DNA of 64,000 nucleotides, taken from Rhodobacteraceae bacterium KLH11 (GTDB lineage Bacteria > Pseudomonadota > Alphaproteobacteria > Rhodobacterales > Rhodobacteraceae). Where the stretch lies: the NCBI GenBank assembly GCA_000158135.1, contig DS999531.1, forward strand, positions 836,132 through 900,131. Direction: 5' to 3'. The translations under genes were made by a program, and so were the position numbers. Below, piece by piece: positions 1-64,000 of the stretch (the stretch's first letter is position 1; every line of letters starts with the position of its first letter). The notes under the pieces were generated by a model. It ran no database searches. It saw nothing but the letters and a program-made list of their open reading frames with translations, and was not told the origin of the DNA.

Positions 1-1079
1 TTGGGTGGGCGGAAGTCATCATCATATCGTTGCGCATTGTTGAACAATTGCACCACATTCCGCAGATGTGTGTTCACAGAAGAGATGGAGAGCGTCGGAT
101 GCTCGGGACGCCTGAGTTTAATTCCCTCGGTCATTTTTTTCCGGGGGTAACGCTTTGCCATGTTTGTGGGGACGTTCAAAAGTGCATCACGAAACGCAAC
201 AACATCCACTCTTCCTATCCTCCGAATATCATAATCCTTACCAAACCAATCTTGCATAAGTGTCATAGTGTTTTCGATCTTTGCTATGCCCTTTGAACCG
301 CGAGAGTTAGATACCTCTATTTTAAGCTGTGTTGCCTGATCACTAAGTTTGTAACTGGATGCTGGCTTTGAAGAATTCTTGCCCGCTGGAGGTATCGGTT
401 CCTTGGTTCCAGTATCAACGAAGAACGGATTGTCGTCTTGGCCCGGTGTATTGGAATAGTTGTTCACGAAATCGACGTGGACCTGAATGAAGGCTTCCCG
501 GATACGTTGTACGAGCCTTGCATACGATGGATTGTCTGGGGAAATCGTCAGCGCTTTAGATTTCAGTTGAATACCAGCATACAGTTTTGCAGATGCAATA
601 GGGTCGAAGCTTGCAAGCAAGTCCCTGAGAACTGTCTTTCGATCCTCTTCGGGTATTTCGTTTGCTGCCTGTTCTTCTGATGTTGCCGCAAGAAAATCGG
701 ACAGATCATCATCAACCTCTGCGCGGTAGTCCAGATAAACTTCCCTTGCCATTGTGGCGATCAATGCATCCGTCAGTTCCTCAACGACCTCCGGTTCTTT
801 GGCGGATTGTTCGAAAATCTCATTAAACCATTCAAATTGCCTGCGACGCCATTCTTCCGCTCGGTTCATGGCTACAGAGTGCTTCTCTGTATCCATGGAC
901 TTGTGCTTCTCAGACTTTCCGACAGTTCCGATCACGGGTTTCGGGACATAGACACGAACGTGCCAGATGTTTCCTTGCCGGTAAAGTTTGGGTCTGCCAC
1001 GTGGTTTGAACATCGTCAAATCGTAGTAGCTTATCGTAGTAAAATCTAGACTCATATACTTGAAAACAAGGGATTTCAT
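1..1079 (-). CDS. Tyrosine recombinase (DUF6538-type integrase), partial, runs off the left edge
   Basis: The minus frame is open from 1079 to the window edge (359 codons without a stop). The start of the protein (GRPKLYRQGNIWHVRVYVP) has the look of the DUF6538 arm domain found at the N-terminus of many proteobacterial phage or island integrases. From about residue 250 it continues into a helical region consistent with the SAM-like core-binding domain. The catalytic domain (Arg, His-x-x-Arg, Tyr) would lie left of the window and cannot be checked. Possible ATG starts are 1079, 1055 and 1013; the last gives MFKPRGRPK and suits the family best, but none has a clear ribosome binding site. The gene lies directly behind the 3' end of tRNA-Ala on the same strand, the usual arrangement for an island integrase, and its base composition is visibly less GC-rich than the rest of the window. 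Confidence 0.8.
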   Translation of the reverse strand, partial: MKSLVFKYMSLDFTTISYYDLTMFKPRGRPKLYRQGNIWHVRVYVPKPVIGTVGKSEKHKSMDTEKHSVAMNRAEEWRRRQFEWFNEIFEQSAKEPEVVEELTDALIATMAREVYLDYRAEVDDDLSDFLAATSEEQAANEIPEEDRKTVLRDLLASFDPIASAKLYAGIQLKSKALTISPDNPSYARLVQRIREAFIQVHVDFVNNYSNTPGQDDNPFFVDTGTKEPIPPAGKNSSKPASSYKLSDQATQLKIEVSNSRGSKGIAKIENTMTLMQDWFGKDYDIRRIGRVDVVAFRDALLNVPTNMAKRYPRKKMTEGIKLRRPEHPTLSISSVNTHLRNVVQLFNNAQRYDDDFRPP

Positions 1080-1105
1080 GCGAAATCAATCAGATATATG
1101 GGCAG

Positions 1106-1181
<76 letters not shown>

Positions 1182-1291
1182 AACTAAGTACCGCATCAGC
1201 GGTGGACGGACGTTTAAGAGACGTCGCAGATGAGTTCAAGTGTTAAAATCGGAAACGAAGAAAAAGTTCCTCACCCCACCAGGGTTTGGGA

Positions 1292-1313
1292 CGAGGCGGT
1301 AGAGCCCGCCTCG
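1292..1313 (-). terminator. Perfect 8-bp hairpin downstream of the FYDLN-acid gene
   Basis: CGAGGCGG (1292-1299) and CCGCCTCG (1306-1313) pair perfectly around a 6-nt loop, just beyond the stop at 1321 on the minus strand. No T-run follows directly; a TTTTT comes about 25 nt later. It is therefore only a possible terminator. Confidence 0.4.
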
Positions 1314-1320
1314 GGCCGGG

Positions 1321-1644
1321 TCAGTTTTCGTCTTCTGACGACATGTCTTTGATGTCATCCAGCGGAACGTTGTCACTGTCGTCGTCATCATCCAGCAGAT
1401 CATCGTCCAGTTCGACATCGACGTTGTCGTCGTCATCCAGCACGATATCGTCATCCGACGACGCCTCGCGCGCCTTGACCGATGCCGCGTCCTCGGCGTC
1501 AGCGGCGATCATCCGGCTTTTGCCGGTTTCCAGCTCCACGACCTCGCCGGTATAGGGGCTGACGATCGGGTTCTTGTTCAGGTCATAAAAGCGTTTGCCG
1601 GTTGTCGGGCAGACACGCTTTACGCCCCATTCTTCCTTGGGCAT
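1321..1644 (-). CDS. FYDLN-acid family protein (TIGR02300)
   Basis: A 107-residue acidic protein of a family widespread in Alphaproteobacteria whose function is not known. The conserved head contains CPTTGKRFYDLNKNP followed by SPYTGE, the family hallmark. The C-terminal half is low-complexity, made almost only of Asp and Glu with interspersed Ser, Val and Leu, and is encoded by degenerate GTC/ATC-rich repeats. The ATG at 1644 is preceded by AAGGGGAT, a usable ribosome binding site. The gene stands alone, upstream of the tRNA-Ala on the same strand. The family call is secure; any role is not. Confidence 0.93.
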   Translation of the reverse strand: MPKEEWGVKRVCPTTGKRFYDLNKNPIVSPYTGEVVELETGKSRMIAADAEDAASVKAREASSDDDIVLDDDDNVDVELDDDLLDDDDDSDNVPLDDIKDMSSEDEN

Positions 1645-1744
1645 ATCAAATCCCCTTGATATCAGGTGAATCTCATCAATGATTCAGGTCACCTGCCACA
1701 TGCGGCAGGCACTGTCAAAGCCTTTGCGCGAAGGAGATCGGCCC

Positions 1745-2437
1745 ATGGGGCGACACGCATTGCCGGGAACGCCGCCGGTGCCGCTGACATTGCGTAAATC
1801 AGCGCGGGCGCGGCGGATCAGTTTGCGGATTTCCCAATTGGATGGGCGGGTTACGCTGACCTACCCCACGGGGGTCCCCGAAACCGAAGCATTGAGTTTT
1901 GCGCATCAGAAAGAGGCCTGGATTCGCGGGCACCTTCAGGAGCGGCCGGAGGTGGAAACCGTTGGGATCGGGCACTCCATTCCAATCGAAGGCATCGCGC
2001 GGCGAATCGTTCCCGCCCAGGGGCGCAGAGTATTGCTGCAGGGCGATGAAATCGGCGTTCCCGCAGGGGCCGAGGCCCGGCGGCTGGCGCGGTTTCTGAA
2101 AGAGCTGGCCCGCGATCGGCTGACCGGGGCCTGTGATGACTACGCGGCCATACTGGGCCGTCCATATCATAGCCTTACCTTGCGCGATACGCGCTCGCGC
2201 TGGGGGTCCTGCACATCGACAGGAGGATTGATGTTTTCATGGCGCCTGATCCTCGCGCCACCCGAGGTGTTGCATTACGTGGCGGCGCATGAGGTGGCGC
2301 ATCTGGCCGAGATGAATCACTCACCCGCGTTCTGGGCGCAGGTCGAGCGTATCTTTGGCCCGTACAAAGGCCCGCGCCGCTGGCTGCGGGACAATGGGGC
2401 CGAATTGCATCGCTATCGTTTCGAGGTCGCCAGTTGA
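1745..2437 (+). CDS. SprT-like / YgjP-type (DUF45) zinc metallopeptidase domain protein
   Basis: Predicted cytoplasmic metallopeptidase of the M48-like YgjP (DUF45) family; substrates of this family are not established. The zinc motif HEVAHL is followed by NHSPAFW, giving HExxH plus a third histidine, and upstream RSRWGSC is also typical of the family. The start is placed at 1745 (MGRHALPG) because AAGGAGATC sits at proper distance; an upstream in-frame ATG at 1679 lacks a binding site. The product is 230 residues, near the family norm. It is followed 30 bp later by a GntR regulator, with which it may or may not be co-transcribed. Confidence 0.9.
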   Translation: MGRHALPGTPPVPLTLRKSARARRISLRISQLDGRVTLTYPTGVPETEALSFAHQKEAWIRGHLQERPEVETVGIGHSIPIEGIARRIVPAQGRRVLLQGDEIGVPAGAEARRLARFLKELARDRLTGACDDYAAILGRPYHSLTLRDTRSRWGSCTSTGGLMFSWRLILAPPEVLHYVAAHEVAHLAEMNHSPAFWAQVERIFGPYKGPRRWLRDNGAELHRYRFEVAS

Positions 2438-2450
2438 CCTTCGAAAAATT

Positions 2451-2460
2451 TGTGATCACA
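2451..2460. promoter_or_regulatory. Perfect palindrome TGTGATCACA before the GntR gene
   Basis: TGTGATCACA is a perfect 10-bp palindrome ending 7 bp before the GntR-family start codon. Its size and position suit an autoregulatory operator of an FCD-type GntR protein, which bind short dyads with GT...AC arms. The assignment is inference. Confidence 0.4.
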
Positions 2461-2467
2461 TAAACCC

Positions 2468-3115
2468 ATGCTGACCACACGCCCTGCCGAGTCTCACACC
2501 GCAACCCATGATCGCGTCTATCGTGCCCTCAGATCCCGCATCATGCATGGCGAGATTGCCCCGGGGCAAGCCTTGACCTTACGCGGCATCGGTAAGGAAT
2601 TTGGCGTTTCAATGACGCCGGCACGGGAAACCGTGCGCAGGCTGGCGGCGGAAGGGGCCCTGTTCCTGTCAAGCTCGGGCCGTGTGTCGACGCCCGAACT
2701 GACCGGGGACCGGATCGAGGAGCTGGCCGCGCTGCGCGCTTTGCTTGAGGTTGAACTGGCCAGCCGCGCCCTGCCCCGCGCGCATATTGCGCTGATTGAC
2801 CGGTTGCAAAGCATCAACATGATCGTGGCCGAGATGGTCACGAAACGCGATGCGGTTGGGTATATCCGGTCAAATCTGGAATTCCACCGCACACTCTATC
2901 TGCGTGCGCAGGCCCCGGCGATGCTTGCCATGGCCGAGACGGTCTGGCTGCAGCTGGGCCCGACGATGCGCGCCTTATATGGCCGTTTGCGCCGGACCGA
3001 ACCCCCGCATTATCATCGCCTGATCATCGCGGCGCTCAAGGCCGGTGACGAGCCGGGATTGCGGCTGGCGGTCCGCTCGGATGTCACGCAGGGGCTGCGG
3101 CTGCTGGTGACCTGA
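2468..3115 (+). CDS. GntR-family transcriptional regulator (FadR/FCD subfamily)
   Basis: A 215-residue DNA-binding regulator. Residues about 12-75 form the winged helix-turn-helix (RVYRALRSRI...LRGIGKEFGVS..PARETVRRL), and residues about 80-205 an all-helical FCD ligand-binding domain with the usual ERASR-like helix (EELAALRALLEVELASRAL) and a metal-type His in SNLEFHRTLY. FCD regulators generally respond to organic acids or amino acids; the ligand here cannot be told. Its neighbours do not form an evident catabolic operon, so the target may be its own gene, through the palindrome just upstream, or distant genes. Confidence 0.92.
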   Translation: MLTTRPAESHTATHDRVYRALRSRIMHGEIAPGQALTLRGIGKEFGVSMTPARETVRRLAAEGALFLSSSGRVSTPELTGDRIEELAALRALLEVELASRALPRAHIALIDRLQSINMIVAEMVTKRDAVGYIRSNLEFHRTLYLRAQAPAMLAMAETVWLQLGPTMRALYGRLRRTEPPHYHRLIIAALKAGDEPGLRLAVRSDVTQGLRLLVT

Positions 3116-3238
3116 GCGGCATCCCGCCCATTACCCTGACCTTTCGGTTTTCGGCGCGCACAGCGCAATGGCGTTCTGGTCTGAGCGACCGGGCTGCGTT
3201 ATCCTGATTGCAAATCACAACAAGAGCAGATTTCAGCC

Positions 3239-4369
3239 ATGATTAATCGAAGAGCCTTTTCAGCAGGGATTGGGGCAACCCTTTTGGCCGCCTGTTCCGG
3301 CGGCAGCCAACCAAGCAGCGCCCCGGCGTCGCGGATGCGCGCTGTGCCGAATGCCGGGTGGGATGCATGGGTGGCCGGTTTCAAGACCCGCGCCGCGGCG
3401 CAGGGGATTTCCCAGACCACGCTCAATCGCGCGTTTCAGGGGGCCGGTTACCTGCCCGAAGTGATCGAGCGTGACCGCAATCAGGTCGAATTCAAACGCT
3501 CGCTTGAGGATTATCTGGCCATCGCGGCCTCGGATGAACGGATCAGTACCGGCAAGCAGATGCTTGCACGGCACGCCGCCACCTTGTCGCAGATCGAGGC
3601 CAAATACGGGGTCGACAAAGAGATCGTTGTGGCCGTCTGGGGGTTGGAAAGCCGATATGGCGCGCGACGTGGGGATGTGCCGGTGATCTCGGCGACCTCT
3701 ACGTTGGCCTATGACGGGCGGCGCGGCGCTTTCTTTGAAAAGCAGTTGCTGGCGGCCTTGCAGATCATTCAGGAGGGTGACACGTCGCCCGCCAACATGA
3801 CCGGAAGCTGGGCCGGGGCCATGGGGCATACACAATTCATCCCGACCTCGTATCTGGCCTATGCGGTCGATTTCACCGGCGACGGACGGCGCGATATCTG
3901 GTCCGAAGATCCGGCGGATTCTCTGGCTTCAACCGCCGCCTATCTGGCCCGCGCCGGTTGGGTGCGCGGACAGCCCTGGGGCGGCGAGGTGGGGACAGTA
4001 TCCGGCACGCCGGTGGCGGTTCTGCAACCGCAGATGCCCGGGCCACGTATTGCCGTGTTCCGCAACTTTCAGGTCATCAAACGCTATAACAACTCGGACA
4101 GCTATGCGATCGGCGTCGGTCATCTGGCCGATCGGATCGCGGGAGGCCCGCCCTTTCAGGCCTCGTTCGGGCCCGACGCCACCGGGCTGACGCTGCAAGA
4201 TCGAAAAGAGCTGCAACGTCGCCTGACATCCACCGGGTATGACACACAAGGCGCAGATGGGGTGATTGGCAAGAACACCGAAGCGGCAATCAGCGCCTAT
4301 CAGCAGGCCAATGGGCTGGCCGTCACCGGCAAGCCTTCGGTGGCGCTGCTGCAGCGGTTGGGCGGCTGA
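3239..4369 (+). CDS. Lytic murein transglycosylase (MltB-type) with peptidoglycan-binding domain, lipoprotein
   Basis: Cleaves the glycan strand of peptidoglycan to 1,6-anhydro ends, in the periplasm at the outer membrane. The N-terminus MINRRAFSAG followed by LLAAC shows a lipoprotein signal with lipobox Cys 19 and a twin-arginine-like pair. The central domain carries VWGLESRYG with the family's catalytic Glu and GAMGHTQFIPTSYL, both typical of the SLT_2/MltB fold. The last 60 residues are a PG_binding_1 repeat (ADGVIGKNTEAAISAYQ). The 376-residue length fits this fusion type. A single gene, convergent with accA only 4 bp away. Confidence 0.93.
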   Translation: MINRRAFSAGIGATLLAACSGGSQPSSAPASRMRAVPNAGWDAWVAGFKTRAAAQGISQTTLNRAFQGAGYLPEVIERDRNQVEFKRSLEDYLAIAASDERISTGKQMLARHAATLSQIEAKYGVDKEIVVAVWGLESRYGARRGDVPVISATSTLAYDGRRGAFFEKQLLAALQIIQEGDTSPANMTGSWAGAMGHTQFIPTSYLAYAVDFTGDGRRDIWSEDPADSLASTAAYLARAGWVRGQPWGGEVGTVSGTPVAVLQPQMPGPRIAVFRNFQVIKRYNNSDSYAIGVGHLADRIAGGPPFQASFGPDATGLTLQDRKELQRRLTSTGYDTQGADGVIGKNTEAAISAYQQANGLAVTGKPSVALLQRLGG

Positions 4370-4373
4370 CCGG

Positions 4374-5336
4374 TTACGCAGCCAGCCCTTTTGAACCGAT
4401 ATCCAGAAATTTCTGACGGCGGTCCTTGATCAGGGCCGCCGCATCTTTGCCGTCCAGTTCTTTCAGCATCGCCGCAATCGCCCCCCGAACAGATTCCACA
4501 GCCGCAGGGCGGTCGCGATGGGCACCGCCTTTGGGTTCTGTGATGATCCGGTCACAAACGCCCAGCTTGTGCAAATCCTGCGCGGTCAGACGCAAAGCTT
4601 CAGCCGCTTCGCGCATCTTTTCGGCATCTTTCCACAGGATCGATGCGCAGCCTTCGGGTGAGATCACCGAATAAACCGAATGTTCCAGCATCGCGACGCG
4701 GTTGGCTGTGGCAAAGGCCACCGCCCCGCCCGATCCACCTTCGCCGATGATGACCGACACCAGCGGCACACCGATCTTCAGGCACATCTCGGTCGAACGC
4801 GCGATGGCCTCGGACTGGCCGCGCTCTTCCGCACCCTTGCCGGGGTAAGCCCCTGCGGTGTCGATCAGCGTGATGACGGGCAACCCGAAGCGACCTGCCA
4901 TTTCCATCAGGCGCACGGCCTTGCGATAGCCTTCGGGCCGCGCCATGCCAAAATTACGCTCGATCCGCGATTTGGTATCCGATCCCTTTTCGTGCCCGAT
5001 CACCACCACGGGCTGGTCATCGAACCGCGCCAGACCGCCAATCACCGCCAGATCATCCGCAAAGTTCCGATCCCCGGCCAGCGGGGTGAACTCGGTAAAC
5101 AGCGCATCAACATAATCGTTGCAGTGCGGCCGCTCAGGATGGCGCGCCACCTGACATTTCCGCCACGGGGTCAGATCGCTGTAGAGCTCGTCCAGCAGCT
5201 TGGCCGCTTTGGCATCCAGGGCTGCCGCTTCTTCGGTTACGTCCATTTCTTCATTGGAACGGGCCAAAGCGCGCAGCTCTTCTGCCTTGCCTTCAATCTC
5301 GGCCAGCGGTTTTTCGAAATCCAGGTACTGAATCAT
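4374..5336 (-). CDS. accA: Acetyl-CoA carboxylase carboxyltransferase subunit alpha
   Basis: The alpha half of the carboxyltransferase that moves CO2 from carboxybiotin to acetyl-CoA, giving malonyl-CoA, the first step of fatty acid synthesis in the cytoplasm; it works with AccD, not in this window. The sequence contains [12 protein letters not shown] at the N-terminus, [12 protein letters not shown], the TPGAYPG-like [10 protein letters not shown], and GEGGSGGA, the oxyanion-type loops of the crotonase fold. The start at 5336 (MIQYLDF) follows GAGAGG; this yields 320 residues, the normal AccA size. Monocistronic here, as is usual in this order. Confidence 0.97.
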
Positions 5337-5419
5337 GACGCCTCTCAACGCGGAAGTTCCCTGCTATATGACCCGAGGTCGCCCGGGATGCAACTGCTCG
5401 CCCCACCAGAAATCCAAGC

Positions 5420-6016
5420 TCAGCTCGGCCAGAGAACCGGGTAAAGCGAGGCAACCAACAGCAACGCCATCACCCAGTTGAATACCACCAACCGACGCGG
5501 GTTGGTCAGAATTCGCGCCATCTGTTGACCCAGAACAGTCCAGGTGCTGATCGATGGCAGGTTGATCGCACCAAACACCAGTGCCACGATGATGACGGCA
5601 TCCAGCGTCTGGCCCGGCGCATAGGCCGTTGTGGCCGTCAGCGCCATGGCCCATGCCTTGGGATTGACCCATTGAAACGCGGCTGCCTGCAGAAATGTCA
5701 TGGGTGTGCCCGCCACATCCTGGCTTTGCACCGGGGCCGAATGCGCTATTTTCCACGCAAGATACAGCAGGTATATCACGGATACTGTTTTGAGCAGCGC
5801 ATAGCTGACCGGGTATCTGTCGAACACTTGCACCAGCCCGGCGCCGACCAGTAACACCATGAAGGTAAACCCCAGCCCGATCCCCAGCATATGAGGAATG
5901 GTGCGACGAAACCCGAAATTCGCACCCGATGCCATCAGCATCAGGTTATTCGGCCCTGGAGTAATTGACGAGACAAATGCAAAGGTCATCAGGGCCAGCA
6001 GGATTTCGTATGTCAT
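5420..6016 (-). CDS. LysE/RhtB-family amino acid exporter
   Basis: Inner-membrane translocator expected to export amino acids or related compounds. The start MTYEILLALMTFAFVSSITPGPNNLM has the family signature TPGPNN near the N-terminus, and about six hydrophobic segments follow in 198 residues, the normal length. An upstream extension of the frame to 6289 is rejected because it has no conserved sequence and runs through the divergent promoter. The gene is transcribed away from an Lrp/AsnC regulator, the classical arrangement of LysE-type exporters with their regulator. Substrate unknown. Confidence 0.92.
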   Translation of the reverse strand: MTYEILLALMTFAFVSSITPGPNNLMLMASGANFGFRRTIPHMLGIGLGFTFMVLLVGAGLVQVFDRYPVSYALLKTVSVIYLLYLAWKIAHSAPVQSQDVAGTPMTFLQAAAFQWVNPKAWAMALTATTAYAPGQTLDAVIIVALVFGAINLPSISTWTVLGQQMARILTNPRRLVVFNWVMALLLVASLYPVLWPS

Positions 6017-6089
6017 AGCCGGGATAATTGCCTTGGAATCGGCGAATGAAATTGCGTTTTTGTGTGCCTTTATGAAAATATCGCAATTG

Positions 6090-6542
6090 ATGACGAAAAT
6101 TGACAAAATAAATGAACATATATTGCGTGAATTGTCTTTGGATGGACGGATCAGCAATCTGGAGCTGGCTGAACGTGTCGGCCTCTCACCTTCAGCATGT
6201 TTGCGCCGTGTGCAAGAGCTGGAGCGGTCGGGCGTCATCGCGGGATATCGTGCCGTTTTGAACCCCGCCGCGATGGGGGTCGGATTCATTGCCTATATCG
6301 GCGTCGGTCTGGGTGAACATACTAAGACCGCTCAGGAAAGCTTTGAACATGCGCTGCAACGGGCACCCGAGGTGGTCGAATGTCACAACATCACGGGAAC
6401 GATTGAATACCTGTTGCGGGTCGAATGTGCAGATTTGCCTTCCTACAAGACCTTCCATACCGAGGTGCTGGGAACCCTGCCGCATGTCACCTCAATCACT
6501 TCATATGTAGTGATGGGTTCGCCTAAAAACCTGCGGGCGTGA
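6090..6542 (+). CDS. Lrp/AsnC-family transcriptional regulator
   Basis: A 150-residue regulator. The N-terminal HTH (KINEHILRELSLDGRISNLELAERVGLSPS region) is followed by a C-terminal RAM (AsnC-ligand) domain ending in SITSYVVMGSPKN. Proteins of this family form dimers to octamers that sense amino acids. Two ATGs are possible, 6072 and 6090; 6090 (MTKIDKINE) matches the usual family start, and neither has a strong ribosome binding site. Divergent from the LysE exporter across about 70 bp, so it probably controls export of a particular amino acid as well as itself. Confidence 0.92.
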   Translation: MTKIDKINEHILRELSLDGRISNLELAERVGLSPSACLRRVQELERSGVIAGYRAVLNPAAMGVGFIAYIGVGLGEHTKTAQESFEHALQRAPEVVECHNITGTIEYLLRVECADLPSYKTFHTEVLGTLPHVTSITSYVVMGSPKNLRA

Positions 6543-6658
6543 GCTGAGAATTGTGATGTTTAACCATCTTGCGGGGTCAAAATTCACGACATAGTGTCAG
6601 CGCAAAAGCCAGACATAAGAGGATTAACCTCAGATTGGCCCAACCCAGGGAGAAGATC

Positions 6659-7237
6659 GTGAAAGTTTTGAGTGCAACCATGCTGGCTCTGGCCGTCTCG
6701 GCGGTAATGAGCACAGCTGTAGCTGAACCGCTGAAGCTGAAGCCAGCCAGCCCGCAACCCAGCCCCCAAGCAGGGTTGGACGTCAAATACGCCTGGCTTG
6801 GAAACCCGCCGCGTAAAATCCAAAACCTGGCCAAAGCGGAGAGTCTTCTAAAAAAGGCAAAGTCCGGACCTCCTTTGAGAGGCCTAGACTACCGGGAAAC
6901 CGACGACGGTGATCCGGTACTGACCTTCGGCGAGGCTTATAATGTTGCCGCCGAAATCACTGGGTACATTCGTTTTGATGAACCTGGGATCTATGAGCTG
7001 GAAACCTGGTCGAATGATGGCATCGATGCCTGGGTCGGTGGACAACAATTTGGGTATCTCAATGGCCGTCAGCCGTGTGCCGCCAACCAGAGGACCGAAG
7101 TGGAAGTTCCTCAAGCAGGGTGGTACCCTCTGCACATTAAATATTTTCAAAAATACGTAGGATCTTGCCTGATGATGAAATGGGGAAAAAGCGGCGAGAA
7201 GCTGAAATGGACGCCGAACAACGCCTTCGGGCGCTGA
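6659..7237 (+). CDS. Secreted PA14-like domain protein of unknown function
   Basis: A 192-residue exported protein. A GTG start at 6659 is preceded by GGGAGAAG and yields a clean signal peptide (about residues 1-22, ending MSTAVAE); the longer frame from 6569 has no such support. After a Pro/Lys-rich linker comes a beta-rich domain whose pattern (GYIRFDEPGIYELETWSNDGID, then GYLNGRQ, then AGWYPLHIKYFQ) resembles PA14-type carbohydrate or ligand-binding modules. Two Cys in the domain could form a disulfide. Base use is slightly less GC-rich than its neighbours. No partner gene is adjacent; the role is unknown. Confidence 0.75.
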   Translation: MKVLSATMLALAVSAVMSTAVAEPLKLKPASPQPSPQAGLDVKYAWLGNPPRKIQNLAKAESLLKKAKSGPPLRGLDYRETDDGDPVLTFGEAYNVAAEITGYIRFDEPGIYELETWSNDGIDAWVGGQQFGYLNGRQPCAANQRTEVEVPQAGWYPLHIKYFQKYVGSCLMMKWGKSGEKLKWTPNNAFGR

Positions 7238-7260
7238 TCACTGGCCCGTAATGTGCGAGA

Positions 7261-7281
7261 GGCGCCCCCTCTTGGGGCGCC
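7261..7281. terminator. Hairpin between convergent PA14-like gene and mcl1
   Basis: GGCGCCCC (7261-7268) pairs perfectly with GGGGCGCC (7274-7281) around a 5-nt loop, 24 bp after the upstream stop and 9 bp from the mcl1 stop. Only a short T stretch (CTTTG) follows, so it may serve both directions weakly. Confidence 0.6.
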
Positions 7282-7289
7282 GCTTTGCG

Positions 7290-8252
7290 TCAGCCATTTG
7301 CCGCGATCAGTTCAGCCTGCGCCACGATCACTTCGGCCTGTTTAATCGAGGCGATATCGACCAGACGCCCTTTGTAGACGGTTGCGCCTTCGCCATTGGC
7401 CTTGGCCTGCTCCATCGCGGCCAGAATTTCGCGCGCCTCTGACACCGCGTCTTCCGAAGGGGTAAAGACCTGATTGGCCAGCGCAATCTGCCTGGGGTGG
7501 ATCGCCCATTTACCAACCATACCCAACGTGGCCGAGCGTTTGGCCTGCGCGATATACCCTTCGTCATCCGAGAAATCGCCGAATGGGCCATCCACCGGCA
7601 GAACGCCATGGGTACGGCAGGCGGCCACAATCGCGGCCTGTGCCCAGTGCCAGGGATCGGACCAGTGCTTTTCGCCCTCGCGCAGCATATAGTAATCTTC
7701 CTGCGTGCCGCCGATACCCGTGGTTTGCATACCCATCGACGCCGCAAAATCCGCAGCACCGAGGCTCATGGCCTGCAGACGCGGGGATGACGCTGCGATC
7801 TCCTCGACATGCGCCAGCCCGGCGGCGGATTCGATGATGACCTCGAAGGAAATCGGCTTGGCCCGGCCCTTGGCCTGTTCGATGGCGGTGACCAGCGCAT
7901 CAACCGCATAGACATCCGCTGCGCAGCCGACTTTGGGGATCATGATCTGATCCAGACGGTCTCCGGCCTGTTCCAGCACATCCACCACGTCGCGATACCA
8001 GTAAGGCGTATCCAGCCCGTTGATCCGCACCGACATATACTTGCTGCCCCAGTCGACCGTATTCAGTGCCTCAATGATATTGGCGCGGGCTGCGTCCTTG
8101 TCGGATGGCGCAACAGAATCCTCAAGATCCAGATTGATCACATCCGCCGCTGACGCGGCCATCTTCGGGAAGAGTTTGGTGTTCGAGCCGGGACCGAACA
8201 ACTGGCAACGGTTGGGCCGCGCAGGCGCGGCGGGCTGGATGCGGAAACTCAT
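7290..8252 (-). CDS. mcl1: L-malyl-CoA / beta-methylmalyl-CoA lyase
   Basis: CitE-like lyase of the ethylmalonyl-CoA pathway. It splits beta-methylmalyl-CoA into glyoxylate and propionyl-CoA and reversibly handles malyl-CoA, letting cells grow on C2 compounds without isocitrate lyase. The protein (320 residues) begins MSFRIQPAAPARPNRCQLFGPGSN and carries INLDLEDSVAP, IMIPKVG, FEVIIESAAGL and SLGAADFAASMGMQTTGIGG, which match the Mcl1 family of Rhodobacter closely. Metal-binding Glu and Asp are in IIESA and DLEDS. Transcribed alone, divergent from the dgcA-like gene. Confidence 0.95.
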   Translation of the reverse strand: MSFRIQPAAPARPNRCQLFGPGSNTKLFPKMAASAADVINLDLEDSVAPSDKDAARANIIEALNTVDWGSKYMSVRINGLDTPYWYRDVVDVLEQAGDRLDQIMIPKVGCAADVYAVDALVTAIEQAKGRAKPISFEVIIESAAGLAHVEEIAASSPRLQAMSLGAADFAASMGMQTTGIGGTQEDYYMLREGEKHWSDPWHWAQAAIVAACRTHGVLPVDGPFGDFSDDEGYIAQAKRSATLGMVGKWAIHPRQIALANQVFTPSEDAVSEAREILAAMEQAKANGEGATVYKGRLVDIASIKQAEVIVAQAELIAANG

Positions 8253-8510
8253 CTGAACCTCGTGTGAGTAATGAAATTACGTTCTTCCTGATCGATGGGA
8301 TATTAAATTGCGCGAAGCTGTGCAAGCATCATTGTGCATATGCGGCAATGCGCACGCAGCATGGCCTGCGCTGGCCATGGGAAGCCCGCTACACCGGATC
8401 GATCCCGGTCGGTTTGGCAGGGGTAAACCGGTGGATGCTCTGGCCGGGCTGTGTTCTAAGCAGGGCATTGTTACCAGCATCCACAATACTTCGACTGAAA
8501 GGGTGAACGC

Positions 8511-9476
8511 GTGCAAATTGAGGTTTCCCGTGATGTGTTTCAGCTGGCGCAGGTTTTCACGATATCGCGCGGCTCGCGCACCGAAGCGCAGGTCCTGACA
8601 GTGCGGGTTTCGAATGGTGCGTTTCAGGGCCGGGGCGAATGCGTGCCCTATGCCCGCTACGGTGAAACACTCGGGTCGGTTGAGGCTGAAATTCGCGACC
8701 TGCCAAACCATTTCTCGCGACAATCCCTCAGAGAGCTCTTACCCGCAGGGGCAGCCCGCAATGCGGTGGATTGCGCGCTATGGGACCTTGAGGCGAAACG
8801 GGCAGGCAAACGCGCGTGGGACCTGGCGGGGCTGACCACCCCGGGGCCCGAGATCACAGCCTATACGCTCTCGCTTGATACACCCCAGGCGATGCGGGCG
8901 CAGGCGGCAAAGAACGCAGCGCGGCCCATGTTGAAAATCAAACTGGGCACACCAGACGATATGCCCCGGCTTGAAGCGGTGCGGGCGGGCGCGCCCGAGG
9001 CGAAAATCATTGTGGATGCCAACGAAGGCTGGTCGGCAGAAATTTACGCGGACCTCGCGCCTCATCTCGTGCGGCTGGGCGTGGCGCTGGTCGAGCAACC
9101 CCTGCCCGCCGGAGAGGATGAGGCATTGATCGGGCTGCAGCGGCCCGTACCGGTTTGTGCTGACGAATCCTGCCATGACCGCGCCAGCCTGCCCAAGCTG
9201 AAAGGGAAGTATGACGTGGTGAACATCAAACTGGACAAGACCGGTGGCCTGACGGAAGCGCTGGAATTACGTCAGGCCGCGCTGGCAGAAGGCTACGGCA
9301 TCATGGTCGGATGCATGGTTGGCAGCTCACTGGCGATGGCACCCGCAACCCTGCTGGCGCAGGGCGCGATGGTAACTGACCTTGACGGCCCGCTTCTGTT
9401 GGCCGAAGACCGCAATACCCCGCTGATATTTGACGACGCCGGAGTACACCCGCCTGAAGCCGGGCTCTGGGGCTGA
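8511..9476 (+). CDS. dgcA: Enolase-superfamily dipeptide epimerase / N-acetyl-D-glutamate racemase type
   Basis: Epimerase of the muconate-lactonizing-enzyme branch of the enolase superfamily. Visible active-site elements: LKIKLG (KxK base), IIVDANEGW and VEQP and CADES for the three metal ligands, and VNIKLDKTGG for the second catalytic Lys. Such proteins act either as L-Ala-D/L-Glu epimerases in murein-peptide recycling or as N-acetyl-D-glutamate racemase (DgcA) in D-glutamate use; these cannot be separated from sequence alone and no dgcN lies next to it. It starts with GTG at 8511 after GAAAGGG. Eleven bp separate it from a D-amino acid transaminase, so a D-amino-acid operon is likely. Confidence 0.85.
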   Translation: MQIEVSRDVFQLAQVFTISRGSRTEAQVLTVRVSNGAFQGRGECVPYARYGETLGSVEAEIRDLPNHFSRQSLRELLPAGAARNAVDCALWDLEAKRAGKRAWDLAGLTTPGPEITAYTLSLDTPQAMRAQAAKNAARPMLKIKLGTPDDMPRLEAVRAGAPEAKIIVDANEGWSAEIYADLAPHLVRLGVALVEQPLPAGEDEALIGLQRPVPVCADESCHDRASLPKLKGKYDVVNIKLDKTGGLTEALELRQAALAEGYGIMVGCMVGSSLAMAPATLLAQGAMVTDLDGPLLLAEDRNTPLIFDDAGVHPPEAGLWG

Positions 9477-9487
9477 GGAGATAAAAC

Positions 9488-10348
9488 ATGACCCGCACCG
9501 TTTATGTAAATGGCGAATACCTGCCCGAAACCGAGGCCAGGGTCTCGATCTTTGATCGCGGCTTCCTGATGGCGGATGCCGTTTACGAGGTCACCAGCGT
9601 TCTGGACGGCAAGCTGATCGACTTTGAAGGCCACGCCGTGCGCCTGAAACGTTCACTGGATGCATTGCAGATTGCCGAGCCCTGCAGCAAAGATGACTTG
9701 CTGGAAATCCATCGCAAGCTGGTGGACCTCAACGGCATCGACGAAGGCCTGATCTATCTGCAGGTCTCGCGCGGCAGTGATGGCGATCGGGACTTTGTCT
9801 TTCCCTCAGCGGATACCCGGCCGACACTGGTTCTGTTTACCCAGAACAAGCCGGGCCTGGCTGACAGCCCGGCGGCCCAAAAGGGCGCGAAGATTATCTC
9901 GATAGATGATATCCGCTGGGGTCGTCGCGATATCAAAACAGTTCAGCTGCTTTACCCCTCGATGGGCAAGATGATGGCCAAAGCCGCCGGATGTGATGAT
10001 GCCTGGATGGTCGAGGATGGCTACGTCACCGAAGGCACCAGCAACAACGCCTATTTCGTCAAGAACGGCAAGATCGTCACCCGCCCGCTGTCCAGCGACA
10101 TCCTGCACGGGATCACCCGCAAGGCCGTGCTGCGCATGGCCGCCGAAGCGCAGATGGTGGTCGAGGAACGCCTGTTCACCATCGACGAAGCGAAAGAAGC
10201 CGATGAGGCCTTTGTCACTTCGGCCAGCGCATTTGTCATGCCCGTGATCGAGATCGACGGGGTAACACTGGGCGATGGCACGCCGGGGCCAATCGCCAGG
10301 CGGCTGCGCGAAATCTATCTGGATGAAAGCCGCAAAGCGGCGATCTGA
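9488..10348 (+). CDS. dat: D-amino acid transaminase (class IV PLP enzyme)
   Basis: Transfers amino groups between D-amino acids and 2-oxo acids in the cytoplasm. Class IV fold with N-terminal VYVNGEYLPETEARVSIFDRGF, the Schiff-base Lys in RRDIKT (about residue 150) and the cofactor-binding VTEGTSNNAYF. The 286-residue length and the DRGF...DAVYEV region fit D-alanine-type rather than branched-chain enzymes. ATG at 9488 is preceded by GAGGAGA. Second gene of an operon with the dgcA-like epimerase; together they suggest conversion of D-Glu or D-Ala from murein or the environment into central metabolism. A strong terminator follows. Confidence 0.93.
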   Translation: MTRTVYVNGEYLPETEARVSIFDRGFLMADAVYEVTSVLDGKLIDFEGHAVRLKRSLDALQIAEPCSKDDLLEIHRKLVDLNGIDEGLIYLQVSRGSDGDRDFVFPSADTRPTLVLFTQNKPGLADSPAAQKGAKIISIDDIRWGRRDIKTVQLLYPSMGKMMAKAAGCDDAWMVEDGYVTEGTSNNAYFVKNGKIVTRPLSSDILHGITRKAVLRMAAEAQMVVEERLFTIDEAKEADEAFVTSASAFVMPVIEIDGVTLGDGTPGPIARRLREIYLDESRKAAI

Positions 10349-10353
10349 CCGAG

Positions 10354-10381
10354 AAAAGCCCGCCCGAACGGCGGGCTTTTT
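10354..10381. terminator. Bidirectional rho-independent terminator
   Basis: AAAAGCCCGCC (10354-10364) and GGCGGGCTTTT (10370-10380) form an 11-bp stem with a 5-nt loop. T-runs flank it on both strands, serving the convergent dat and DUF1244 genes. Confidence 0.92.
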
Positions 10382-10387
10382 GCAAGC

Positions 10388-10702
<315 letters not shown>

Positions 10703-10770
10703 GATCTGGCTCCGGATGCGTGACGGGATTGTGCCTGAAGTAGCAACCCAACGGGTGTGTTTCAACTCAA

Positions 10771-11508
10771 CTACAGGTCACTGCTGTCCAAAGCATCCTG
10801 TAAAATGGGTGCCAGCCGCTCGGCCCAGCTACGCTGACCGTTATGATCCGCGATCAGGTCATTGCGCAGCTCGATCAGCGCGTTGGGGCGGCCATGGGTG
10901 GTGCAATGCTTGTCGATCGCATCGCCCGGCAAGACACCTGTATAAGGCTCGTTCACGCCCACACACAGATCATCTTCGGCCTCCAGCCGGTTGATCAAAG
11001 GACGCGAGAACCGCTCATCCGGGGTGTGCAGCACGCCCACATGCCAGGGACGCGGATCGCGACCGCGCAGTTGGCGTGTGAAGGAATGCATCGAAATAAT
11101 CACCGCATGAGGCAGGGCGGCCAGTTGTGCCAGTGCCTCGTGATACGGGCGATAGCACATGTTCAGGCGACGCGCGCGCTCGGCCGCGTCGGCGTGTCGA
11201 TTGCCGGGAATGATCGATCCGTCATAAAGCTTCATCAGCAGTGTCGGATCGTCCTCCCCCCGGTTCGGATCAATCACAAGGCGCGAGAAATTGGCCGCAA
11301 CAACAGGCGCATTCAGAATTTCGCCCAGATGTTTCGACACCTCATAGGCCCCCACATCATACGCGATGTGACGCTCCATATCCTCGCGCGGCAGGCCAAG
11401 GTCACCACCGTTGATTTCAGGCGGCACCGTGTTGGTTGCATGGTCACATGTGATCAGCCAGCGGGACGGGCGATCCGCACCGTGAACGAAAAACGGGGTG
11501 TATGTCAT
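10771..11508 (-). CDS. N-formylglutamate amidohydrolase family protein
   Basis: Zinc-dependent hydrolase expected to release formate from N-formylglutamate, the last step of one histidine-degradation route, although many roseobacter members have untested substrates. The 245-residue protein starts MTYTPFFVHGADRPSRWLITCDHATN; CDHA(S/T)N, RLVIDPNR and SMHSF are the family's conserved blocks. A much longer open frame upstream (to 12396) is antisense to pyk and is not coding. No hut genes are adjacent. Divergent from pyruvate kinase. Confidence 0.92.
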   Translation of the reverse strand: MTYTPFFVHGADRPSRWLITCDHATNTVPPEINGGDLGLPREDMERHIAYDVGAYEVSKHLGEILNAPVVAANFSRLVIDPNRGEDDPTLLMKLYDGSIIPGNRHADAAERARRLNMCYRPYHEALAQLAALPHAVIISMHSFTRQLRGRDPRPWHVGVLHTPDERFSRPLINRLEAEDDLCVGVNEPYTGVLPGDAIDKHCTTHGRPNALIELRNDLIADHNGQRSWAERLAPILQDALDSSDL

Positions 11509-11585
11509 GAGCCTGTCATCTAGTTTGTCGCAGGTGTAGGACAGTTGCTTTGGAAAGGGAATTGCGCAATAAGCAGCCGAAGCAA

Positions 11586-11599
11586 TGTTTGCGATAACA
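11586..11599. promoter_or_regulatory. Dyad TGTTTGCGATAACA upstream of pyk
   Basis: ATGTT and AACAT arms (11585-11600) flank a centre containing CG, 26 bp before the pyk start. The shape is that of a LacI-family operator and, as far as I recall, resembles the site of the Rhodobacter central-carbon regulator CceR. This is inference from motif shape only. Confidence 0.35.
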
Positions 11600-11625
11600 T
11601 CGACCGTGTGAGGAGAGCAAGACCA

Positions 11626-13071
11626 ATGCGACGCCTGAGAAATGTAAAAATCGTGGCGACGCTGGGACCGGCGTCCAGTGACTATGACACCATTCGTACG
11701 CTGCATGAGGCCGGGGCGGATGTGTTCCGCCTGAACATGAGCCACGGCAGCCAGGGTGAAATTCGCGAACGCCATCAGATCATCCGGCAGGTGGAAAAGG
11801 ATCTGGGCAGCCCGATTGCCATACTGGCTGACCTTCAGGGCCCCAAGCTGCGTGTTGGCACGTTTGCCAATGAAGCCGAGGACCTGTCCGAAGGTGCAGC
11901 CTTTCGGCTGGATCTGGACGAAACGCCCGGCGACGGCACACGCGTCTGCCTGCCACATCCCGAGATTTTTGCAGCGCTGGAGCCCGGCGCGCGCCTGTTG
12001 GTCAATGACGGCAAGATCTGCCTGATCGTTGATAAATGCGGCAAGGATTTCGCCGATTGCACCGTTAAAACCGGTGGAACAATCTCGAACCGCAAAGGTG
12101 TAAACGTCCCTGACGTGGTGCTGCCGTTGGCGGCCCTGTCGGCAAAGGATCGTGACGATCTGGAGTTTGTTTGCCAGTTGGGCGTGGATTGGCTGGCGCT
12201 CAGCTTTGTCCAGCGTGCAAAAGATGTGTTTGAAGCCCGTGCGCTGGTTGATGGCCGTGCCTCGATCATGACCAAGGTCGAAAAACCCGCCGCGGTCGAG
12301 GCCTTTGACGAAATCCTCGACGCGTCGGACGGTATCATGGTGGCACGCGGTGATCTGGGCGTGGAATTGCCGGTATCCGCGGTGCCGCCCATTCAAAAAC
12401 GTCTGGTGCGCAAAAGCCGGGGCGCGGCCAAGCCCGTTATCGTTGCCACGCAGATGCTGGAAAGCATGATTGAAAGCCCGATGCCCACGCGGGCCGAAGT
12501 CTCGGATGTGGCCACAGCCATCTATGAAGGGACCGACGCCATCATGCTCAGCGCGGAATCGGCCGCCGGAGCCTACCCGGTTGAAGCCGTGCAGACCATG
12601 AACAAGGTCGCCATCGAGGTTGAGGCTGACCCGACCTACGGCCAGATCATCGCCGCCTCACGCACGGCCAATGGCACGACCATTGCAGACGGCATCGTTG
12701 CCGCCGCGCGTGAGATTGCCGAAAAGACGGATATCAAGGCCATCTGCTGTTTTACCCAAAGCGGAACCACGGCGTTGCTCACCGCGCGCGAACGACCGGG
12801 CGTGCCGATCATCGCGCTGACCCCTGCCACCGGCACAGCCCGGCGGCTGTGCCTGAGCTGGGGGTGTCACTGTGTCATGACGCCTGAACTGGAGCGGTTC
12901 AAAAGCGCGGTTGTCAACGCGGCCCGTGCTGCGCGTTCGGGTGGTTTTGCAACCGAGACAGATCAGATTGTCGTAACCGCGGGTGTGCCCTTCAACGTAC
13001 CGGGTACAACCAATATCCTGCGCATCGCGCCTTGCGACGAACGGCTTATCTATAACACTGATCCCGGCTGA
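11626..13071 (+). CDS. pyk: Pyruvate kinase
   Basis: Converts phosphoenolpyruvate and ADP to pyruvate and ATP, the last step of glycolysis and the Entner-Doudoroff route. The 481-residue protein starts MRRLRNVKIVATLGPASSD after GAGGAGAG; NMSHG, ADLQGPKLRVG, the active-site stretch TKVEKPAAVEAFDEI with SDGIMVARGDLGVE, and ATQMLESM are all intact. The C-terminal domain ends in a normal allosteric-domain pattern. An upstream frame start at 11545 lacks support. Monocistronic, with a possible LacI-type operator upstream. Confidence 0.97.
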   Translation: MRRLRNVKIVATLGPASSDYDTIRTLHEAGADVFRLNMSHGSQGEIRERHQIIRQVEKDLGSPIAILADLQGPKLRVGTFANEAEDLSEGAAFRLDLDETPGDGTRVCLPHPEIFAALEPGARLLVNDGKICLIVDKCGKDFADCTVKTGGTISNRKGVNVPDVVLPLAALSAKDRDDLEFVCQLGVDWLALSFVQRAKDVFEARALVDGRASIMTKVEKPAAVEAFDEILDASDGIMVARGDLGVELPVSAVPPIQKRLVRKSRGAAKPVIVATQMLESMIESPMPTRAEVSDVATAIYEGTDAIMLSAESAAGAYPVEAVQTMNKVAIEVEADPTYGQIIAASRTANGTTIADGIVAAAREIAEKTDIKAICCFTQSGTTALLTARERPGVPIIALTPATGTARRLCLSWGCHCVMTPELERFKSAVVNAARAARSGGFATETDQIVVTAGVPFNVPGTTNILRIAPCDERLIYNTDPG

Positions 13072-13127
13072 TTTTCGGCAGGCAATCACGCTGAAACGCG
13101 AAGTATCAGTATGATTTCTTGCCCTTC

Positions 13128-13146
13128 AAGGAAGAAAGTTTCCTTT
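13128..13146 (+). terminator. Weak hairpin with T stretch after pyk
   Basis: AAGGAA and TTCCTT form a 6-bp stem about 57 bp after the pyk stop, followed by TGTTTTC. A weak terminator at best. Confidence 0.3.
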
Positions 13147-13228
13147 GTTTTCAATCAGAAGCTGGGTTTAACTTGAGCTTTTGCAAATAAAACTCCATAT
13201 TTCCTGATTTTTTTCAGATACTTCCCCT

Positions 13229-13290
13229 CAGGGCAGTCCCCAAGTTTAAGTTCCAGGTTCCGGCTGCCCTGCCGGGGGCGAGGGCCCCGG
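13229..13290 (+). promoter_or_regulatory. Two consecutive stem-loops in the usp-agcS leader
   Basis: CAGGGCAG (13229-13236) pairs perfectly with CTGCCCTG (13264-13271) around a 27-nt loop. Directly after it CCGGGG (13272-13277) pairs with CCCCGG (13285-13290). Both lie 27-90 nt before the usp start and end just before its ribosome binding site. Two stacked GC-rich stems in a leader suggest an RNA element that stabilises or regulates the transcript. I could not match it to a glycine riboswitch. Confidence 0.45.
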
Positions 13291-13317
13291 CCAAACCAAT
13301 GATAACGGAGGAACGAG

Positions 13318-13755
13318 ATGACAACAAAAATTGTCATAGGACTGGACGGGACAGAAACCGGAGAGCGCGCGATCGCCTTTGCCAAAGACATGGCTGAACG
13401 GATCGGCAGTTGCGAGCTACTGGTTGTCTACGTCATTGAATGGTCACCATTCACATTTCAAACGCCTGAAGAAAATGCTCTGCGCCATAAACGGCGTGAG
13501 GAAGAGCTGGAACTTGCGACCGCCCGTGTCGTCAACCCGGCTGTCGAGGCCTTGAAATCCGCAGGTTTCGAAGCGCGCGGCATCGTTCGTCACGGCGACG
13601 TGGCCGAAACACTGAACGATATCACCGTTGAAAATGGTGGTTCGCAGATTGTTGTTGGCCGGTCTTCGGCGGATGGCTTCAAAAAACGTCTGTTCGGCAG
13701 CTCGACGCAAAATCTGGTCATGCATGCCGAAGTGCCGGTCACCGTTGTGAACTGA
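13318..13755 (+). CDS. Universal stress protein (UspA family)
   Basis: A 145-residue cytoplasmic nucleotide-binding protein. It has the N-terminal KIVIGLDGTETGERAI strand and the ATP-binding G-x2-S...G-S-S-T loop (VGRSSADGF...FGSSTQNLV) and ends in PVTVVN, all typical of UspA domains. GGAGGAACGAG gives a strong ribosome binding site for the ATG at 13318. It is followed after 14 bp by an alanine/glycine symporter gene with its own GAGGGAGG site, so the pair forms an operon; Usp proteins beside transporters are often supposed to tune them. Confidence 0.94.
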   Translation: MTTKIVIGLDGTETGERAIAFAKDMAERIGSCELLVVYVIEWSPFTFQTPEENALRHKRREEELELATARVVNPAVEALKSAGFEARGIVRHGDVAETLNDITVENGGSQIVVGRSSADGFKKRLFGSSTQNLVMHAEVPVTVVN

Positions 13756-13769
13756 GGGAGGGGATTGAA

Positions 13770-15323
13770 ATGGAAACGCTCAAGAAACTAAGCCTTCCTG
13801 CATTCGCAGCAAGTTTGATGGCAAGCGCAGCGTCGGCACAGGAGGCGGCTGGCCTTGATGACAAGATCAATCAGGCCTTCGCCGATTTCACCGGACCCTT
13901 CGTCAGCTTTATCTTCGCGCCGTTCCCGGGCACGGGTTTCCCGTGGATCGTGGGATGGCTGGTGATCGCTGCGACTGTCTTTTCACTGTATTTCGCCTTT
14001 GTTCAGTTTCGGTTCTTCGGACATGCAATCAGTCTTGTGAAAGGCGACTATTCCGATCCCAACGATGCAGGTGAGGTCAGCCATTTTCAGGCTCTGGCCA
14101 CGGCGCTGTCGGGTACGGTCGGTTTGGGCAATATTGCCGGTGTGGCCGTGGCCGTCGGCATTGGCGGCCCGGGGGCAACCTTCTGGATGATCACCGCGGG
14201 CCTGCTGGGCATGGCATCGAAATTCACCGAGTGTACGCTTGGCGTGAAATACCGCAATGAATACGAAGACGGCACCGTTTCGGGCGGCCCGATGTATTAC
14301 ATGTCCAAGGGTTTCAGCGAACTGGGCTTGCCGGGTGGCAAGATTCTGGCGGTTCTGTTCTCGATCTTCTGTATCCTTGGCGCGCTGGGTGGGGGCAACA
14401 TGTTCCAGGCCAATCAGGCGCATCAGCAGATCGCGGGAATCACTGGCGAGTACCCTGGCTGGATCACAGGGTTGGTCTTTGCAGCAATCGTGTTTGCCGT
14501 GATTGTGGGCGGCCTGAAATCCATCGCGCGCGTGACCGAAAAAGTTGTGCCCTTCATGGGGGTCACATATGTACTGGCCGCTTTGGTTATCATCATCATG
14601 AATGCAGATCAGATCGGCTGGGCCTTTGGCCAGATTTTCGAAGGCGCGTTCACCGGGCTTGGTGTGGCGGGCGGCATGGTCGGTGCGCTGATCCAGGGCT
14701 TCCGCCGAGCTGCGTTCTCGAACGAGGCGGGCGTGGGTTCCGCGGCGATTGCACACTCGGCCGTGCGGACCAGCGAACCGATCACCGAGGGCTTTGTCTC
14801 GCTGCTTGAACCGTTTATCGATACGGTCGTGATCTGTACGATGACAGCTTTGGTTATCATCATCACGCAGCAGCTGATCATTGATCCGGCAACCGGCAAC
14901 TACATGCTGAATGAAGCTGGCAACGCCATTGCGACGGTCGATGGCAACACAGGCGTTAGTCTGACCTCGGCGGCTTTTGCAAGCGCCTTCAGCTGGTTCC
15001 CCTATATTCTGGCGGTTGCCGTGGTTCTGTTCGCCTTCTCGACCATGATCAGCTGGTCCTATTACGGCCTGAAGGCCTGGACCTACCTGTTCGGTGAAGG
15101 CCATACCAAAGAGCTGGTGTTCAAGGTCATCTTCTGCATCTTCGTCGTCATCGGCGCGGCTGCCAATCTTGGCCCGGTCATCGACTTCTCGGATGCGGCG
15201 ATCTTTGCGATGGCGGTTGTGAACGTCTTTGCGCTCTACTTCCTGATGAAAGTGGTGCGTCAGGAGCTGGCCTCCTACGCGTCCCGGCTCCAGAGCGGCG
15301 AAATCCGGAAATTCGAGCACTAA
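13770..15323 (+). CDS. Alanine/glycine:cation symporter (AGCS family)
   Basis: Sodium-coupled importer of alanine or glycine in the inner membrane, 517 residues with about ten hydrophobic segments. Family blocks are visible: ALSGTVGLGNIAGVAVAVGIGGPGATFWM, KFTECTLGVKYR, GGPMYYM, GEGVGSAAIAHSAV-like NEAGVGSAAIAHSA, and the late SWSYYGLKAW. The N-terminus resembles a signal sequence (ASLMASAASAQEA), common in this family in roseobacters. Second gene of the usp operon. A hairpin follows the stop. Confidence 0.95.
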   Translation: METLKKLSLPAFAASLMASAASAQEAAGLDDKINQAFADFTGPFVSFIFAPFPGTGFPWIVGWLVIAATVFSLYFAFVQFRFFGHAISLVKGDYSDPNDAGEVSHFQALATALSGTVGLGNIAGVAVAVGIGGPGATFWMITAGLLGMASKFTECTLGVKYRNEYEDGTVSGGPMYYMSKGFSELGLPGGKILAVLFSIFCILGALGGGNMFQANQAHQQIAGITGEYPGWITGLVFAAIVFAVIVGGLKSIARVTEKVVPFMGVTYVLAALVIIIMNADQIGWAFGQIFEGAFTGLGVAGGMVGALIQGFRRAAFSNEAGVGSAAIAHSAVRTSEPITEGFVSLLEPFIDTVVICTMTALVIIITQQLIIDPATGNYMLNEAGNAIATVDGNTGVSLTSAAFASAFSWFPYILAVAVVLFAFSTMISWSYYGLKAWTYLFGEGHTKELVFKVIFCIFVVIGAAANLGPVIDFSDAAIFAMAVVNVFALYFLMKVVRQELASYASRLQSGEIRKFEH

Positions 15324-15330
15324 GCAAAAC

Positions 15331-15359
15331 CACCGGGGCGGCCCCATGTCGCCCCGGTG
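15331..15359 (+). terminator. Strong 10-bp hairpin after the symporter gene
   Basis: CACCGGGGCG (15331-15340) pairs with CGCCCCGGTG (15350-15359) around a 9-nt loop, 7 bp after the stop. No T-run follows, so it may protect the 3' end or need Rho. Confidence 0.6.
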
Positions 15360-15507
15360 CCTGAACGGCCTGCCAAAAGTGCAGATTCACGCCGCACCCC
15401 CCTTGCCAGCAACACCAAACTTGCGTAAACGGCGCATCTGTTGCGTGACCGGCCGAGATGGCATGCCGAGTTGCGTTTGAAACCGAACCCGAAAACAGGA
15501 GACGGAA

Positions 15508-15708
15508 ATGCCTAAGATGAAGACAAAGTCGAGCGCCAAAAAGCGCTTTAAGGTGACTGCGACCGGTAAGGTCCTTGCTGGTCAGGCCGGCAAACGGCAC
15601 GGCATGATCAAGCGGACCAAGAAGTTCATCCGCGACGCCCGTGGCAACACCACCCTGTCCGCCCCCGACGCCAAGATCGTCAAGGGCTACATGCCCTACG
15701 ACCGCTAA
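15508..15708 (+). CDS. rpmI: 50S ribosomal protein bL35
   Basis: A 66-residue basic ribosomal protein of the large subunit. The start [22 protein letters not shown] and [10 protein letters not shown] are diagnostic. ACAGGAGACGG precedes the ATG. First gene of rpmI-rplT, 14 bp apart; infC, which precedes them in many bacteria, is not adjacent here, as is common in Rhodobacterales. Confidence 0.97.
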
Positions 15709-15722
15709 GAGGAGATACCGAT

Positions 15723-16088
15723 ATGTCCCGCGTTAAAGGTGGAACCGTAACTCACGCCCGTCACAAGAAGGTCATCAAGGCTGCCAAAGGTTACTATGGC
15801 CGCCGCAAGAGCACCTTCAAGGTTGCCCGTCAGGCCGTCGACAAGGCCAACCAATACGCAACCCGCGACCGCAAGAACCGCAAGCGCAACTTCCGCGCGC
15901 TGTGGATCCAGCGTATCAACGCTGCTGTGCGTAGCCATGACGAGGCTCTGACATATTCCCGCTTCATCAACGGCCTGAACCTGGCCGGTATCGAAGTGGA
16001 CCGCAAAGTTCTGGCTGATCTGGCCGTGCACGAACCGGAAGCGTTCGGCGCGATCGTCGCCAAAGCTCAGGCCGCTCTGGCTGCCTGA
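15723..16088 (+). CDS. rplT: 50S ribosomal protein bL20
   Basis: A 121-residue 23S rRNA-binding protein needed early in large-subunit assembly. [28 protein letters not shown] and [14 protein letters not shown] are family signatures. AAGAGGAGAT precedes the ATG. It ends in a strong terminator. In Gammaproteobacteria bL20 represses the operon by binding leader RNA; no such leader was recognised here. Confidence 0.97.
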
Positions 16089-16114
16089 TCCTCTTGACAG
16101 AGAGACAGTGAAGG

Positions 16115-16145
16115 AAAGGCCGCTCCTGCTGGAGCGGCCTTTTTT
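16115..16145 (+). terminator. Rho-independent terminator of rpmI-rplT
   Basis: AAAGGCCGCTCC and GGAGCGGCCTTT form a 12-bp stem with a 4-nt loop, followed by a run of six Ts. Confidence 0.95.
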
Positions 16146-16158
16146 GATGCTTTTGGAT

Positions 16159-16186
16159 CAGGTCAGGAGCATTCGCCCCTGACCTG
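16159..16186 (-). terminator. Inverted repeat downstream of the 1-Cys peroxiredoxin gene
   Basis: CAGGTCAGG (16159-16167) pairs perfectly with CCTGACCTG (16178-16186), loop 10 nt, 8 bp after the minus-strand stop. It has no clear T-run on the minus strand. Confidence 0.5.
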
Positions 16187-16194
16187 TTATTTGT

Positions 16195-16845
16195 TCACGA
16201 AGGGGCTTTGGTTTTACGCAAATAGGGGAAGATCGTCTCGAACTCTCCGAACTTGGCCTTGGCATCCTCATTCGAGACAGCAGGCGGGATGATCACGTCT
16301 TCGCCCGGGACCCAGTTCGCAGGGGTTGCAACACCCTTGGCGCTCATTTGCAGACCGTCCAGCGCGCGCAGAATCTCGGCGAAGTTCCGGCCCACGGTCA
16401 TCGGGTAGGTCATCGACAGTTTCAGTTGCTTGTCCGGCCCGATGATGAAGACCGAACGCACGGTTGCACTGTCGGCAGGGGTACGACCGTCGGGCAGATA
16501 GGCCTCGGCCGGGAGCATGTCAAAGGCTTTGGAGACGGCCAGACCATCATCTGCGATGATCGGGAAGCCGGGGCTGGCGTTGCCATAGGCCTCGATATCT
16601 TTCTTCCACTTCTTGTGATCTTCGACACCATCGACCGACACACCTATCACTTTTGTGTTACGTGCCGCCCATTCGTCATTCAGCTGCGCCACTGCCGAAA
16701 ACTCGGTGGTGCAAACCGGGGTGAAATCCTTGGGATGCGAAAACAGAATGGCCCAGCTATCCCCAATCCAGTCATGGAACTGGACAGTGCCCTGATCTGT
16801 TTCTGCCTTAAAATTCGGGACAGTGTCATTGATACGCAAACCCAT
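16195..16845 (-). CDS. 1-Cys peroxiredoxin (PRDX6-type)
   Basis: Thiol peroxidase that reduces hydrogen peroxide and organic peroxides in the cytoplasm. SHPKDFTPVCTTE holds the peroxidatic Cys 45, which is the only Cys in the 216 residues, so it is a 1-Cys enzyme that needs an external thiol donor. The long C-terminal domain (GVATPANWVPGEDVIIPP, FPYLRKT) is typical of the PRDX6/Prx6 branch. Monocistronic; no OxyR gene is adjacent. Confidence 0.95.
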   Translation of the reverse strand: MGLRINDTVPNFKAETDQGTVQFHDWIGDSWAILFSHPKDFTPVCTTEFSAVAQLNDEWAARNTKVIGVSVDGVEDHKKWKKDIEAYGNASPGFPIIADDGLAVSKAFDMLPAEAYLPDGRTPADSATVRSVFIIGPDKQLKLSMTYPMTVGRNFAEILRALDGLQMSAKGVATPANWVPGEDVIIPPAVSNEDAKAKFGEFETIFPYLRKTKAPS

Positions 16846-17035
16846 GGGGCGCTCCTTTTCTGCGAATTAGACGAGTCGATGGCGCAAGCTTAATCACTTT
16901 GGCGACAGGTTACACCGGCATAGGACGACTAATTTCCGTTGTCCCAGATTCTCCTTGCTCTGCCCGGGACGGAATGACAGAGTGCCCGGGAAAACCGACC
17001 ATGCGGTCGAAAATACCGGATTTGGAGGAACTGTG

Positions 17036-18475
17036 ATGATCGACAAGCGCGAATTCTATATCAACGGCCAGTGGGTCGCCCCCGCAGAGGCGCGGGACTT
17101 TGAGGTCATCAACCCTTCGACCGAGGAGCCCTGCGCGGTGATTTCGCTGGGCGGTGCCACAGATACGGACGCAGCGGTTGCGGCGGCCAAAGCCGCGCTG
17201 CCCGGCTGGATGGCGACACCTGTCGAAGACCGTATCGCGCTGATGGAAAAGCTGGTTGATGTTTATGCCGCGCGATCCGAGGAGCTGGCGCAAGCGATGT
17301 CTATGGAGATGGGCGCTCCGATTGACATGGCGCGCACGCAGCAATCCGGCGCGGGTATCTATCACCTCAAGAACTTTATCCGTGCGGCCAAGGCGTTCCA
17401 GTTTGAACGCCCGCTGGGTGATCATGCTCCGAATGATCGCATTATCCATGAAGCGGTCGGCGTGACCGCCCTGATCACACCGTGGAACTGGCCGATGAAC
17501 CAGATCACGCTCAAGGTGGGTGCGGCTGCGATTGCGGGGTGCACGATGGTTTTGAAACCATCAGAACAAAGCCCGCTGAATGCAATGCTGTTCGCCGAAC
17601 TGATCGACGAGGCCGGTTTTCCACCCGGCGTGTTCAATCTGCTGAATGGCGATGGGGCTGGTGTCGGCTCTCAGCTCTCAGGGCACAAGGACGTGGATAT
17701 GATCAGCTTCACCGGCTCGACCCGCGCCGGGACCGCAATTTCCAAGAACGCAGCCGATACGCTGAAGAAAGTGCATCTGGAACTGGGCGGCAAGGGCGCG
17801 AACGTGATCTTTGCGGACGCTGATGAGAAAGCCGTGAAGCGCGGCGTGTTGCATATGATGAACAACACGGGCCAAAGCTGCAACGCGCCCAGCCGGATGC
17901 TGGTGCAGCGCCCGATCTATGATCAGGCTGTCGAAACTGCTGCCGAGGTGGCCAACAAGTTGGCCGTTGGCCCGGCCACCGAGGAAGGTCGCCATATCGG
18001 GCCAGTAGTGAACGAGGTACAGTGGAACAAGATTCAGGACCTGATTCAGAAAGGCATTGATGAAGGCGCCCGTGTGGTGGCCGGTGGCACTGGCCGACCC
18101 GAAGGCCTCAATAAAGGATATTATGTGCGCCCCACGGTCTTTGCCGACGCCAACAACCAGATGACCGTCGCGCGCGAGGAAATTTTTGGCCCGGTCCTGA
18201 CCATGATCCCCTTCGATACCGAAGAAGAGGCCATCGAAATCGCAAATGACACCCCTTATGGGCTGACCAACTATGTCCAGACGCAGGATGGCAACCGCGC
18301 CAATCGCATGGCCCGCGCCTTGCGCTCGGGCATGGTTGAGATGAACGGTCAGTCGCGCAGCGCGGGTTCGCCCTTCGGTGGGATGAAGCAGTCTGGCAAC
18401 GGGCGCGAAGGCGGTGTTTGGGGATTGGAAGACTTTTTGGAGGTCAAGGCCGTCGGTGGTTGGGCCGCTGAATGA
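17036..18475 (+). CDS. NAD(P)-dependent aldehyde dehydrogenase
   Basis: Oxidises an unidentified aldehyde to the acid. The 479-residue length is standard. Catalytic Cys is in NTGQSCNAPSR and the general-base Glu in LELGGKGANV; TPWNWPMNQI and FTGSTRAG line the cofactor site. The motif CNAPSR differs from the common CxAxSR and recalls the branch that includes bacterial semialdehyde dehydrogenases, but substrate cannot be assigned. The ATG at 17036 follows GGAGGAACTGTG; a GTG directly before it is an alternative. Single gene closed by a terminator. Confidence 0.92.
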   Translation: MIDKREFYINGQWVAPAEARDFEVINPSTEEPCAVISLGGATDTDAAVAAAKAALPGWMATPVEDRIALMEKLVDVYAARSEELAQAMSMEMGAPIDMARTQQSGAGIYHLKNFIRAAKAFQFERPLGDHAPNDRIIHEAVGVTALITPWNWPMNQITLKVGAAAIAGCTMVLKPSEQSPLNAMLFAELIDEAGFPPGVFNLLNGDGAGVGSQLSGHKDVDMISFTGSTRAGTAISKNAADTLKKVHLELGGKGANVIFADADEKAVKRGVLHMMNNTGQSCNAPSRMLVQRPIYDQAVETAAEVANKLAVGPATEEGRHIGPVVNEVQWNKIQDLIQKGIDEGARVVAGGTGRPEGLNKGYYVRPTVFADANNQMTVAREEIFGPVLTMIPFDTEEEAIEIANDTPYGLTNYVQTQDGNRANRMARALRSGMVEMNGQSRSAGSPFGGMKQSGNGREGGVWGLEDFLEVKAVGGWAAE

Positions 18476-18500
18476 CCACGTTTTGATATAATCCAATTGT

Positions 18501-18529
18501 GAGGCACCCAAGGGTGCCTCGCTCTTTTT
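18501..18529. terminator. Terminator between convergent aldehyde dehydrogenase and ada-like genes
   Basis: GAGGCACC and GGTGCCTC form an 8-bp stem with loop CAAG, followed by GCTCTTTTT on the plus strand. Confidence 0.85.
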
Positions 18530-18531
18530 CC

Positions 18532-19374
18532 TCAGGCATCCGCCTGAGCTGCCTCATAAGCCAGCATGGCGCGTTTGACCGGCAGACCCCAATGGTAACC
18601 GCCCAGACCGCCGGACTTGCGCAAGGCGCGATGACAGGGAATCAACCAGCTAACCGGGTTACGCCCAACCGCTGTTCCAACGGCGCGCACCGCCTGCGGG
18701 GACCCTACGCGCTGCGCGATCTCGGAATAGGTGGTGACCTGACCCGAGGGGATATGCATCAACGCCTCCCACACTTTGATCTGCAAAGGAGAGCCGATCA
18801 GGTGAAGCGGTGTCTCGGCCCGGTCAAGCCCAAATGACGCATCGACCCACGGGCGCAGCCTTTCGGCGTCTTCAACATAATGGGCGTTGGGCCAGCGCGA
18901 GACCATATCTTCCATCGCAGCCTCTTCTCCGGTTTCGGCGCCGAAAGCCATGCCGCAGATACCCTTTGCCGTACCCATGACAAGTGTTGGGCCAAAGGGG
19001 CAATCAAACCAGCCCCAATAGATTGTCAGCCCGTCGCCTTTGCGGGCGTATTCGCCGGGGCTCATGGATTCCCATTTCAGGAACAGATCGTGCAAACGAC
19101 CGCTGCCCGAAAGGCCCACGTTATGCGCCGTCTCAAGCGTGGTGAACCGGTCGTGCAACAGCGCCTTGGCGTGGCCCAGCGTCAGGTATTGCTGATAGCG
19201 CTTGGGTGATACCCCCGTCCAGCGCGAGAACAGGCGCTGGAAATGGGCCGGGCTCATGCCCATCTGGCGGGCGAGTTCTTCGAGGCTCAGACCTTCGCCG
19301 CCCTGATCAATCAACTCGATTGCACGGCGCATGACGTTATAGTGGTATCCGCTTTCCCGGGTCTGGATGTTCAT
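18532..19374 (-). CDS. AraC-type regulator fused to methylated-DNA-[protein]-cysteine methyltransferase (Ada-like)
   Basis: Suicide DNA-repair enzyme that takes methyl groups from O6-methylguanine, joined to a DNA-binding domain. Residues about 10-105 are an AraC HTH (LSLEELARQMGMSPAHFQRLFSRWTGVSPKRY); the C-terminus holds IPCHR with the acceptor Cys. The N-terminal zinc domain of Escherichia coli Ada, which senses phosphotriesters, is absent, so this is the short form common in Alphaproteobacteria. Start at 19374 (MNIQTRE) after GAGGTGAG; a GTG at 19383 is possible. Divergent from nth, another DNA-repair gene, across about 120 bp. Confidence 0.93.
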   Translation of the reverse strand: MNIQTRESGYHYNVMRRAIELIDQGGEGLSLEELARQMGMSPAHFQRLFSRWTGVSPKRYQQYLTLGHAKALLHDRFTTLETAHNVGLSGSGRLHDLFLKWESMSPGEYARKGDGLTIYWGWFDCPFGPTLVMGTAKGICGMAFGAETGEEAAMEDMVSRWPNAHYVEDAERLRPWVDASFGLDRAETPLHLIGSPLQIKVWEALMHIPSGQVTTYSEIAQRVGSPQAVRAVGTAVGRNPVSWLIPCHRALRKSGGLGGYHWGLPVKRAMLAYEAAQADA

Positions 19375-19491
19375 GGGTCTCACCTCATTTCCTCATAGAA
19401 ACATAGCGCGCAGGCCACGCCTCGGCGACCCGGAACTTGCGCATTGGCTTTGGGCTTGTGTCACGGCCCGGTGGGCGGCATTAAGGCGCGG

Positions 19492-20136
19492 ATGGCAAAG
19501 CAACTTGATTACCATACGATCCGCGAGATCTTTACGCGCTTTCAGGACGCCGACCCCGAACCCAAGGGCGAGCTGGAGCATGTGAACGTCTATACTCTGG
19601 TCGTCGCCGTAGCGCTTTCGGCGCAGGCGACTGATGCGGGCGTCAACAAGGCCACCCGCACGCTGTTCAAGATCGCAGATACCCCGCAGAAGATGCTGGA
19701 TCTGGGCGAAGAGGGCCTGATCGAGCATATCAAGACCATTGGTCTGTTCCGCCAGAAGGCCAAGAACGTGATCAAACTCAGCCGCATTCTGGTTGAGGAT
19801 TATGGCGGCGAGGTTCCCAATTCCCGCGCCGCGCTGCAATCGCTGCCGGGTGTCGGGCGCAAGACCGCCAATGTGGTTCTGAACATGTGGTGGCGGCAAC
19901 CGGCACAGGCGGTGGACACGCATATCTTCCGCGTTGGCAACCGTACCGGCATCTGCCCCGGCAAAAACGTGGACGCGGTCGAGCGCGCCATCGAAGACAA
20001 CATCCCTGCCGACTTTCAACTCCATGCGCATCACTGGCTGATTCTGCATGGCCGGTACCATTGCAAGGCGCGCAAACCGCAATGCCCGACCTGCATTATC
20101 CGTGATCTCTGCCAATTCGAGGACAAAACCCAATGA
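19492..20136 (+). CDS. nth: Endonuclease III
   Basis: Base-excision repair glycosylase/AP lyase for oxidised pyrimidines. The HhH motif LPGVGRKTANVVLN contains the catalytic Lys, VDTHIFRV contains the catalytic Asp, and the 4Fe-4S loop C-x6-C-x2-C-x5-C (CKARKPQCPTCIIRDLC) is complete. The 214-residue length is normal from ATG 19492 (MAKQLDYHTI); the upstream frame is unconserved. Its stop overlaps the start of the PfkB kinase gene (ATGA), so the two are translationally coupled. Confidence 0.97.
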   Translation: MAKQLDYHTIREIFTRFQDADPEPKGELEHVNVYTLVVAVALSAQATDAGVNKATRTLFKIADTPQKMLDLGEEGLIEHIKTIGLFRQKAKNVIKLSRILVEDYGGEVPNSRAALQSLPGVGRKTANVVLNMWWRQPAQAVDTHIFRVGNRTGICPGKNVDAVERAIEDNIPADFQLHAHHWLILHGRYHCKARKPQCPTCIIRDLCQFEDKTQ

Positions 20137-21122
20137 AAACCTACCAGCTCACCGGCATCGGAAACGCCGTTGTGGACGTGATTTCCCAGGCCGATGACAG
20201 TTTTCTGGAACTGATGGGCATTGAAAAAGGTATCATGCAGCTGATCGAGCAGGAGCGCGGCGAAGTGCTGTATGCCTCGATGGAAGGCCGGGTGCAGACA
20301 CCGGGTGGCTCGGTCGCCAATACGATTGCCGGGGCTGGTGCGCTGGGTCTGGATGCGGCGTTTATCGGACGGGTGCATGACGACGCTTTGGGCCGGTTCT
20401 ATGCGGATGCGATGAACGGAGACGGTGTGGATTTCGTCAACCCTCCGGTGCCGGGTGGCGAACTGCCGACCTCGCGCTCGATGATCTTCGTCTCACCCGA
20501 TGGCGAGCGGTCGATGAACACCTACCTTGGTATTTCGTCGGAACTGTCTTCGCAAGACGTTCCGTCCGAGGTTGCCGAAAACAGCCAGATCATGTTCCTT
20601 GAAGGCTATCTGTTTGACAAGGAAAAGGGCAAGGCCGCGTTCCTTGAGGCCGCCCGGAATTGTCACGCGTGCGGCGGCAAGGCTGGTATTGCGATCTCAG
20701 ATCCATTTTGCGTGGAACGGCACCGCACTGACTTTCTGCTGCTGATCGAAAATGAGCTGGATTTTGTGATCGGCAACGAGGCCGAGATCAAATCGCTGTT
20801 CGAAACCGATGATCTGGAAGAGGCACTGGCGAAAACCGCCGCGATTTGTCCTCTGGTCGTCTGTACCCGTTCAGGCGATGGGGTCAGTGTTCTGAGGGAC
20901 GGGCACCGGGTCGATGTTCCGGTGGAAAAGGTGGTGCCCGTGGATGCCACGGGCGCGGGCGATCAGTTCGCCGCCGGGTTCCTGTTTGGCATGGCCACTG
21001 GTCGCGATTCCGAGACCTGCGCGAAGATCGGCAATGTCTGCGCTCGTGAGGTGATCAGCCATATCGGCCCGCGCCCCAAGGCAGATATGCGGGAATTGCT
21101 GCGCGCAGAAGGGTTGCTCTGA
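20133..21122 (+). CDS. PfkB-family sugar/nucleoside kinase (adenosine-kinase-like)
   Basis: ATP-dependent kinase of the ribokinase fold, 329 residues. N-terminal GIGNAVVDVI, GGSVANTIAGAGALG and the second PfkB signature DATGAGDQFAAGFL with the catalytic Asp are present. The closest described group is the adenosine kinase-like family of Alphaproteobacteria, but ribose or another sugar is possible. Coupled to nth by an ATGA overlap, a conserved-looking pairing without an obvious functional link. Confidence 0.92.
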   Translation: MKTYQLTGIGNAVVDVISQADDSFLELMGIEKGIMQLIEQERGEVLYASMEGRVQTPGGSVANTIAGAGALGLDAAFIGRVHDDALGRFYADAMNGDGVDFVNPPVPGGELPTSRSMIFVSPDGERSMNTYLGISSELSSQDVPSEVAENSQIMFLEGYLFDKEKGKAAFLEAARNCHACGGKAGIAISDPFCVERHRTDFLLLIENELDFVIGNEAEIKSLFETDDLEEALAKTAAICPLVVCTRSGDGVSVLRDGHRVDVPVEKVVPVDATGAGDQFAAGFLFGMATGRDSETCAKIGNVCAREVISHIGPRPKADMRELLRAEGLL

Positions 21123-21158
21123 GCCGCGTCAGCGCCGATCTGTGGCCTTGCCCCTACT

Positions 21159-21998
21159 CTATGGTCCGGCCGCCGCGTCATTTAAGGCCCAATTGTATTC
21201 ATAGGCGTTTACCCGGGGCGTCGTCTGCAACTGTGCGCGCAACTCCGGCTCTGCCGCCGTTTCGAGATAAGCGATCACCGCCTTCTCGTTCGGCGCAAAA
21301 TCCTCGCGGAACCAGGCAAAAATCTTTGAAAGGATCAATCGGCCACGCCCGTCAAACCGCACCCCGCGCGGGTCGTTGATATAGCCATGCTCGGCCGCCG
21401 CCAGATCACGCTCCAGCGTTTCGGCCTGCCATGCACGGTCCATCAGATTGGGGCAACCCACCGCGGCACAATTCAGGGCGTAGTGAATGCGCGGTTCATC
21501 AAATGTGGGGCGGATGATGTGATGCTCGATATCGTTCAGGGTCAGGCTCTGCCCGGCCACCTGCGCCAGAGGGCGATCCCATGGGCCAAAGGAAAACACG
21601 CCATCCGTGATGTCGCGGATGGAAGCTACAGGATAGTTTTCAAGGATCAGATCAACGGTCAGCGCGTTATAGAGGTTGATCCAGTAAGCCAGTTGCTGAT
21701 CCCGGGTCAACCGGGCCGGATCAACGGATTGCAACTGCTCAAGATACTGATCCAATTGCGCCCGGTCGGCTGCTGAAACCTGCCCATATGCCACCCGGTT
21801 CACACCCTGCGTGTCCGCTGCAACATAACGGTTCAGAAATCTGCTCCAGTCCCGATGATCAATACGCTCACCGGGCAACGGCGCGGTCCGGGTCAGTGCC
21901 GTATTCGGCAGGGGGGTGGGGGCAGGCAATGCCAATCGCTCGACACTGGTGCAGCTGGCCAGAACGGGCAACAGCAGTAAGCTCAGCAGTGCTTTCAT
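21159..21998 (-). CDS. DUF547 lipoprotein
   Basis: A 279-residue exported lipoprotein: MKALLSLLLLPVLASC has a lipobox with Cys 16. The DUF547 core is recognised by AYWINLYNALTVDLIL, the IEHHIIRPTF block and RIHYALNCAAVGCPNL, with conserved His and Cys residues that have led to suggestions of a thiol-hydrolase-like activity, unproven. Its ATG overlaps the stop of the radical SAM gene (ATGA at 21995-21998), so the two are translationally coupled and probably act in one process. Function unknown. Confidence 0.88.
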   Translation of the reverse strand: MKALLSLLLLPVLASCTSVERLALPAPTPLPNTALTRTAPLPGERIDHRDWSRFLNRYVAADTQGVNRVAYGQVSAADRAQLDQYLEQLQSVDPARLTRDQQLAYWINLYNALTVDLILENYPVASIRDITDGVFSFGPWDRPLAQVAGQSLTLNDIEHHIIRPTFDEPRIHYALNCAAVGCPNLMDRAWQAETLERDLAAAEHGYINDPRGVRFDGRGRLILSKIFAWFREDFAPNEKAVIAYLETAAEPELRAQLQTTPRVNAYEYNWALNDAAAGP

Positions 21999-23371
21999 GA
22001 GGTTTCCTTCCGCTTTGCCCGCAACCGGCCCTTGAGTTTCTTGAGTGCTGCCTGCCCCGGATCGTGCAGGTCAGGCAGATCGGAGCTGTCGGACAGATCG
22101 CGAGAGGCCGAATTCCACCACAGCGGCCTGTCGCCCCCGTCAACCCGGTCCGGCGTGGCAAGGTGCAGGTCGCGCTGTGCATTGTGCACACACATCGAAA
22201 GCGGGCCGTTGGCGGTGGCAACCATGAACACGCAGGACGCACATCGATCCTCGTCCAGCGCATCCGCTGCCATGAAGTTGTGAATAAACACCGTCTGCCG
22301 CCGAACCGGGCCGCGCAGCAAACCCGCCTTTAGCTGCAACATGCAGCGTAGCAGATGCACTCCTGCACGCAGCGCCAGCAACGGGCGGCGCACCACCACA
22401 CGCCGCACGCTGTCGCGGATATCGAGATGACCATCCTGCGCATGATCCTCATGCTCCAGCGCGTCAATCACGCGGTGCACAAGGCGGCGGTTCGATAGCA
22501 GGGATGTCGCACGCCCTCCGGCGGTCACCACATTGGCGTAGCGGTTGCAACGGGAATGGCCCACCGCTGCGGCGTCGAAATGCAAAGGGGTTTCGTACCC
22601 TTCTTCGACAGCACGCATAACGCTGTCCTGCGTGATCATATCGGGCCGTTCGCGCAACACGCCACGGCCGGTATCAGCCTGCATCTGGAACGAGACAAAG
22701 GCGACTTCGGGTTGATCACGCAGGAACCGCGCCAGGGCGGGCAATTCGCTGAAATTGTCTGCGAACACAGTGGTATTGAACAGGATACGCACCCCCAAAC
22801 CACGGGCCCGGCGGATATAGGCGCAGCGCACGGTGTTCAGGTCGACCTCAGAGTCGAACCCCTTCCGCTCCTGTGTCATGTCCACATGAAAGGCCACGTC
22901 ATCCAGCCCTGCCGCTGCCAGCCGCGTCAGCGCCGCCCGGCTGGCGCGGATGCCATTGGTCATCAGACAGGACCGCATCCCCAAACGGCTGATCTCGCGG
23001 CACAGTGCCTCAAGATCTTCGATCTTGCGCAGGGTCGGATCGCCCCCGGTCAACTGGACCGAAACGCCGGGGCCATAGTGGCTGTGGATCGTCGCCAAAC
23101 GCGCGAACAGCACCGAGAGCGGCGGATCATACGTCATCTCGGCCCGATCCGAGAGATAGCAGAGCGTGCAGTCCAGATTGCAGCGCTGCGTCACCTCAAG
23201 CGCGACACAGGCGACCGGATAGAACCGGCCTGCGGTCTGATCGGGGCCATATTCACCTGCGGAACAAAGCCCCTCGCGCAGCGGCGCGCGCCGCTCGACC
23301 CCGTGAAACCGGCGGCCCGCCGGGGTGCATCCGGCAAAAGTTGCGATTTGGTGATCTGCGCTATCCTTCAT
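21995..23371 (-). CDS. Radical SAM protein coupled to a DUF547 lipoprotein
   Basis: A 458-residue radical S-adenosylmethionine enzyme. ALEVTQRCNLDCTLCYLSD holds the C-x3-C-x2-C iron-sulfur motif, LTGGDPT is the SAM-binding GGE-like motif, and MTNGIRAS and DDVAFHVDMT continue the TIM-barrel. A C-terminal Cys group (DRCASCVF...MCVHN) could bind an auxiliary cluster. The product and substrate are not recognisable, and no small precursor-peptide gene is seen nearby. It overlaps the DUF547 lipoprotein gene by four bases. Confidence 0.88.
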   Translation of the reverse strand: MKDSADHQIATFAGCTPAGRRFHGVERRAPLREGLCSAGEYGPDQTAGRFYPVACVALEVTQRCNLDCTLCYLSDRAEMTYDPPLSVLFARLATIHSHYGPGVSVQLTGGDPTLRKIEDLEALCREISRLGMRSCLMTNGIRASRAALTRLAAAGLDDVAFHVDMTQERKGFDSEVDLNTVRCAYIRRARGLGVRILFNTTVFADNFSELPALARFLRDQPEVAFVSFQMQADTGRGVLRERPDMITQDSVMRAVEEGYETPLHFDAAAVGHSRCNRYANVVTAGGRATSLLSNRRLVHRVIDALEHEDHAQDGHLDIRDSVRRVVVRRPLLALRAGVHLLRCMLQLKAGLLRGPVRRQTVFIHNFMAADALDEDRCASCVFMVATANGPLSMCVHNAQRDLHLATPDRVDGGDRPLWWNSASRDLSDSSDLPDLHDPGQAALKKLKGRLRAKRKETS

Positions 23372-23438
23372 GCCTCAGAGGCTAATGATCCACACACACC
23401 CGCACCACGCCCCTCACGGCAAGTTGTCATCGAAGTGA

Positions 23439-23924
23439 TCAGCCCAGATGATCTGCGAACGCGGCAACCACACGCGCGTAAACATCCCGTTTGAACGGCA
23501 CAATCTCTTCGACCAGACGATCCGGTGCCTGCCATTTCCACCGGGTGAATTCCGGGTGTTCAGTCTGGATATTGATCTGATCGTCGCGGCCCGCAAAGCG
23601 CATCAGGTACCATTTCTGCTCTTGCCCGCGATAGCGGCCTTTCCAGATTTTTGGCACGATGTCATGCGGCAGATCATAGGGCAGCCAGCCATCGGTTTCC
23701 GCAATGATCTCGACCAGATCAGAGGTCACTCCGGTTTCCTCCCACAGCTCACGCAGGGCCGCATCGCGCGGGTCTTCGCCCGCGTCCACCCCACCCTGCG
23801 GCATCTGCCATGCCTCTTTGTGCCGATCGTTGCGCTGACCTACGAAAATCTGCCCCCCGGCATTCATCAGCATCAACCCGACGCAGGGGCGGTAGGGCAG
23901 TTTGGCGATTTCTTCAGGGGTCAT
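23439..23924 (-). CDS. rppH: RNA pyrophosphohydrolase (Nudix)
   Basis: Removes pyrophosphate from the 5' end of mRNAs, starting 5'-dependent decay. The Nudix box GGVDAGEDP...RELWEETGV is perfect and [11 protein letters not shown] and WQMPQGG are RppH-like. The start at 23924 ([16 protein letters not shown]) gives 161 residues, the normal RppH length; a longer frame to 23981 has no conserved residues. Same strand as, but 67 bp downstream-facing from, the radical SAM gene. Confidence 0.94.
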
Positions 23925-24033
23925 GGGCGGCCTCATCTGCAGGGTCTGAAGCGTCTCTAGCAATCCTTGCTGCCAAGGCAAAGGGGATGACGTTAGGTTT
24001 CGCGTGACAACGGTGACGTGAACGTCAATCTAG

Positions 24034-26085
<2,052 letters not shown>

Positions 26086-26409
26086 TCTCTGTCTCATAGT
26101 GGCGCGGTTTGGCAACAATGCCTCGCGGACCCGAATAATGCCGACAATCAGGAAAAGCACGGTGGCCATGAAAAGGGTGTATCGCCTTGTCTTTTGTCAC
26201 AAAAATACCATTCCAACCCAAGAACTATCAGAAAAATATCGACAAATCAGCATATTACATTGATTACCCGAGTGAGGTCGCGATGATTTCGGCGTTTCCC
26301 TGTCGCAAACGATCCGATTCAAAACCCTGATATTATCCCATGTCTGCCCAGTTCTCGCCCAGATTGATCGCGATAAAGAGCCAACGAACAGAAGACCTGG
26401 GGTACGAGA
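26086..26409. other. Intergenic region fadH-lysR
   Basis: No gene, RNA or repeat is recognised in these 324 bp. The middle part is AT-richer than its surroundings and presumably holds the promoter of the LysR gene. A short open frame there (26009-26263) mostly overlaps fadH and is not credible. Confidence 0.5.
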
Positions 26410-27315
26410 ATGGATCGACTGACCGAAATGGAGGCCTTTTCCAACGTGGTGGACCAGGGTGGTTTCACCGACGCGGCCAAAAAGATGGGTATCTCCAAAT
26501 CAGCTGTGTCCAAGCATGTCTCAAGTCTTGAGGCGCGATTGGGCGCAAGGCTGCTGAACCGAACCACGCGCCGGGTATCTCCAACCGAGATCGGACTGGC
26601 CTATTACGACCGCGCGCGCCGTGTTCTGAACGATGCGGGCGAAGCGGATGCTCTGGTGACCTCGATGCAATCTGATCCTTCTGGTCTGCTGCGGATCAGT
26701 GTGGCGACGGATTTCGGGGTCAATCACCTGTCGCCGGTTCTGTCGGATTTCCTGTCGGTCTATCCTGATATCACCGTCAACATGGTGCTGAACAACCGCT
26801 ATGTTGAGCTGATTTCCGAAGGCTTTGACGTGGCTGTACGCATTGGTGAACTGGAAGACAGCACCCTGCGCGCCCGCAAACTGACGGAAACGGTCAAACG
26901 CATGGTCGCGGCCCCCAGCTATATCGAGCAGTTCGGACGCCCGCAGAAGATTGACGATCTGAACGAACACAAGCTGCTGCATTATTCCAGCCAATCCTCG
27001 GGCAGTGTCTGGAAACTGACCGCGCCATCGGGCGAAAAGCGTCAGGTCCGCACCGCTGGCTGGCTGAGCGTAAATGACGGGCAGTCGCTGCTGAACGCGG
27101 CGATCTCAGGCCTCGGGATCGCACATCTGCCCAGCTATCTTTATGCAGACGCACTGAAATCGGGCGAAGTGGTGGATGCGATGCCATCACTGCCAGATGA
27201 GGTTCAGGGCATCTATGCGGTTTACCCGCCCGGCCGGTTTACCCAGCCCAAGGTGCGGGCTTTCATTGATTTTCTGGTCGACGCCTTTGCCGAAAAAGGC
27301 CCGATGGATTGGTAA
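26410..27315 (+). CDS. LysR-family transcriptional regulator
   Basis: A 301-residue regulator. The HTH (MDRLTEMEAFSNVVDQGGFTDAAKKMGISKSAVSKHVSSLEARLGARLLNRTTRRVSPTE region, residues 1-60) is typical, followed by a LysR substrate-binding domain with LLRISVATDFGVNHL and GFDVAVRIGELEDSTLRARKL. This pattern belongs to the large CrgA/DsdC-like branch. It faces away from fadH without an evident target next to it, so the target is open. ATG 26410 after GGGGTACGAG. A good terminator follows. Confidence 0.94.
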   Translation: MDRLTEMEAFSNVVDQGGFTDAAKKMGISKSAVSKHVSSLEARLGARLLNRTTRRVSPTEIGLAYYDRARRVLNDAGEADALVTSMQSDPSGLLRISVATDFGVNHLSPVLSDFLSVYPDITVNMVLNNRYVELISEGFDVAVRIGELEDSTLRARKLTETVKRMVAAPSYIEQFGRPQKIDDLNEHKLLHYSSQSSGSVWKLTAPSGEKRQVRTAGWLSVNDGQSLLNAAISGLGIAHLPSYLYADALKSGEVVDAMPSLPDEVQGIYAVYPPGRFTQPKVRAFIDFLVDAFAEKGPMDW

Positions 27316-27340
27316 GAATCTCCCTGTGGCACCTGAATGA

Positions 27341-27368
27341 CCCGCGCTGAACAGTGCGGGTTTTTTTT
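27341..27368 (+). terminator. Rho-independent terminator of the LysR gene
   Basis: CCCGCGCTG and CAGTGCGGG pair (one G-T) and are followed by eight Ts, 25 bp after the stop. Confidence 0.9.
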
Positions 27369-27533
27369 GCGCGCAGATGGCATTGTGCTGACGTGAGGTG
27401 AAGCGAGCCCGGCTTTTTGGGGTTCATGTACGGCCCGAAATCCGTTGATCCGCCTGCGGGGGATGGTTCGAATTTTGGATATCCCGGAACAAAGATCACC
27501 CTGCGACGGTGAGATAAAAAGCGGGAAAATTTG

Positions 27534-27549
27534 GCAACAACTTTGTTGC
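27534..27549. promoter_or_regulatory. Dyad GCAACAA-CT-TTGTTGC
   Basis: A perfect 7-bp inverted repeat with a 2-bp spacer in the non-coding stretch 27369-27659, downstream of the minus-strand OmpA gene. It resembles a protein-binding site more than a hairpin, because the loop would be too short. Nothing nearby is clearly under its control. Confidence 0.25.
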
Positions 27550-27659
27550 GCAGACCAATCCTCTGGCCCGCAGCATGGTCAGTTCAAAAAGAGTGCTTCC
27601 CGCCCGGCATGTCTTGCCATTCTACACCACAATCGGCTTGCCGCCTTATCGCTGGCAAG

Positions 27660-28562
27660 TCAGTTGACCAGCAGCACGGCCTCGACCCGGCGGTTGATAT
27701 CGCGCCCTGCAGGCGTGGCGTTTGAAGTGATCGGGGCGAGATAGCCCACACCCTGCGCCTCGATCCGGTCAGCGGCAACGCCATAGGTCTCAATCAACCG
27801 GGCACGCACTGCCTCGGCGCGTTTGGTGCTAACTGCAATATTGGCCTGCAGATCACCGGTGTCATCCGTATGACCGACCAGCGCCAACCGGGTGCCCGGA
27901 TTGTCAGCAAGATAATCCGCCAGCAGGGTAAGCGAGGCAAACGGACCCTCGCCCAGCGCCACCTCGCCCGTGCGAAAGTGCAGATCGTCGAGGATGACAT
28001 GGCCATCGCGACCAAGATCGCTTAGCAATCCGGCTGAACTGTCGGCAGTTTCCTCGATCACCAGAGGCGGCGCGGGTTGCGCGCCCGCCGGGGTCACCCG
28101 GATCATCTGCAAATAGCCGTCGGGCGGGTTGCGGCTGACCAGCAGGCTCAACACCTCGTCCCCCCGAGTGGCGGACAGGAAGCGATAGTCATGGATGGCC
28201 ACATACATGTCAGGCGTTGGCACAACCTCGGTACCAAAGCGGAAATCGAAACCACCGCAACCGCGGGCTTCACACTCGAAGATAATCTCAAAACCCTGTG
28301 CCTGCAGCTGATCGCGCAGCGGCGCGAGGATTTGCAGGGTTGTGCTGGAACCCGCCTGCAGGCGCCATGTCAGGCGTTCAATCTGGCCTTCAATCGTGCG
28401 GGATGGAACTGTACCATCAGCAAATACCCCAATGGGCAGATCATAACTGTCCAGCGCACTGGTCCGGTTCGAGACCTGACGCGCAGTGTCAGGCAGGTTC
28501 AGCTCCTGCGCCGCGATGGGGCCAGCCAGCAGGACAAAGCAGAAAAACAGAAAGCGGATCAT
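27660..28562 (-). CDS. OmpA-family outer-membrane/periplasmic protein
   Basis: A 300-residue exported protein. The start MIRFLFFCFVLLAGPIAAQ is a signal peptide; the frame upstream to 28703 is unconserved. The C-terminal third is the OmpA-like peptidoglycan-binding domain (GHVILDDLHFRTGEVALG, LALVGHTDDTGD, RAEAVRARLIETYGV, GRDINRRVEAVL). The N-terminal part holds a Cys pair (ECEARGCGGF) as seen in related roseobacter proteins. No beta-barrel is evident, so it is probably periplasmic and bound to murein. Confidence 0.9.
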   Translation of the reverse strand: MIRFLFFCFVLLAGPIAAQELNLPDTARQVSNRTSALDSYDLPIGVFADGTVPSRTIEGQIERLTWRLQAGSSTTLQILAPLRDQLQAQGFEIIFECEARGCGGFDFRFGTEVVPTPDMYVAIHDYRFLSATRGDEVLSLLVSRNPPDGYLQMIRVTPAGAQPAPPLVIEETADSSAGLLSDLGRDGHVILDDLHFRTGEVALGEGPFASLTLLADYLADNPGTRLALVGHTDDTGDLQANIAVSTKRAEAVRARLIETYGVAADRIEAQGVGYLAPITSNATPAGRDINRRVEAVLLVN

Positions 28563-28626
28563 CGGAATTGAGCGTGATGTTCGGGGTTGGAGACCATGGG
28601 CCGTGGGCATGTTCACTTCGCTCTCC

Positions 28627-29337
28627 TCAGGCGCGCTGGCGGTAGTGGTATTCTCCGACGATCTCCATCCCCAGCGCATGGTAGAGGCCATTGGCCCCGG
28701 CATTCGCCTTGGTGCAGATCACGCTAAGGGTCTGCGCGCCATTGTCCAGCGCCCAGAATGCCGCGGCACGCATGGCCCATTGCCCCATACCCTGACGGCG
28801 ATGCGCTGGCAGAATTTCCAGCGCGTGCATCATGGCGATGCCATCATGAGCCGCCACAAACCCGGTACCTGCAGGTTGATCACTGCGCCGCATCAACAGA
28901 CCGGTCTTTGGCCCTTGTGCCCGGTGCATAACCGCCAGCCGTTCCGACCCGATCCCGCCCTGCATCCAGATCTCGCGCATGATGGCCAGCGGCTGCCAAA
29001 TGTTGAACACCGTAACGCGGGGGATCGGAATATCTGTCAGATGCCGGGCCGGGCAGGCATAGATATTGACCGGGTCAAGGATATCATAACCGCGCGCGGC
29101 AAGCTGCGCGTCCAGCGCCTCATCCCCCGGACGCAGGCAAAAGATGCGGTTTTGACCCATCGCCAACATCGCCGCCTCAGCCGCATCGATATCGGCTTGG
29201 GTCACCTCTCCGATACGGCTGGCGGCTGAAACACGCGACCCTCCGCCCTGCCCTTTGCGCAAGCGGAATGGCCCTTGCGTTTGATACGCCGCAGCAGGCC
29301 ATGTGCCGTCGACAATGGCGGCCCAATCGGTGCTCAA
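28627..29337 (-). CDS. GNAT-family N-acetyltransferase
   Basis: A 236-residue acyl-CoA-dependent transferase. The acetyl-CoA-binding motif is seen in ALEILPAHRRQGMGQWAMRAAAF, followed by LSVICTKANAGANGLYHALGM. The most likely start is TTG at 29337, overlapping the stop of the upstream cinA-like gene (TTGA); an ATG-less extension further upstream would run into that gene. Coupling to the CinA-like protein suggests one operon, although their functional link is unclear. Substrate unknown. Confidence 0.85.
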   Translation of the reverse strand: MSTDWAAIVDGTWPAAAYQTQGPFRLRKGQGGGSRVSAASRIGEVTQADIDAAEAAMLAMGQNRIFCLRPGDEALDAQLAARGYDILDPVNIYACPARHLTDIPIPRVTVFNIWQPLAIMREIWMQGGIGSERLAVMHRAQGPKTGLLMRRSDQPAGTGFVAAHDGIAMMHALEILPAHRRQGMGQWAMRAAAFWALDNGAQTLSVICTKANAGANGLYHALGMEIVGEYHYRQRA

Positions 29338-30056
29338 AGCTCGATCTCTTTGGCAAGGCGGGTCATGGCGGCATCGATGCGCCCGCCCTCGGCCCCGCGG
29401 ATGACTACATTCGCCCCAAATACACCGTTGTTCTGGAACGGGTAGCAACCGATGGAAAGGTCATCAAAATCCTTGGCCAACGCCGACAGGGTCGCGGCAA
29501 TATCGCCCTCACCCCGATCCACACGCAGGGTTTGCGACAAGAGCGGGCTGCCCCCGGTGAGCGAAGGCAGAACGCTGGCCACCATCGCCTGAAAGACCAG
29601 AGGCACCCCGGCCATGACATGCACATTCCCGATGGTGAACCCCGGCGCAGTTGAAACCGGATTGTCAATCAGCGCGGCCCCATCCGGGATTCGCGCCATG
29701 CGCAGGCGGGCGGCGTTCAGCTCTGACCCGGATTTTTCGTAATGCGCCTCAAGCAGGGCCCGGGCGTCATCGCGCACATCGATATGCGCCCCAAAGGCCT
29801 GCGCGATGCAATCAGCGGTTATATCGTCATGCGTCGGGCCAATCCCGCCACTGGTAAAGACATGATCATGGGCATCCGACAGGGCCTTGACGGCAGCCTC
29901 AATCGCAGGCGCGTCATCGCTGACGATCCGGACCTCTTTCAGGTCTATACCCTGCTTGGTCAATTCACCCGCGAGATAGTGCATGTTGGCGTCGCGTGTG
30001 CGGCCCGACAGGATCTCATCCCCGATCACCAGCATCGCGGCGGTTGGATTGGCCAT
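29334..30056 (-). CDS. CinA-like molybdopterin-binding domain protein
   Basis: A 240-residue protein made of the MoaB/MogA-like domain that forms the N-terminal half of CinA (competence/damage-inducible protein A); the C-terminal amidohydrolase domain of full CinA is absent. Visible motifs: LVIGDEILSGRTRDANMHYL and FTSGGIGPTHDDITADCIA. Full-length CinA proteins act on pyridine nucleotides such as ADP-ribose and NMN; for this short form the activity is unproven. First gene of the pair with the GNAT protein. Confidence 0.92.
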   Translation of the reverse strand: MANPTAAMLVIGDEILSGRTRDANMHYLAGELTKQGIDLKEVRIVSDDAPAIEAAVKALSDAHDHVFTSGGIGPTHDDITADCIAQAFGAHIDVRDDARALLEAHYEKSGSELNAARLRMARIPDGAALIDNPVSTAPGFTIGNVHVMAGVPLVFQAMVASVLPSLTGGSPLLSQTLRVDRGEGDIAATLSALAKDFDDLSIGCYPFQNNGVFGANVVIRGAEGGRIDAAMTRLAKEIEL

Positions 30057-30106
30057 GGCACATACCCCTCTTGATCGACCCTTATGGCAGGTATAGGCCG
30101 GGGGAC

Positions 30107-30805
30107 ATGCGATTTGAAACCCCCCTTGTCCCCGCCCGCCTGATCCGCCGCTACAAACGCTTTCTCGCTGATTGCACGCTGGAAGACGGGCGCGAAGTGA
30201 CCGCCCATTGCGCCAATCCAGGTTCGATGATGGGGCTGGCAGAACCGGGCCAGAAAATCTGGCTGGAGCCGAATGACGATCCGAAGAGAAAGCTGAAATA
30301 CGGCTGGCGGCTGGTCGATCACGAGAACGGGCATTTCACGGGGGTTGATACTTCGGTCCCGAACAAAGCGCTGCGGGCTTCTCTTGAGGCGCGCGAAATT
30401 CCCGAACTGGCGGTTTATGAAACTGTCCGGGCCGAGGTCAAATACGGCGAAAACAGCCGTATCGACTTCTTGCTGACCCAACCGGGCCTGCCGGATGCTT
30501 ATGTCGAGGTCAAAAGCGTAACCCTCTCGCGCCAACCCGGTCTGGCCGAGTTTCCCGACAGCGTCACCGCGCGGGGCACCAAACATCTGGGTGAGCTTGC
30601 GGCGATGGTCGCGCAGGGGCACCGGGCTGTGATGCTGTATCTGGTGCAGCGCACGGATTGCGACCGGTTTGCGTTGGCAGCCGATATTGACCCGACCTAT
30701 GCGGCAGCCTTTGAGACGGCACAGGCGCAAGGCGTCGAGAAATTGGTCTATGGGACGAGGATTTCTCCCGAGGGTGTTTTGGTGGGTCAGCCCATCAAAG
30801 ATTAA
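30107..30805 (+). CDS. sfsA: DNA/RNA nuclease SfsA
   Basis: A 232-residue protein of the SfsA family, nucleic-acid-binding with an endonuclease-like fold. MRFETPLVPARLIRRYKRFLADC, CANPGSMMGL, DYxxGNSRIDFLL-like YGENSRIDFLL, YVEVKSVTL and FPDSVTARGTKHL are all hallmarks; the Asp, Glu and Lys of the RIDFLL and EVKS motifs form the nuclease centre. Start at 30107; the upstream frame overlaps the divergent cinA-like gene and is discarded. Confidence 0.95.
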   Translation: MRFETPLVPARLIRRYKRFLADCTLEDGREVTAHCANPGSMMGLAEPGQKIWLEPNDDPKRKLKYGWRLVDHENGHFTGVDTSVPNKALRASLEAREIPELAVYETVRAEVKYGENSRIDFLLTQPGLPDAYVEVKSVTLSRQPGLAEFPDSVTARGTKHLGELAAMVAQGHRAVMLYLVQRTDCDRFALAADIDPTYAAAFETAQAQGVEKLVYGTRISPEGVLVGQPIKD

Positions 30806-30959
30806 TCGACTGGTCAAAGGGTGATGATCACATGCCCCCTTCGGCCGTTCCCGCCCTCTGCTTTCCGCAATTTTCGCACAGATTCGCCAAGTATCAGAAA
30901 TTCACCACCTGGACGCCGTCAAGCGGACCAACGACCAATGTCACCGGGTGCACGATGCC

Positions 30960-32612
30960 TTAAACACCAAGTTCGGGCCAAAGCTCTGCGTCAAGCGCTC
31001 GTATGAACGGGGCGAGATGGTCTTCCACCGTTTTCCAACGCCCAACCGACGACGTTGTGACCGCTTGCCTGATCTGCAGACCACTGGCGGTTCTGACCGC
31101 ATCTGTCGCGCTTTGAGGGGATAGCATCGCCTCTTCAAACGTCAGATCACAGAGGGTTGCAAGCCCGGATACTGATGGTTTGAAATCGCCCACCAATGTC
31201 TCGTAGCTTACGGTCTGAATACGCCCCGGCAGCAGGTGATCCCAGTGATCCATATAGCGGCGATATCTGTTTGCCTCTGCCGCCATCCATTTGAAATCAT
31301 GTGAAAAATACAGGCCCCCGGCCCCAAAATGCGCACGCCACATCGACAGAGCAATATCGCGGGGATCGCGGGTGATATTCAGGATCAGCGCATTTGGAAA
31401 GGCCTGAGCGATGGCCCCCACATACGCATAATTCCCCGGTGCCTTGTCTACAAAAGCGGTTGCATCCGGGCGCAGATCAGGCAGGTGCTCAATGTAGAAT
31501 TCGGCCAGATTACCTGCTTGCTGCAATTCGGAGGCGTCGGATTTTCTGGCCCAATGATCAACACTTGCAAGCTCACCCAACCCCTGCACGCTGGAATGCG
31601 CTGACAGAATGCGTTCAACCAGCGTGGTGCCGGACCGGGGCAAGCCAACGACGAAAATCGGGCGCGGCACGGCCGGGCGTGAGCCAGAGGCAGCAAGCGG
31701 CAGCGGCGCGGCCAGTCGCTGGTGGAAGGCCTGCGCGCTACGATCTTCCCATCCTTGAAAGCCTTCGCGCAGCAGGCGGTGAGCGTGATCCAGATGTTGC
31801 AGTTCAGCCGCCAGATCCTTGCCCCGGCGGGCAAGCGCAGCAGCTGCAAAATGCACCATCGCGTCATCCTGTGGATTAGCTGTTGGCTGCTGGTTCAACG
31901 CGACCGCAATCTGCGCCTCAAGCCTCGACAAATCATCTGGGGTCACATCGGGCAGAGTGGTTATCAACTCCAGCGTTTCGGGATGGGTGGGGGCCAGTTC
32001 GAAAGCCATGCGGGCGTGTGTCAGCGCCTCGTCCAGTCGCCCGACCCCGACCAGAGACTTGGCGAGGCGCAGTTGACCGAAATGGAATTTCGGGTGTGTT
32101 TCAACCAAAGCGACAAGCACGTCGATCGCGTCATTCCATCGATGCTGCTCGTCCAGAATATCAGCCTTCAGGCAATGTGCCTCAAGATTGGTGGGCTGAT
32201 GGCGAATGACCTCATCAATCTCCGTCAGCGCCTGCGCGCCCTGATGTTCGCGCAGCAGGGCCATAGCGTGGATGAACCGTTGTGCCGGCGTCAAAGGCCC
32301 TCGCGCTGCAATCCGGGCGATAAAGCGCAGCGCGGCTTCTGACTCGCCACCCTGAACCAGGCTCAGACCATAGTTCTGAATCAGCTCAGGGTTGGCCGGG
32401 TCCATCCGCCAGGCGCGCTCGAAATATGTCTGGGCCAGTTTTGGCTTTTGCTGCTGCACCGCACACAGGCCCGCCAACCGGGGAAACGCGGCCATCTTCG
32501 GCCATTTCTTTGCCGCCTTGGTTGCCCGCTTGAACGCCCGATCAGCCCGGCCCTTCTTAAGCAGGTCGGTGACGCTGGCGATCTCGGCCCTCAATTGGTC
32601 GGCATTCGGCAT
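30960..32612 (-). CDS. TPR-repeat sulfotransferase-family protein
   Basis: A 550-residue two-part protein. The first 270 residues are tetratricopeptide-like helical repeats (AQTYFERAWRMDPANPELIQNYGLSL, EALTHARMAFELAPTHPETLEL). From about residue 310 a sulfotransferase domain begins with the PAPS 5'-phosphosulfate loop IFVVGLPRSGTTLVERIL and continues with LNITRDPRDIALSMW, the 3'-phosphate site. Target unknown; in bacteria such proteins are thought to modify peptides, lipids or glycans. No operon partner. Confidence 0.9.
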   Translation of the reverse strand: MPNADQLRAEIASVTDLLKKGRADRAFKRATKAAKKWPKMAAFPRLAGLCAVQQQKPKLAQTYFERAWRMDPANPELIQNYGLSLVQGGESEAALRFIARIAARGPLTPAQRFIHAMALLREHQGAQALTEIDEVIRHQPTNLEAHCLKADILDEQHRWNDAIDVLVALVETHPKFHFGQLRLAKSLVGVGRLDEALTHARMAFELAPTHPETLELITTLPDVTPDDLSRLEAQIAVALNQQPTANPQDDAMVHFAAAALARRGKDLAAELQHLDHAHRLLREGFQGWEDRSAQAFHQRLAAPLPLAASGSRPAVPRPIFVVGLPRSGTTLVERILSAHSSVQGLGELASVDHWARKSDASELQQAGNLAEFYIEHLPDLRPDATAFVDKAPGNYAYVGAIAQAFPNALILNITRDPRDIALSMWRAHFGAGGLYFSHDFKWMAAEANRYRRYMDHWDHLLPGRIQTVSYETLVGDFKPSVSGLATLCDLTFEEAMLSPQSATDAVRTASGLQIRQAVTTSSVGRWKTVEDHLAPFIRALDAELWPELGV

Positions 32613-32792
32613 TTGCCCGCCCTTCCCTGATGTTCACATCTGGTTTGCTTGGTCCTGTGCTAGAACATAGTTTCCAGGGGGTCCACCTGCGATCAGTTTT
32701 CTGCGTTGACAATGTGACCCCGCGCCCTCTGGAACTTTCTGCACAAGCAGCGTAAAAGAAGTGCTGCGTGAAGTATTTGGAGCCTCGCACCG

Positions 32793-33605
32793 ATGAAAGA
32801 ACATCGTGGCCGTCTGACCAAGGACGGCATCCGTATCTACGAACAAGGGGACTTTGCCGGGATGCACGCGGCAGGGGCCTTGGCGGCGCGGATACTGGAT
32901 GACATCGCTGAGCATGTCTTTGTTGGCCAAACCACCGGAGAGATTGACCGGATCATCACCCGGATGGTCGAGGATGCAGGGGCAGAATCGGCCACGATCG
33001 GCTACAAAGGCTATCAGCATGCAAGCTGTATCAGCGTGAACCATGTGGTGTGCCACGGCATCCCCGGCGACAAAAAGCTGAAGGACGGTGATATTCTGAA
33101 TATCGACGTCACAGTCATCGTTGATGGCTGGTTCGGCGACACCTCGCGCATGTATGTGGCGGGCAAACTGCCGCGCAAGGCCGAACGTCTGATTCAGGTC
33201 ACCCATGACGCCCTGTTCAAGGGGATCGAGATGGTCAAGCCGGGCAACACTTTCGGCGATATCGGCCATGCCATTCAGGCCTATGTCGAAGCACATCGGA
33301 TGAGCGTTGTGCGCGATTTCTGCGGCCACGGGCTGGGCCGTGTGTTCCACGCGCCGCCGAATGTGCTGCACTATGGCCGGCCGGGAACCGGAGCGGTGCT
33401 GGAAGAAGGGATGTTCTTCACCATCGAACCGATGGTCAATCTGGGCCGCCCCGAGACCAAGACCCTTGCCGATGACTGGACGGCCGTAACCCGCGACAAA
33501 TCGCTGTCGGCGCAGTTTGAACATTCGGTCGGTGTCACTGCGGACGGGGTTGAGATTTTCACCCTGTCACCGGGCGGCAAGTACCACCCGACCTATGCAA
33601 GCTGA
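32793..33605 (+). CDS. map: Methionine aminopeptidase, type I
   Basis: Removes the initiator methionine from new proteins. The 270-residue protein carries the five metal ligands: Asp in NIDVTVIVDGWFGDTSR (two), His in CGHGLGR, Glu in FFTIEPM and Glu in FEHSVGVT; YKGYQHASCISVNHVVCHG gives the substrate-binding His. Length and motifs match bacterial type I enzymes. It starts at 32793; no partner gene. Confidence 0.97.
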   Translation: MKEHRGRLTKDGIRIYEQGDFAGMHAAGALAARILDDIAEHVFVGQTTGEIDRIITRMVEDAGAESATIGYKGYQHASCISVNHVVCHGIPGDKKLKDGDILNIDVTVIVDGWFGDTSRMYVAGKLPRKAERLIQVTHDALFKGIEMVKPGNTFGDIGHAIQAYVEAHRMSVVRDFCGHGLGRVFHAPPNVLHYGRPGTGAVLEEGMFFTIEPMVNLGRPETKTLADDWTAVTRDKSLSAQFEHSVGVTADGVEIFTLSPGGKYHPTYAS

Positions 33606-33689
33606 TCACGATATCCGCTTTGGCAGCAATGTCTGATCCCTGCGCGGGATACTCGCATCGGTTCAGGCACTGATCTTGCGGTCCTGAGA

Positions 33690-34325
33690 TCAGAGGCGCA
33701 ATAGCGCGGGCAGTTGCGCCATGTCAGAAAAGACCTCGGCCCCCAACGCGGCCAAACGCGCGCCATCATCATGCGCCGCATAGCCCAGACATCGCATATC
33801 GGCCCGGATCGCCGCTGTGACGCCGTTCTCGCTGTCTTCAACAACAACCGGAGAGGTCGCGCCGAAATGCCTGGCAGCGGTCAGAAACAAGGTGGGGTCA
33901 GGTTTGCCGATCCCCAGCACATGGGCCGAGAACATGACATCTCTGAACCGCTCCCACAGGCCGTTCTGGCCTAATGTGATCTGCATCTTCTCAACGCGCC
34001 CGTTAGAGGCCACGCAGTAGAGAATACCCCGCGCCTCCAGCAGCGTCAGCACATCGAGGATACCGGCGATCAGAGGGGTCCCGGCGCGCAACCTTTCGAA
34101 TATCTCGGCATAGATCTGTTCGATCCAGCCCTCTGGCAGATCGGCGCCAAGCTTCCGGGCCTTGTCCCGAACACCTGTCATTGTGCCGCCGACAAACAAC
34201 GACATACATTCCGCCAGCGACACGTGCAGGCCATAGCGCGCGAAATTGTCTACGATGACCTGATTGGTCAGCACTTCGCTGTCGACCAGAACACCGTCGC
34301 AATCAAAAATAACCAGATCATGCAT
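33690..34325 (-). CDS. HAD-superfamily phosphatase (beta-phosphoglucomutase/Gph-like)
   Basis: A 211-residue hydrolase of HAD subfamily IA. LVIFDCDGVLVDSE contains the nucleophile Asp and acid Asp; a helical cap follows; CVASNG, IGKPDPTLF and VVVEDSENGVTAA are motifs II-IV. It probably dephosphorylates a small phosphorylated metabolite. The start overlaps the rsmD end by 8 bp, placing it last in an operon with a ferredoxin-reductase-like gene and rsmD. Confidence 0.92.
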   Translation of the reverse strand: MHDLVIFDCDGVLVDSEVLTNQVIVDNFARYGLHVSLAECMSLFVGGTMTGVRDKARKLGADLPEGWIEQIYAEIFERLRAGTPLIAGILDVLTLLEARGILYCVASNGRVEKMQITLGQNGLWERFRDVMFSAHVLGIGKPDPTLFLTAARHFGATSPVVVEDSENGVTAAIRADMRCLGYAAHDDGARLAALGAEVFSDMAQLPALLRL

Positions 34326-34881
34326 TCGGCCCGTCCTTCCACATCAGCGAGATATGGGTATCGCCATATTTCCGCGTATCACGCAGATTGAACCCGTCGG
34401 GCGCAGCCATTGGGGCGTTTTCTTCCCACACGATCAAGGCGTCATCCGCCAACCAGCCCCCCTGTGCGATCGCCGCCAGCGCCTTTTGACCCAGTGCCCT
34501 GCCATAAGGTGGATCAAGGAAGATCAGATCATAAGACGCGCCGGGGTTGCCGCCCAGCCGGGTTGCATCGCGACGAACAAGATTTGTACGGGCGTGGCTG
34601 CCCATCAGATCGATATTCTTGCGGATCAGACCCTGCGCCACCCGTCCGTCATCGACAAAGGTGGCATGGGCTGCACCGCGCGAAAGCGCCTCAAGCCCCA
34701 AGGCGCCAGTGCCTGCAAACAGGTCCAACACGCGCACGCCCTCGAAGTCGATCTGATGGCTGAGCACGTTGAACAGGCTTTCGCGCACACGATCCGTGGT
34801 CGGGCGCAGATGCGCGCCCGCATCGCCTTTGCCGACCGAAGCCAGCACGCGGCCCCGGAAATCACCAGCGATGATCCTCAC
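34318..34881 (-). CDS. rsmD: 16S rRNA (guanine(966)-N2)-methyltransferase
   Basis: Methylates G966 of 16S rRNA in the assembling small subunit. The 187-residue protein begins (GTG) MRIIAGDFRGRVL and has RPTTDRVRESLFNVL, VLDLFAGTGALGLEALSRGA for SAM binding and the catalytic FLDPPYG. The GTG start overlaps the stop of the upstream oxidoreductase gene (GTGA). Position and length are normal. Confidence 0.96.
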   Translation of the reverse strand: MRIIAGDFRGRVLASVGKGDAGAHLRPTTDRVRESLFNVLSHQIDFEGVRVLDLFAGTGALGLEALSRGAAHATFVDDGRVAQGLIRKNIDLMGSHARTNLVRRDATRLGGNPGASYDLIFLDPPYGRALGQKALAAIAQGGWLADDALIVWEENAPMAAPDGFNLRDTRKYGDTHISLMWKDGPNA

Positions 34882-36089
34882 GCTTTAAGGAGCGGTTTGA
34901 GGTCCGCATCCGGGTTGGCCACGATAGTCGGATCAGCGGTCTTGCCCGCGTCGATCAGACGTTTGCCGACCATATAGGCGCGCGGGTCGTTCATCGCGTC
35001 AACAGCGATCAGTTGATCGCCCTTGTAATACCAGAAAGATACGGTCTGCCCTTCGCCCTTGCGGGTCACGACGCGGTCATAACCCGTGTTCAGCCCGGCA
35101 ATCTGCAGCTTGACGTCATATTGGTCTGACCAGAACCAGGGCGTCGCGGTATAGTCTTTGGCCGCGCCCAGCATGTTCTGGGCCACAATCTCGGCCTGAT
35201 CGATGGCGTTGGGCACGCTTTCCAGCCGGATACGGCCATCGCCATGCGGGAAGGATGCACAATCGCCCGCCGCCCAGATCGACGGATCCGAGGTGCGCCC
35301 GTGCGCGTCGGTCTTGATCCCGTTCTCCAACTCAAGCCCCGCCATCTCGGCCAGTTGAGTGGCGGGAACGATGCCGACGCCAACGATGACAAAATCCAGT
35401 TCAAGCTCGGTGCCGTCTGTCAGGATCGCCCCCGTGACCTTGCCCTTTTCACCCACCAGACGATCCAGCCCAACGCCTTCGCGAATGTCAGCCCCGTATT
35501 CAGTGTGCAGCGCCCGGAAATAATCGCTGGTCTCGGGCGCGGCGACCCGTTGCAGGATACGATCTGCCATCTCGACCAGAGTCACCTTGACGCCGCGCTT
35601 GGCACAAACCGCAGCGGCTTCGAGCCCGATATATCCGCCCCCCACAATCAGCGCACGCGCGCCGTCTTTCACACGGGGCTCCATCGCGTCGATATGGGCG
35701 AGATCACGCACCACGTGCACGCCCGCAAGCGTGCCACCAATGGCCGCGGGCAGGTGGCGCGGGTCAGAACCTGTGGTCAGCGCCAGTTCGTCATAAGACA
35801 TGACCTCATCCCCCAGCGTGACCGTCCTGGCCTTGGGATCAATCCCGGTCACAGGCTGGCCGAGGCGCAGGGTGATGTTGTTCTCGGCATAAAAGCTTTC
35901 GGGCCGCAGGAACAGACGATCAAGCTCCATCTCGCCCAGCAGGTAGGCCTTGGACAAGGGCGGGCGCTGATAGGGCAGATGCGGCTCAGCGCCGATCAGG
36001 GTGATGTCACCGTCAAACCCATCCTTGCGCAGCCGCGCCACCAGCGAGGCACCCGCCTGCCCGGCCCCGATCACGACAATATGGTTCAT
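34878..36089 (-). CDS. FAD/NAD(P)-dependent ferredoxin/rubredoxin reductase-type oxidoreductase
   Basis: A 403-residue flavoprotein that would move electrons from NAD(P)H to a small iron-sulfur protein. N-terminal IVVIGAGQAGASLVARLR binds FAD; ARALIVGGGYIGLEAAAVCAKRGVKVTLVE binds NAD(P)H; IWAAGDCASFP is the second FAD motif; PYQRPPLSKAYL is characteristic of the putidaredoxin/rubredoxin reductase group. The ATG at 36089 follows AGGGTGGATG. No ferredoxin or P450 gene is adjacent, so the partner is unknown. First gene of an operon with rsmD and the HAD gene. Confidence 0.93.
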   Translation of the reverse strand: MNHIVVIGAGQAGASLVARLRKDGFDGDITLIGAEPHLPYQRPPLSKAYLLGEMELDRLFLRPESFYAENNITLRLGQPVTGIDPKARTVTLGDEVMSYDELALTTGSDPRHLPAAIGGTLAGVHVVRDLAHIDAMEPRVKDGARALIVGGGYIGLEAAAVCAKRGVKVTLVEMADRILQRVAAPETSDYFRALHTEYGADIREGVGLDRLVGEKGKVTGAILTDGTELELDFVIVGVGIVPATQLAEMAGLELENGIKTDAHGRTSDPSIWAAGDCASFPHGDGRIRLESVPNAIDQAEIVAQNMLGAAKDYTATPWFWSDQYDVKLQIAGLNTGYDRVVTRKGEGQTVSFWYYKGDQLIAVDAMNDPRAYMVGKRLIDAGKTADPTIVANPDADLKPLLKA

Positions 36090-36188
36090 GTTACATCCAC
36101 CCTGCAGAATTCCCATGGCCTCTTTGTTTCGACCACCTATATTGCGGCAAAGCCCGACTCTGCAAATCCAAATGACAGGAGCCTAAAA

Positions 36189-36674
36189 ATGATTGCAACA
36201 GGTGACACGCTGCCCGACGCCACGCTGACCCGGCTGGGTGCCGAAGGCCCCGAAGAGGTTCGGGTTTCCGACAAGACCAAAGGGCGCAAAGTGGTGATTT
36301 TCGCTGTACCCGGCGCATTTACCCCAACCTGCCATTCGGCGCATGTGCCCAGCTTCATGCGCACCAAGGATCAGTTCGACGCCAAGGGTGTGGATGAAAT
36401 CATCTGCATCTCGGTCAACGATCCCTTTGTGATGAAAGCCTGGGGCGAAGCCACCGGCGCAACCGAGGCCGGGCTGAGCATGCTGGCCGACGCCGCATCC
36501 GAGTTCACCAAGGCCATTGGCATGGATTTCGACGCCCCGCCCGCAGGCCTGCTTGCGCGGTCCAAGCGCTATGCGATGCTGGTCGAAGACGGCAAGGTTG
36601 TGGCGCTGAATCTGGAAGAAAGCCCGGGCGCTTGCGAGATTTCGGCGGGTGAGGGTCTGCTGGACACAATCTGA
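36189..36674 (+). CDS. Peroxiredoxin (Prx5/AhpE-like, 161 residues)
   Basis: Thiol peroxidase of the Prx5 group. VIFAVPGAFTPTCHSAHVPSF contains the peroxidatic Cys 48 and the typical PGAFTPTC motif; two further Cys (in EIICISV and PGACEIS) could act as resolving or structural residues. The domain stands alone, without the glutaredoxin fused in some bacteria. ATG at 36189 follows CAGGAGCC; the long upstream frame (from 35244) is antisense to the oxidoreductase and is not used. Confidence 0.94.
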   Translation: MIATGDTLPDATLTRLGAEGPEEVRVSDKTKGRKVVIFAVPGAFTPTCHSAHVPSFMRTKDQFDAKGVDEIICISVNDPFVMKAWGEATGATEAGLSMLADAASEFTKAIGMDFDAPPAGLLARSKRYAMLVEDGKVVALNLEESPGACEISAGEGLLDTI

Positions 36675-36789
36675 TCCGGGGCGCTGATTCTGCTGGCCGC
36701 GGCCTGACTGAGGCCAACAGAAGAGAATTTAACTTGATGCAACTTCCCGGTGCGCCGATACTTGGCTCATATACTTCGGGAGTTCATTG

Positions 36790-37035
36790 ATGCGACTGAA
36801 ACTGATCACTCTGTTCCTCGGCGGTGCCGGTGTGCTGGCAGCCTGCGGCCCGGCCCCGACACCCCAACAGCAAGCGGCACGACAGCATGAGATTGCCTGC
36901 CTTAGTGGCACATTGGGCGGCGCGCTGATCGGCGGCGCGTTGGGCAACCAGTTCGGCGGTGGTTCAGGCAAGGCGATCCTGACAGCAGCGGGCGCAGCAG
37001 CCGGTGGCGTGTCTGGCCAACGCTACGCGTGCTGA
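36790..37035 (+). CDS. Small glycine-zipper lipoprotein
   Basis: An 81-residue exported lipoprotein: signal with lipobox LAAC (Cys 19). After it comes a Gly/Ala-rich stretch (GTLGGALIGGALGNQFGGGSGKAI), a glycine-zipper 2TM-like pattern found in outer-membrane lipoproteins such as SlyB. ATG at 36790 after GGGAG; a TTG directly before is less likely. It is followed after 11 bp by an EF-hand protein and then another lipoprotein, apparently one operon of envelope genes. Confidence 0.8.
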   Translation: MRLKLITLFLGGAGVLAACGPAPTPQQQAARQHEIACLSGTLGGALIGGALGNQFGGGSGKAILTAAGAAAGGVSGQRYAC

Positions 37036-37046
37036 GGAGGAACAGG

Positions 37047-37394
37047 ATGAAACATACACTCTTTGTGATCACAGCGCTGATGATTGCTGGTACCGCAGGT
37101 GCGGAAACTGTCGCGGAGCTGAACGAGGCCCAGTTGAACGCCATTGATCAGAACAATGACGGGTTCCTGTCAAAGGACGAATTCAACGCCTTCTCGGACT
37201 ACGCATTTCAGGCCATGGATGACGACAAGAACGGCACCCTGGGTCAAAACGAGGCCAAGCCGTATATGGATATCAAGCAGTTTCAGGCCGTTGACAGGGA
37301 TGGCGACGGGCTTGTTTCTCGTGCAGAATACGATGCGCAGATGGGCAGCAACTTCACCGCTGCCGATCAGGATGGAAATGGCCAACTAGACTAG
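37047..37394 (+). CDS. Secreted EF-hand calcium-binding protein
   Basis: A 115-residue exported protein with signal peptide (about residues 1-19, ending TAGAE). Three complete EF-hand loops are visible, DQNNDGFLSKDE, DDDKNGTLGQNE and DRDGDGLVSRAE, and a fourth (DQDGNGQLD) is cut by the C-terminus. Calcium binding is likely, with a structural or sensing role in the periplasm. A strong site (GAGGAGGAACAGG) precedes ATG 37047. Second of three small envelope genes. Confidence 0.88.
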   Translation: MKHTLFVITALMIAGTAGAETVAELNEAQLNAIDQNNDGFLSKDEFNAFSDYAFQAMDDDKNGTLGQNEAKPYMDIKQFQAVDRDGDGLVSRAEYDAQMGSNFTAADQDGNGQLD

Positions 37395-37424
37395 AACTCG
37401 GCCCAACCGGACTGAGAGGACTCT

Positions 37425-37733
37425 ATGAGCAAATGGATCGGCCTGTGCGGGCTTGCGCTTTTGGCGGCCTGCGACGTGCCCCAGGCACCAATTGTCACCG
37501 GCTCGGACGGGCAGGCGCGTATTCAGATCAACACCAGCGGGCTGACCTGTTACGAAACCCGCTGTCTGGATATCGACCCGGTGGCGCGCAGCGTGCGCTC
37601 GGTCGGCAGCCGCACCATCGGTATCCCAGGCAACATTGATGTCAGCGATGGCACAATCACAGCAGACGAGTTCAGGCAGCTTGGCACCGCGGCCCTGCTT
37701 GCAGGTGGTATTGGTTCACGCGGAGACCGTTAA
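37425..37733 (+). CDS. Small lipoprotein of unknown function
   Basis: A 102-residue exported lipoprotein; [16 protein letters not shown] has a lipobox with Cys 16. The mature part contains two Cys close together (TCYETRC) likely to form a disulfide. No family is recognised. ATG 37425 after GAGAGGACT. Its last 18 bp overlap the 3' end of the convergent phhB gene. Third gene of the small envelope cluster. Confidence 0.72.
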
Positions 37734-38021
37734 CAAGCTGTCCATCTTGCGCGCAAGCTTTGCGTCTTGCGCTGACAAACCGCCAACATCATGGGTCGAC
37801 AGTACCACTTCGACCGTACGGTAGACATTTGACCATTCAGGATGGTGGTTCCACTTTTCGGCCCAGATTGCCACCTGGGTCATCCAGCCGAAGGCGGCGA
37901 CAAAATTGTCAAAGATAAAGGTCTTGGTGATCGCATCACGGTTCTCGACCATGGTCCAGCCGTTCTTGAACAGCGGGTCCAGCAGCGGGCCGCGGGTCTC
38001 GGTTGACAGAAGTTCGGTCAT
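37716..38021 (-). CDS. phhB: 4a-hydroxytetrahydrobiopterin dehydratase (pterin-4a-carbinolamine dehydratase)
   Basis: A 101-residue dehydratase that recycles the pterin cofactor after aromatic amino acid hydroxylation and may aid molybdopterin-related pterins. [31 protein letters not shown] holds the His residues of the active site. No phenylalanine hydroxylase gene is adjacent. Its ATG overlaps the stop of the upstream acyltransferase gene by four bases, so the two are co-translated. Confidence 0.94.
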
Positions 38022-39205
38022 TGCTGTTCCTCCGGGTTCGATTTCCTGAACGGGCCATAATCCGTCAGAATCTCGATCTCTTCTCCCACCGCGTGGGCCT
38101 CGGCGTCCAGATATTTCTGAACAGCATCAGCAAAACCCGGATCACCAACCCAATGCAAGCTATGGGTGCGCGTCGGCAGATAACCGCGCGCCAGTTTATG
38201 CTCACCCTGCGCCCCGGCCTCAACCCGGGCCAGCCCATGCGCGATGGCAAAGTCAATCGCCTGATAGTAACACAGTTCGAAATGCAGGCAGGGATGGTGT
38301 TCGGTACAGCCCCAATATCGGCCATAAAGCGTTTCGCGCCCGATGAAATTCAGCGCCCCTGCGATCGGGTAGCCGTCCCGTTCCGCCAGCACCAGCGCCA
38401 TGTCATCCGCCATGGTTTCCTGAACGATATCAAAGAACTGGCGGGTAAGATACGGCGCACCCCATTTACGCGCACCGGTGTCCTGATAGAACCGCCAGAA
38501 CGCATCCCAATGCTCAGGGCGCAGATCATCGCCCGTCAAGGTGCGAATCTGGCCACCAAAATCACCGGCCTGTGCCCGCTCTTTCCGCATATTCTTGCGT
38601 TTGCGCGAGGACAGGGCGGTCAGAAACTGATCAAAATCCTGATAGCCATCGTTCAGCCAGTGAAACTGCTGCGAGTGCCGGATCATCAGCCCCATCTGCT
38701 CGCCCGCCAGCGCCTCAGCCTCGGTGCAGAACGTGGTATGGAGGGATGAGATACGGTTCTCGGCGGCAAGTTGCACCGCCCCCTGCACCAGTGCCGACAT
38801 GCCCATGGCGTCATATCCGGGCCGCACCAGAAAGCGCCGCCCGGTCGCTGGGGTAAATGGCACGGCGATTTGTAGCTTGGGATAGTAACGCCCGCCCGCG
38901 TTCTCATAGGCATGAGCCCAGCTGTGATCAAAGATATATTCGCCCTGCGAGTGCGTTTTGGCATACATCGGTGCCGCCGCGATCAGCATCCCGTCCAGAT
39001 ACGCCGTCAGGTATTGCGGCTGCCAGCCGGTACCTCGCCCGACCGAGCCGCTTTCCTCCAGAGCCAGCAGAAACCGGTGCGTTGTAAACGGATCAAGGGG
39101 GCGCCCGCCATCTTCAGCCTCGGGGCAGGCGCAGCTATCCCAATCGCGCGCAGAAATCTGCGACAGCGATGTCAGAACCTGAACCTCAATCTGTGCCTGA
39201 TCCAT
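38018..39205 (-). CDS. FemAB-like/GNAT-fold N-acyltransferase (DUF482)
   Basis: A 395-residue protein of the family once named peptidogalycan biosynthesis (PF04339), with a doubled GNAT-like fold related to FemAB aminoacyltransferases. Recognisable blocks are YDHSWAHAY-like [77 protein letters not shown] and [11 protein letters not shown]. Substrate not known. Coupled to phhB. Confidence 0.88.
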
Positions 39206-39250
39206 ATGCCCTCCGCGCTTGACCTTTATCTGTGATGGCGCGGGCCGGGT

Positions 39251-40021
39251 TCAAGCCGGATGTGCGGCCAGATACCCCTCGAACGTCACATTGTCGGCTA
39301 TCTTGCGCGCTTCACCCTCTTGCATGGCTGAGCGGATGGTCCAGCACAGGATCGGCACGCCTTGCGCCTTCAACTCGGCAACGCGGGGGCGCGACAGGTC
39401 GCGGGCTTCGTGGCTGATGAAACTGGCGCCAACCCGGTCGAAATCCGGGATTTCGCGCAGGTGATCACAGACAGGCTGCGGCAGCAATTCAACCTTGGGC
39501 TCATAGGCGCAGGTTACAAGCCCGCGCGGCAGATGCGGTGCCAGCCGCGCCAGTTCAGCAACCGTATGTGGGTTGAAAGACATCAGCGCCACAGGCCCAT
39601 CATAGCCCTGTAGCGCACGCACAACATCAGCTTCGAGCGCCCCGATATCCGGCCCCATCGCGCCATCCTGATCCTTAAGCTCAATGAGCAGCGGCGTTTT
39701 GCCCGCGACAAGCTGCAACACCTCGTCAAGAGACGGGATGCCCTCATCATCGGAATGCAGCAAGGTCTGGGCCTGGGCCTGTGCGGCGGTGACCTGCTGG
39801 ATCGGGCCGGGCTGCCCGGTCAGGCGGGTCATGTCATAATCGTGGAACACCATGGCGCGGTTGTCACGGGTGCGTTGCAGATCAATCTCGATCCCGTATC
39901 CGGCCTCAATTGCGGCCGCAATCGCGGCGCGGCTGTTTTCAGGTCGCTGTGCCGAAATGTCATGCAACGCCCGATGCGCGATCGGGCGTTGCAGAAACTC
40001 ATTCGGAAGGGGCGGGATCAT
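39251..40021 (-). CDS. Glycerophosphodiester phosphodiesterase family protein
   Basis: A 256-residue cytoplasmic hydrolase of glycerophosphodiesters (UgpQ/GDPD fold). IAHRALHDISAQRPENSRAA is the family start with catalytic His; GYGIEIDLQRTRD and FHDYDMTRLTG supply the metal Glu/Asp and second His; PLLIELKDQDG the third acidic ligand. No signal peptide, so it acts inside the cell, recycling phospholipid head groups. Its ATG overlaps the stop of the RidA gene. Confidence 0.93.
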   Translation of the reverse strand: MIPPLPNEFLQRPIAHRALHDISAQRPENSRAAIAAAIEAGYGIEIDLQRTRDNRAMVFHDYDMTRLTGQPGPIQQVTAAQAQAQTLLHSDDEGIPSLDEVLQLVAGKTPLLIELKDQDGAMGPDIGALEADVVRALQGYDGPVALMSFNPHTVAELARLAPHLPRGLVTCAYEPKVELLPQPVCDHLREIPDFDRVGASFISHEARDLSRPRVAELKAQGVPILCWTIRSAMQEGEARKIADNVTFEGYLAAHPA

Positions 40022-40473
40022 TGAACCTCGAAAATACCTTCGATTTCGACCGCCACACCCAGTGGAAGTGACGCCGCACTTACCGCCGAACGCGAGTGTT
40101 GACCGGCCTCGCCCAGTGCTTCGACCAGAAAATCGGACGCGCCGTTGATCACCTGCGGCTGATCCGTGAAATCAACGGTCGAGTTCACAAAGCCGGTCAG
40201 CTTGATCACCCGCACCAGCTTGTCGATATCACCGCCGCACGCCGCCTTGACCTGCGCCAGAAGGTTGATGGCACAGACCTTTGCAGCCGCCGCGCCCGCC
40301 GCGATATCCATATCGTCGCCCAGTTTGCCGGTAATCAGATCATCCGCTTTGGAAATCTGGCCCGACACATAGACGATGTTGCCGATACGCACGAAAGGAA
40401 CGTAGTTTGCCGCCGGTGCAGGGGCGTCCGGAAGGCTGACACCCAGGCTGTCCAGTTTTGCTGCGATGCTCAT
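40018..40473 (-). CDS. RidA-family (YjgF/YER057c/UK114) protein
   Basis: A 151-residue member of the Rid group. Most RidA proteins hydrolyse reactive enamine/imine intermediates; this longer form (NYVPFVRIGNIVYVSGQI, GEAGQHSRSAVSAASLPLGVAVEIEGIFEV) retains the Arg in HSRSAV but belongs to a subgroup whose activity is untested. The start at 40473 (MSIAAKLDSLG) follows GGTGAGG; GTG 40488 is an alternative. Coupled with the GDPD gene. Confidence 0.92.
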   Translation of the reverse strand: MSIAAKLDSLGVSLPDAPAPAANYVPFVRIGNIVYVSGQISKADDLITGKLGDDMDIAAGAAAAKVCAINLLAQVKAACGGDIDKLVRVIKLTGFVNSTVDFTDQPQVINGASDFLVEALGEAGQHSRSAVSAASLPLGVAVEIEGIFEVQ

Positions 40474-40606
40474 GTCGTTGGTCCTCACCTCAAATTGACT
40501 TGCGGCGAACGCTAACCGGGAAAGGCAAATTCCGAAAGCAGGAAAGCGGCATTTTTCCCATAACTTGCGCTCTGGGCAGGTCTTCTCTTATTCGAGAGGT
40601 GTTGAA

Positions 40607-40692
40607 TTCGTGTCACTTTACGTTGCCCCGATGGATAAGGTAAATCCGGGTAGTTGTTTCAAATCGCATGCGAAAGGTCTATGTGACACGAA
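40607..40692. repeat. Inverted repeat TTCGTGTCAC ... GTGACACGAA upstream of mlaA
   Basis: Two perfect 10-bp arms (40607-40616 and 40683-40692) enclose 66 bp in the RidA-mlaA gap. It could be a long-range hairpin in a leader RNA or a pair of sites for one DNA-binding protein. Confidence 0.45.
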
Positions 40693-40729
40693 CTGCGCCG
40701 CCACAACGCCAAGGCCGTATTGATTGAGG

Positions 40730-40755
40730 GCCCGACACATCGCCGGGCATTTTTT
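40730..40755 (+). terminator. Terminator-like hairpin just before the mlaA start
   Basis: GCCCG (40730-40734) and CGGGC (40744-40748) form a 5-bp stem with a 9-nt loop, followed by six Ts (from 40750), 16 bp before the mlaA GTG. It could be an attenuator in the mlaA leader or the end of a short upstream RNA. Confidence 0.5.
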
Positions 40756-40770
40756 GGAGTAACGAAGACC

Positions 40771-41586
40771 GTGCCACGCTATGTTCGTCTGAAACACCTG
40801 ATCATTCTGTCCCTTTTGACGGCTCTTTCCGCCTGCGCAACGCAACCGAAAGAAGAGGCCGCCCGGGGCGAAATCTTCGATCCCTACGAGGGTGCCAACC
40901 GCACCATTCACGAATTCAACCTTGGCGTCGACCGGTACCTTTTTCGTCCGGCCTCAAAAGGTTATGTGAAGATTGTACCTGATCCGGTGGTCACCAGCTT
41001 CAACCATTTTGCTGAAAACCTGACATTGCCCGGACAGGCGCTGGATTATCTGCTGCAAGGCAATCTGAAGCAGACCGGCAATGCATTGTTGCGGTTCGCG
41101 ATCAACTCTACCGTTGGGGGGTTTGGATTGTCGGCCCCGGCGGATGAATTGAACCTGCCCCCCGTTGATACCGATTTCGGCGAAACCCTGCATGTCTGGG
41201 GCGTTGCAGAGGGTGCCTATATCGAGCTGCCCTTCTACGGCCCGTCAACGGCACGTGATGCCGTTGGTGTTGTGTTCAACCTGTTCTCGAATCCCATTAA
41301 TTTCTCACCAGTACGGCCGGTCGACAACATCGGCCTCTATGCCGAGGTCGTGCGCCGGATGGGGGATCGTGGACGTTTCTCGGATACGGTTGATTCAATT
41401 TTGTATGACAGTGCCGACAGCTACGCACAGGCGCGCACGATCTATCTGCAAAACCGCCGCTTTGAACTGGCACGCGATGACGAAGATGCCTATCTGGGGC
41501 TGTATGACGACCCCTACGCCAATACCGGGACCGACCCTGTCAGGGACCCCTATCTTGACCCGTATGAGGACCCCTATGCCGAATAA
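40771..41586 (+). CDS. mlaA: MlaA-family (VacJ) outer-membrane lipoprotein
   Basis: Outer-membrane part of the Mla system that removes misplaced phospholipids from the outer leaflet. Signal and lipobox LSAC; DPYEGANRTIHEFN, DRYLFRP, the NHFAENLTLPGQALDYLLQG segment, FAINSTVGGFGL and FGETLHVWGV...YIELPFYGPSTARD are all family blocks. A GTG start at 40771 is likely, as the frame has no ATG in place, with GGAG 11 nt upstream. An unusual C-terminal tail repeats Asp-Pro-Tyr five times. Overlaps mlaC by 11 bp. Confidence 0.92.
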   Translation: MPRYVRLKHLIILSLLTALSACATQPKEEAARGEIFDPYEGANRTIHEFNLGVDRYLFRPASKGYVKIVPDPVVTSFNHFAENLTLPGQALDYLLQGNLKQTGNALLRFAINSTVGGFGLSAPADELNLPPVDTDFGETLHVWGVAEGAYIELPFYGPSTARDAVGVVFNLFSNPINFSPVRPVDNIGLYAEVVRRMGDRGRFSDTVDSILYDSADSYAQARTIYLQNRRFELARDDEDAYLGLYDDPYANTGTDPVRDPYLDPYEDPYAE

Positions 41587-42184
41587 TCTGCTGAACCGAC
41601 GTCATTTTGTAACCACCGCCCTGACCGGGCTGACAGTTGCCGCAATGCCTCTGCCTGCGTTTGCATTGACCGAAGCCGGGGCCAAGCAACTGGTCGACAG
41701 CGTGGTGACCGACATCACCCGTATTATCGATTCGGGCAAATCAGAAAATGCCATGCTGCGCGACTTTCAGAAAATCTTTGTGCAATATGGCGATGTACCG
41801 ATCATGGCCCGCTATGCGCTTGGTGCGGATGCGCGCGCGGCCTCTCCTGCCCAGCTGCGTCAGTTCACCAAGGCGTTTGAGGGTTATATTTCCCGCAAGT
41901 ACGGCCGCCGGTTCCGCGAGTTCATTGGCGGTGAAGTGACAGTTCGAAACGCGCGCCGAATCAAGAACGGGTACGAGGTGAGAACCTCGGTAAAACTGCG
42001 CGGTTCGTCCCCGTTTGAGGTAACGTTCCTGGTGTCGGACAAATCCGGCAAAGGCAAATTCTACAATATGTTCATCGAAGGCGTGAACCTGCTGCTGACC
42101 GAACGGACCGAGATCGGGGCAATGCTGGATGCGCGCAAAGGCAACCTGAATCAGTTGATCAAGGATTTGGGAAAGACCGGCTAA
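41576..42184 (+). CDS. mlaC: MlaC-family periplasmic phospholipid-binding protein
   Basis: Periplasmic shuttle that carries phospholipids between MlaA and the inner-membrane MlaFEDB transporter. 202 residues; NRRHFVTTALTGLTVAAMPLPAFA is an export signal with an RR pair suggesting Tat. The MlaC fold is seen in AMLRDFQKIFVQYGDVPIMARYALG, FTKAFEGYISRKYGRRFREF and GKGKFYNMFIEGVNLLLTER. The ATG at 41576 lies in the 3' end of mlaA with GAGGA upstream. Only A and C are here; mlaBDEF must be elsewhere. A strong terminator follows. Confidence 0.93.
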   Translation: MPNNLLNRRHFVTTALTGLTVAAMPLPAFALTEAGAKQLVDSVVTDITRIIDSGKSENAMLRDFQKIFVQYGDVPIMARYALGADARAASPAQLRQFTKAFEGYISRKYGRRFREFIGGEVTVRNARRIKNGYEVRTSVKLRGSSPFEVTFLVSDKSGKGKFYNMFIEGVNLLLTERTEIGAMLDARKGNLNQLIKDLGKTG

Positions 42185-42203
42185 CTTTAATCCGGGTTTA
42201 AAT

Positions 42204-42240
42204 AAAACCGCCGCGCGTTCCTTTCGCGCGGCGGTTTTGT
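42204..42240. terminator. Rho-independent terminator between mlaC and the ABC operon
   Basis: AAAACCGCCGCGCG (42204-42217) and CGCGCGGCGGTTTT (42225-42238) form a 14-bp stem with a 7-nt loop; T-rich on the plus side and A/T-flanked on the other, so it probably serves both convergent operons. Confidence 0.95.
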
Positions 42241-42245
42241 TTTGA

Positions 42246-43343
42246 TCAGTTCAACCGCTCACCGGTCTCTTTGGCGAAGTAAGAGACCTTGCTCATGTCA
42301 AAGGCAAGGTTCAGCATATGGCCCGCCTGTGCGCTGGTTTCGGCATGCAACCGTGCCGTCACCTGTTTGCCGCCCAGCTCTGAGACCACATAGGTATCCG
42401 CCCCCGCAGGTTCGACCATATCAACCAGGCACGAGGCCTCCTGCACATCGGCACCGGCCCGGAAACCGGCCTCGGCGATATCTTCAGGGCGCAGGCCAAG
42501 GATAACATCCTGCGGCAATTGAGGCGCGCGCGCGTCGGTCAGCACAACAGGATCACCGGATTCGCGCGCAATCGAGATCTGCGTGCCCGCGCCGTTGCTG
42601 GACGCCCTGGCCGGGATCAGGTTCATTGCGGGTGAGCCCATGAAATCAGCCACAAACAGATTGGCCGGGTTGTTGTAAATCTCGGCGGGGCTGCCAATCT
42701 GTTGCACGATCCCACCTTTCAGAACCACGATCTTGGTGGCCAGTGTCATCGCCTCGATCTGATCATGCGTCACATAGACGATGGATGCATCCAGCGTCTG
42801 GTGCAGCTTCTTGATCTCGCTCCGCATCTCGACCCGCAGCTTGGCATCGAGGTTCGAGAGCGGCTCGTCAAACAGGAACAGTTTCGGATCGCGCACCAGC
42901 GCCCGGCCCATCGCCACCCGCTGACGCTGACCACCCGAAAGCTGGCTGGGACGGCGATTCAGCAACTGCTCGATCTGCAGCAGCGAGGCCACCTCTTTCA
43001 GCTTGGCGTCCTGTGTCGACTGATCGACCCCGCGTACTTTCATGCCGAAGGTGATGTTCTTGGCCACCGACATGGTCGGATACAGCGCGTAAGACTGGAA
43101 CACCATGGCAATATCGCGATCCTTGGGGCTGACATGGGTCATGTCCTTGCCGCCGATGGCCAGCGTCCCGTCGGTGATTTCCTCAAGCCCGGCAATACAG
43201 TTCAGCAAGGTGGATTTACCGCAGCCCGACGGGCCGACCAGAACCAGGAAATCACCCGGTTCGATCGAGATATTGATGTCTTTCAGAATTTCGACATTGC
43301 CGTAATTCTTGTACAGTTTGTTGATATCAAGGATGGGAGCCAT
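42246..43343 (-). CDS. Sugar ABC transporter ATPase (MalK/UgpC-type)
   Basis: Cytoplasmic ATPase driving sugar uptake. Walker A GPSGCGKST, Q-loop MVFQSYALYP, signature LSGGQRQR, Walker B LFLFDEPLSNLDAKLR and switch YVTHDQ are intact; residues about 240-365 form the OB-fold regulatory domain (LGLRPEDI) of the MalK group. 365 residues is the normal length. Last gene of the four-gene importer operon, 5 bp after the permease. Confidence 0.95.
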   Translation of the reverse strand: MAPILDINKLYKNYGNVEILKDINISIEPGDFLVLVGPSGCGKSTLLNCIAGLEEITDGTLAIGGKDMTHVSPKDRDIAMVFQSYALYPTMSVAKNITFGMKVRGVDQSTQDAKLKEVASLLQIEQLLNRRPSQLSGGQRQRVAMGRALVRDPKLFLFDEPLSNLDAKLRVEMRSEIKKLHQTLDASIVYVTHDQIEAMTLATKIVVLKGGIVQQIGSPAEIYNNPANLFVADFMGSPAMNLIPARASSNGAGTQISIARESGDPVVLTDARAPQLPQDVILGLRPEDIAEAGFRAGADVQEASCLVDMVEPAGADTYVVSELGGKQVTARLHAETSAQAGHMLNLAFDMSKVSYFAKETGERLN

Positions 43344-43348
43344 GGGTC

Positions 43349-44248
43349 TTATCCCTTCACAGAGCCAGCGGTCAGACCGCGGATGAAATACTTACCGGCA
43401 ACGACATAGACGAGCAGCGTCGGCAGCCCCGCGATGATCGCGGCGGCCATGTCGACGTTGTACTCTTTGACGCCGGTGGTGGAGTTTACGATGTTATTGA
43501 GCGCCACGGTCACGGGTTGCGTGCCAGCCTCACTGAAGGACACGCCGAACAGGAAATCATTCCAGATCTGCGTGAACTGCCAGATCACGGTCACCACGAT
43601 GATGGGCAGCGACAGCGGCAGGAAGATGGACCAGAAAATCCGCAGGAAACCCGCCCCGTCAACCCGGGCGGCTTTGGTCAGTTCGGCCGGGATGGTGACG
43701 TAATAGTTGCGGAAGAACAGCGTGGTGAAACCAAGGCCGTAGACGACATGCACGAAGATCAGGCCCGGAATGGTCCCGGCGATCTCCATCAGGCCCAGCA
43801 CACGCGCCATGGGCAACAGCACGACCTGAAACGGGATGAAGCAGCCGAACAGCATCAGCGAGAAGATGATGTTGGCGCCTTTGAACTTCCATTGCGCCAC
43901 CACATAGCCATTCAGCGCGCCCAGCAAGGTGGAAATGGCCACCGCAGGTACCGCGATCAGGACCGAGTTCCAGAAGTAAGGCCGCAGACCTTCACACTGA
44001 ATACCGGTACAGGCACTGGCCCATGCGGTTTTCCAGGCGTCAAAGCTGACCTCTCGGGGCAAGGAAATCAGGCTGCCAGTACGAATTTCCTCAAGGCTTT
44101 TCAGCGATGTGGTTAGCATCACAAAAAGCGGCATCAGGTAATACAGTGCGAACAGGCCCAGCAGGACATAAAGCAGCCAACGCAGTGCAATCTTGCCAGT
44201 CGCGCTTTGGGTACGGGTTTGGGTTTGGGGCATCGACAGGTCAGTCAT
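43349..44248 (-). CDS. Carbohydrate ABC transporter permease (MalG/GtsC-like)
   Basis: Inner-membrane permease of 299 residues with six hydrophobic segments and the EAA loop TKAARVDGAGFLRIFWSIFLPLSLP, which contacts the ATPase. The start MTDLSMPQTQTRTQ is a soluble tail. Resembles the second permease of the Pseudomonas glucose/mannose importer. Overlaps the first permease gene by 8 bp. Confidence 0.94.
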   Translation of the reverse strand: MTDLSMPQTQTRTQSATGKIALRWLLYVLLGLFALYYLMPLFVMLTTSLKSLEEIRTGSLISLPREVSFDAWKTAWASACTGIQCEGLRPYFWNSVLIAVPAVAISTLLGALNGYVVAQWKFKGANIIFSLMLFGCFIPFQVVLLPMARVLGLMEIAGTIPGLIFVHVVYGLGFTTLFFRNYYVTIPAELTKAARVDGAGFLRIFWSIFLPLSLPIIVVTVIWQFTQIWNDFLFGVSFSEAGTQPVTVALNNIVNSTTGVKEYNVDMAAAIIAGLPTLLVYVVAGKYFIRGLTAGSVKG

Positions 44249-45113
44249 TTTTCGCCCTCAGCTCTGAGTAAAGATAGGGAACCACGATGGCAAAGACGAC
44301 CAGCATCATGATCATCGCGGAAGATGCCGCCTGACCGATATCGCCGCGTGAAAACGCCATGGCGTACATGTAAGTGGCGGGCAGATCGGTTGCATAGCCC
44401 GGACCCCCACCCGTCAAGGCGATGACAAGGTCAAAGCTTTTGATCGCAAGATGCGCCAGAACGATGAAGGCGGACAGGAAGATCGGAGCCATCGAGGGGA
44501 TGATAATCGCCGTATAAATGCGCCATGTGGGGATGCCATCGACCTGCGCGGCCTTGATGATCTCACCATCCACCGACCGCAGGCCAGCCAGAAACAACGC
44601 CATGACGAAGCCCGAGCTTTGCCAGATCGCGGCAATCACGATGGTGTAGATGGCGTAATCGGGGTTCACCAGCCAATCAAACTCGAAATTTGTGAAACCC
44701 CAGCCCTGCACCATGGATTCGATGCCCAGACCCGGGTTCAGAATCCATTTCCACGCCGTACCGGTCACGATCATCGACAGCGCCATCGGGTACAGGTAGA
44801 TCGTGCGGATCACCCCTTCGACGCGGATCTTCTGATCCAGCAGGATCGCCAGCAGCAATCCCAGCACCATCGCAATCACGATGAACAGCGCGCCAAACAG
44901 ATACAGGTTGTTGATCGCCGTATCCCAGCGGGGCGAGGCAAACAGACGTTCATATTGTATGAAACCGTTGATCTCGTATTTCGGCAGTAGTTTCGATCGG
45001 GTCAGCGACACCCATGCGGTCCATCCGATAAATCCGTAGACAAAGATCAATACGGCGATGAACGACGGTGCCAGCACCACCTTGGGCAGGTGGTTTTCCA
45101 GCCATTCGGACAT
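44241..45113 (-). CDS. Carbohydrate ABC transporter permease (MalF/GtsB-like)
   Basis: Inner-membrane permease of 290 residues, six transmembrane segments. The EAA loop is KAAQVDGIPTWRIYTAIIIPSMAP. It contains AFVSLTRS-like WVSLTRSKLLPKYEINGF, seen in glucose-type importers. It lies 58 bp after the binding-protein gene, with a stem-loop in between, and pairs with the second permease. Confidence 0.94.
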   Translation of the reverse strand: MSEWLENHLPKVVLAPSFIAVLIFVYGFIGWTAWVSLTRSKLLPKYEINGFIQYERLFASPRWDTAINNLYLFGALFIVIAMVLGLLLAILLDQKIRVEGVIRTIYLYPMALSMIVTGTAWKWILNPGLGIESMVQGWGFTNFEFDWLVNPDYAIYTIVIAAIWQSSGFVMALFLAGLRSVDGEIIKAAQVDGIPTWRIYTAIIIPSMAPIFLSAFIVLAHLAIKSFDLVIALTGGGPGYATDLPATYMYAMAFSRGDIGQAASSAMIMMLVVFAIVVPYLYSELRAKND

Positions 45114-45133
45114 TTTAGCCTCCGGGGAAAGGT

Positions 45134-45163
45134 GCTCTGCCCCGCGAGTTTCAGGGGCAGAGC
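45134..45163 (-). repeat. Intercistronic stem-loop between binding-protein and permease genes
   Basis: GCTCTGCCCC (45134-45143) and GGGGCAGAGC (45154-45163) form a perfect 10-bp stem with a 10-nt loop in the 58-bp gap. Such hairpins in sugar ABC operons stop 3' decay and partly terminate, leaving more binding-protein mRNA. No T-run on the minus strand, so stabilisation is the better guess. Confidence 0.7.
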
Positions 45164-45171
45164 GTGTTGGA

Positions 45172-46416
45172 TCAGTAGCTGTTGGCCACTGCGTCCGCCA
45201 ATTGCTGAACCGCGTCAGCCGAGGACATATCCGAGTTGAAATGCGCCGTCACAACATCGGTGATCGCACCAGCCTGCGCACCGCGCAGCGCCATGCCATG
45301 GGCATAGGACGGCAGCAGAGACCCTGCGTCCGAGGTTGATCCCATATCTTCGGCTGACAGGGTGGCGCAGATGTCAAACTCATCCAACGCCACATCGGTC
45401 CGGGCGGGGATCGACCCTTTGTTCAGGTTGAACACTTTCTGGAAACTTGGCCCAACGATCAGCTTGGCCAGCAGATCTTGCCCGGCACGATTATCGTCAC
45501 CTTCCACATTAAACATGGCAAAGCTGTCGACATTGTACAAATAGCCGTCACCCGGGGTCGAGGCGCACAGGAAGTCTTCGCCGGGTTTTTTACCGGCAGC
45601 AAGGAATTCACCCTTGGCCCAGTCACCCATGATCTGGAACGCGGCTTCACCGTTCATGACCATTGCAGTGGCAAGGTTCCAGTCGCGGCCCGAGAAGTTC
45701 TCATCCACATATCCGCGCATCGTGCGCATCTGGTCAAACACCTGAACCATCGTGTCCGAGGTCAACGCTTCGGGGTCCAGATCGACCAGAGCTTTCTGAT
45801 AGAACTCGGGCCCGCCAACACCCAGAACAACGGCTTCGAAAACGGTGGCATCCTGCCAGGCCTGACCACCATGGGCCAGCGGGATCACACCAGCGGCCTG
45901 CAGCTTTTCGGCAGCGGCATTGAATTCTTCCCAGGTCGAGGGCATCTCGATACCGTTGGCGGCCAGAATATCGGCGTTGGCCCAGATCCAGTCGACACGG
46001 TGCACGTTCACGGGTGCCGCACACCACGTGCCTTCGCACTGCATGTGGCCCGCGATCGAGGCAGGCAGCACATCGGCCCAGCCCTCAGCCTCGGCAACAG
46101 CTGAGATATCGGCCAGAACGCCCTCTTCGTACCATTCCTGAATGGCGGGGCCTTTCAATTGTACGGCAGTTGGCGGGTTTCCGGCCAGAACACGGGCCCG
46201 TAGGGCGGTCATCGCCGCATCACCCGCACCACCAGCCACAGGCATATCGGTCCAGGTGCCACCATTCGTGGCAAACTCTTCCTGCAGAACCGCGACCGAT
46301 TTCGCCTCGCCCCCGGAGGTCCACCAGTGCAAAACCTCGGCCTGCGGCTCAGCCACAACCGCCGACCCCGCCATAACGGCCAAAGTCGACACAGTAGCAA
46401 ATGCAAAACGCTTCAT
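45172..46416 (-). CDS. Extracellular sugar-binding protein, glucose/mannose type (GtsA-like)
   Basis: Periplasmic receptor of the importer, 414 residues. MKRFAFATVSTLAVMAGSAVVAE is the signal peptide. LHWWTSGGEAKSVAVL, VAGGAGDAAMTALRARVLAGNPPTAVQLKGPAIQEW and APVNVHRVDWIWANADIL align by eye with the Pseudomonas glucose-binding protein GtsA, so glucose or mannose is the likely ligand. The start at 46416 follows GGAGGAGATAACA. First gene of the operon, divergent from the response regulator. Confidence 0.92.
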   Translation of the reverse strand: MKRFAFATVSTLAVMAGSAVVAEPQAEVLHWWTSGGEAKSVAVLQEEFATNGGTWTDMPVAGGAGDAAMTALRARVLAGNPPTAVQLKGPAIQEWYEEGVLADISAVAEAEGWADVLPASIAGHMQCEGTWCAAPVNVHRVDWIWANADILAANGIEMPSTWEEFNAAAEKLQAAGVIPLAHGGQAWQDATVFEAVVLGVGGPEFYQKALVDLDPEALTSDTMVQVFDQMRTMRGYVDENFSGRDWNLATAMVMNGEAAFQIMGDWAKGEFLAAGKKPGEDFLCASTPGDGYLYNVDSFAMFNVEGDDNRAGQDLLAKLIVGPSFQKVFNLNKGSIPARTDVALDEFDICATLSAEDMGSTSDAGSLLPSYAHGMALRGAQAGAITDVVTAHFNSDMSSADAVQQLADAVANSY

Positions 46417-46546
46417 TGTTATCTCCTCCCTGAGAATTCGGTGCCGCCCAACGGGCAGCCATGCCCGATATAGCGCTACCATAATGCTGTCTGGCAACGC
46501 AGAATGCAGAGCAATGCTCTGACAAGGTGGAAATTTTCACCGCTTT

Positions 46547-46592
46547 TGTTACCGCGTGTTACGTTGGCCTTGAATCCGTTTCCATTCGTTAC
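46547..46592. promoter_or_regulatory. Helically phased GTTAC repeats between the sugar importer and response regulator
   Basis: TGTTAC occurs at 46547 and 46557 (10 bp apart) and CGTTAC at 46587 (30 bp further), all the same way round and on one helix face. OmpR-family regulators bind direct repeats spaced about one turn, so this is a candidate site for the adjacent response regulator, controlling the importer, itself or both. Confidence 0.5.
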
Positions 46593-46632
46593 AATGGGCG
46601 ACGGCGCAAAAAAGATGACGAGGAGGATCAGA

Positions 46633-47370
46633 GTGGGCATTCCCCGGCTCTTGGTGGTGGATGACGATCCAGATATGCGATCGATGCTGACCCAGTTCTT
46701 TCAACAGAACGGATGCATCGCGCTGCCCGCCAGTTCAGAGAGCGAAATACGTTCACATCTGACCGCGGGGCGGATCGACCTGATCCTGCTGGACGTGATG
46801 CTTGGCGATGAAAACGGCGTTGAGATTTGCGCGCGGCTGCGGCGTGAACAGGATGTGCCGATCATACTGGTCTCGGCCCTGTCGGCGGATCATCAGCGCA
46901 TGGCGGGTTACGAGGTTGGTGCCGACGACTACATCGCCAAACCGTTCAATCCGCAATTGTTGCTGGCCCGCGTGCGGGCGGTGATGCAACGCGCGCGACG
47001 CACCCCATCGCTGGCCTATCGCCGCCGCACCCGGACCTTCCAATTTGATGGCTGGACCTATGACGGCAAACGGGACGAGGTGCATTCACCCGAAGGGTAT
47101 CTTGTGTCCCTGTCCCAACGTGAAACGGCCCTGCTGAAAGTGTTGCTGGCAAATCCGCATATCCCGCTGACCCGGGATGAAATCGCTGTCGCGCTGGATG
47201 TCACCGGCGAAACCGACAAACCCGAAGCACAGGGCCGCGCCATCGACATGCTGGTCGGGCGGTTGCGTTCGAAGATCGAGGCCAATCCGAAGGACCCGCA
47301 AATGTTGCGCACCGAACGCGGCATTGGGTATCTGTTTACCGCCGATGTTTCGGTGGATGATAACGCATGA
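46633..47370 (+). CDS. OmpR-family response regulator
   Basis: A 245-residue two-component regulator. The receiver domain has DDD near the start, phospho-acceptor Asp 54 in LILLDVML and the Lys in YIAKPF; the C-terminal winged helix includes LSQRETALLKVLLANPHIPLTRDEI and TERGIGYLF. The GTG at 46633 is chosen because GGAGG lies at proper distance and the protein then starts right before the receiver domain; upstream starts have neither. It overlaps the kinase gene (ATGA) and is divergent from the sugar importer, like GltR/GtrS in Pseudomonas. Confidence 0.93.
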   Translation: MGIPRLLVVDDDPDMRSMLTQFFQQNGCIALPASSESEIRSHLTAGRIDLILLDVMLGDENGVEICARLRREQDVPIILVSALSADHQRMAGYEVGADDYIAKPFNPQLLLARVRAVMQRARRTPSLAYRRRTRTFQFDGWTYDGKRDEVHSPEGYLVSLSQRETALLKVLLANPHIPLTRDEIAVALDVTGETDKPEAQGRAIDMLVGRLRSKIEANPKDPQMLRTERGIGYLFTADVSVDDNA

Positions 47371-48809
47371 CGCTGCGCCTGCGCAGCCTTGGCTGGCTCT
47401 GGACGCTGTCCGCCTTTGCCGCGGGTCTGCTGTCTGCCGGGCTCTGGTTCGCCTCGGCGCAGGCCTGGAACCGGCACCTGACCAGTTCATTCGTGGCCGG
47501 TTTTGCAGTTTACGAAGAGTTACGCACTGGCATGGCTCCACCGCCCGGGCTGTCGATCACCCCCCTGCCCGCTGCGGCCGCTGCACTGGCTGAAACGGGC
47601 GCGTTTCAGCAAATGCCCGGCTTTGCGGGCCGCCGCTTTGTTACCAACCTGTCGATCCTGACCGACAGTTCAGCCCCGCTGAGCGGGCGGGAACTGACGC
47701 TGGCCGTGCTGTCCGACCGGCTGGTCTACCCGGTCTCGGATATTGTCTCGGGCAGCGATCAGACCGGGCCCGAGAAGATGGGCAACCTGACCCGCCTGCT
47801 GGCCACCTATTGCAGCGAACCGATCCTGATCGCGCAATTCGGGCGCGGCGCATGGCAGCAGATCGACGGGACCGGGATTTGGGGCTGCAAGGCCGCACCA
47901 ATTGATCTGCGACTGCCCGCGATCGTGCTGGGCATTGTCGCGCTGGCGGTATTATTGACCTCGGTCGGGAACGTGTCGGACAATTTTACCCGCTTTGCGC
48001 AGGCGCTCGGTGACCGCAAGCGTCGCGGCGGGCCGCAAAGCTATGATGCTGACGGGCCGGAAGAGCTGCGCGATATCGTGACCGCAGTGAATGACCATCT
48101 TGAGGCCGAACGCGCGCAACTGGAAAAGCGGGCCATCGTTTTATCGGGCGTCAGTCATGATCTGGGAACGCCCGCCACCCGCGTCCGCCTGCGCGCGGCT
48201 TTGATCTCGGATGATGAGCTGCGCGAAAAACTGGAAGCTGACGTGGACCAGATGACCGGCATGATCGAAAGCGTGCTCACCTATACGCGATCAGAGTTGA
48301 GCATTGAAGACCCGCGCCAGATCTCACTGACCTCGCTGGTTGAATCGCTGGTAGCGGACTATCAGGATATGGGTTGTCCCGTGACGCTGAAAGCGGTTGA
48401 TCCTGTCGCGGTCAAGGGGGCACCATCTGTTTTCATGTCCCGCAGGGGGCATGGATCGCTGCCGGAAACGCGGCGTATTCTGGTGATGGGGCGACCGATC
48501 TCGCTGAAACGCGCACTGACCAATCTGATCGACAACGCGCTCAAATACGGTCGGCACGCCGAGGTGATACTGGAAACCGATGCGCAGACCGCCACGATCA
48601 TCATCGAGGACAAGGGCACCGATCTGTCCGTTGAGGATATCGAGGCCCTGCTGGCCCCGTTCCAACGCGGCGCGAATACCGGCTCATCAGATGGGTTCGG
48701 GCTGGGCCTGACCATCGCGCGTACCGTCGCCGAACAGCATGGCGGCACGCTGAGTTTCGAGGCCGGAGAACAGGGCCTGCGGGCACGCCTGCAGATCACC
48801 CGGCAATAA
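47367..48809 (+). CDS. Membrane-bound sensor histidine kinase
   Basis: A 480-residue sensor kinase. Two transmembrane segments (about residues 10-30 and 183-203) bracket a periplasmic sensor of some 150 residues with two Cys (TYCSEP, WGCKAA). The H-box is SGVSHDLGTPATRVRL with His 264; the N-box is TNLIDNALKYG and the G2 box GFGLGLTIA. The G1 box reads EDKGTD instead of the usual D-x-G-x-G, which may alter ATP handling. Partner of the upstream regulator; it may sense the importer's sugar or binding protein. Ends 1 bp from the convergent fliP. Confidence 0.93.
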   Translation: MTLRLRSLGWLWTLSAFAAGLLSAGLWFASAQAWNRHLTSSFVAGFAVYEELRTGMAPPPGLSITPLPAAAAALAETGAFQQMPGFAGRRFVTNLSILTDSSAPLSGRELTLAVLSDRLVYPVSDIVSGSDQTGPEKMGNLTRLLATYCSEPILIAQFGRGAWQQIDGTGIWGCKAAPIDLRLPAIVLGIVALAVLLTSVGNVSDNFTRFAQALGDRKRRGGPQSYDADGPEELRDIVTAVNDHLEAERAQLEKRAIVLSGVSHDLGTPATRVRLRAALISDDELREKLEADVDQMTGMIESVLTYTRSELSIEDPRQISLTSLVESLVADYQDMGCPVTLKAVDPVAVKGAPSVFMSRRGHGSLPETRRILVMGRPISLKRALTNLIDNALKYGRHAEVILETDAQTATIIIEDKGTDLSVEDIEALLAPFQRGANTGSSDGFGLGLTIARTVAEQHGGTLSFEAGEQGLRARLQITRQ

Positions 48810-48810
48810 G

Positions 48811-49537
48811 TCACGGCACATAGCTGCGTACCAGCGCGCTGGCGATCAGGGCCCAGCCATCCGCAATCACGAAAAACGCCAGCTTGAAAGGCAGTGAAAC
48901 CGTGGCCGGAGGCACCATCATCATCCCCATCGACATCAGCACCGCCGCAACCACCAGATCAATGATCAGAAACGGCAGGAAGATCAGAAATCCGATCTGA
49001 AAGGCGCGCGCGATCTCTGACAGCATGAACGAGGGCATCAGCACAGACAGAGGTGCCTCGGGCGAGAGCTGCATCTGAGTGCCATCCGGGCGTAGCGCGG
49101 CCATCGCTTGGAACGTATCGGCATCCAGACGCGCGGCCATGAAACTGCGAAACGGCACCAGCGCACGCTCAAGCGCCGGTTCAACATCAAGCGTTTCCTC
49201 GACCATCGGCTGAATTCCGGCTTCCCACGCCTCAGAAAACACCGGCTCCATGATGAAATAGGTCAGAAACAGGGCCAGACTGACGATCAGCATGTTGGGC
49301 GGCGATTGCTGCAACCCGATCCCCCTGCCGCAGGATCGCCAGCACCGTGATCAGAAACGGAAAGCAGGTGATCATGATCGCCAGACCCGGCGCGAGGCTG
49401 AGCACGGTGATCAGAAGGATCAGCTGTATTGTCCGGGCCGAGATCGATCCACCTTCCCCCAGAGACAGCGACAATTCCTGCGCCGCACCAGCTGAAGGGA
49501 GCAGTAACAGCAAGGCCAGCCAGATCAGGTGGCGCAT
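48811..49537 (-). pseudogene. fliP: Flagellar export protein FliP, frameshifted at a G5 run
   Basis: FliP is an inner-membrane part of the flagellar type III export gate. The first frame (ATG 49537) reads SLAPGLAIMITCFPFLITVLAILRQG and then goes wrong, ending at 49232 after 101 residues. The continuation QQSPPNMLIVSLALFLTYFIMEPVF to the stop at 48811 lies in another frame. Removing one G from the five-G run at 49321-49325 (C5 on the plus strand) restores an unbroken protein of 241 residues, the usual FliP length. It could be a true mutation, a phase-variable switch or a sequencing error. Its start overlaps the fliN stop (TGATG). Confidence 0.88.
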
Positions 49538-49824
49538 CACCCGATCCCGTTCTGCAGGTCCGAAATTTCGGTCAGCCGCACGGCCAGCTGCCCGGCCTGA
49601 TCCCCCTCCATCTCTTCCAGCAGACCGCGGGCGACCAGTTGATCCCCGACATACAGATCCACCGGATCCTCAATCCGTCTGTCCAAGGTCAAAACGGCAT
49701 TCTCGCCCATATTCAACAGGTCGCGGATCAATGGACGCGCGCGCCCGACCGAGACGGTGACTTCAATCGGCACCGCCTCGAACGGGTTTGATTTCTCGGG
49801 ATTTCGCGATTGGGGGTCACTCAT
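49537..49824 (-). CDS. fliN: Flagellar motor switch protein FliN
   Basis: Part of the cytoplasmic C-ring switch complex. 95 residues with a SpoA (FliN/FliM C-terminal) domain: VPIEVTVSVGRARPLIRDLLNMGENAVLTLD and YVGDQLVARG are typical. The start at 49824 (MSDPQSRNPEKSNPF) overlaps the fliH end by 8 bp. Third gene of fliF-fliH-fliN-fliP. Confidence 0.94.
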   Translation of the reverse strand: MSDPQSRNPEKSNPFEAVPIEVTVSVGRARPLIRDLLNMGENAVLTLDRRIEDPVDLYVGDQLVARGLLEEMEGDQAGQLAVRLTEISDLQNGIG

Positions 49825-50413
49825 TTGACAAAACCTCTTTTGCTTCAAACAGATATGCATCGAATGCTGCGGCGATGGCGGTCAGCAGCGCGTCACAATC
49901 CACCTCGCGCTGTGCTATTCCCACCTGCAGACGCGCCTGCCCTGACGAAAGGGCGGGGTCTTCAACAACCTGCGGGCGCGGGGTCATCTCCCGCGGCAAC
50001 AATGCCCCGATCTGTTCAGCCGTTCCGGCTGGAACGGTCAGATACATTGGTTGTCCGACCTGTTCCCGTGCCATCTCGCAAAGCTGTTCCGTCAATCTCG
50101 CAGCAAATCCGCGGTCGATGATTTCCGGCAGGACAGTCTGCACCAGACTTTCGAACATCGGCTCCAGTGACAGGGTCATACGGGTCAAGGCTTCCTGATA
50201 GGTAAAGGATAAATCGGACAAGCTTGCAGACAGCTCGGAACCAAGCTGCACGCGCCCTTCGTCCTGAGCCTGAACGGCATCATCCCACCCCGCGCCGTAG
50301 CCCTTTTCAAACGCCGCAAGACGTTGTTCTTCCAGCGCTTCTTCACCCAAAAGATGCATCGCAACGTCACTTGCAGGGGCTGTAAAATCCTCAAGAAGGT
50401 GGGCTATCGACAT
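49817..50413 (-). CDS. fliH: FliH-like flagellar assembly protein
   Basis: A 198-residue protein in the FliH position between fliF and fliN. FliH binds and restrains the export ATPase FliI. Sequence conservation is low: an acidic N-terminal stretch, a coiled-coil-like middle (EDEGRVQLGSELSASLSDLSFTYQEAL region) and a C-terminal domain. The call rests on position, size and helical pattern more than on motifs. ATG at 50413 overlaps the fliF stop (TGATG). fliI is not in the window. Confidence 0.75.
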   Translation of the reverse strand: MSIAHLLEDFTAPASDVAMHLLGEEALEEQRLAAFEKGYGAGWDDAVQAQDEGRVQLGSELSASLSDLSFTYQEALTRMTLSLEPMFESLVQTVLPEIIDRGFAARLTEQLCEMAREQVGQPMYLTVPAGTAEQIGALLPREMTPRPQVVEDPALSSGQARLQVGIAQREVDCDALLTAIAAAFDAYLFEAKEVLSNE

Positions 50414-52005
50414 CACACCTTCTCCTCGCCTTCCTCAAGCCAGCTGCGCAAAATCTCTACCGTCTCTTCCTGCTTGTCGCCAATCATGGCGCGCAGACGG
50501 TCCACCGCATCCTCACCCGGAGCGTTGGCGATAGCAGGCACATTCGATTGCCCCGGATCAGGAAGCGGCGTGAAATTTCCTGCGTCTCCGGTTGCAATTT
50601 CTCCGGTAAGATAGGGCGCCACATCCGCCTCGGGCGCGTTCGCCGCAGGCAGTAAAGCCGGTGCCGCAGCGGATTTGGTCAGGATAGGGCGGATCACGAA
50701 CAGACCCAGCACAAGCGAAACCAGAGCCAGCACCGCCATCTGGATCAAAGACATCGCGTCCAGATGAATCCGCTGCCAGATCGACGCCGAGGCCAGCGTA
50801 CCCTGCGGCTCGACCGCTGGCAGATCAAGCGATTTCAGGGTGATCACGTCGCCACGATCCGCATCAAAGCCAACGGCTGAGGCAACCAGCTCTTCCAGCG
50901 CATCGAGTTCGGGCTGCGGCATAGGTTCAAAGCTCTCTATACCGTTCCCATCCACCATCCGGGCACCATTAACCAGCACCGCAACAGTCAGCCGCTTGAT
51001 CGCACCCGGTGCGCGGTGCACCTCAAGTTCGGTCTCGGACACCTCGTAATTCACCCGTTCGCGGGTCTGCGTGGCGTTGGAATTGGTTTCGTCCCCACCC
51101 GCCCCGTCCCCGTCAGGCAGGTTAGAGGCCACCGTCACATCCGAAGACTGATTGCGGGTATTGTCCGACCGTTCTTCGACATCCGTACTGATCGCCACGC
51201 GCCCTTTGGGGTCAAAACGACGCTCACGGATCGATTCGGTCTTGGTCACCGTATCAACGCTAACCTCGACTACCGCGTTGCCTGTGCCAACCCGGGCTTC
51301 CACCAGCCGCAGAACCTTTTCGCGCAGCTGGCGTGCCTTGTCATCGGCGGTGTCAGCCGCCGCCGCAGTTTCCTGCGCCCCGATGACCGCCCCATTCGAA
51401 TCAACCACGGTGACGTTTTCCGGGGCCAATCCGCTGATGGCAGAAGCCACAAGAAATCGGATCGCCTTGGCCTGATCGCCAGTGATCTGTGCACCCGAAG
51501 GCACCAGATAAACAGACGCCGTTGGGGCCACGCTGCGCTGAAACGGGTTGGCGGAACCATTGGCGATATGCACACGGGCCTGGCTGACATAAGGACTGCC
51601 GACAATCGTGCGCGCCAGTTCGCCTTCTTTTGCGCGCCAATAGGCAGCGTCAAACATCTGCGAAGTGGTGCCGAACCCGCTGAGCGAATCCAGCAACTCG
51701 TATCCCCGATTACCGTTCGCTGGCATCCCTTCGCTGGCCAGAGTCAGGCGCAGCTCATCCCGTTGCGCACCGGGTACATAGATTGACCCACCGCGTATCT
51801 CATAGGCAACACCGCGCTGATCCAGCGCGCGCACGATGTCCCCGGCTGCACCGCTTTCAAGCCCCGCATAGAGCAGGGTCATCGATGGAGCAGTCACAAT
51901 CCGCGACATCGCCAACACGCCCAGAAACACCAGCGCCACAGCGCCAGCCACGATGATTTGTTTGCGCCTGTCCAAACTTGCCCAGACAGTTCCGATCTGC
52001 TGCAC
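50413..52005 (-). CDS. fliF: Flagellar M-ring protein FliF
   Basis: Forms the MS ring in the inner membrane, the base on which the flagellar motor is built. 530 residues with two transmembrane segments (near 20-40 and about 430-450). LLYAGLESGAAGDIVRALDQRGVAYEIRGGSIYVP, LTLASEGMPANGNRGYELLD, GTTSQMFDAAYWRAKEGELARTI and the FliF_C region are plain. The GTG at 52005 is preferred because GGAGG lies 5 nt upstream; the GTG at 52011 overlaps that site. First gene of the minus-strand flagellar operon. Confidence 0.95.
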   Translation of the reverse strand: MQQIGTVWASLDRRKQIIVAGAVALVFLGVLAMSRIVTAPSMTLLYAGLESGAAGDIVRALDQRGVAYEIRGGSIYVPGAQRDELRLTLASEGMPANGNRGYELLDSLSGFGTTSQMFDAAYWRAKEGELARTIVGSPYVSQARVHIANGSANPFQRSVAPTASVYLVPSGAQITGDQAKAIRFLVASAISGLAPENVTVVDSNGAVIGAQETAAAADTADDKARQLREKVLRLVEARVGTGNAVVEVSVDTVTKTESIRERRFDPKGRVAISTDVEERSDNTRNQSSDVTVASNLPDGDGAGGDETNSNATQTRERVNYEVSETELEVHRAPGAIKRLTVAVLVNGARMVDGNGIESFEPMPQPELDALEELVASAVGFDADRGDVITLKSLDLPAVEPQGTLASASIWQRIHLDAMSLIQMAVLALVSLVLGLFVIRPILTKSAAAPALLPAANAPEADVAPYLTGEIATGDAGNFTPLPDPGQSNVPAIANAPGEDAVDRLRAMIGDKQEETVEILRSWLEEGEEKV

Positions 52006-52063
52006 GCTCACCTCCGACTCACCGACATTCTGTGCGGCTCTGCCCTTGTTTGAACGATTGCCC

Positions 52064-52078
52064 TTAACAATCGGTTAG
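52064..52078. promoter_or_regulatory. CtrA-like box TTAA-N7-TTAG in the fliF/fliL divergent promoter
   Basis: TTAACAATCGGTTAG matches the CtrA consensus TTAA-N7-TTAA at seven of eight fixed bases, midway between the divergent fliF (59 bp) and fliL starts. CtrA controls flagellar genes in many Rhodobacterales. Confidence 0.55.
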
Positions 52079-52124
52079 TCCCTGCAGGGTTATGACAGTT
52101 GCAGAACGGATGGATGAGGACCCC

Positions 52125-52622
52125 ATGACCGATGCAACTGCGGATGAGGCGGAAGCCACTAAAAAATCAGGGAAAAAAGGCTTGGTGCTTGGGTTGTTTC
52201 TGGCTCTGGTCGGTGGCGTTGGCGGCTATTTCATAACCGCTTCAGGCCTGTTGCCATTTGCGAATCAGGAAGTCGCGAAAGACGCTGATAAAAAGGGCGA
52301 GGGCGCATCTGTGAAAGGCCTGCCCGATGTCGCGTTTGTCGATCTGCCGCCGGTGATCATCTCGGTCAATACCAGCGATTCGCGGCATCTGAAATTCCAT
52401 GCTCAGCTTGAAGTGAACGCGGGCTACACCGCCGATATCGAGAAAATGCAGCCGCGAATCATGGATGTCCTGAACAGCTATTTGCGCGCGGTGGAGCTGA
52501 CCGATCTTGAGGATTCGCTCGCGCTGGTGCGCATCCGGGGGCACCTGTTGCGCCGCATCGGAATCGTCGTTGGCGAAGGACGCGTGCGCGACGTTCTGGT
52601 GATGGAATTCGTATTGAATTAG
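52125..52622 (+). CDS. fliL: Flagellar basal body-associated protein FliL
   Basis: Single-pass inner-membrane protein that supports stator function. 165 residues: short cytoplasmic N-terminus, one transmembrane segment (GLVLGLFLALVGGVGGYFIT), then the periplasmic FliL domain with LPPVIISVNTSDSRHLKFHAQLEV and VRDVLVMEFVLN at the end. ATG 52125 follows GATGAGGACC; ATGs at 52092 and 52110 are alternatives. First gene of the plus-strand flagellar operon. Confidence 0.93.
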   Translation: MTDATADEAEATKKSGKKGLVLGLFLALVGGVGGYFITASGLLPFANQEVAKDADKKGEGASVKGLPDVAFVDLPPVIISVNTSDSRHLKFHAQLEVNAGYTADIEKMQPRIMDVLNSYLRAVELTDLEDSLALVRIRGHLLRRIGIVVGEGRVRDVLVMEFVLN

Positions 52623-52625
52623 GAG

Positions 52626-53105
52626 ATGAAGGTGGAGCTGATTGCCGATATTCTACTGGTGGCGGGCGCATTTGGGGCCGGGCTGTATTGTTTCGTTCTG
52701 GCACGGCGCCTGAGGCGGTTCACAGATCTCGAAAAAGGCGTTGGGGGGGCGGTATCGGTTCTCTCGACGCAAGCCGATGAGTTGCGAAAATCGCTTGATA
52801 CCGCGCGCGAGGCTTCTGATGAGTCCGGCGTGGCGCTGAAAGCACTGACCGAGCGGGCTGAAACCGTCGCGCAGCGGTTGGAGCTGATGATGGCCTCGAT
52901 GCACGATGTCGTGCAGGAGCAACCTGCAGAAGCCGGTGTTTCCGAAGATCCGCCTGAAGAACTGCCCGACGAAGAAGTTACGCCTGAGGAGGCTCCCGCT
53001 GAACCGCCAGCTGCGGGGCAGGATGTTGATGACAAGCCTGCACAGAAACCCGAAGGTCTGATGTTCTTTCGGCATGCCCGCGCTGCGCATGAGGCCGCGG
53101 AATGA
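52626..53105 (+). CDS. DUF6468-like flagellar-cluster protein
   Basis: A 159-residue protein with one N-terminal transmembrane segment (LIADILLVAGAFGAGLYCFVLARRL), a coiled-coil-like stretch of about 60 residues and an acidic Pro/Glu-rich tail. Its architecture and place between fliL and motE fit the DUF6468 proteins of alphaproteobacterial flagellar loci; the family match is by eye. It starts 3 bp after fliL and overlaps motE by four bases (ATGA). Possible scaffold of the stator or C-ring; function unknown. Confidence 0.7.
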   Translation: MKVELIADILLVAGAFGAGLYCFVLARRLRRFTDLEKGVGGAVSVLSTQADELRKSLDTAREASDESGVALKALTERAETVAQRLELMMASMHDVVQEQPAEAGVSEDPPEELPDEEVTPEEAPAEPPAAGQDVDDKPAQKPEGLMFFRHARAAHEAAE

Positions 53106-53689
53106 CCTCTGCGGGTGCCAAAAACACGGAACGGCGGACACGTGGAGGTGTTCTGACAGTCATCTCATTGTTGATGATCGGGTCGGCCGCCATTCGTATC
53201 GGGCTTGAGGCTGGGCCAGCGCTGGCGCGCGGGACAGAGCCGGCCGATACAACTTTGGTCAATGACAAAAGGACAAATGCCGCTGATCTGCAGATTTTAC
53301 TCACCGAATTGCTGCGCCGCGAACAGGACCTGAACCAGCGGGAAAACAGGGTTCTGGATCGCGAGCACGCGCTGGAGATTGCCGGACAAGCCATCGAAAC
53401 CCGGCTGACCCAACTGCAGGAGGCCGAAGCATCTTTGCGCGAAACCGTCGCAATCGCAGAAAAGGCTGCAGAGAACGATCTGACGCAGCTTACCGATGTG
53501 TATGAAAGCATGAAACCAAAGGACGCTGCCGCCCTGTTCGAGACGATGGATGCCGTTTTTGCCGCTGGCTTCCTGTCACGCATGCCACCCGAGGCCGCGG
53601 CCAATGTAATGGCCGGGCTCAGCCCCGAAGTCGCCTATACGATCAGCGTCGTCATGGCCGGGCGCAACGCCGCCGCCCCGCAGGAATAA
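53102..53689 (+). CDS. motE: MotE-like flagellar protein (MgtE N-domain-like)
   Basis: A 195-residue exported or membrane-anchored protein: one N-terminal hydrophobic segment, a long coiled coil (LTELLRREQDLNQRENRVLDREH region) and a C-terminal MgtE-N-like helical domain with YESMKPKDAAALFETM and FLSRMPPEAAANVMAGLSPE. In rhizobia MotE is a periplasmic chaperone for MotC, and this protein has the same build. Overlaps the preceding gene; motA follows after 46 bp. Confidence 0.87.
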   Translation: MTSAGAKNTERRTRGGVLTVISLLMIGSAAIRIGLEAGPALARGTEPADTTLVNDKRTNAADLQILLTELLRREQDLNQRENRVLDREHALEIAGQAIETRLTQLQEAEASLRETVAIAEKAAENDLTQLTDVYESMKPKDAAALFETMDAVFAAGFLSRMPPEAAANVMAGLSPEVAYTISVVMAGRNAAAPQE

Positions 53690-53735
53690 CCACCATGTTC
53701 ACCCATCCCGATATCCCAACCTCCGGAGGCCTTTC

Positions 53736-54605
53736 ATGATCGGACTCATTGGAATTGCCGTCATCTTTGCCATGGTGTTCGGCGGCTATCTTGCTGCAGG
53801 CGGCAAAATGGCTATCATCATGAAATCGCTACCTTATGAGATGATGATGATCGGCGGTGCGGCCGTTGGCGCCTTTATGATCAGCAACGATATGGGTGGC
53901 GTCAAACACACGGCGAAAGATATCGGCAAGGTGTTCAAGGGCCCGAAATGGAAGCCCGAAGACTATCGCGATCTGCTTTGCCTGTTGTTCTCGTTGATCC
54001 GGATCGCGCGCGCCAACCCTGTCGAGGTGGAGCAGCACATCGAAGAGCCTGAAAACTCATCCCTTTTCTCAGCCTACCCCAAAATACAGGCCGACAAAGA
54101 GGCAGTTGACTTGATCTGCGATACCATGCGTTCGGCCGCCATGAACTATGACGACCCGCATCAGGTCGAAGAGGTGCTGGAAAAGCGGATGGAGGCAAAT
54201 TTTCACCACGCCATGCACTCCAGCCACGCGCTGCAAACGGTGGCCGACGGGTTGCCCGCGCTGGGGATTGTGGCCGCCGTTCTGGGTGTGATCAAGACCA
54301 TGGGCTCGATCGATCAGCCGCCGGAAGTGCTGGGTAAACTGATTGGCGGCGCGCTGGTTGGAACATTTCTGGGTGTCTTTCTCGCCTATGGGCTTGTGGG
54401 ACCATTCGCCGGAAAGCTGAAAACCGTGGTCGAGGAAGACAACCACTTTTACCAGCTGATCAAAGAGGTTCTGGTCGCAAATCTGCACAATCATAACGCT
54501 GCCATGTGCATCGAGGTTGGCCGCCAGAACACGCCAACCCACAATCGCCCCGGCTTTTCCGAGCTCGAAGACGCCCTGAAAGAACTCAAACAGGCGGCAG
54601 CATGA
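53736..54605 (+). CDS. motA: Flagellar stator protein MotA
   Basis: Proton-channel subunit that turns the rotor. 289 residues, four transmembrane segments. MIGLIGIAVIFAMVFGGYLAAGG, AAVGAFMISN, the cytoplasmic loop with RMEANFHHAMHSSHALQTVADGLPALGIVAAVLGVIKTMG and LGTFLGVFLAYG-like VGTFLGVFLAYGLVGPF are MotA hallmarks. motB, normally next to it, is absent; instead the gene overlaps (ATGA) the start of a large periplasmic protein. Confidence 0.96.
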   Translation: MIGLIGIAVIFAMVFGGYLAAGGKMAIIMKSLPYEMMMIGGAAVGAFMISNDMGGVKHTAKDIGKVFKGPKWKPEDYRDLLCLLFSLIRIARANPVEVEQHIEEPENSSLFSAYPKIQADKEAVDLICDTMRSAAMNYDDPHQVEEVLEKRMEANFHHAMHSSHALQTVADGLPALGIVAAVLGVIKTMGSIDQPPEVLGKLIGGALVGTFLGVFLAYGLVGPFAGKLKTVVEEDNHFYQLIKEVLVANLHNHNAAMCIEVGRQNTPTHNRPGFSELEDALKELKQAAA

Positions 54606-56746
54606 TCCGGGCATTGATATTGATCCTGATCACCATCGGCACCGATGCATATGCGCAAGCTTTGCCTGTCCGGTCCGGCGAGCATGATGGCTATACGCGC
54701 CTTGTGATCCAGGTGCCGACCGGCACAGGCTGGGCACTGGATCAACGCCAGGGCGGTGCGGGCCTAAGCATCGCGATAAACGGTGTTACTTTTGACACAA
54801 GTGCCGTTTTCAGCCGCCTGTCCGGAACCCGGCTGCAATCGCTCAGCCAATCTGAGCCCGGTGCGGAACTGGATCTGGTCTTTGGTTGCAAATGCGTTGC
54901 AACAGCTTTTCTGCATCGCCAGACCATGGTCGTCGTCGACATCGCGCCCGGTGAATTAATCCCCACCGAAAACACCAAAGCAACCATACCAGATTTACCG
55001 ATCAACACTGCGGTGACCAAACCACTGCCCGGAGAACTCCCGACCAGTGGGCTGGTGTTGCCGCTGCTGCAGTTGAGCCACCGGAATTTCGAAGATCAAC
55101 TGATGTCACGCATCCTGCAAAGCGCGGATCGAGAGATTGTTGACCTCGAACTCGCGGATGTGGGGCATAGACCTTCCTCGGATTTCGGCCCGCTGCAGGC
55201 GACGGGGGAACTGACGCCAAACCTGCGTGTGTCTTCCGTGTTGGACAATGTTCAGGGGCACCCGAATCTTGCCATCCCACAGTTTGACACCCGACCTGAA
55301 TGTATCACCGACAGCGCGCTGGCATTTGAGACATGGGCAAGTTCTGAACCCTTCCCCGAGCAAGTGGCCACGCTGCGGAACGGGCTTTTTCAAGAGTTTG
55401 ACCGGGTTGATCAGAGCAAGGCACTAAAGCTGGCGCGGCTATATGCTTATTACGGCTTTGGGATCGAAGCGACTCAGATGCTGGCTTTACTGCCCGAACC
55501 CACGCCAGAGACGATCTGGCTTGCCGCCATTGCTGCTGCTCTGGACAACTTGCCTGCATCCACACCGAACCCATTTGAAGGGCAGCAAAGATGTGACGGT
55601 TTCACCGCGCTTTGGGCATTGCTGACTGAAGGATCATTGCATTCGGACGCACAACTAAACGCAATCGAGCAAAGCTTTAGCCAACTTCCACCTCACCTGA
55701 GACAGCAACTCGGCCCGGAGCTGGCTGATATACTGGTTACTGCCAATCAGTTGGAGGCATCGCGGCGCATATTGCGCGCGATCGAGCGTGTTCTTCAGAT
55801 AAATCCCCCCGATGTGACCCTGACCAAAGCGACAATCGCCGAAGCCGCCGGAGAGACCGAGACCGCCGAAACCTTGCTGACCGAAGTCGTAGCCGCCCCT
55901 AACGCAGCGAAAGAGGCCCCATTGGCGCTGGCACGATTGGTTGAGAAAAGGTGGGCGGATCGGGGCACCGTCACACCGCGTGATCTGGATCTGGCAGCGA
56001 GCTACGCGCGTGAATTACGAAAGTCTGAACTCGGCCCGATGATGGCACGCACACATGTTCTGGCATTGGCGTTGTCGCAAGATTTCGAAGAGGCGATAGA
56101 GCACCTTGATGACGTGCCTGAGGATGGCGATTGGCAACGCAACCGTGATCAGGTGTTGCACCTGCTTGCAGAGCGCGCAGATGACATCACCTTTCTTCGG
56201 TATGCCATAGCGCCAGAGGGCGAAACCCGCAAAATTGCAACCGTCGAAACAGCGGTTGCCATGGCAGAACGGCTTGCTGATCTGGGCTTCTCGGCCTCGG
56301 CCTACGAATTGGCGAACCGCTCACAAGATCGGGGCATGTCAGTTAAACGGGCACAGCTGCGCGCGCGGGCGGCTTTGTCAGAGGACCGACCCCGTCAGGC
56401 CTTGTTGGAAATCGCCGGGGATCAATCTGAAGCCGCTCAAGACTTGCGGACGCAAGCCATGATACAGATGCAGGATTTCGAGGCTGCGGCGCGGCTGTTG
56501 GAAGAAATTGGTGAGGTTGAAGCGGCTGACCATTACGCATGGTTGGCAGGCACCCATGATATTGATGAAGAATCGTTAAATGTCTTCGCAACCCTCACCC
56601 GGGTTCAGGCATCCTTGGCCGAACCGGTCCAAAGACAGCCGGACAAGCCGCTTTCCGACGCCGAGGGGCTGCTGAAAAACAGCGCCAAGACGCGCCTGCA
56701 GATTGTTGAGATGCTGAATTTAGTAGCAAGCGATGTGCAGAACTAA
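54602..56746 (+). CDS. Large periplasmic protein with AMIN-like start and helical repeats, coupled to motA
   Basis: A 714-residue exported protein of unknown function. A signal peptide (MIRALILILITIGTDAYAQA) is followed by a beta-rich region (about residues 25-125: HDGYTRLVIQVPTGTGWAL...VVVDIAPGE) that resembles an AMIN domain. The rest, from about residue 240, is helical and repeat-like (TPR-type), with stretches such as AETLLTEVV and EAAARLLEEIGEVEAADHYAWLAG. Its ATG overlaps the motA stop, so the two are made together. It holds the place where MotB or MotC stands in other genomes, but has no OmpA/MotB motif. A stator-assembly or chaperone role is inference. Confidence 0.8.
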   Translation: MIRALILILITIGTDAYAQALPVRSGEHDGYTRLVIQVPTGTGWALDQRQGGAGLSIAINGVTFDTSAVFSRLSGTRLQSLSQSEPGAELDLVFGCKCVATAFLHRQTMVVVDIAPGELIPTENTKATIPDLPINTAVTKPLPGELPTSGLVLPLLQLSHRNFEDQLMSRILQSADREIVDLELADVGHRPSSDFGPLQATGELTPNLRVSSVLDNVQGHPNLAIPQFDTRPECITDSALAFETWASSEPFPEQVATLRNGLFQEFDRVDQSKALKLARLYAYYGFGIEATQMLALLPEPTPETIWLAAIAAALDNLPASTPNPFEGQQRCDGFTALWALLTEGSLHSDAQLNAIEQSFSQLPPHLRQQLGPELADILVTANQLEASRRILRAIERVLQINPPDVTLTKATIAEAAGETETAETLLTEVVAAPNAAKEAPLALARLVEKRWADRGTVTPRDLDLAASYARELRKSELGPMMARTHVLALALSQDFEEAIEHLDDVPEDGDWQRNRDQVLHLLAERADDITFLRYAIAPEGETRKIATVETAVAMAERLADLGFSASAYELANRSQDRGMSVKRAQLRARAALSEDRPRQALLEIAGDQSEAAQDLRTQAMIQMQDFEAAARLLEEIGEVEAADHYAWLAGTHDIDEESLNVFATLTRVQASLAEPVQRQPDKPLSDAEGLLKNSAKTRLQIVEMLNLVASDVQN

Positions 56747-56826
56747 CGGTCATGGTTTATGCGAACAGTGGTCAGCAGACCCGCGATTCCACATCAAAGG
56801 CCATGACACCAAGCGCGTCTGGCCCG

Positions 56827-57003
56827 TCAGATCAAATCAGCGTTTGATCCAGACCGCCCCGAAGCGTTCGCCACATAGCTGGCAGTGTCAAAGGCATTGA
56901 AAACTGGCCCATAGAGCGCCGTAACTCGGAAACGGGTCAGCAGATCATCGCCAATCGCCGGAATACCCGCGCGATCGTGAGTATCTGTGTGTTGAAAAGA
57001 CAC
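56827..57003 (-). CDS. Possible small protein or gene remnant (58 residues)
   Basis: A minus-strand frame with GTG start at 57003, preceded by CAGAG, and stop at 56827. The protein reads like real coding sequence (PAIGDDLLTRFRVTALYGP, FDTASYVANASGR) rather than random translation, and the 446-bp gap around it has no other gene. No family is recognised. It may be a small gene or the leftover end of a decayed one. Confidence 0.3.
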   Translation of the reverse strand: MSFQHTDTHDRAGIPAIGDDLLTRFRVTALYGPVFNAFDTASYVANASGRSGSNADLI

Positions 57004-57120
57004 CTCTGAATTCTTTCATAATATGTAGAAACGCGGGAAAAAACGCGCGGTGTTGGTCGTAATACGACGGGACAGGCTGGCTGAATCTGAGTGCGAAACG
57101 TGCTTCTGTCAGCGAAAATA
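57004..57120. other. Non-coding stretch upstream of the LexA-box promoter
   Basis: No gene or RNA is recognised. Together with 56747-56826 this completes the 446-bp gap between the large periplasmic protein and the small SOS-type gene. Confidence 0.4.
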
Positions 57121-57149
57121 TTGAAAAAGTTCCTAAAATGTTCTATATT
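57121..57149 (+). promoter_or_regulatory. Sigma-70-type promoter TTGAAA-N17-TATATT
   Basis: A -35 (TTGAAA, 57121-57126) and -10 (TATATT, 57144-57149) box with an optimal 17-bp spacer, predicting a start near 57156 and a leader of about 36 nt. The LexA boxes cover its spacer and -10. Confidence 0.75.
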
Positions 57150-57154
57150 TGTTC
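57129..57154. promoter_or_regulatory. Two overlapping LexA boxes (GTTC-N7-GTTC-N7-GTTC)
   Basis: GTTC occurs at 57129, 57140 and 57151, each separated by exactly seven bases. GTTC-N7-GTTC is the established alphaproteobacterial LexA (SOS) box. The three repeats make two overlapping boxes that would block the promoter. Confidence 0.8.
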
Positions 57155-57192
57155 CGCAAAAATATCTGAGGCGGAACGGAGGTATTCGAGCC

Positions 57193-57522
57193 ATGATGAA
57201 CGCTGCCCGTCAAAGCTGGTATGACGCACCCAGTAACGATTACCACTTGCTGCCCGTGACCGACCGGCAGATGCGCTATGCCCGTGCCATTGCTGAACAA
57301 TCGGCGCTTGAAATCCCGGTTGAGGCACAACGTGACCGCAAATCGCTGTCAGACTGGATATCGGCACATAAACCGCATGATCCCTCGCCCTTTGCCAATT
57401 ACCCGACCGGCAAACAGGTTGCCTTTGCTGAACGCATCTCACGCAGTAAACGCCGCCCGATCCCATCTGAGTGTTTTCGCGACAAACACATGATGTCGTG
57501 TTGGATTGACCAGAATAAATAG
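57193..57522 (+). CDS. Predicted SOS-regulated protein with two copies of a 38-residue module
   Basis: A 109-residue cytoplasmic protein of unknown function. Residues 23-60 and 72-109 are two copies of one module that align without gaps with 13 of 38 residues identical; the pattern is T-x2-Q-x3-A-x2-I-x7-I-P-x-E-x2-R-D-x4-S-x-W-I-x3-K. It recalls the small modules appended to some DNA topoisomerases, which hints at a nucleic-acid role, but that is inference. The start at 57193 (MMNAARQSW) has GGAGG 10 nt upstream. Its promoter carries a doubled LexA box, so it should be induced by DNA damage. Ends 6 bp before the convergent channel gene. Confidence 0.8.
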   Translation: MMNAARQSWYDAPSNDYHLLPVTDRQMRYARAIAEQSALEIPVEAQRDRKSLSDWISAHKPHDPSPFANYPTGKQVAFAERISRSKRRPIPSECFRDKHMMSCWIDQNK

Positions 57523-57528
57523 GCCACC

Positions 57529-58029
57529 CTAATCGCTATGGTTGCGCGCATAAAGCGCCACGGCAGCAGCGACAAATAGGCCCAGCAGGATATAACCTGT
57601 TACAGCCTCGGCCACGGCCAACCCGCGGCACAAGCCGGTCGGAGACATATCCCCGTATCCGACCGTGGTGAATGTGACATACGAGAAATACAGAATATCG
57701 GCCGGGCCCTGCGCGCCGATCACGCACCGATCCTGATACCCGAACGCGCCATAGACCGCTGCAAACAGGAATGGCACGACCTGAATGAAGGACACCCCCA
57801 TCAGAAACAGCATGCGCCGCGGAGATTTCACCTGCGTCATGTAATAATATGATTGCGACGCCATCCAGATCACCAATCCGACAGCAGCAAACGTACCGAT
57901 TGTATCCCCGGCGGCGGTCTCATTCAGCCGTGACAAACCGAACCACGCAAGAAAACTGGCCAGAACCAGACCAAGCGCAGCCAGAAAGGTAGATTTCCAT
58001 TCATCCAGTGTTCTGGGTTCTCGGGCCAT
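57529..58029 (-). CDS. Small ion channel (K+-channel type, Ion_trans_2)
   Basis: A 166-residue inner-membrane protein with about four hydrophobic segments. TFTTVGYGDMSP is the potassium selectivity filter (T-V-G-Y-G-D) between the last two helices. No cytoplasmic ligand-binding or TrkA domain follows, so gating is unknown. The start at 58029 (MAREPRTLDEW) has GGCGGAG upstream. Confidence 0.9.
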   Translation of the reverse strand: MAREPRTLDEWKSTFLAALGLVLASFLAWFGLSRLNETAAGDTIGTFAAVGLVIWMASQSYYYMTQVKSPRRMLFLMGVSFIQVVPFLFAAVYGAFGYQDRCVIGAQGPADILYFSYVTFTTVGYGDMSPTGLCRGLAVAEAVTGYILLGLFVAAAVALYARNHSD

Positions 58030-58093
58030 TCGCGCTCCGCCGGGGTTGCCTGATCGCAATCATCCGATTTCCGGCCCCGTCTGCAAGTGGAAT

Positions 58094-58999
58094 TCAACTC
58101 GTTCCCAGATGTTCCTTGCCCCGCGCGCGAGCCAGCTGGATTTGTTTCTGACGTTCCCGAAACCGCATCTTGTCCTGTTCAGATGTCTCATTGATGCATT
58201 GATGACAGCATACGCCGTGCTCGTATTCGGGGCGTTTCACATCTTCGGGCAAGATCGGGCGGCGACATCCGTGGCACAGCTTGTGCGGCCCTTCGACCAG
58301 CCCGTGCCCGACTGAAACCCGGTTGTCGAACACAAAGCATTCACCCTGCCAGGTGCTGTCCTCGGGCGGCATTTCTTCCAGATAGCGCAGAATGCCGCCT
58401 TTGAGGTGATAAACATCCTCAACCCCTTGCCCCAGCAGGTAGTTGGTAGATTTCTCACAGCGGATACCGCCGGTGCAGAACATCGCAACGCGCTTGTTGT
58501 GAAACCGGTCTTTGTTTTGCTGCCACCACACCGGGAAATCGCGAAAACTGGCGGTTTCAGGGTCTATTGCGCCTTCGAATGTACCAATCGCCACTTCGTA
58601 ATCGTTGCGCGTATCAATCACGACAACATCATCCGAGCGGATCAGCGCATTCCAATCCTCGGGTTCGACATAGTTCCCGACGCTGGCACGCGGATCAACG
58701 TCGGGCTGCCCCATCGTCACGATCTCTTTCTTCAGGCGCACTTTCATTTTGCCGAATGGCGGGTGGTTCGATGTTGCCTCTTTCCACTCCAGATCAGCGC
58801 AACCCGGCAGAGCCCGGATATGCGCCAGAACCGCATCGATCCCGGTGCGGGGGCCCGCAATGGTGCCGTTGATCCCTTCTTGTGCCAGCAGCAGGGTTCC
58901 TTTGACAGATTGCGCACGGCAAAGTGCCTGCAAGGCAGGGCGCAGCGCGTCAGGATCGGCAAAACGCGTGAAATGATAGAGAGCGGCGATAGTGTACAT
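58094..58999 (-). CDS. trhO: tRNA uridine(34) hydroxylase (rhodanese-domain)
   Basis: Oxygen-dependent enzyme that hydroxylates U34 of certain tRNAs, the first step to 5-carboxymethoxyuridine-type modifications. 301 residues. KGTLLLAQEGINGTIAG lies in the N-terminal domain; the rhodanese domain has VVIDTRNDYEVAIGTFEGAID and the catalytic Cys in MFCTGGIRCEKS; a Cys-rich C-terminus (CHGCRRPI, CCHQC) could bind zinc. All are hallmarks of the TrhO/YceA family. Monocistronic. Confidence 0.95.
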   Translation of the reverse strand: MYTIAALYHFTRFADPDALRPALQALCRAQSVKGTLLLAQEGINGTIAGPRTGIDAVLAHIRALPGCADLEWKEATSNHPPFGKMKVRLKKEIVTMGQPDVDPRASVGNYVEPEDWNALIRSDDVVVIDTRNDYEVAIGTFEGAIDPETASFRDFPVWWQQNKDRFHNKRVAMFCTGGIRCEKSTNYLLGQGVEDVYHLKGGILRYLEEMPPEDSTWQGECFVFDNRVSVGHGLVEGPHKLCHGCRRPILPEDVKRPEYEHGVCCHQCINETSEQDKMRFRERQKQIQLARARGKEHLGTS

Positions 59000-59096
59000 A
59001 TGCGCGATCTAACGCCCCCTGCAAAAACACACAAGAGATCACGTTGACGACCCGCCCCACAGGTCCTACCGATACAGCACCATATGGAGGCCCGGT

Positions 59097-59690
59097 ATGT
59101 CACACGCCTTGCTTGTTATCGATGTTCAGAATGATTTCTGCCCCGGCGGCGCGCTTGCAGTTGCGGGAGGGGATGAAATCGTCGCCCCTATCAACGCAAT
59201 GATGGATGATTTCGACGCCGTTATCCTGACGCAGGACTGGCACCCGACGGGTCATTCCTCTTTCGCCAGTTCACACCCCGGCAAAGCCCCGTTCGACATG
59301 ATCCAGATGCCCTATGGCCCGCAGGTCCTGTGGCCTGATCATTGCGTGCAAGGCACCGAAGGCGCAGCCTTTCATCCCGATTTGCGCAGTGATGGCGACC
59401 TGATCATCCGCAAGGGGTTTCGCAGCGCCATCGACAGCTATTCGGCATTTTTCGAGAATGACCACTCCACCCCCACCGGCCTCAGGGGCTATCTGCAAAC
59501 GCGCGGTATCACGCAGTTGACGCTGGTCGGGCTCGCGACCGATTTCTGCGTGCATTATTCAGCCGTCGATGCGGCCCGGTTGGGGTTTGATGTGATCGTC
59601 CAAACCAACGCTTGCCGCGCCATTGATATGGATGGCTCTCTGGCCGCAGCCCAGCAGGCCATGCGGGACGCAGGCGTCACACTGGTCTGA
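59097..59690 (+). CDS. pncA: Nicotinamidase
   Basis: Hydrolyses nicotinamide to nicotinic acid for NAD salvage. The 197-residue protein has LLVIDVQNDFCPGGALAV with the catalytic Asp, LTQDWHPTGHSSFA with the metal His and Asp, and LVGLATDFCVHYSAVDA with the nucleophile Cys. Length and motifs are normal. pncB lies 700 bp further, on the same strand, with one minus-strand gene in between, so the salvage genes are neighbours but not one operon. Confidence 0.95.
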   Translation: MSHALLVIDVQNDFCPGGALAVAGGDEIVAPINAMMDDFDAVILTQDWHPTGHSSFASSHPGKAPFDMIQMPYGPQVLWPDHCVQGTEGAAFHPDLRSDGDLIIRKGFRSAIDSYSAFFENDHSTPTGLRGYLQTRGITQLTLVGLATDFCVHYSAVDAARLGFDVIVQTNACRAIDMDGSLAAAQQAMRDAGVTLV

Positions 59691-59693
59691 CAG

Positions 59694-60224
59694 TCAAGGC
59701 GCTGCGCCCTGTGCCGCCAGCAGTTTCAGAATCACGAACAGGATCACAGCCAGCCCCAGTGCAAACCCTATACGCCCCACAAGCGTTCGGCGTTCTGGTG
59801 GTTCGGGCGGGGCACCAGGCGGCTGCAGTGGCGGCATTGAGGCTGCGCGCGCCACGTTGCCGGGTTTCGCCCGTCGGATATGGGCCAGAAAGTGATGAAA
59901 ATCAAACTCACCTCTGTATTCGCCCTGCACACCCATATTCCGGATATTTGCAAAAAGCCGTTTGAGGATCAGATTGCGATCCACCGCATCTTCGGGCCGG
60001 AAATATCCGCCCGAAAGATTGCTGCCCCCGATTTCCAGGCTGAAGCCCGATTCCAGAAATATCCGGCGAATCTTCGGCGAGGCCGCACGCAGCGCATCCG
60101 CTGTTTTGACACTCCGGAACTGCGCCCGCACTGGTGGTCGCCCTGTCACTGCCGAATGACCATGCTCGGGATCAACCTCGTCCGGAGCAATCGCAACAAT
60201 ATCAAAATCGTACTCGAGACTCAT
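59694..60224 (-). CDS. Unknown protein with C-terminal membrane anchor
   Basis: A 176-residue protein. The N-terminal 110 residues are soluble; a Pro-rich linker (PPLQPPGAPPEPPERR) leads to one C-terminal hydrophobic helix (IGFALGLAVILFVILKLL), so it looks tail-anchored in the inner membrane and faces the cytoplasm. No family is recognised. It stands between pncA and pncB on the opposite strand; whether that matters is unclear. Confidence 0.72.
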   Translation of the reverse strand: MSLEYDFDIVAIAPDEVDPEHGHSAVTGRPPVRAQFRSVKTADALRAASPKIRRIFLESGFSLEIGGSNLSGGYFRPEDAVDRNLILKRLFANIRNMGVQGEYRGEFDFHHFLAHIRRAKPGNVARAASMPPLQPPGAPPEPPERRTLVGRIGFALGLAVILFVILKLLAAQGAAP

Positions 60225-60349
60225 GCACTATATTCAACCTTCGTTACCATCCCCACCCCCTCAACAACTCACTAAAGCGTGAGGGATACTCATAATATGC
60301 CCGTAATGTGTTTTGTCATGGGCATTGTTACCAATCCAGCGACTCTTGC

Positions 60350-60367
60350 CAATCGGTGCGCCGATTG
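60350..60367. promoter_or_regulatory. Perfect dyad CAATCGG-TGCG-CCGATTG upstream of pncB
   Basis: A 7-bp inverted repeat with 4-bp centre ends 30 bp before the pncB start. Position and symmetry suit a repressor operator; NAD-salvage genes in Alphaproteobacteria are known to be under NrtR- or NadQ-type control, but I cannot assign this dyad to either. Confidence 0.5.
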
Positions 60368-60397
60368 ATCTAACAACGGAAATCGCAGGAGGTCCCC

Positions 60398-61690
60398 ATG
60401 GTCGACATCGCGACACGGGTGTACAATCACAAATGGCAGATTGACCCGATTATCCGGTCTTTAATCGATACAGACTTCTACAAACTGCTGATGTGCCAGT
60501 CAGTGTTTCGGAATAAGCCCCAAACAGACGTGGTATTTTCCCTGATCAACCGGTCGAATCACGTGCCGCTGGCCCGTTTGATCGACGAAGGTGAGCTGCG
60601 TGAACAATTGGATCATATCCGCTCGCTCAGCCTCAGCCGTGGGGAAAGCACCTGGCTGCGCGGCAATACATTCTATGGCAAACGCCAGATGTTTCGCCCC
60701 GATTTCATGGAGTGGTTCGAAAACCTGAGCCTGCCGCCCTATCACCTTGAGCGCAACGGCGACCAGTACGAGCTGACCTTTGAGGGCAAGTGGCATGAGG
60801 TCATGTTATGGGAAATCCCGGCGCTGGCGGTGTTGATGGAGTTGCGGTCGCGCGCTGTGCTGAACGAACTGGGCCGGTTCGAACTGCAGGTGCTGTATGC
60901 CCGTGCAATGACGCGGGTATGGGAAAAGATTGATCAGCTGCGGTCCGTCAAAGGGCTAAGCATCGCTGATTTCGGTACACGGCGTCGGCATTCCTTCCTG
61001 TGGCAGGACTGGTGCGCGCAGGCGATGCTCGAAGGGCTGGGCCCGGCTTTCACCGGTACATCAAACTGCCTGATCGCGATGCGGCGCGAGGTTGAGGCCA
61101 TCGGCACCAACGCACATGAATTGCCAATGGTGTATTCCGCACTGGCCGAAGATGACGCCGCATTGGCACAGGCACCCTATGACGTCCTGAGCGACTGGCA
61201 TGATGAGCATGACGGCAACCTGCGCATCATTCTGCCTGACACTTATGGCACCAAAGGGTTTCTGGACCGCGCCCCGGACTGGCTGGCAGGCTGGACCGGC
61301 ATCCGTGTCGACAGCGGCGACCCGGCTGCCGGGGCCGAGATTGCGATCGACTGGTGGAAAACACGCGGCGAAGACCCCACGCAAAAGCGGATCATCTTCT
61401 CAGACGGTCTGGACGTGGATAAAATCCACGAGTTGCACACCCAGTTCGCAGGCCGGGTCAATGTGTCCTTCGGCTGGGGCACGCTGCTGACCAATGATTT
61501 CCGCGGGCTTGTGCCCGATGATGCGCTGGCACCGTTCTCTCTGGTGTGCAAGGCGATCTCTGCCAACGGTCGGCCAACGGTGAAACTGTCGGACAACCCG
61601 GAAAAGGCAATGGGACCGGCAGACCAGATTGATCGCTACAAGCGGGTCTTTGGTGTTGGCGCGCAGGACGCGATCGAGGTGATCGTTTAA
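60398..61690 (+). CDS. pncB: Nicotinate phosphoribosyltransferase
   Basis: Makes nicotinate mononucleotide from nicotinate and PRPP, the rate-setting step of NAD salvage. 430 residues: SLIDTDFYKLLMCQSVF near the start, FGTRRRHSFLWQDWCAQA with the phosphorylated-enzyme His, FTGTSNCLIA, and GIRVDSGDPAAGAEIAI with SDGLDVDKI for phosphoribosyl binding. GCAGGAGGTCCCC gives a very strong ribosome binding site. It overlaps the convergent aldehyde dehydrogenase gene by four bases. Confidence 0.96.
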   Translation: MVDIATRVYNHKWQIDPIIRSLIDTDFYKLLMCQSVFRNKPQTDVVFSLINRSNHVPLARLIDEGELREQLDHIRSLSLSRGESTWLRGNTFYGKRQMFRPDFMEWFENLSLPPYHLERNGDQYELTFEGKWHEVMLWEIPALAVLMELRSRAVLNELGRFELQVLYARAMTRVWEKIDQLRSVKGLSIADFGTRRRHSFLWQDWCAQAMLEGLGPAFTGTSNCLIAMRREVEAIGTNAHELPMVYSALAEDDAALAQAPYDVLSDWHDEHDGNLRIILPDTYGTKGFLDRAPDWLAGWTGIRVDSGDPAAGAEIAIDWWKTRGEDPTQKRIIFSDGLDVDKIHELHTQFAGRVNVSFGWGTLLTNDFRGLVPDDALAPFSLVCKAISANGRPTVKLSDNPEKAMGPADQIDRYKRVFGVGAQDAIEVIV

Positions 61691-63135
61691 CCGTGGCAGG
61701 CGGCCACCGTTTTCAGTTGCGAAAACCCATAAAGCGCCTCGAACCCTTTTTCGCGGCCATGGCCGGACTTTCCAACACCGCCGAAAGGCAGCTCAACCCC
61801 TCCGCCCGCGCCATAGTTATTGATGAACACCTGACCTGAACGCAGTGCCTTGGCCAGCCGCATCTGACGCGCACCGTCGCGCGTCCAGACGCTGGCGACA
61901 AGGCCGTAATCCGTGCTGTTTGCTATGGTCAGAGCCTGTTGTTCAGTTTCGAACGGGATCAGAACCTGCACCGGGCCAAAGATTTCATCACGTGCCAGAA
62001 TATGGTCAGGCGGCACGTCAGAAAACAAGGTAGGCCGCACATAAGCCCCGGCCCCCGGCGCGTCCGCCGCGATCTGGCCCTGTGCGGCAATCGTCAGATC
62101 CGCACCCTTGCTGAGAAACCCATTCACAATCTCTTTTTGACGGTTCGAGATCAGCGGGCCGAGACGCAAATCCCGGATGGCCGGGCCAACCGTAAGCGCC
62201 TGATACGCCGTTGCCATGCGTGATTTGACCGCGTCATAAATTCCGCGCTGCACCAGAATACGGGAAGAGGCCGAACAGGTCTGGCCCGCGTTCTGAATAC
62301 CTGCAGTCACCAGAAATGGCAGCGCAGCGTCCAGATCGGCATCCTCAAACACCAGCTGCGGAGATTTGCCGCCCAGCTCAAGCGTGACCGGGACCACATT
62401 TTTCCCTGCCGCCTGCTGCACCAGCGCACCCGTCGCGACCGAGCCGGTGAACGAGATATGATCCACACCCGGGTGGCCCGACAGCGCGGCGCCTGCCTCA
62501 TCGCCCAAGCCCGGCACAACGTTCAGCGCGCCGGCCGGCAGGCCAGCCTCCAGCGCCAGATGGGCAAAGGCCAGCGCTGTCAGGCAGGCCTCTTCCGCCG
62601 GTTTCAGTACACAGGCATTGCCCATCGCCAGCGCCGCCCCGACCGAACGGCCAATGATCTGCATCGGGTAATTCCACGGCACAATGTGGCCAGTCACGCC
62701 ATGCGGTTCGCGCAATGTGTAAACGGTATAGCCATCGAGATAGGGTATGGTCTGGCCCATCACCTTATCCGCAGCGCCCCCGTAGAACTCGCAATACCGC
62801 GCCAGCGCGACGGCGTCAGCACGCGCCTGCGTCAGCGGTTTGCCCACATCCATCGCCTCAAGAAGCGCAAGATCGTCCACGCGATCCAGCACCAGCTGCC
62901 CCAACCGCGTCAGAATGCGGCCCCGCTCCAGCGCGGTCATACGACCCCAGCCCCCCTCGGCCGCAGCGCGGGCAGCCCGGACAGCGGCATCGATGTCCTG
63001 CCTTCCCCCCTTGGCGATCCGGCAGATTTCGGTGCCATCAGATGGGTTGATCAAAGGCAGAGTACCGCCTGCAGCAGGGCACCACGCACCGCCAATCAGA
63101 CAAAGACCGGGGTCAAACCAAAGCGGGTTTTTCAT
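61687..63135 (-). CDS. Aldehyde dehydrogenase family protein
   Basis: NAD(P)-dependent aldehyde oxidation. 482 residues with catalytic Cys in NAGQTCSASSRILV, Glu in LELGGKSPQLVF, cofactor motifs HIVPWNYPMQ and FTGSVATGA, and C-terminal GGVELPFGGVGKSGHGREKG. The pattern is closest to betaine-aldehyde or gamma-aminobutyraldehyde-type enzymes; substrate is not certain. It follows a peptide-type ABC ATPase gene by 24 bp on the same strand, so it may belong to a transport-and-catabolism operon that extends beyond the right edge. Confidence 0.92.
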   Translation of the reverse strand: MKNPLWFDPGLCLIGGAWCPAAGGTLPLINPSDGTEICRIAKGGRQDIDAAVRAARAAAEGGWGRMTALERGRILTRLGQLVLDRVDDLALLEAMDVGKPLTQARADAVALARYCEFYGGAADKVMGQTIPYLDGYTVYTLREPHGVTGHIVPWNYPMQIIGRSVGAALAMGNACVLKPAEEACLTALAFAHLALEAGLPAGALNVVPGLGDEAGAALSGHPGVDHISFTGSVATGALVQQAAGKNVVPVTLELGGKSPQLVFEDADLDAALPFLVTAGIQNAGQTCSASSRILVQRGIYDAVKSRMATAYQALTVGPAIRDLRLGPLISNRQKEIVNGFLSKGADLTIAAQGQIAADAPGAGAYVRPTLFSDVPPDHILARDEIFGPVQVLIPFETEQQALTIANSTDYGLVASVWTRDGARQMRLAKALRSGQVFINNYGAGGGVELPFGGVGKSGHGREKGFEALYGFSQLKTVAACHG

Positions 63136-63159
63136 ACGACAAGCTCTCCAGATACGGCT

Positions 63160-64000
63160 CTAACATGGGTAATTGACCTGCGCTGCCCCCTTCCCGAACT
63201 CGGGAAGCCTGGGGGCAGCAGCGATCAGATTTTGGGTGTAGGGGTGTTGCGGGTTGGTGAAAACGCGCTCTGTCTCGCCCTGCTCGACAATCCGGCCCGA
63301 CCGCATCACCATGACGCGATCCGTGATTGTCCGCACAACACTCAGATCGTGGCTGATGAACAGGTAGGTCAGGTCATATGCCGCGCATAACTCGGCCAGC
63401 AGGTCCAGAATTTGCGCCCGGACGGACACATCCAGAGCCGAGACGGCCTCATCAAACAGGATCAACTCAGGCCGCGTGATGAGGGCGCGCGCAATGGCGA
63501 TACGCTGGCGTTGCCCTCCTGAGAACTCGTGGATGTATTTATGGGCATCATTGGGGTGCAGACCGACGGCAGTCAGCATTTCGGCAATGCGATCCTGACG
63601 CTGGGTTCCTCTTGGGGGCGTGTCGAGCGCGTGAAAGGGCTCGGTAATCAGGCGTGAGACCCGATGGCGCGGGTTGAAGCTACCATAGGGGTCCTGAAAC
63701 ACCACCTGCATCTTTTGGCGCGCCGCCGGATTGGGTTTGCGACCAGAAAAAACCGGCTGACCATCCAGCAGGATACGCCCCTCTTGAACCTCTTCAAGAC
63801 CCAGAATTGCGCGTGTTAGGGTCGATTTTCCACATCCGGATTCACCGACCAAGCCCAACCTCTCACCCCGGTTCAGCGTGAAGCTGACCCCATCAACGGC
63901 GCGGTGATGGCCGAGGGCATCGAACAAACCCTCGCGCGGCAGGCGATAATCGCGCGCCACATTTGTCACCTCAAGCAACGGGCGCTGTGAGGTCGCACCG
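63160..64000 (-). CDS. Peptide/nickel-type ABC transporter ATPase (DppF/OppF-like), start beyond the edge
   Basis: Cytoplasmic ATPase of an oligopeptide-type importer. Walker A GESGCGKST, Q-loop VVFQDPYGSFNPRH, signature FSGGQRQR, Walker B LILFDEAVSALD and ISHDLSVV are intact; QHPYTQNLIAAAP near the C-terminus is typical of the DppD/DppF group. The only start in the window is TTG at 63978, but the frame stays open to the edge and family members usually have several residues before LLEV, so the true start probably lies right of 64000. Permease and binding-protein genes would be expected there. Confidence 0.92.
   Translation of the reverse strand, partial: GATSQRPLLEVTNVARDYRLPREGLFDALGHHRAVDGVSFTLNRGERLGLVGESGCGKSTLTRAILGLEEVQEGRILLDGQPVFSGRKPNPAARQKMQVVFQDPYGSFNPRHRVSRLITEPFHALDTPPRGTQRQDRIAEMLTAVGLHPNDAHKYIHEFSGGQRQRIAIARALITRPELILFDEAVSALDVSVRAQILDLLAELCAAYDLTYLFISHDLSVVRTITDRVMVMRSGRIVEQGETERVFTNPQHPYTQNLIAAAPRLPEFGKGAAQVNYPC

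Follow-up and report, generated by a model that had tools for sequence, protein, structure and literature searches.

In the genome of Rhodobacteraceae bacterium KLH11, a small gene lies behind a promoter that is overlaid by three GTTC units. This raises the question of whether the gene belongs to the LexA (SOS) regulon and, if so, what its product might contribute after DNA damage.

A predicted LexA operator over the promoter

The promoter and operator lie on the forward strand of the window, by which we mean the whole 64-kb stretch of DNA that was analysed. Re-reading the sequence confirmed, to the base, the original prediction of a triple GTTC, and thus a doubled box, over TTGAAA-N17-TATATT. 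The -35 element TTGAAA (57121..57126), whose TTG spacing recurs in homologous loci, is separated by 17 bp from the -10 element TATATT (57144..57149), both being read from the sequence, and a ribosome-binding site, GGAGGT (57178..57183), was recognised by eye. GTTC units at 57129-57132, 57140-57143 and 57151-57154 follow each other in 11-bp steps, forming two overlapping GTTC-N7-GTTC boxes that cover the promoter spacer and the -10. Predicted LexA box 1, GTTCCTAAAATGTTC (57129..57143), occupies the spacer and is conserved in homologues, while predicted LexA box 2, GTTCTATATTTGTTC (57140..57154), lies across the -10 and has its first GTTC, the middle one of the three, in common with box 1. GTTC-N7-GTTC is given as the alphaproteobacterial LexA target in PMC7987155.

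The motif occurs six times in the window, compared with a mean of 1.79 in shuffled sequence, and one of 100 shuffles also reached six matches; a lone box is therefore weak evidence, and it is conservation among homologues that carries the claim. The same holds for the genome as a whole, where 181 boxes stand against 97 matches to the backwards pattern, making bare box counts poor evidence. A narrower pattern left 29 sites, including the two of the window, against six for its reverse. Inspection of these 29 loci by eye, with protein families assigned through Pfam and NCBIfam and with several true starts and the ImuB-like call made by eye, placed the box before lexA, recA, uvrA, a gene for a UvrD/PcrA-type helicase, one for an ImuB-like IMS-type polymerase, and mmcB; many of the 29 sites fall within genes and look like chance. 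The genome has a single match to the LexA model, which scores above the cut-off.

Some further sites in this genome deserve mention in their own right. The 15-mer of box 2 is also present at G000:C6:413-427 (L051, L063), upstream of an open reading frame truncated at the edge of the contig, the final residues of which resemble, by eye, the start of a serine recombinase; judged from the sequence, this unit is probably under LexA control. Another LexA-type box (L071 1501-1515; G000:C6:1296654-1296668) lies upstream of a resolvase-family recombinase gene, where a mobile element may be using the host LexA. The start of a radical SAM gene of the PA0069 family likewise carries a LexA-type box (L078; G000:C6:2684051-2684065), possibly marking a further SOS gene, and one more (L055 1501-1515; G000:C4:69383-69397) directly precedes a gene whose product has an Eco57I-type methylase domain.

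Upstream of the homologues, an exact GTTC-N7-GTTC was found in 115 of 120 distinct loci, and the reversed pattern in one of 120. These 120 loci combine a first set of 49 (L001-L050 minus the topoisomerase L032) with 80 loci from named genomes, after removal of nine overlaps. In the first set, the box was sought within 150 bp of starts that had been chosen downstream of the box where one was present, a small favourable bias, and was exact in 45 of 49 loci; the reversed pattern occurred in one of 49, shuffled sequence gave 0.18 on average, and alternative spacings from 3 to 14 were each seen in at most one locus. The scan of named genomes returned at least 592 stretches and at least 491 confirmed relatives, of which the best 80 were kept; measured from the match start, the box lies within 180 bp in 79 of these 80, and the reversed pattern in none. 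All five plasmid regions that we fetched also carry the box, and one of them carries the reversed pattern. Aligning 52 non-redundant promoters (below 50% flank identity), in which the GTTC columns are invariant merely because rows with an exact box were chosen, we found flanks mostly below 0.2 bit per column, with the -35, the box edges and the -10 standing out.

We also looked for orthologues lacking the repeats. Five of the 120 loci have no exact box, and three of these (L016, L042 and, by eye, L126) miss it by one base only; L049 has two-mismatch sites only, and the paralogue in the same genome, L031, has no box within two mismatches. This paralogue retains one GTTC before its -10 and may be out of LexA control.

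The box takes up two positions relative to the promoter. In 82 of the 115 box loci, a TTG precedes the first GTTC by 7–9 bp, placing the box between the -35 and the -10 (register A, that of box 1), and in 29 the distance is 17–20 bp, placing it across the -10 (register B, that of box 2); four loci show neither spacing. The two registers are one helical turn (about 11 bp) apart. Three GTTC units in 11-bp steps are present in 14 of the 120 loci, and 13 of the 120 promoters, including that of the window, combine both registers with a TTG spacing of 7–8 bp; the other triple, L088, has a spacing of 18 bp and carries its extra GTTC farther downstream. Since the overlapping boxes have their middle half-site in common, we infer that two LexA dimers would be unable to occupy both simultaneously. 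More likely, the doubled box would give LexA another opportunity to bind and would ease the passage from one register to the other, and the series of registers constitutes natural material on how an operator can move through one helical turn and still exert its control.

Conservation at 115 of 120 loci, together with the same box at SOS genes of the genome, supports the LexA control originally proposed. On this comparative evidence the gene is very probably an undescribed part of the roseobacter DNA-damage response; LexA would bind the operator and damage would induce the gene, a regulatory claim that is strongly supported and near the limit of strength that such evidence can reach. Like the alphaproteobacterial LexA regulon, the locus has the exact motif over its promoter, a box common to the SOS genes of its own genome, but its product falls in no named family and its operator occurs in two registers, sometimes both at once. 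PMC6473078 treats the LexA sites of D. shibae, and within the parts of the roseobacter SOS literature covered we found no paper naming this gene.

The 109-residue protein and its module

The open reading frame runs on the forward strand from an ATG at 57193 to a stop ending at 57522 (57193..57522) and encodes 109 residues, an extent that agrees with the ORF list, the homologue alignment and the AlphaFold model. Upstream, the same frame extends without a stop as far as a GTG at 57091 (143 residues), a start that we rejected because it precedes the promoter and because homologues align from near 57193. By eye, the gene is apparently a one-gene unit, and its product has no long hydrophobic stretch.

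AlphaFold predicts two tandem three-helix modules, which the family profile and the internal alignment also delimit: module 1 spans residues 21–60 (57253..57372) and module 2, the more conserved copy, residues 71–109 (57403..57519). Residues 23–60 and 72–109 align without gaps, with 13 identities in 38 positions and a BLOSUM62 score of 63. Shuffling the protein 600 times gave at best 10 identities and a score of 36, never matching either value, so the two diverged 38-residue copies described at the outset are borne out. Among 28 sequences, a basic run in module 2 has R84 and R87 invariant and R81 and K86 nearly so; the whole protein has 17 K+R against 13 D+E.

In the libraries searched, no recognised family accounts for the protein, as had been stated from the sequence. 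Pfam and NCBIfam gave no family at E ≤ 10, the profiles of DinI, YebG and SulA included, and no PHROGs model matched; at 109 residues and with no Pfam match at that threshold, it lacks the topoisomerase catalytic domains. A Pfam scan of 28 family members returned scattered weak matches that we rejected, the best being TyeA (E 0.0022, two members) and the commonest TfoX_N (nine of 28 members, best E 0.038). Equally uninformative were the sole row of a single-sequence PDB search, a glycosyltransferase (E 0.38), and the one row obtained with the family profile against PDB sequences, a flavodoxin (E 0.78).

A relationship does emerge at the level of the single module. We built a profile from 32 single modules and scored up to 25 candidates per genome. 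In a sample of the class, 11 of 289 genomes have the module at E ≤ 0.001, two of them in the same bacterial family and nine outside it; in seven of these nine, it directly follows the catalytic part of a type IA topoisomerase. Pfam confirmed the topoisomerase in L169, L170, L171, L174 and L173, while L175 and L176/L181 were assigned by eye. Of the remaining matches, L172 is a 153-residue module protein with no Pfam match, and that in L177, at the end of a glycosyltransferase, was set aside as probably chance. In a sample of the phylum, seven of 299 genomes matched at E ≤ 1e-4, comprising four in the same family, two topoisomerases (by eye) and a 136-residue frame. One genome of the family itself has a topoisomerase, L032, with three copies of the module, the first of them weak. 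According to Pfam, L173 joins the module to both a type IA topoisomerase and a RecD2-like helicase within a single protein; L175 also appears, by eye, to be a topoisomerase-module-RecD2-like helicase fusion.

Profile search and Pfam thus place the module in type IA topoisomerases, giving substance to the topoisomerase-tail resemblance noted in the original prediction. These accessory enzymes (PF01131) carry the module of about 40 residues after the catalytic part, in one or two copies by HMM, whereas the protein of the window has no topoisomerase domain and consists, in its 109 residues, of two modules alone, behind a LexA box. Judged by sequence, the gene looks like a topoisomerase module that has been freed and doubled. 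The gene family is uncharacterised, with a recognisable module relationship, and is not a novel kind of system.

The solved structure that aligns best with either module, and with the paralogue, is the C-terminal domain of lambda Red-beta (PDB 6m9k, 8tg7, 8tfu), at low Z scores of 3.8–4.8. This domain is a three-helix unit, as the modules are predicted to be, and 41–48 residues can be aligned; any likeness is limited by an identity of 2–11% over the aligned residues and by the low Z, and the protein of the window differs in having tandem copies and no annealase domain. Sequence searches with phmmer and with the profile found no Red-beta chain at E ≤ 10. Of the 26 rows that Foldseek returned against the PDB at E ≤ 10, not one was as good as E ≤ 0.001; against viral models it returned one row at E ≤ 0.001, an uncharacterised 183-residue protein of Aeromonas phage 4L372XY (A0A5B9N7N5, 2.3e-4).

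Candidate roles after DNA damage

The C-terminal domain of lambda Red-beta binds SSB. The structural evidence from the models, weak as it is, leans towards a protein-docking module over the DNA binding, nuclease inhibition or division inhibition considered at the outset. We tentatively favour, at slightly less than an even chance, a LexA-repressed, damage-induced adaptor whose tandem modules dock repair proteins to the SSB/ssDNA hub. The gene would belong to the LexA (SOS) regulon of Rhodobacteraceae/Roseobacteraceae, and LexA on either of the overlapping boxes would block RNA polymerase at the spacer and the -10. DNA damage, through RecA on ssDNA, would remove LexA, and a small soluble protein would be produced, a free-standing tandem of the module known from accessory type IA topoisomerases. 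Each Red-beta-CTD-like module might then dock through the C-terminal tip of SSB or a comparable acidic peptide, so that the two modules could bridge or crowd two SSB tails. The docking at the hub is a proposal, and one that makes it directly testable whether the module is an SSB-docking unit.

Among the alternatives, direct DNA binding by the modules, to ssDNA or a branched structure, with the module adding DNA affinity in topoisomerases, is possible but rather unlikely. The conserved basic residues of module 2, the 17 K+R against 13 D+E and the attachment of the module to topoisomerases all speak for it, as do weak Foldseek rows for homeodomain pairs with DNA (E 3.4–5.6); yet the net charge is just mildly positive, and both models align best with the Red-beta domain, which shows no binding to DNA by itself. 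The free tandem could instead regulate an enzyme of DNA repair or topology (RecA, gyrase, a topoisomerase or a nuclease) by competing for the partner that an enzyme tail would bind. SOS proteins such as DinI, YebG and SbmC/GyrI regulate enzymes of this kind, the module is common to topoisomerases, and free copies of an enzyme module would be natural competitors. In its own genome, however, the module profile matches this gene and its paralogue only (four matches in two genes at E ≤ 0.001, with 25 of 61 candidates scored), so that no tail-bearing topoisomerase is seen there to compete with; this and the lack of a Pfam or NCBIfam match make such a regulator improbable.

A role in inhibiting cell division or in another checkpoint, in the manner of SulA, SidA and DidA, would suit a small product made from an apparent one-gene unit with a LexA-type promoter, but we think this quite improbable for predicted helical modules that are common to topoisomerases, with no long hydrophobic stretch (by eye) and no family match. 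Least probable of all, and in our view very much so, is that the boxes are a promoter part or the operator of another regulator. The right half of the box does merge into the -10 (TGTTCTATATT), and part of the box conservation is therefore promoter conservation; nevertheless, the left GTTC is conserved along with the 7-bp spacing, between near-random flanks, and the motif before lexA, recA and uvrA in the same genome is identical.

DinI, YebG, SbmC and SulA are small LexA-controlled proteins. The protein of the window resembles them in being small and, by prediction, LexA-controlled, and is unlike them in having no Pfam or NCBIfam match. The adaptor reading could be extended to an undescribed class of SOS effector, in which a topoisomerase module was freed, doubled and brought under LexA control, serving roseobacter chromosomes and plasmids as an SSB-hub adaptor or decoy, with an operator that moves one helical turn from species to species by way of triple-GTTC intermediates; taken whole, we regard this extension as unlikely, if conceivable. 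Through the module relationship, the probable roseobacter SOS response is connected with accessory topoisomerases and their unnamed module.

Distribution and carriers

Within the samples searched, the module was found as a free tandem in the same bacterial family only. An even sample of this family gave matches at E ≤ 0.01 in 44 of 198 genomes, two of which (G085, G112) are weak, broken by stop codons and left out of all box counts. In a sample of the order, 61 of 196 genomes match the profile at E ≤ 1e-10, all 61 in the same family, to which the listed non-matching genomes also belong, so that other families may hardly be sampled. The closest relatives among the matches listed, at 78–93% identity, are from a metagenome bin and Ruegeria species, which probably puts the window in a roseobacter near Ruegeria. 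The genome itself has a second copy, the paralogue L031 mentioned above, which is 49% identical and lies on a 161-kb contig (G000:C3:3685-3975). The gene is widespread, occurring in many marine roseobacters, a major bacterial group of the sea whose probable SOS response it extends.

Carriers include chromosomes as well as plasmids. Among plasmid records, 147 contain a relative; Pseudosulfitobacter accounts for 73 of these, and 76 of the 147 are typed as conjugative. A phage origin was considered and rejected, as 50,697 phage records searched by tblastn contained no relative at E ≤ 0.01 (one row, E 8) and 46 pattern stretches from IMG/VR included no confirmed relative. A search for an informative neighbour gene covered 16 of the 80 named loci, together with five plasmid regions from the 147 records; read by eye, these showed no gene that recurs across the genera inspected. 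Some flanking genes are common to the Ruegeria loci (by eye), and two of the five plasmid regions have a DEAD/DEAH-box helicase about 3 kb from the gene.
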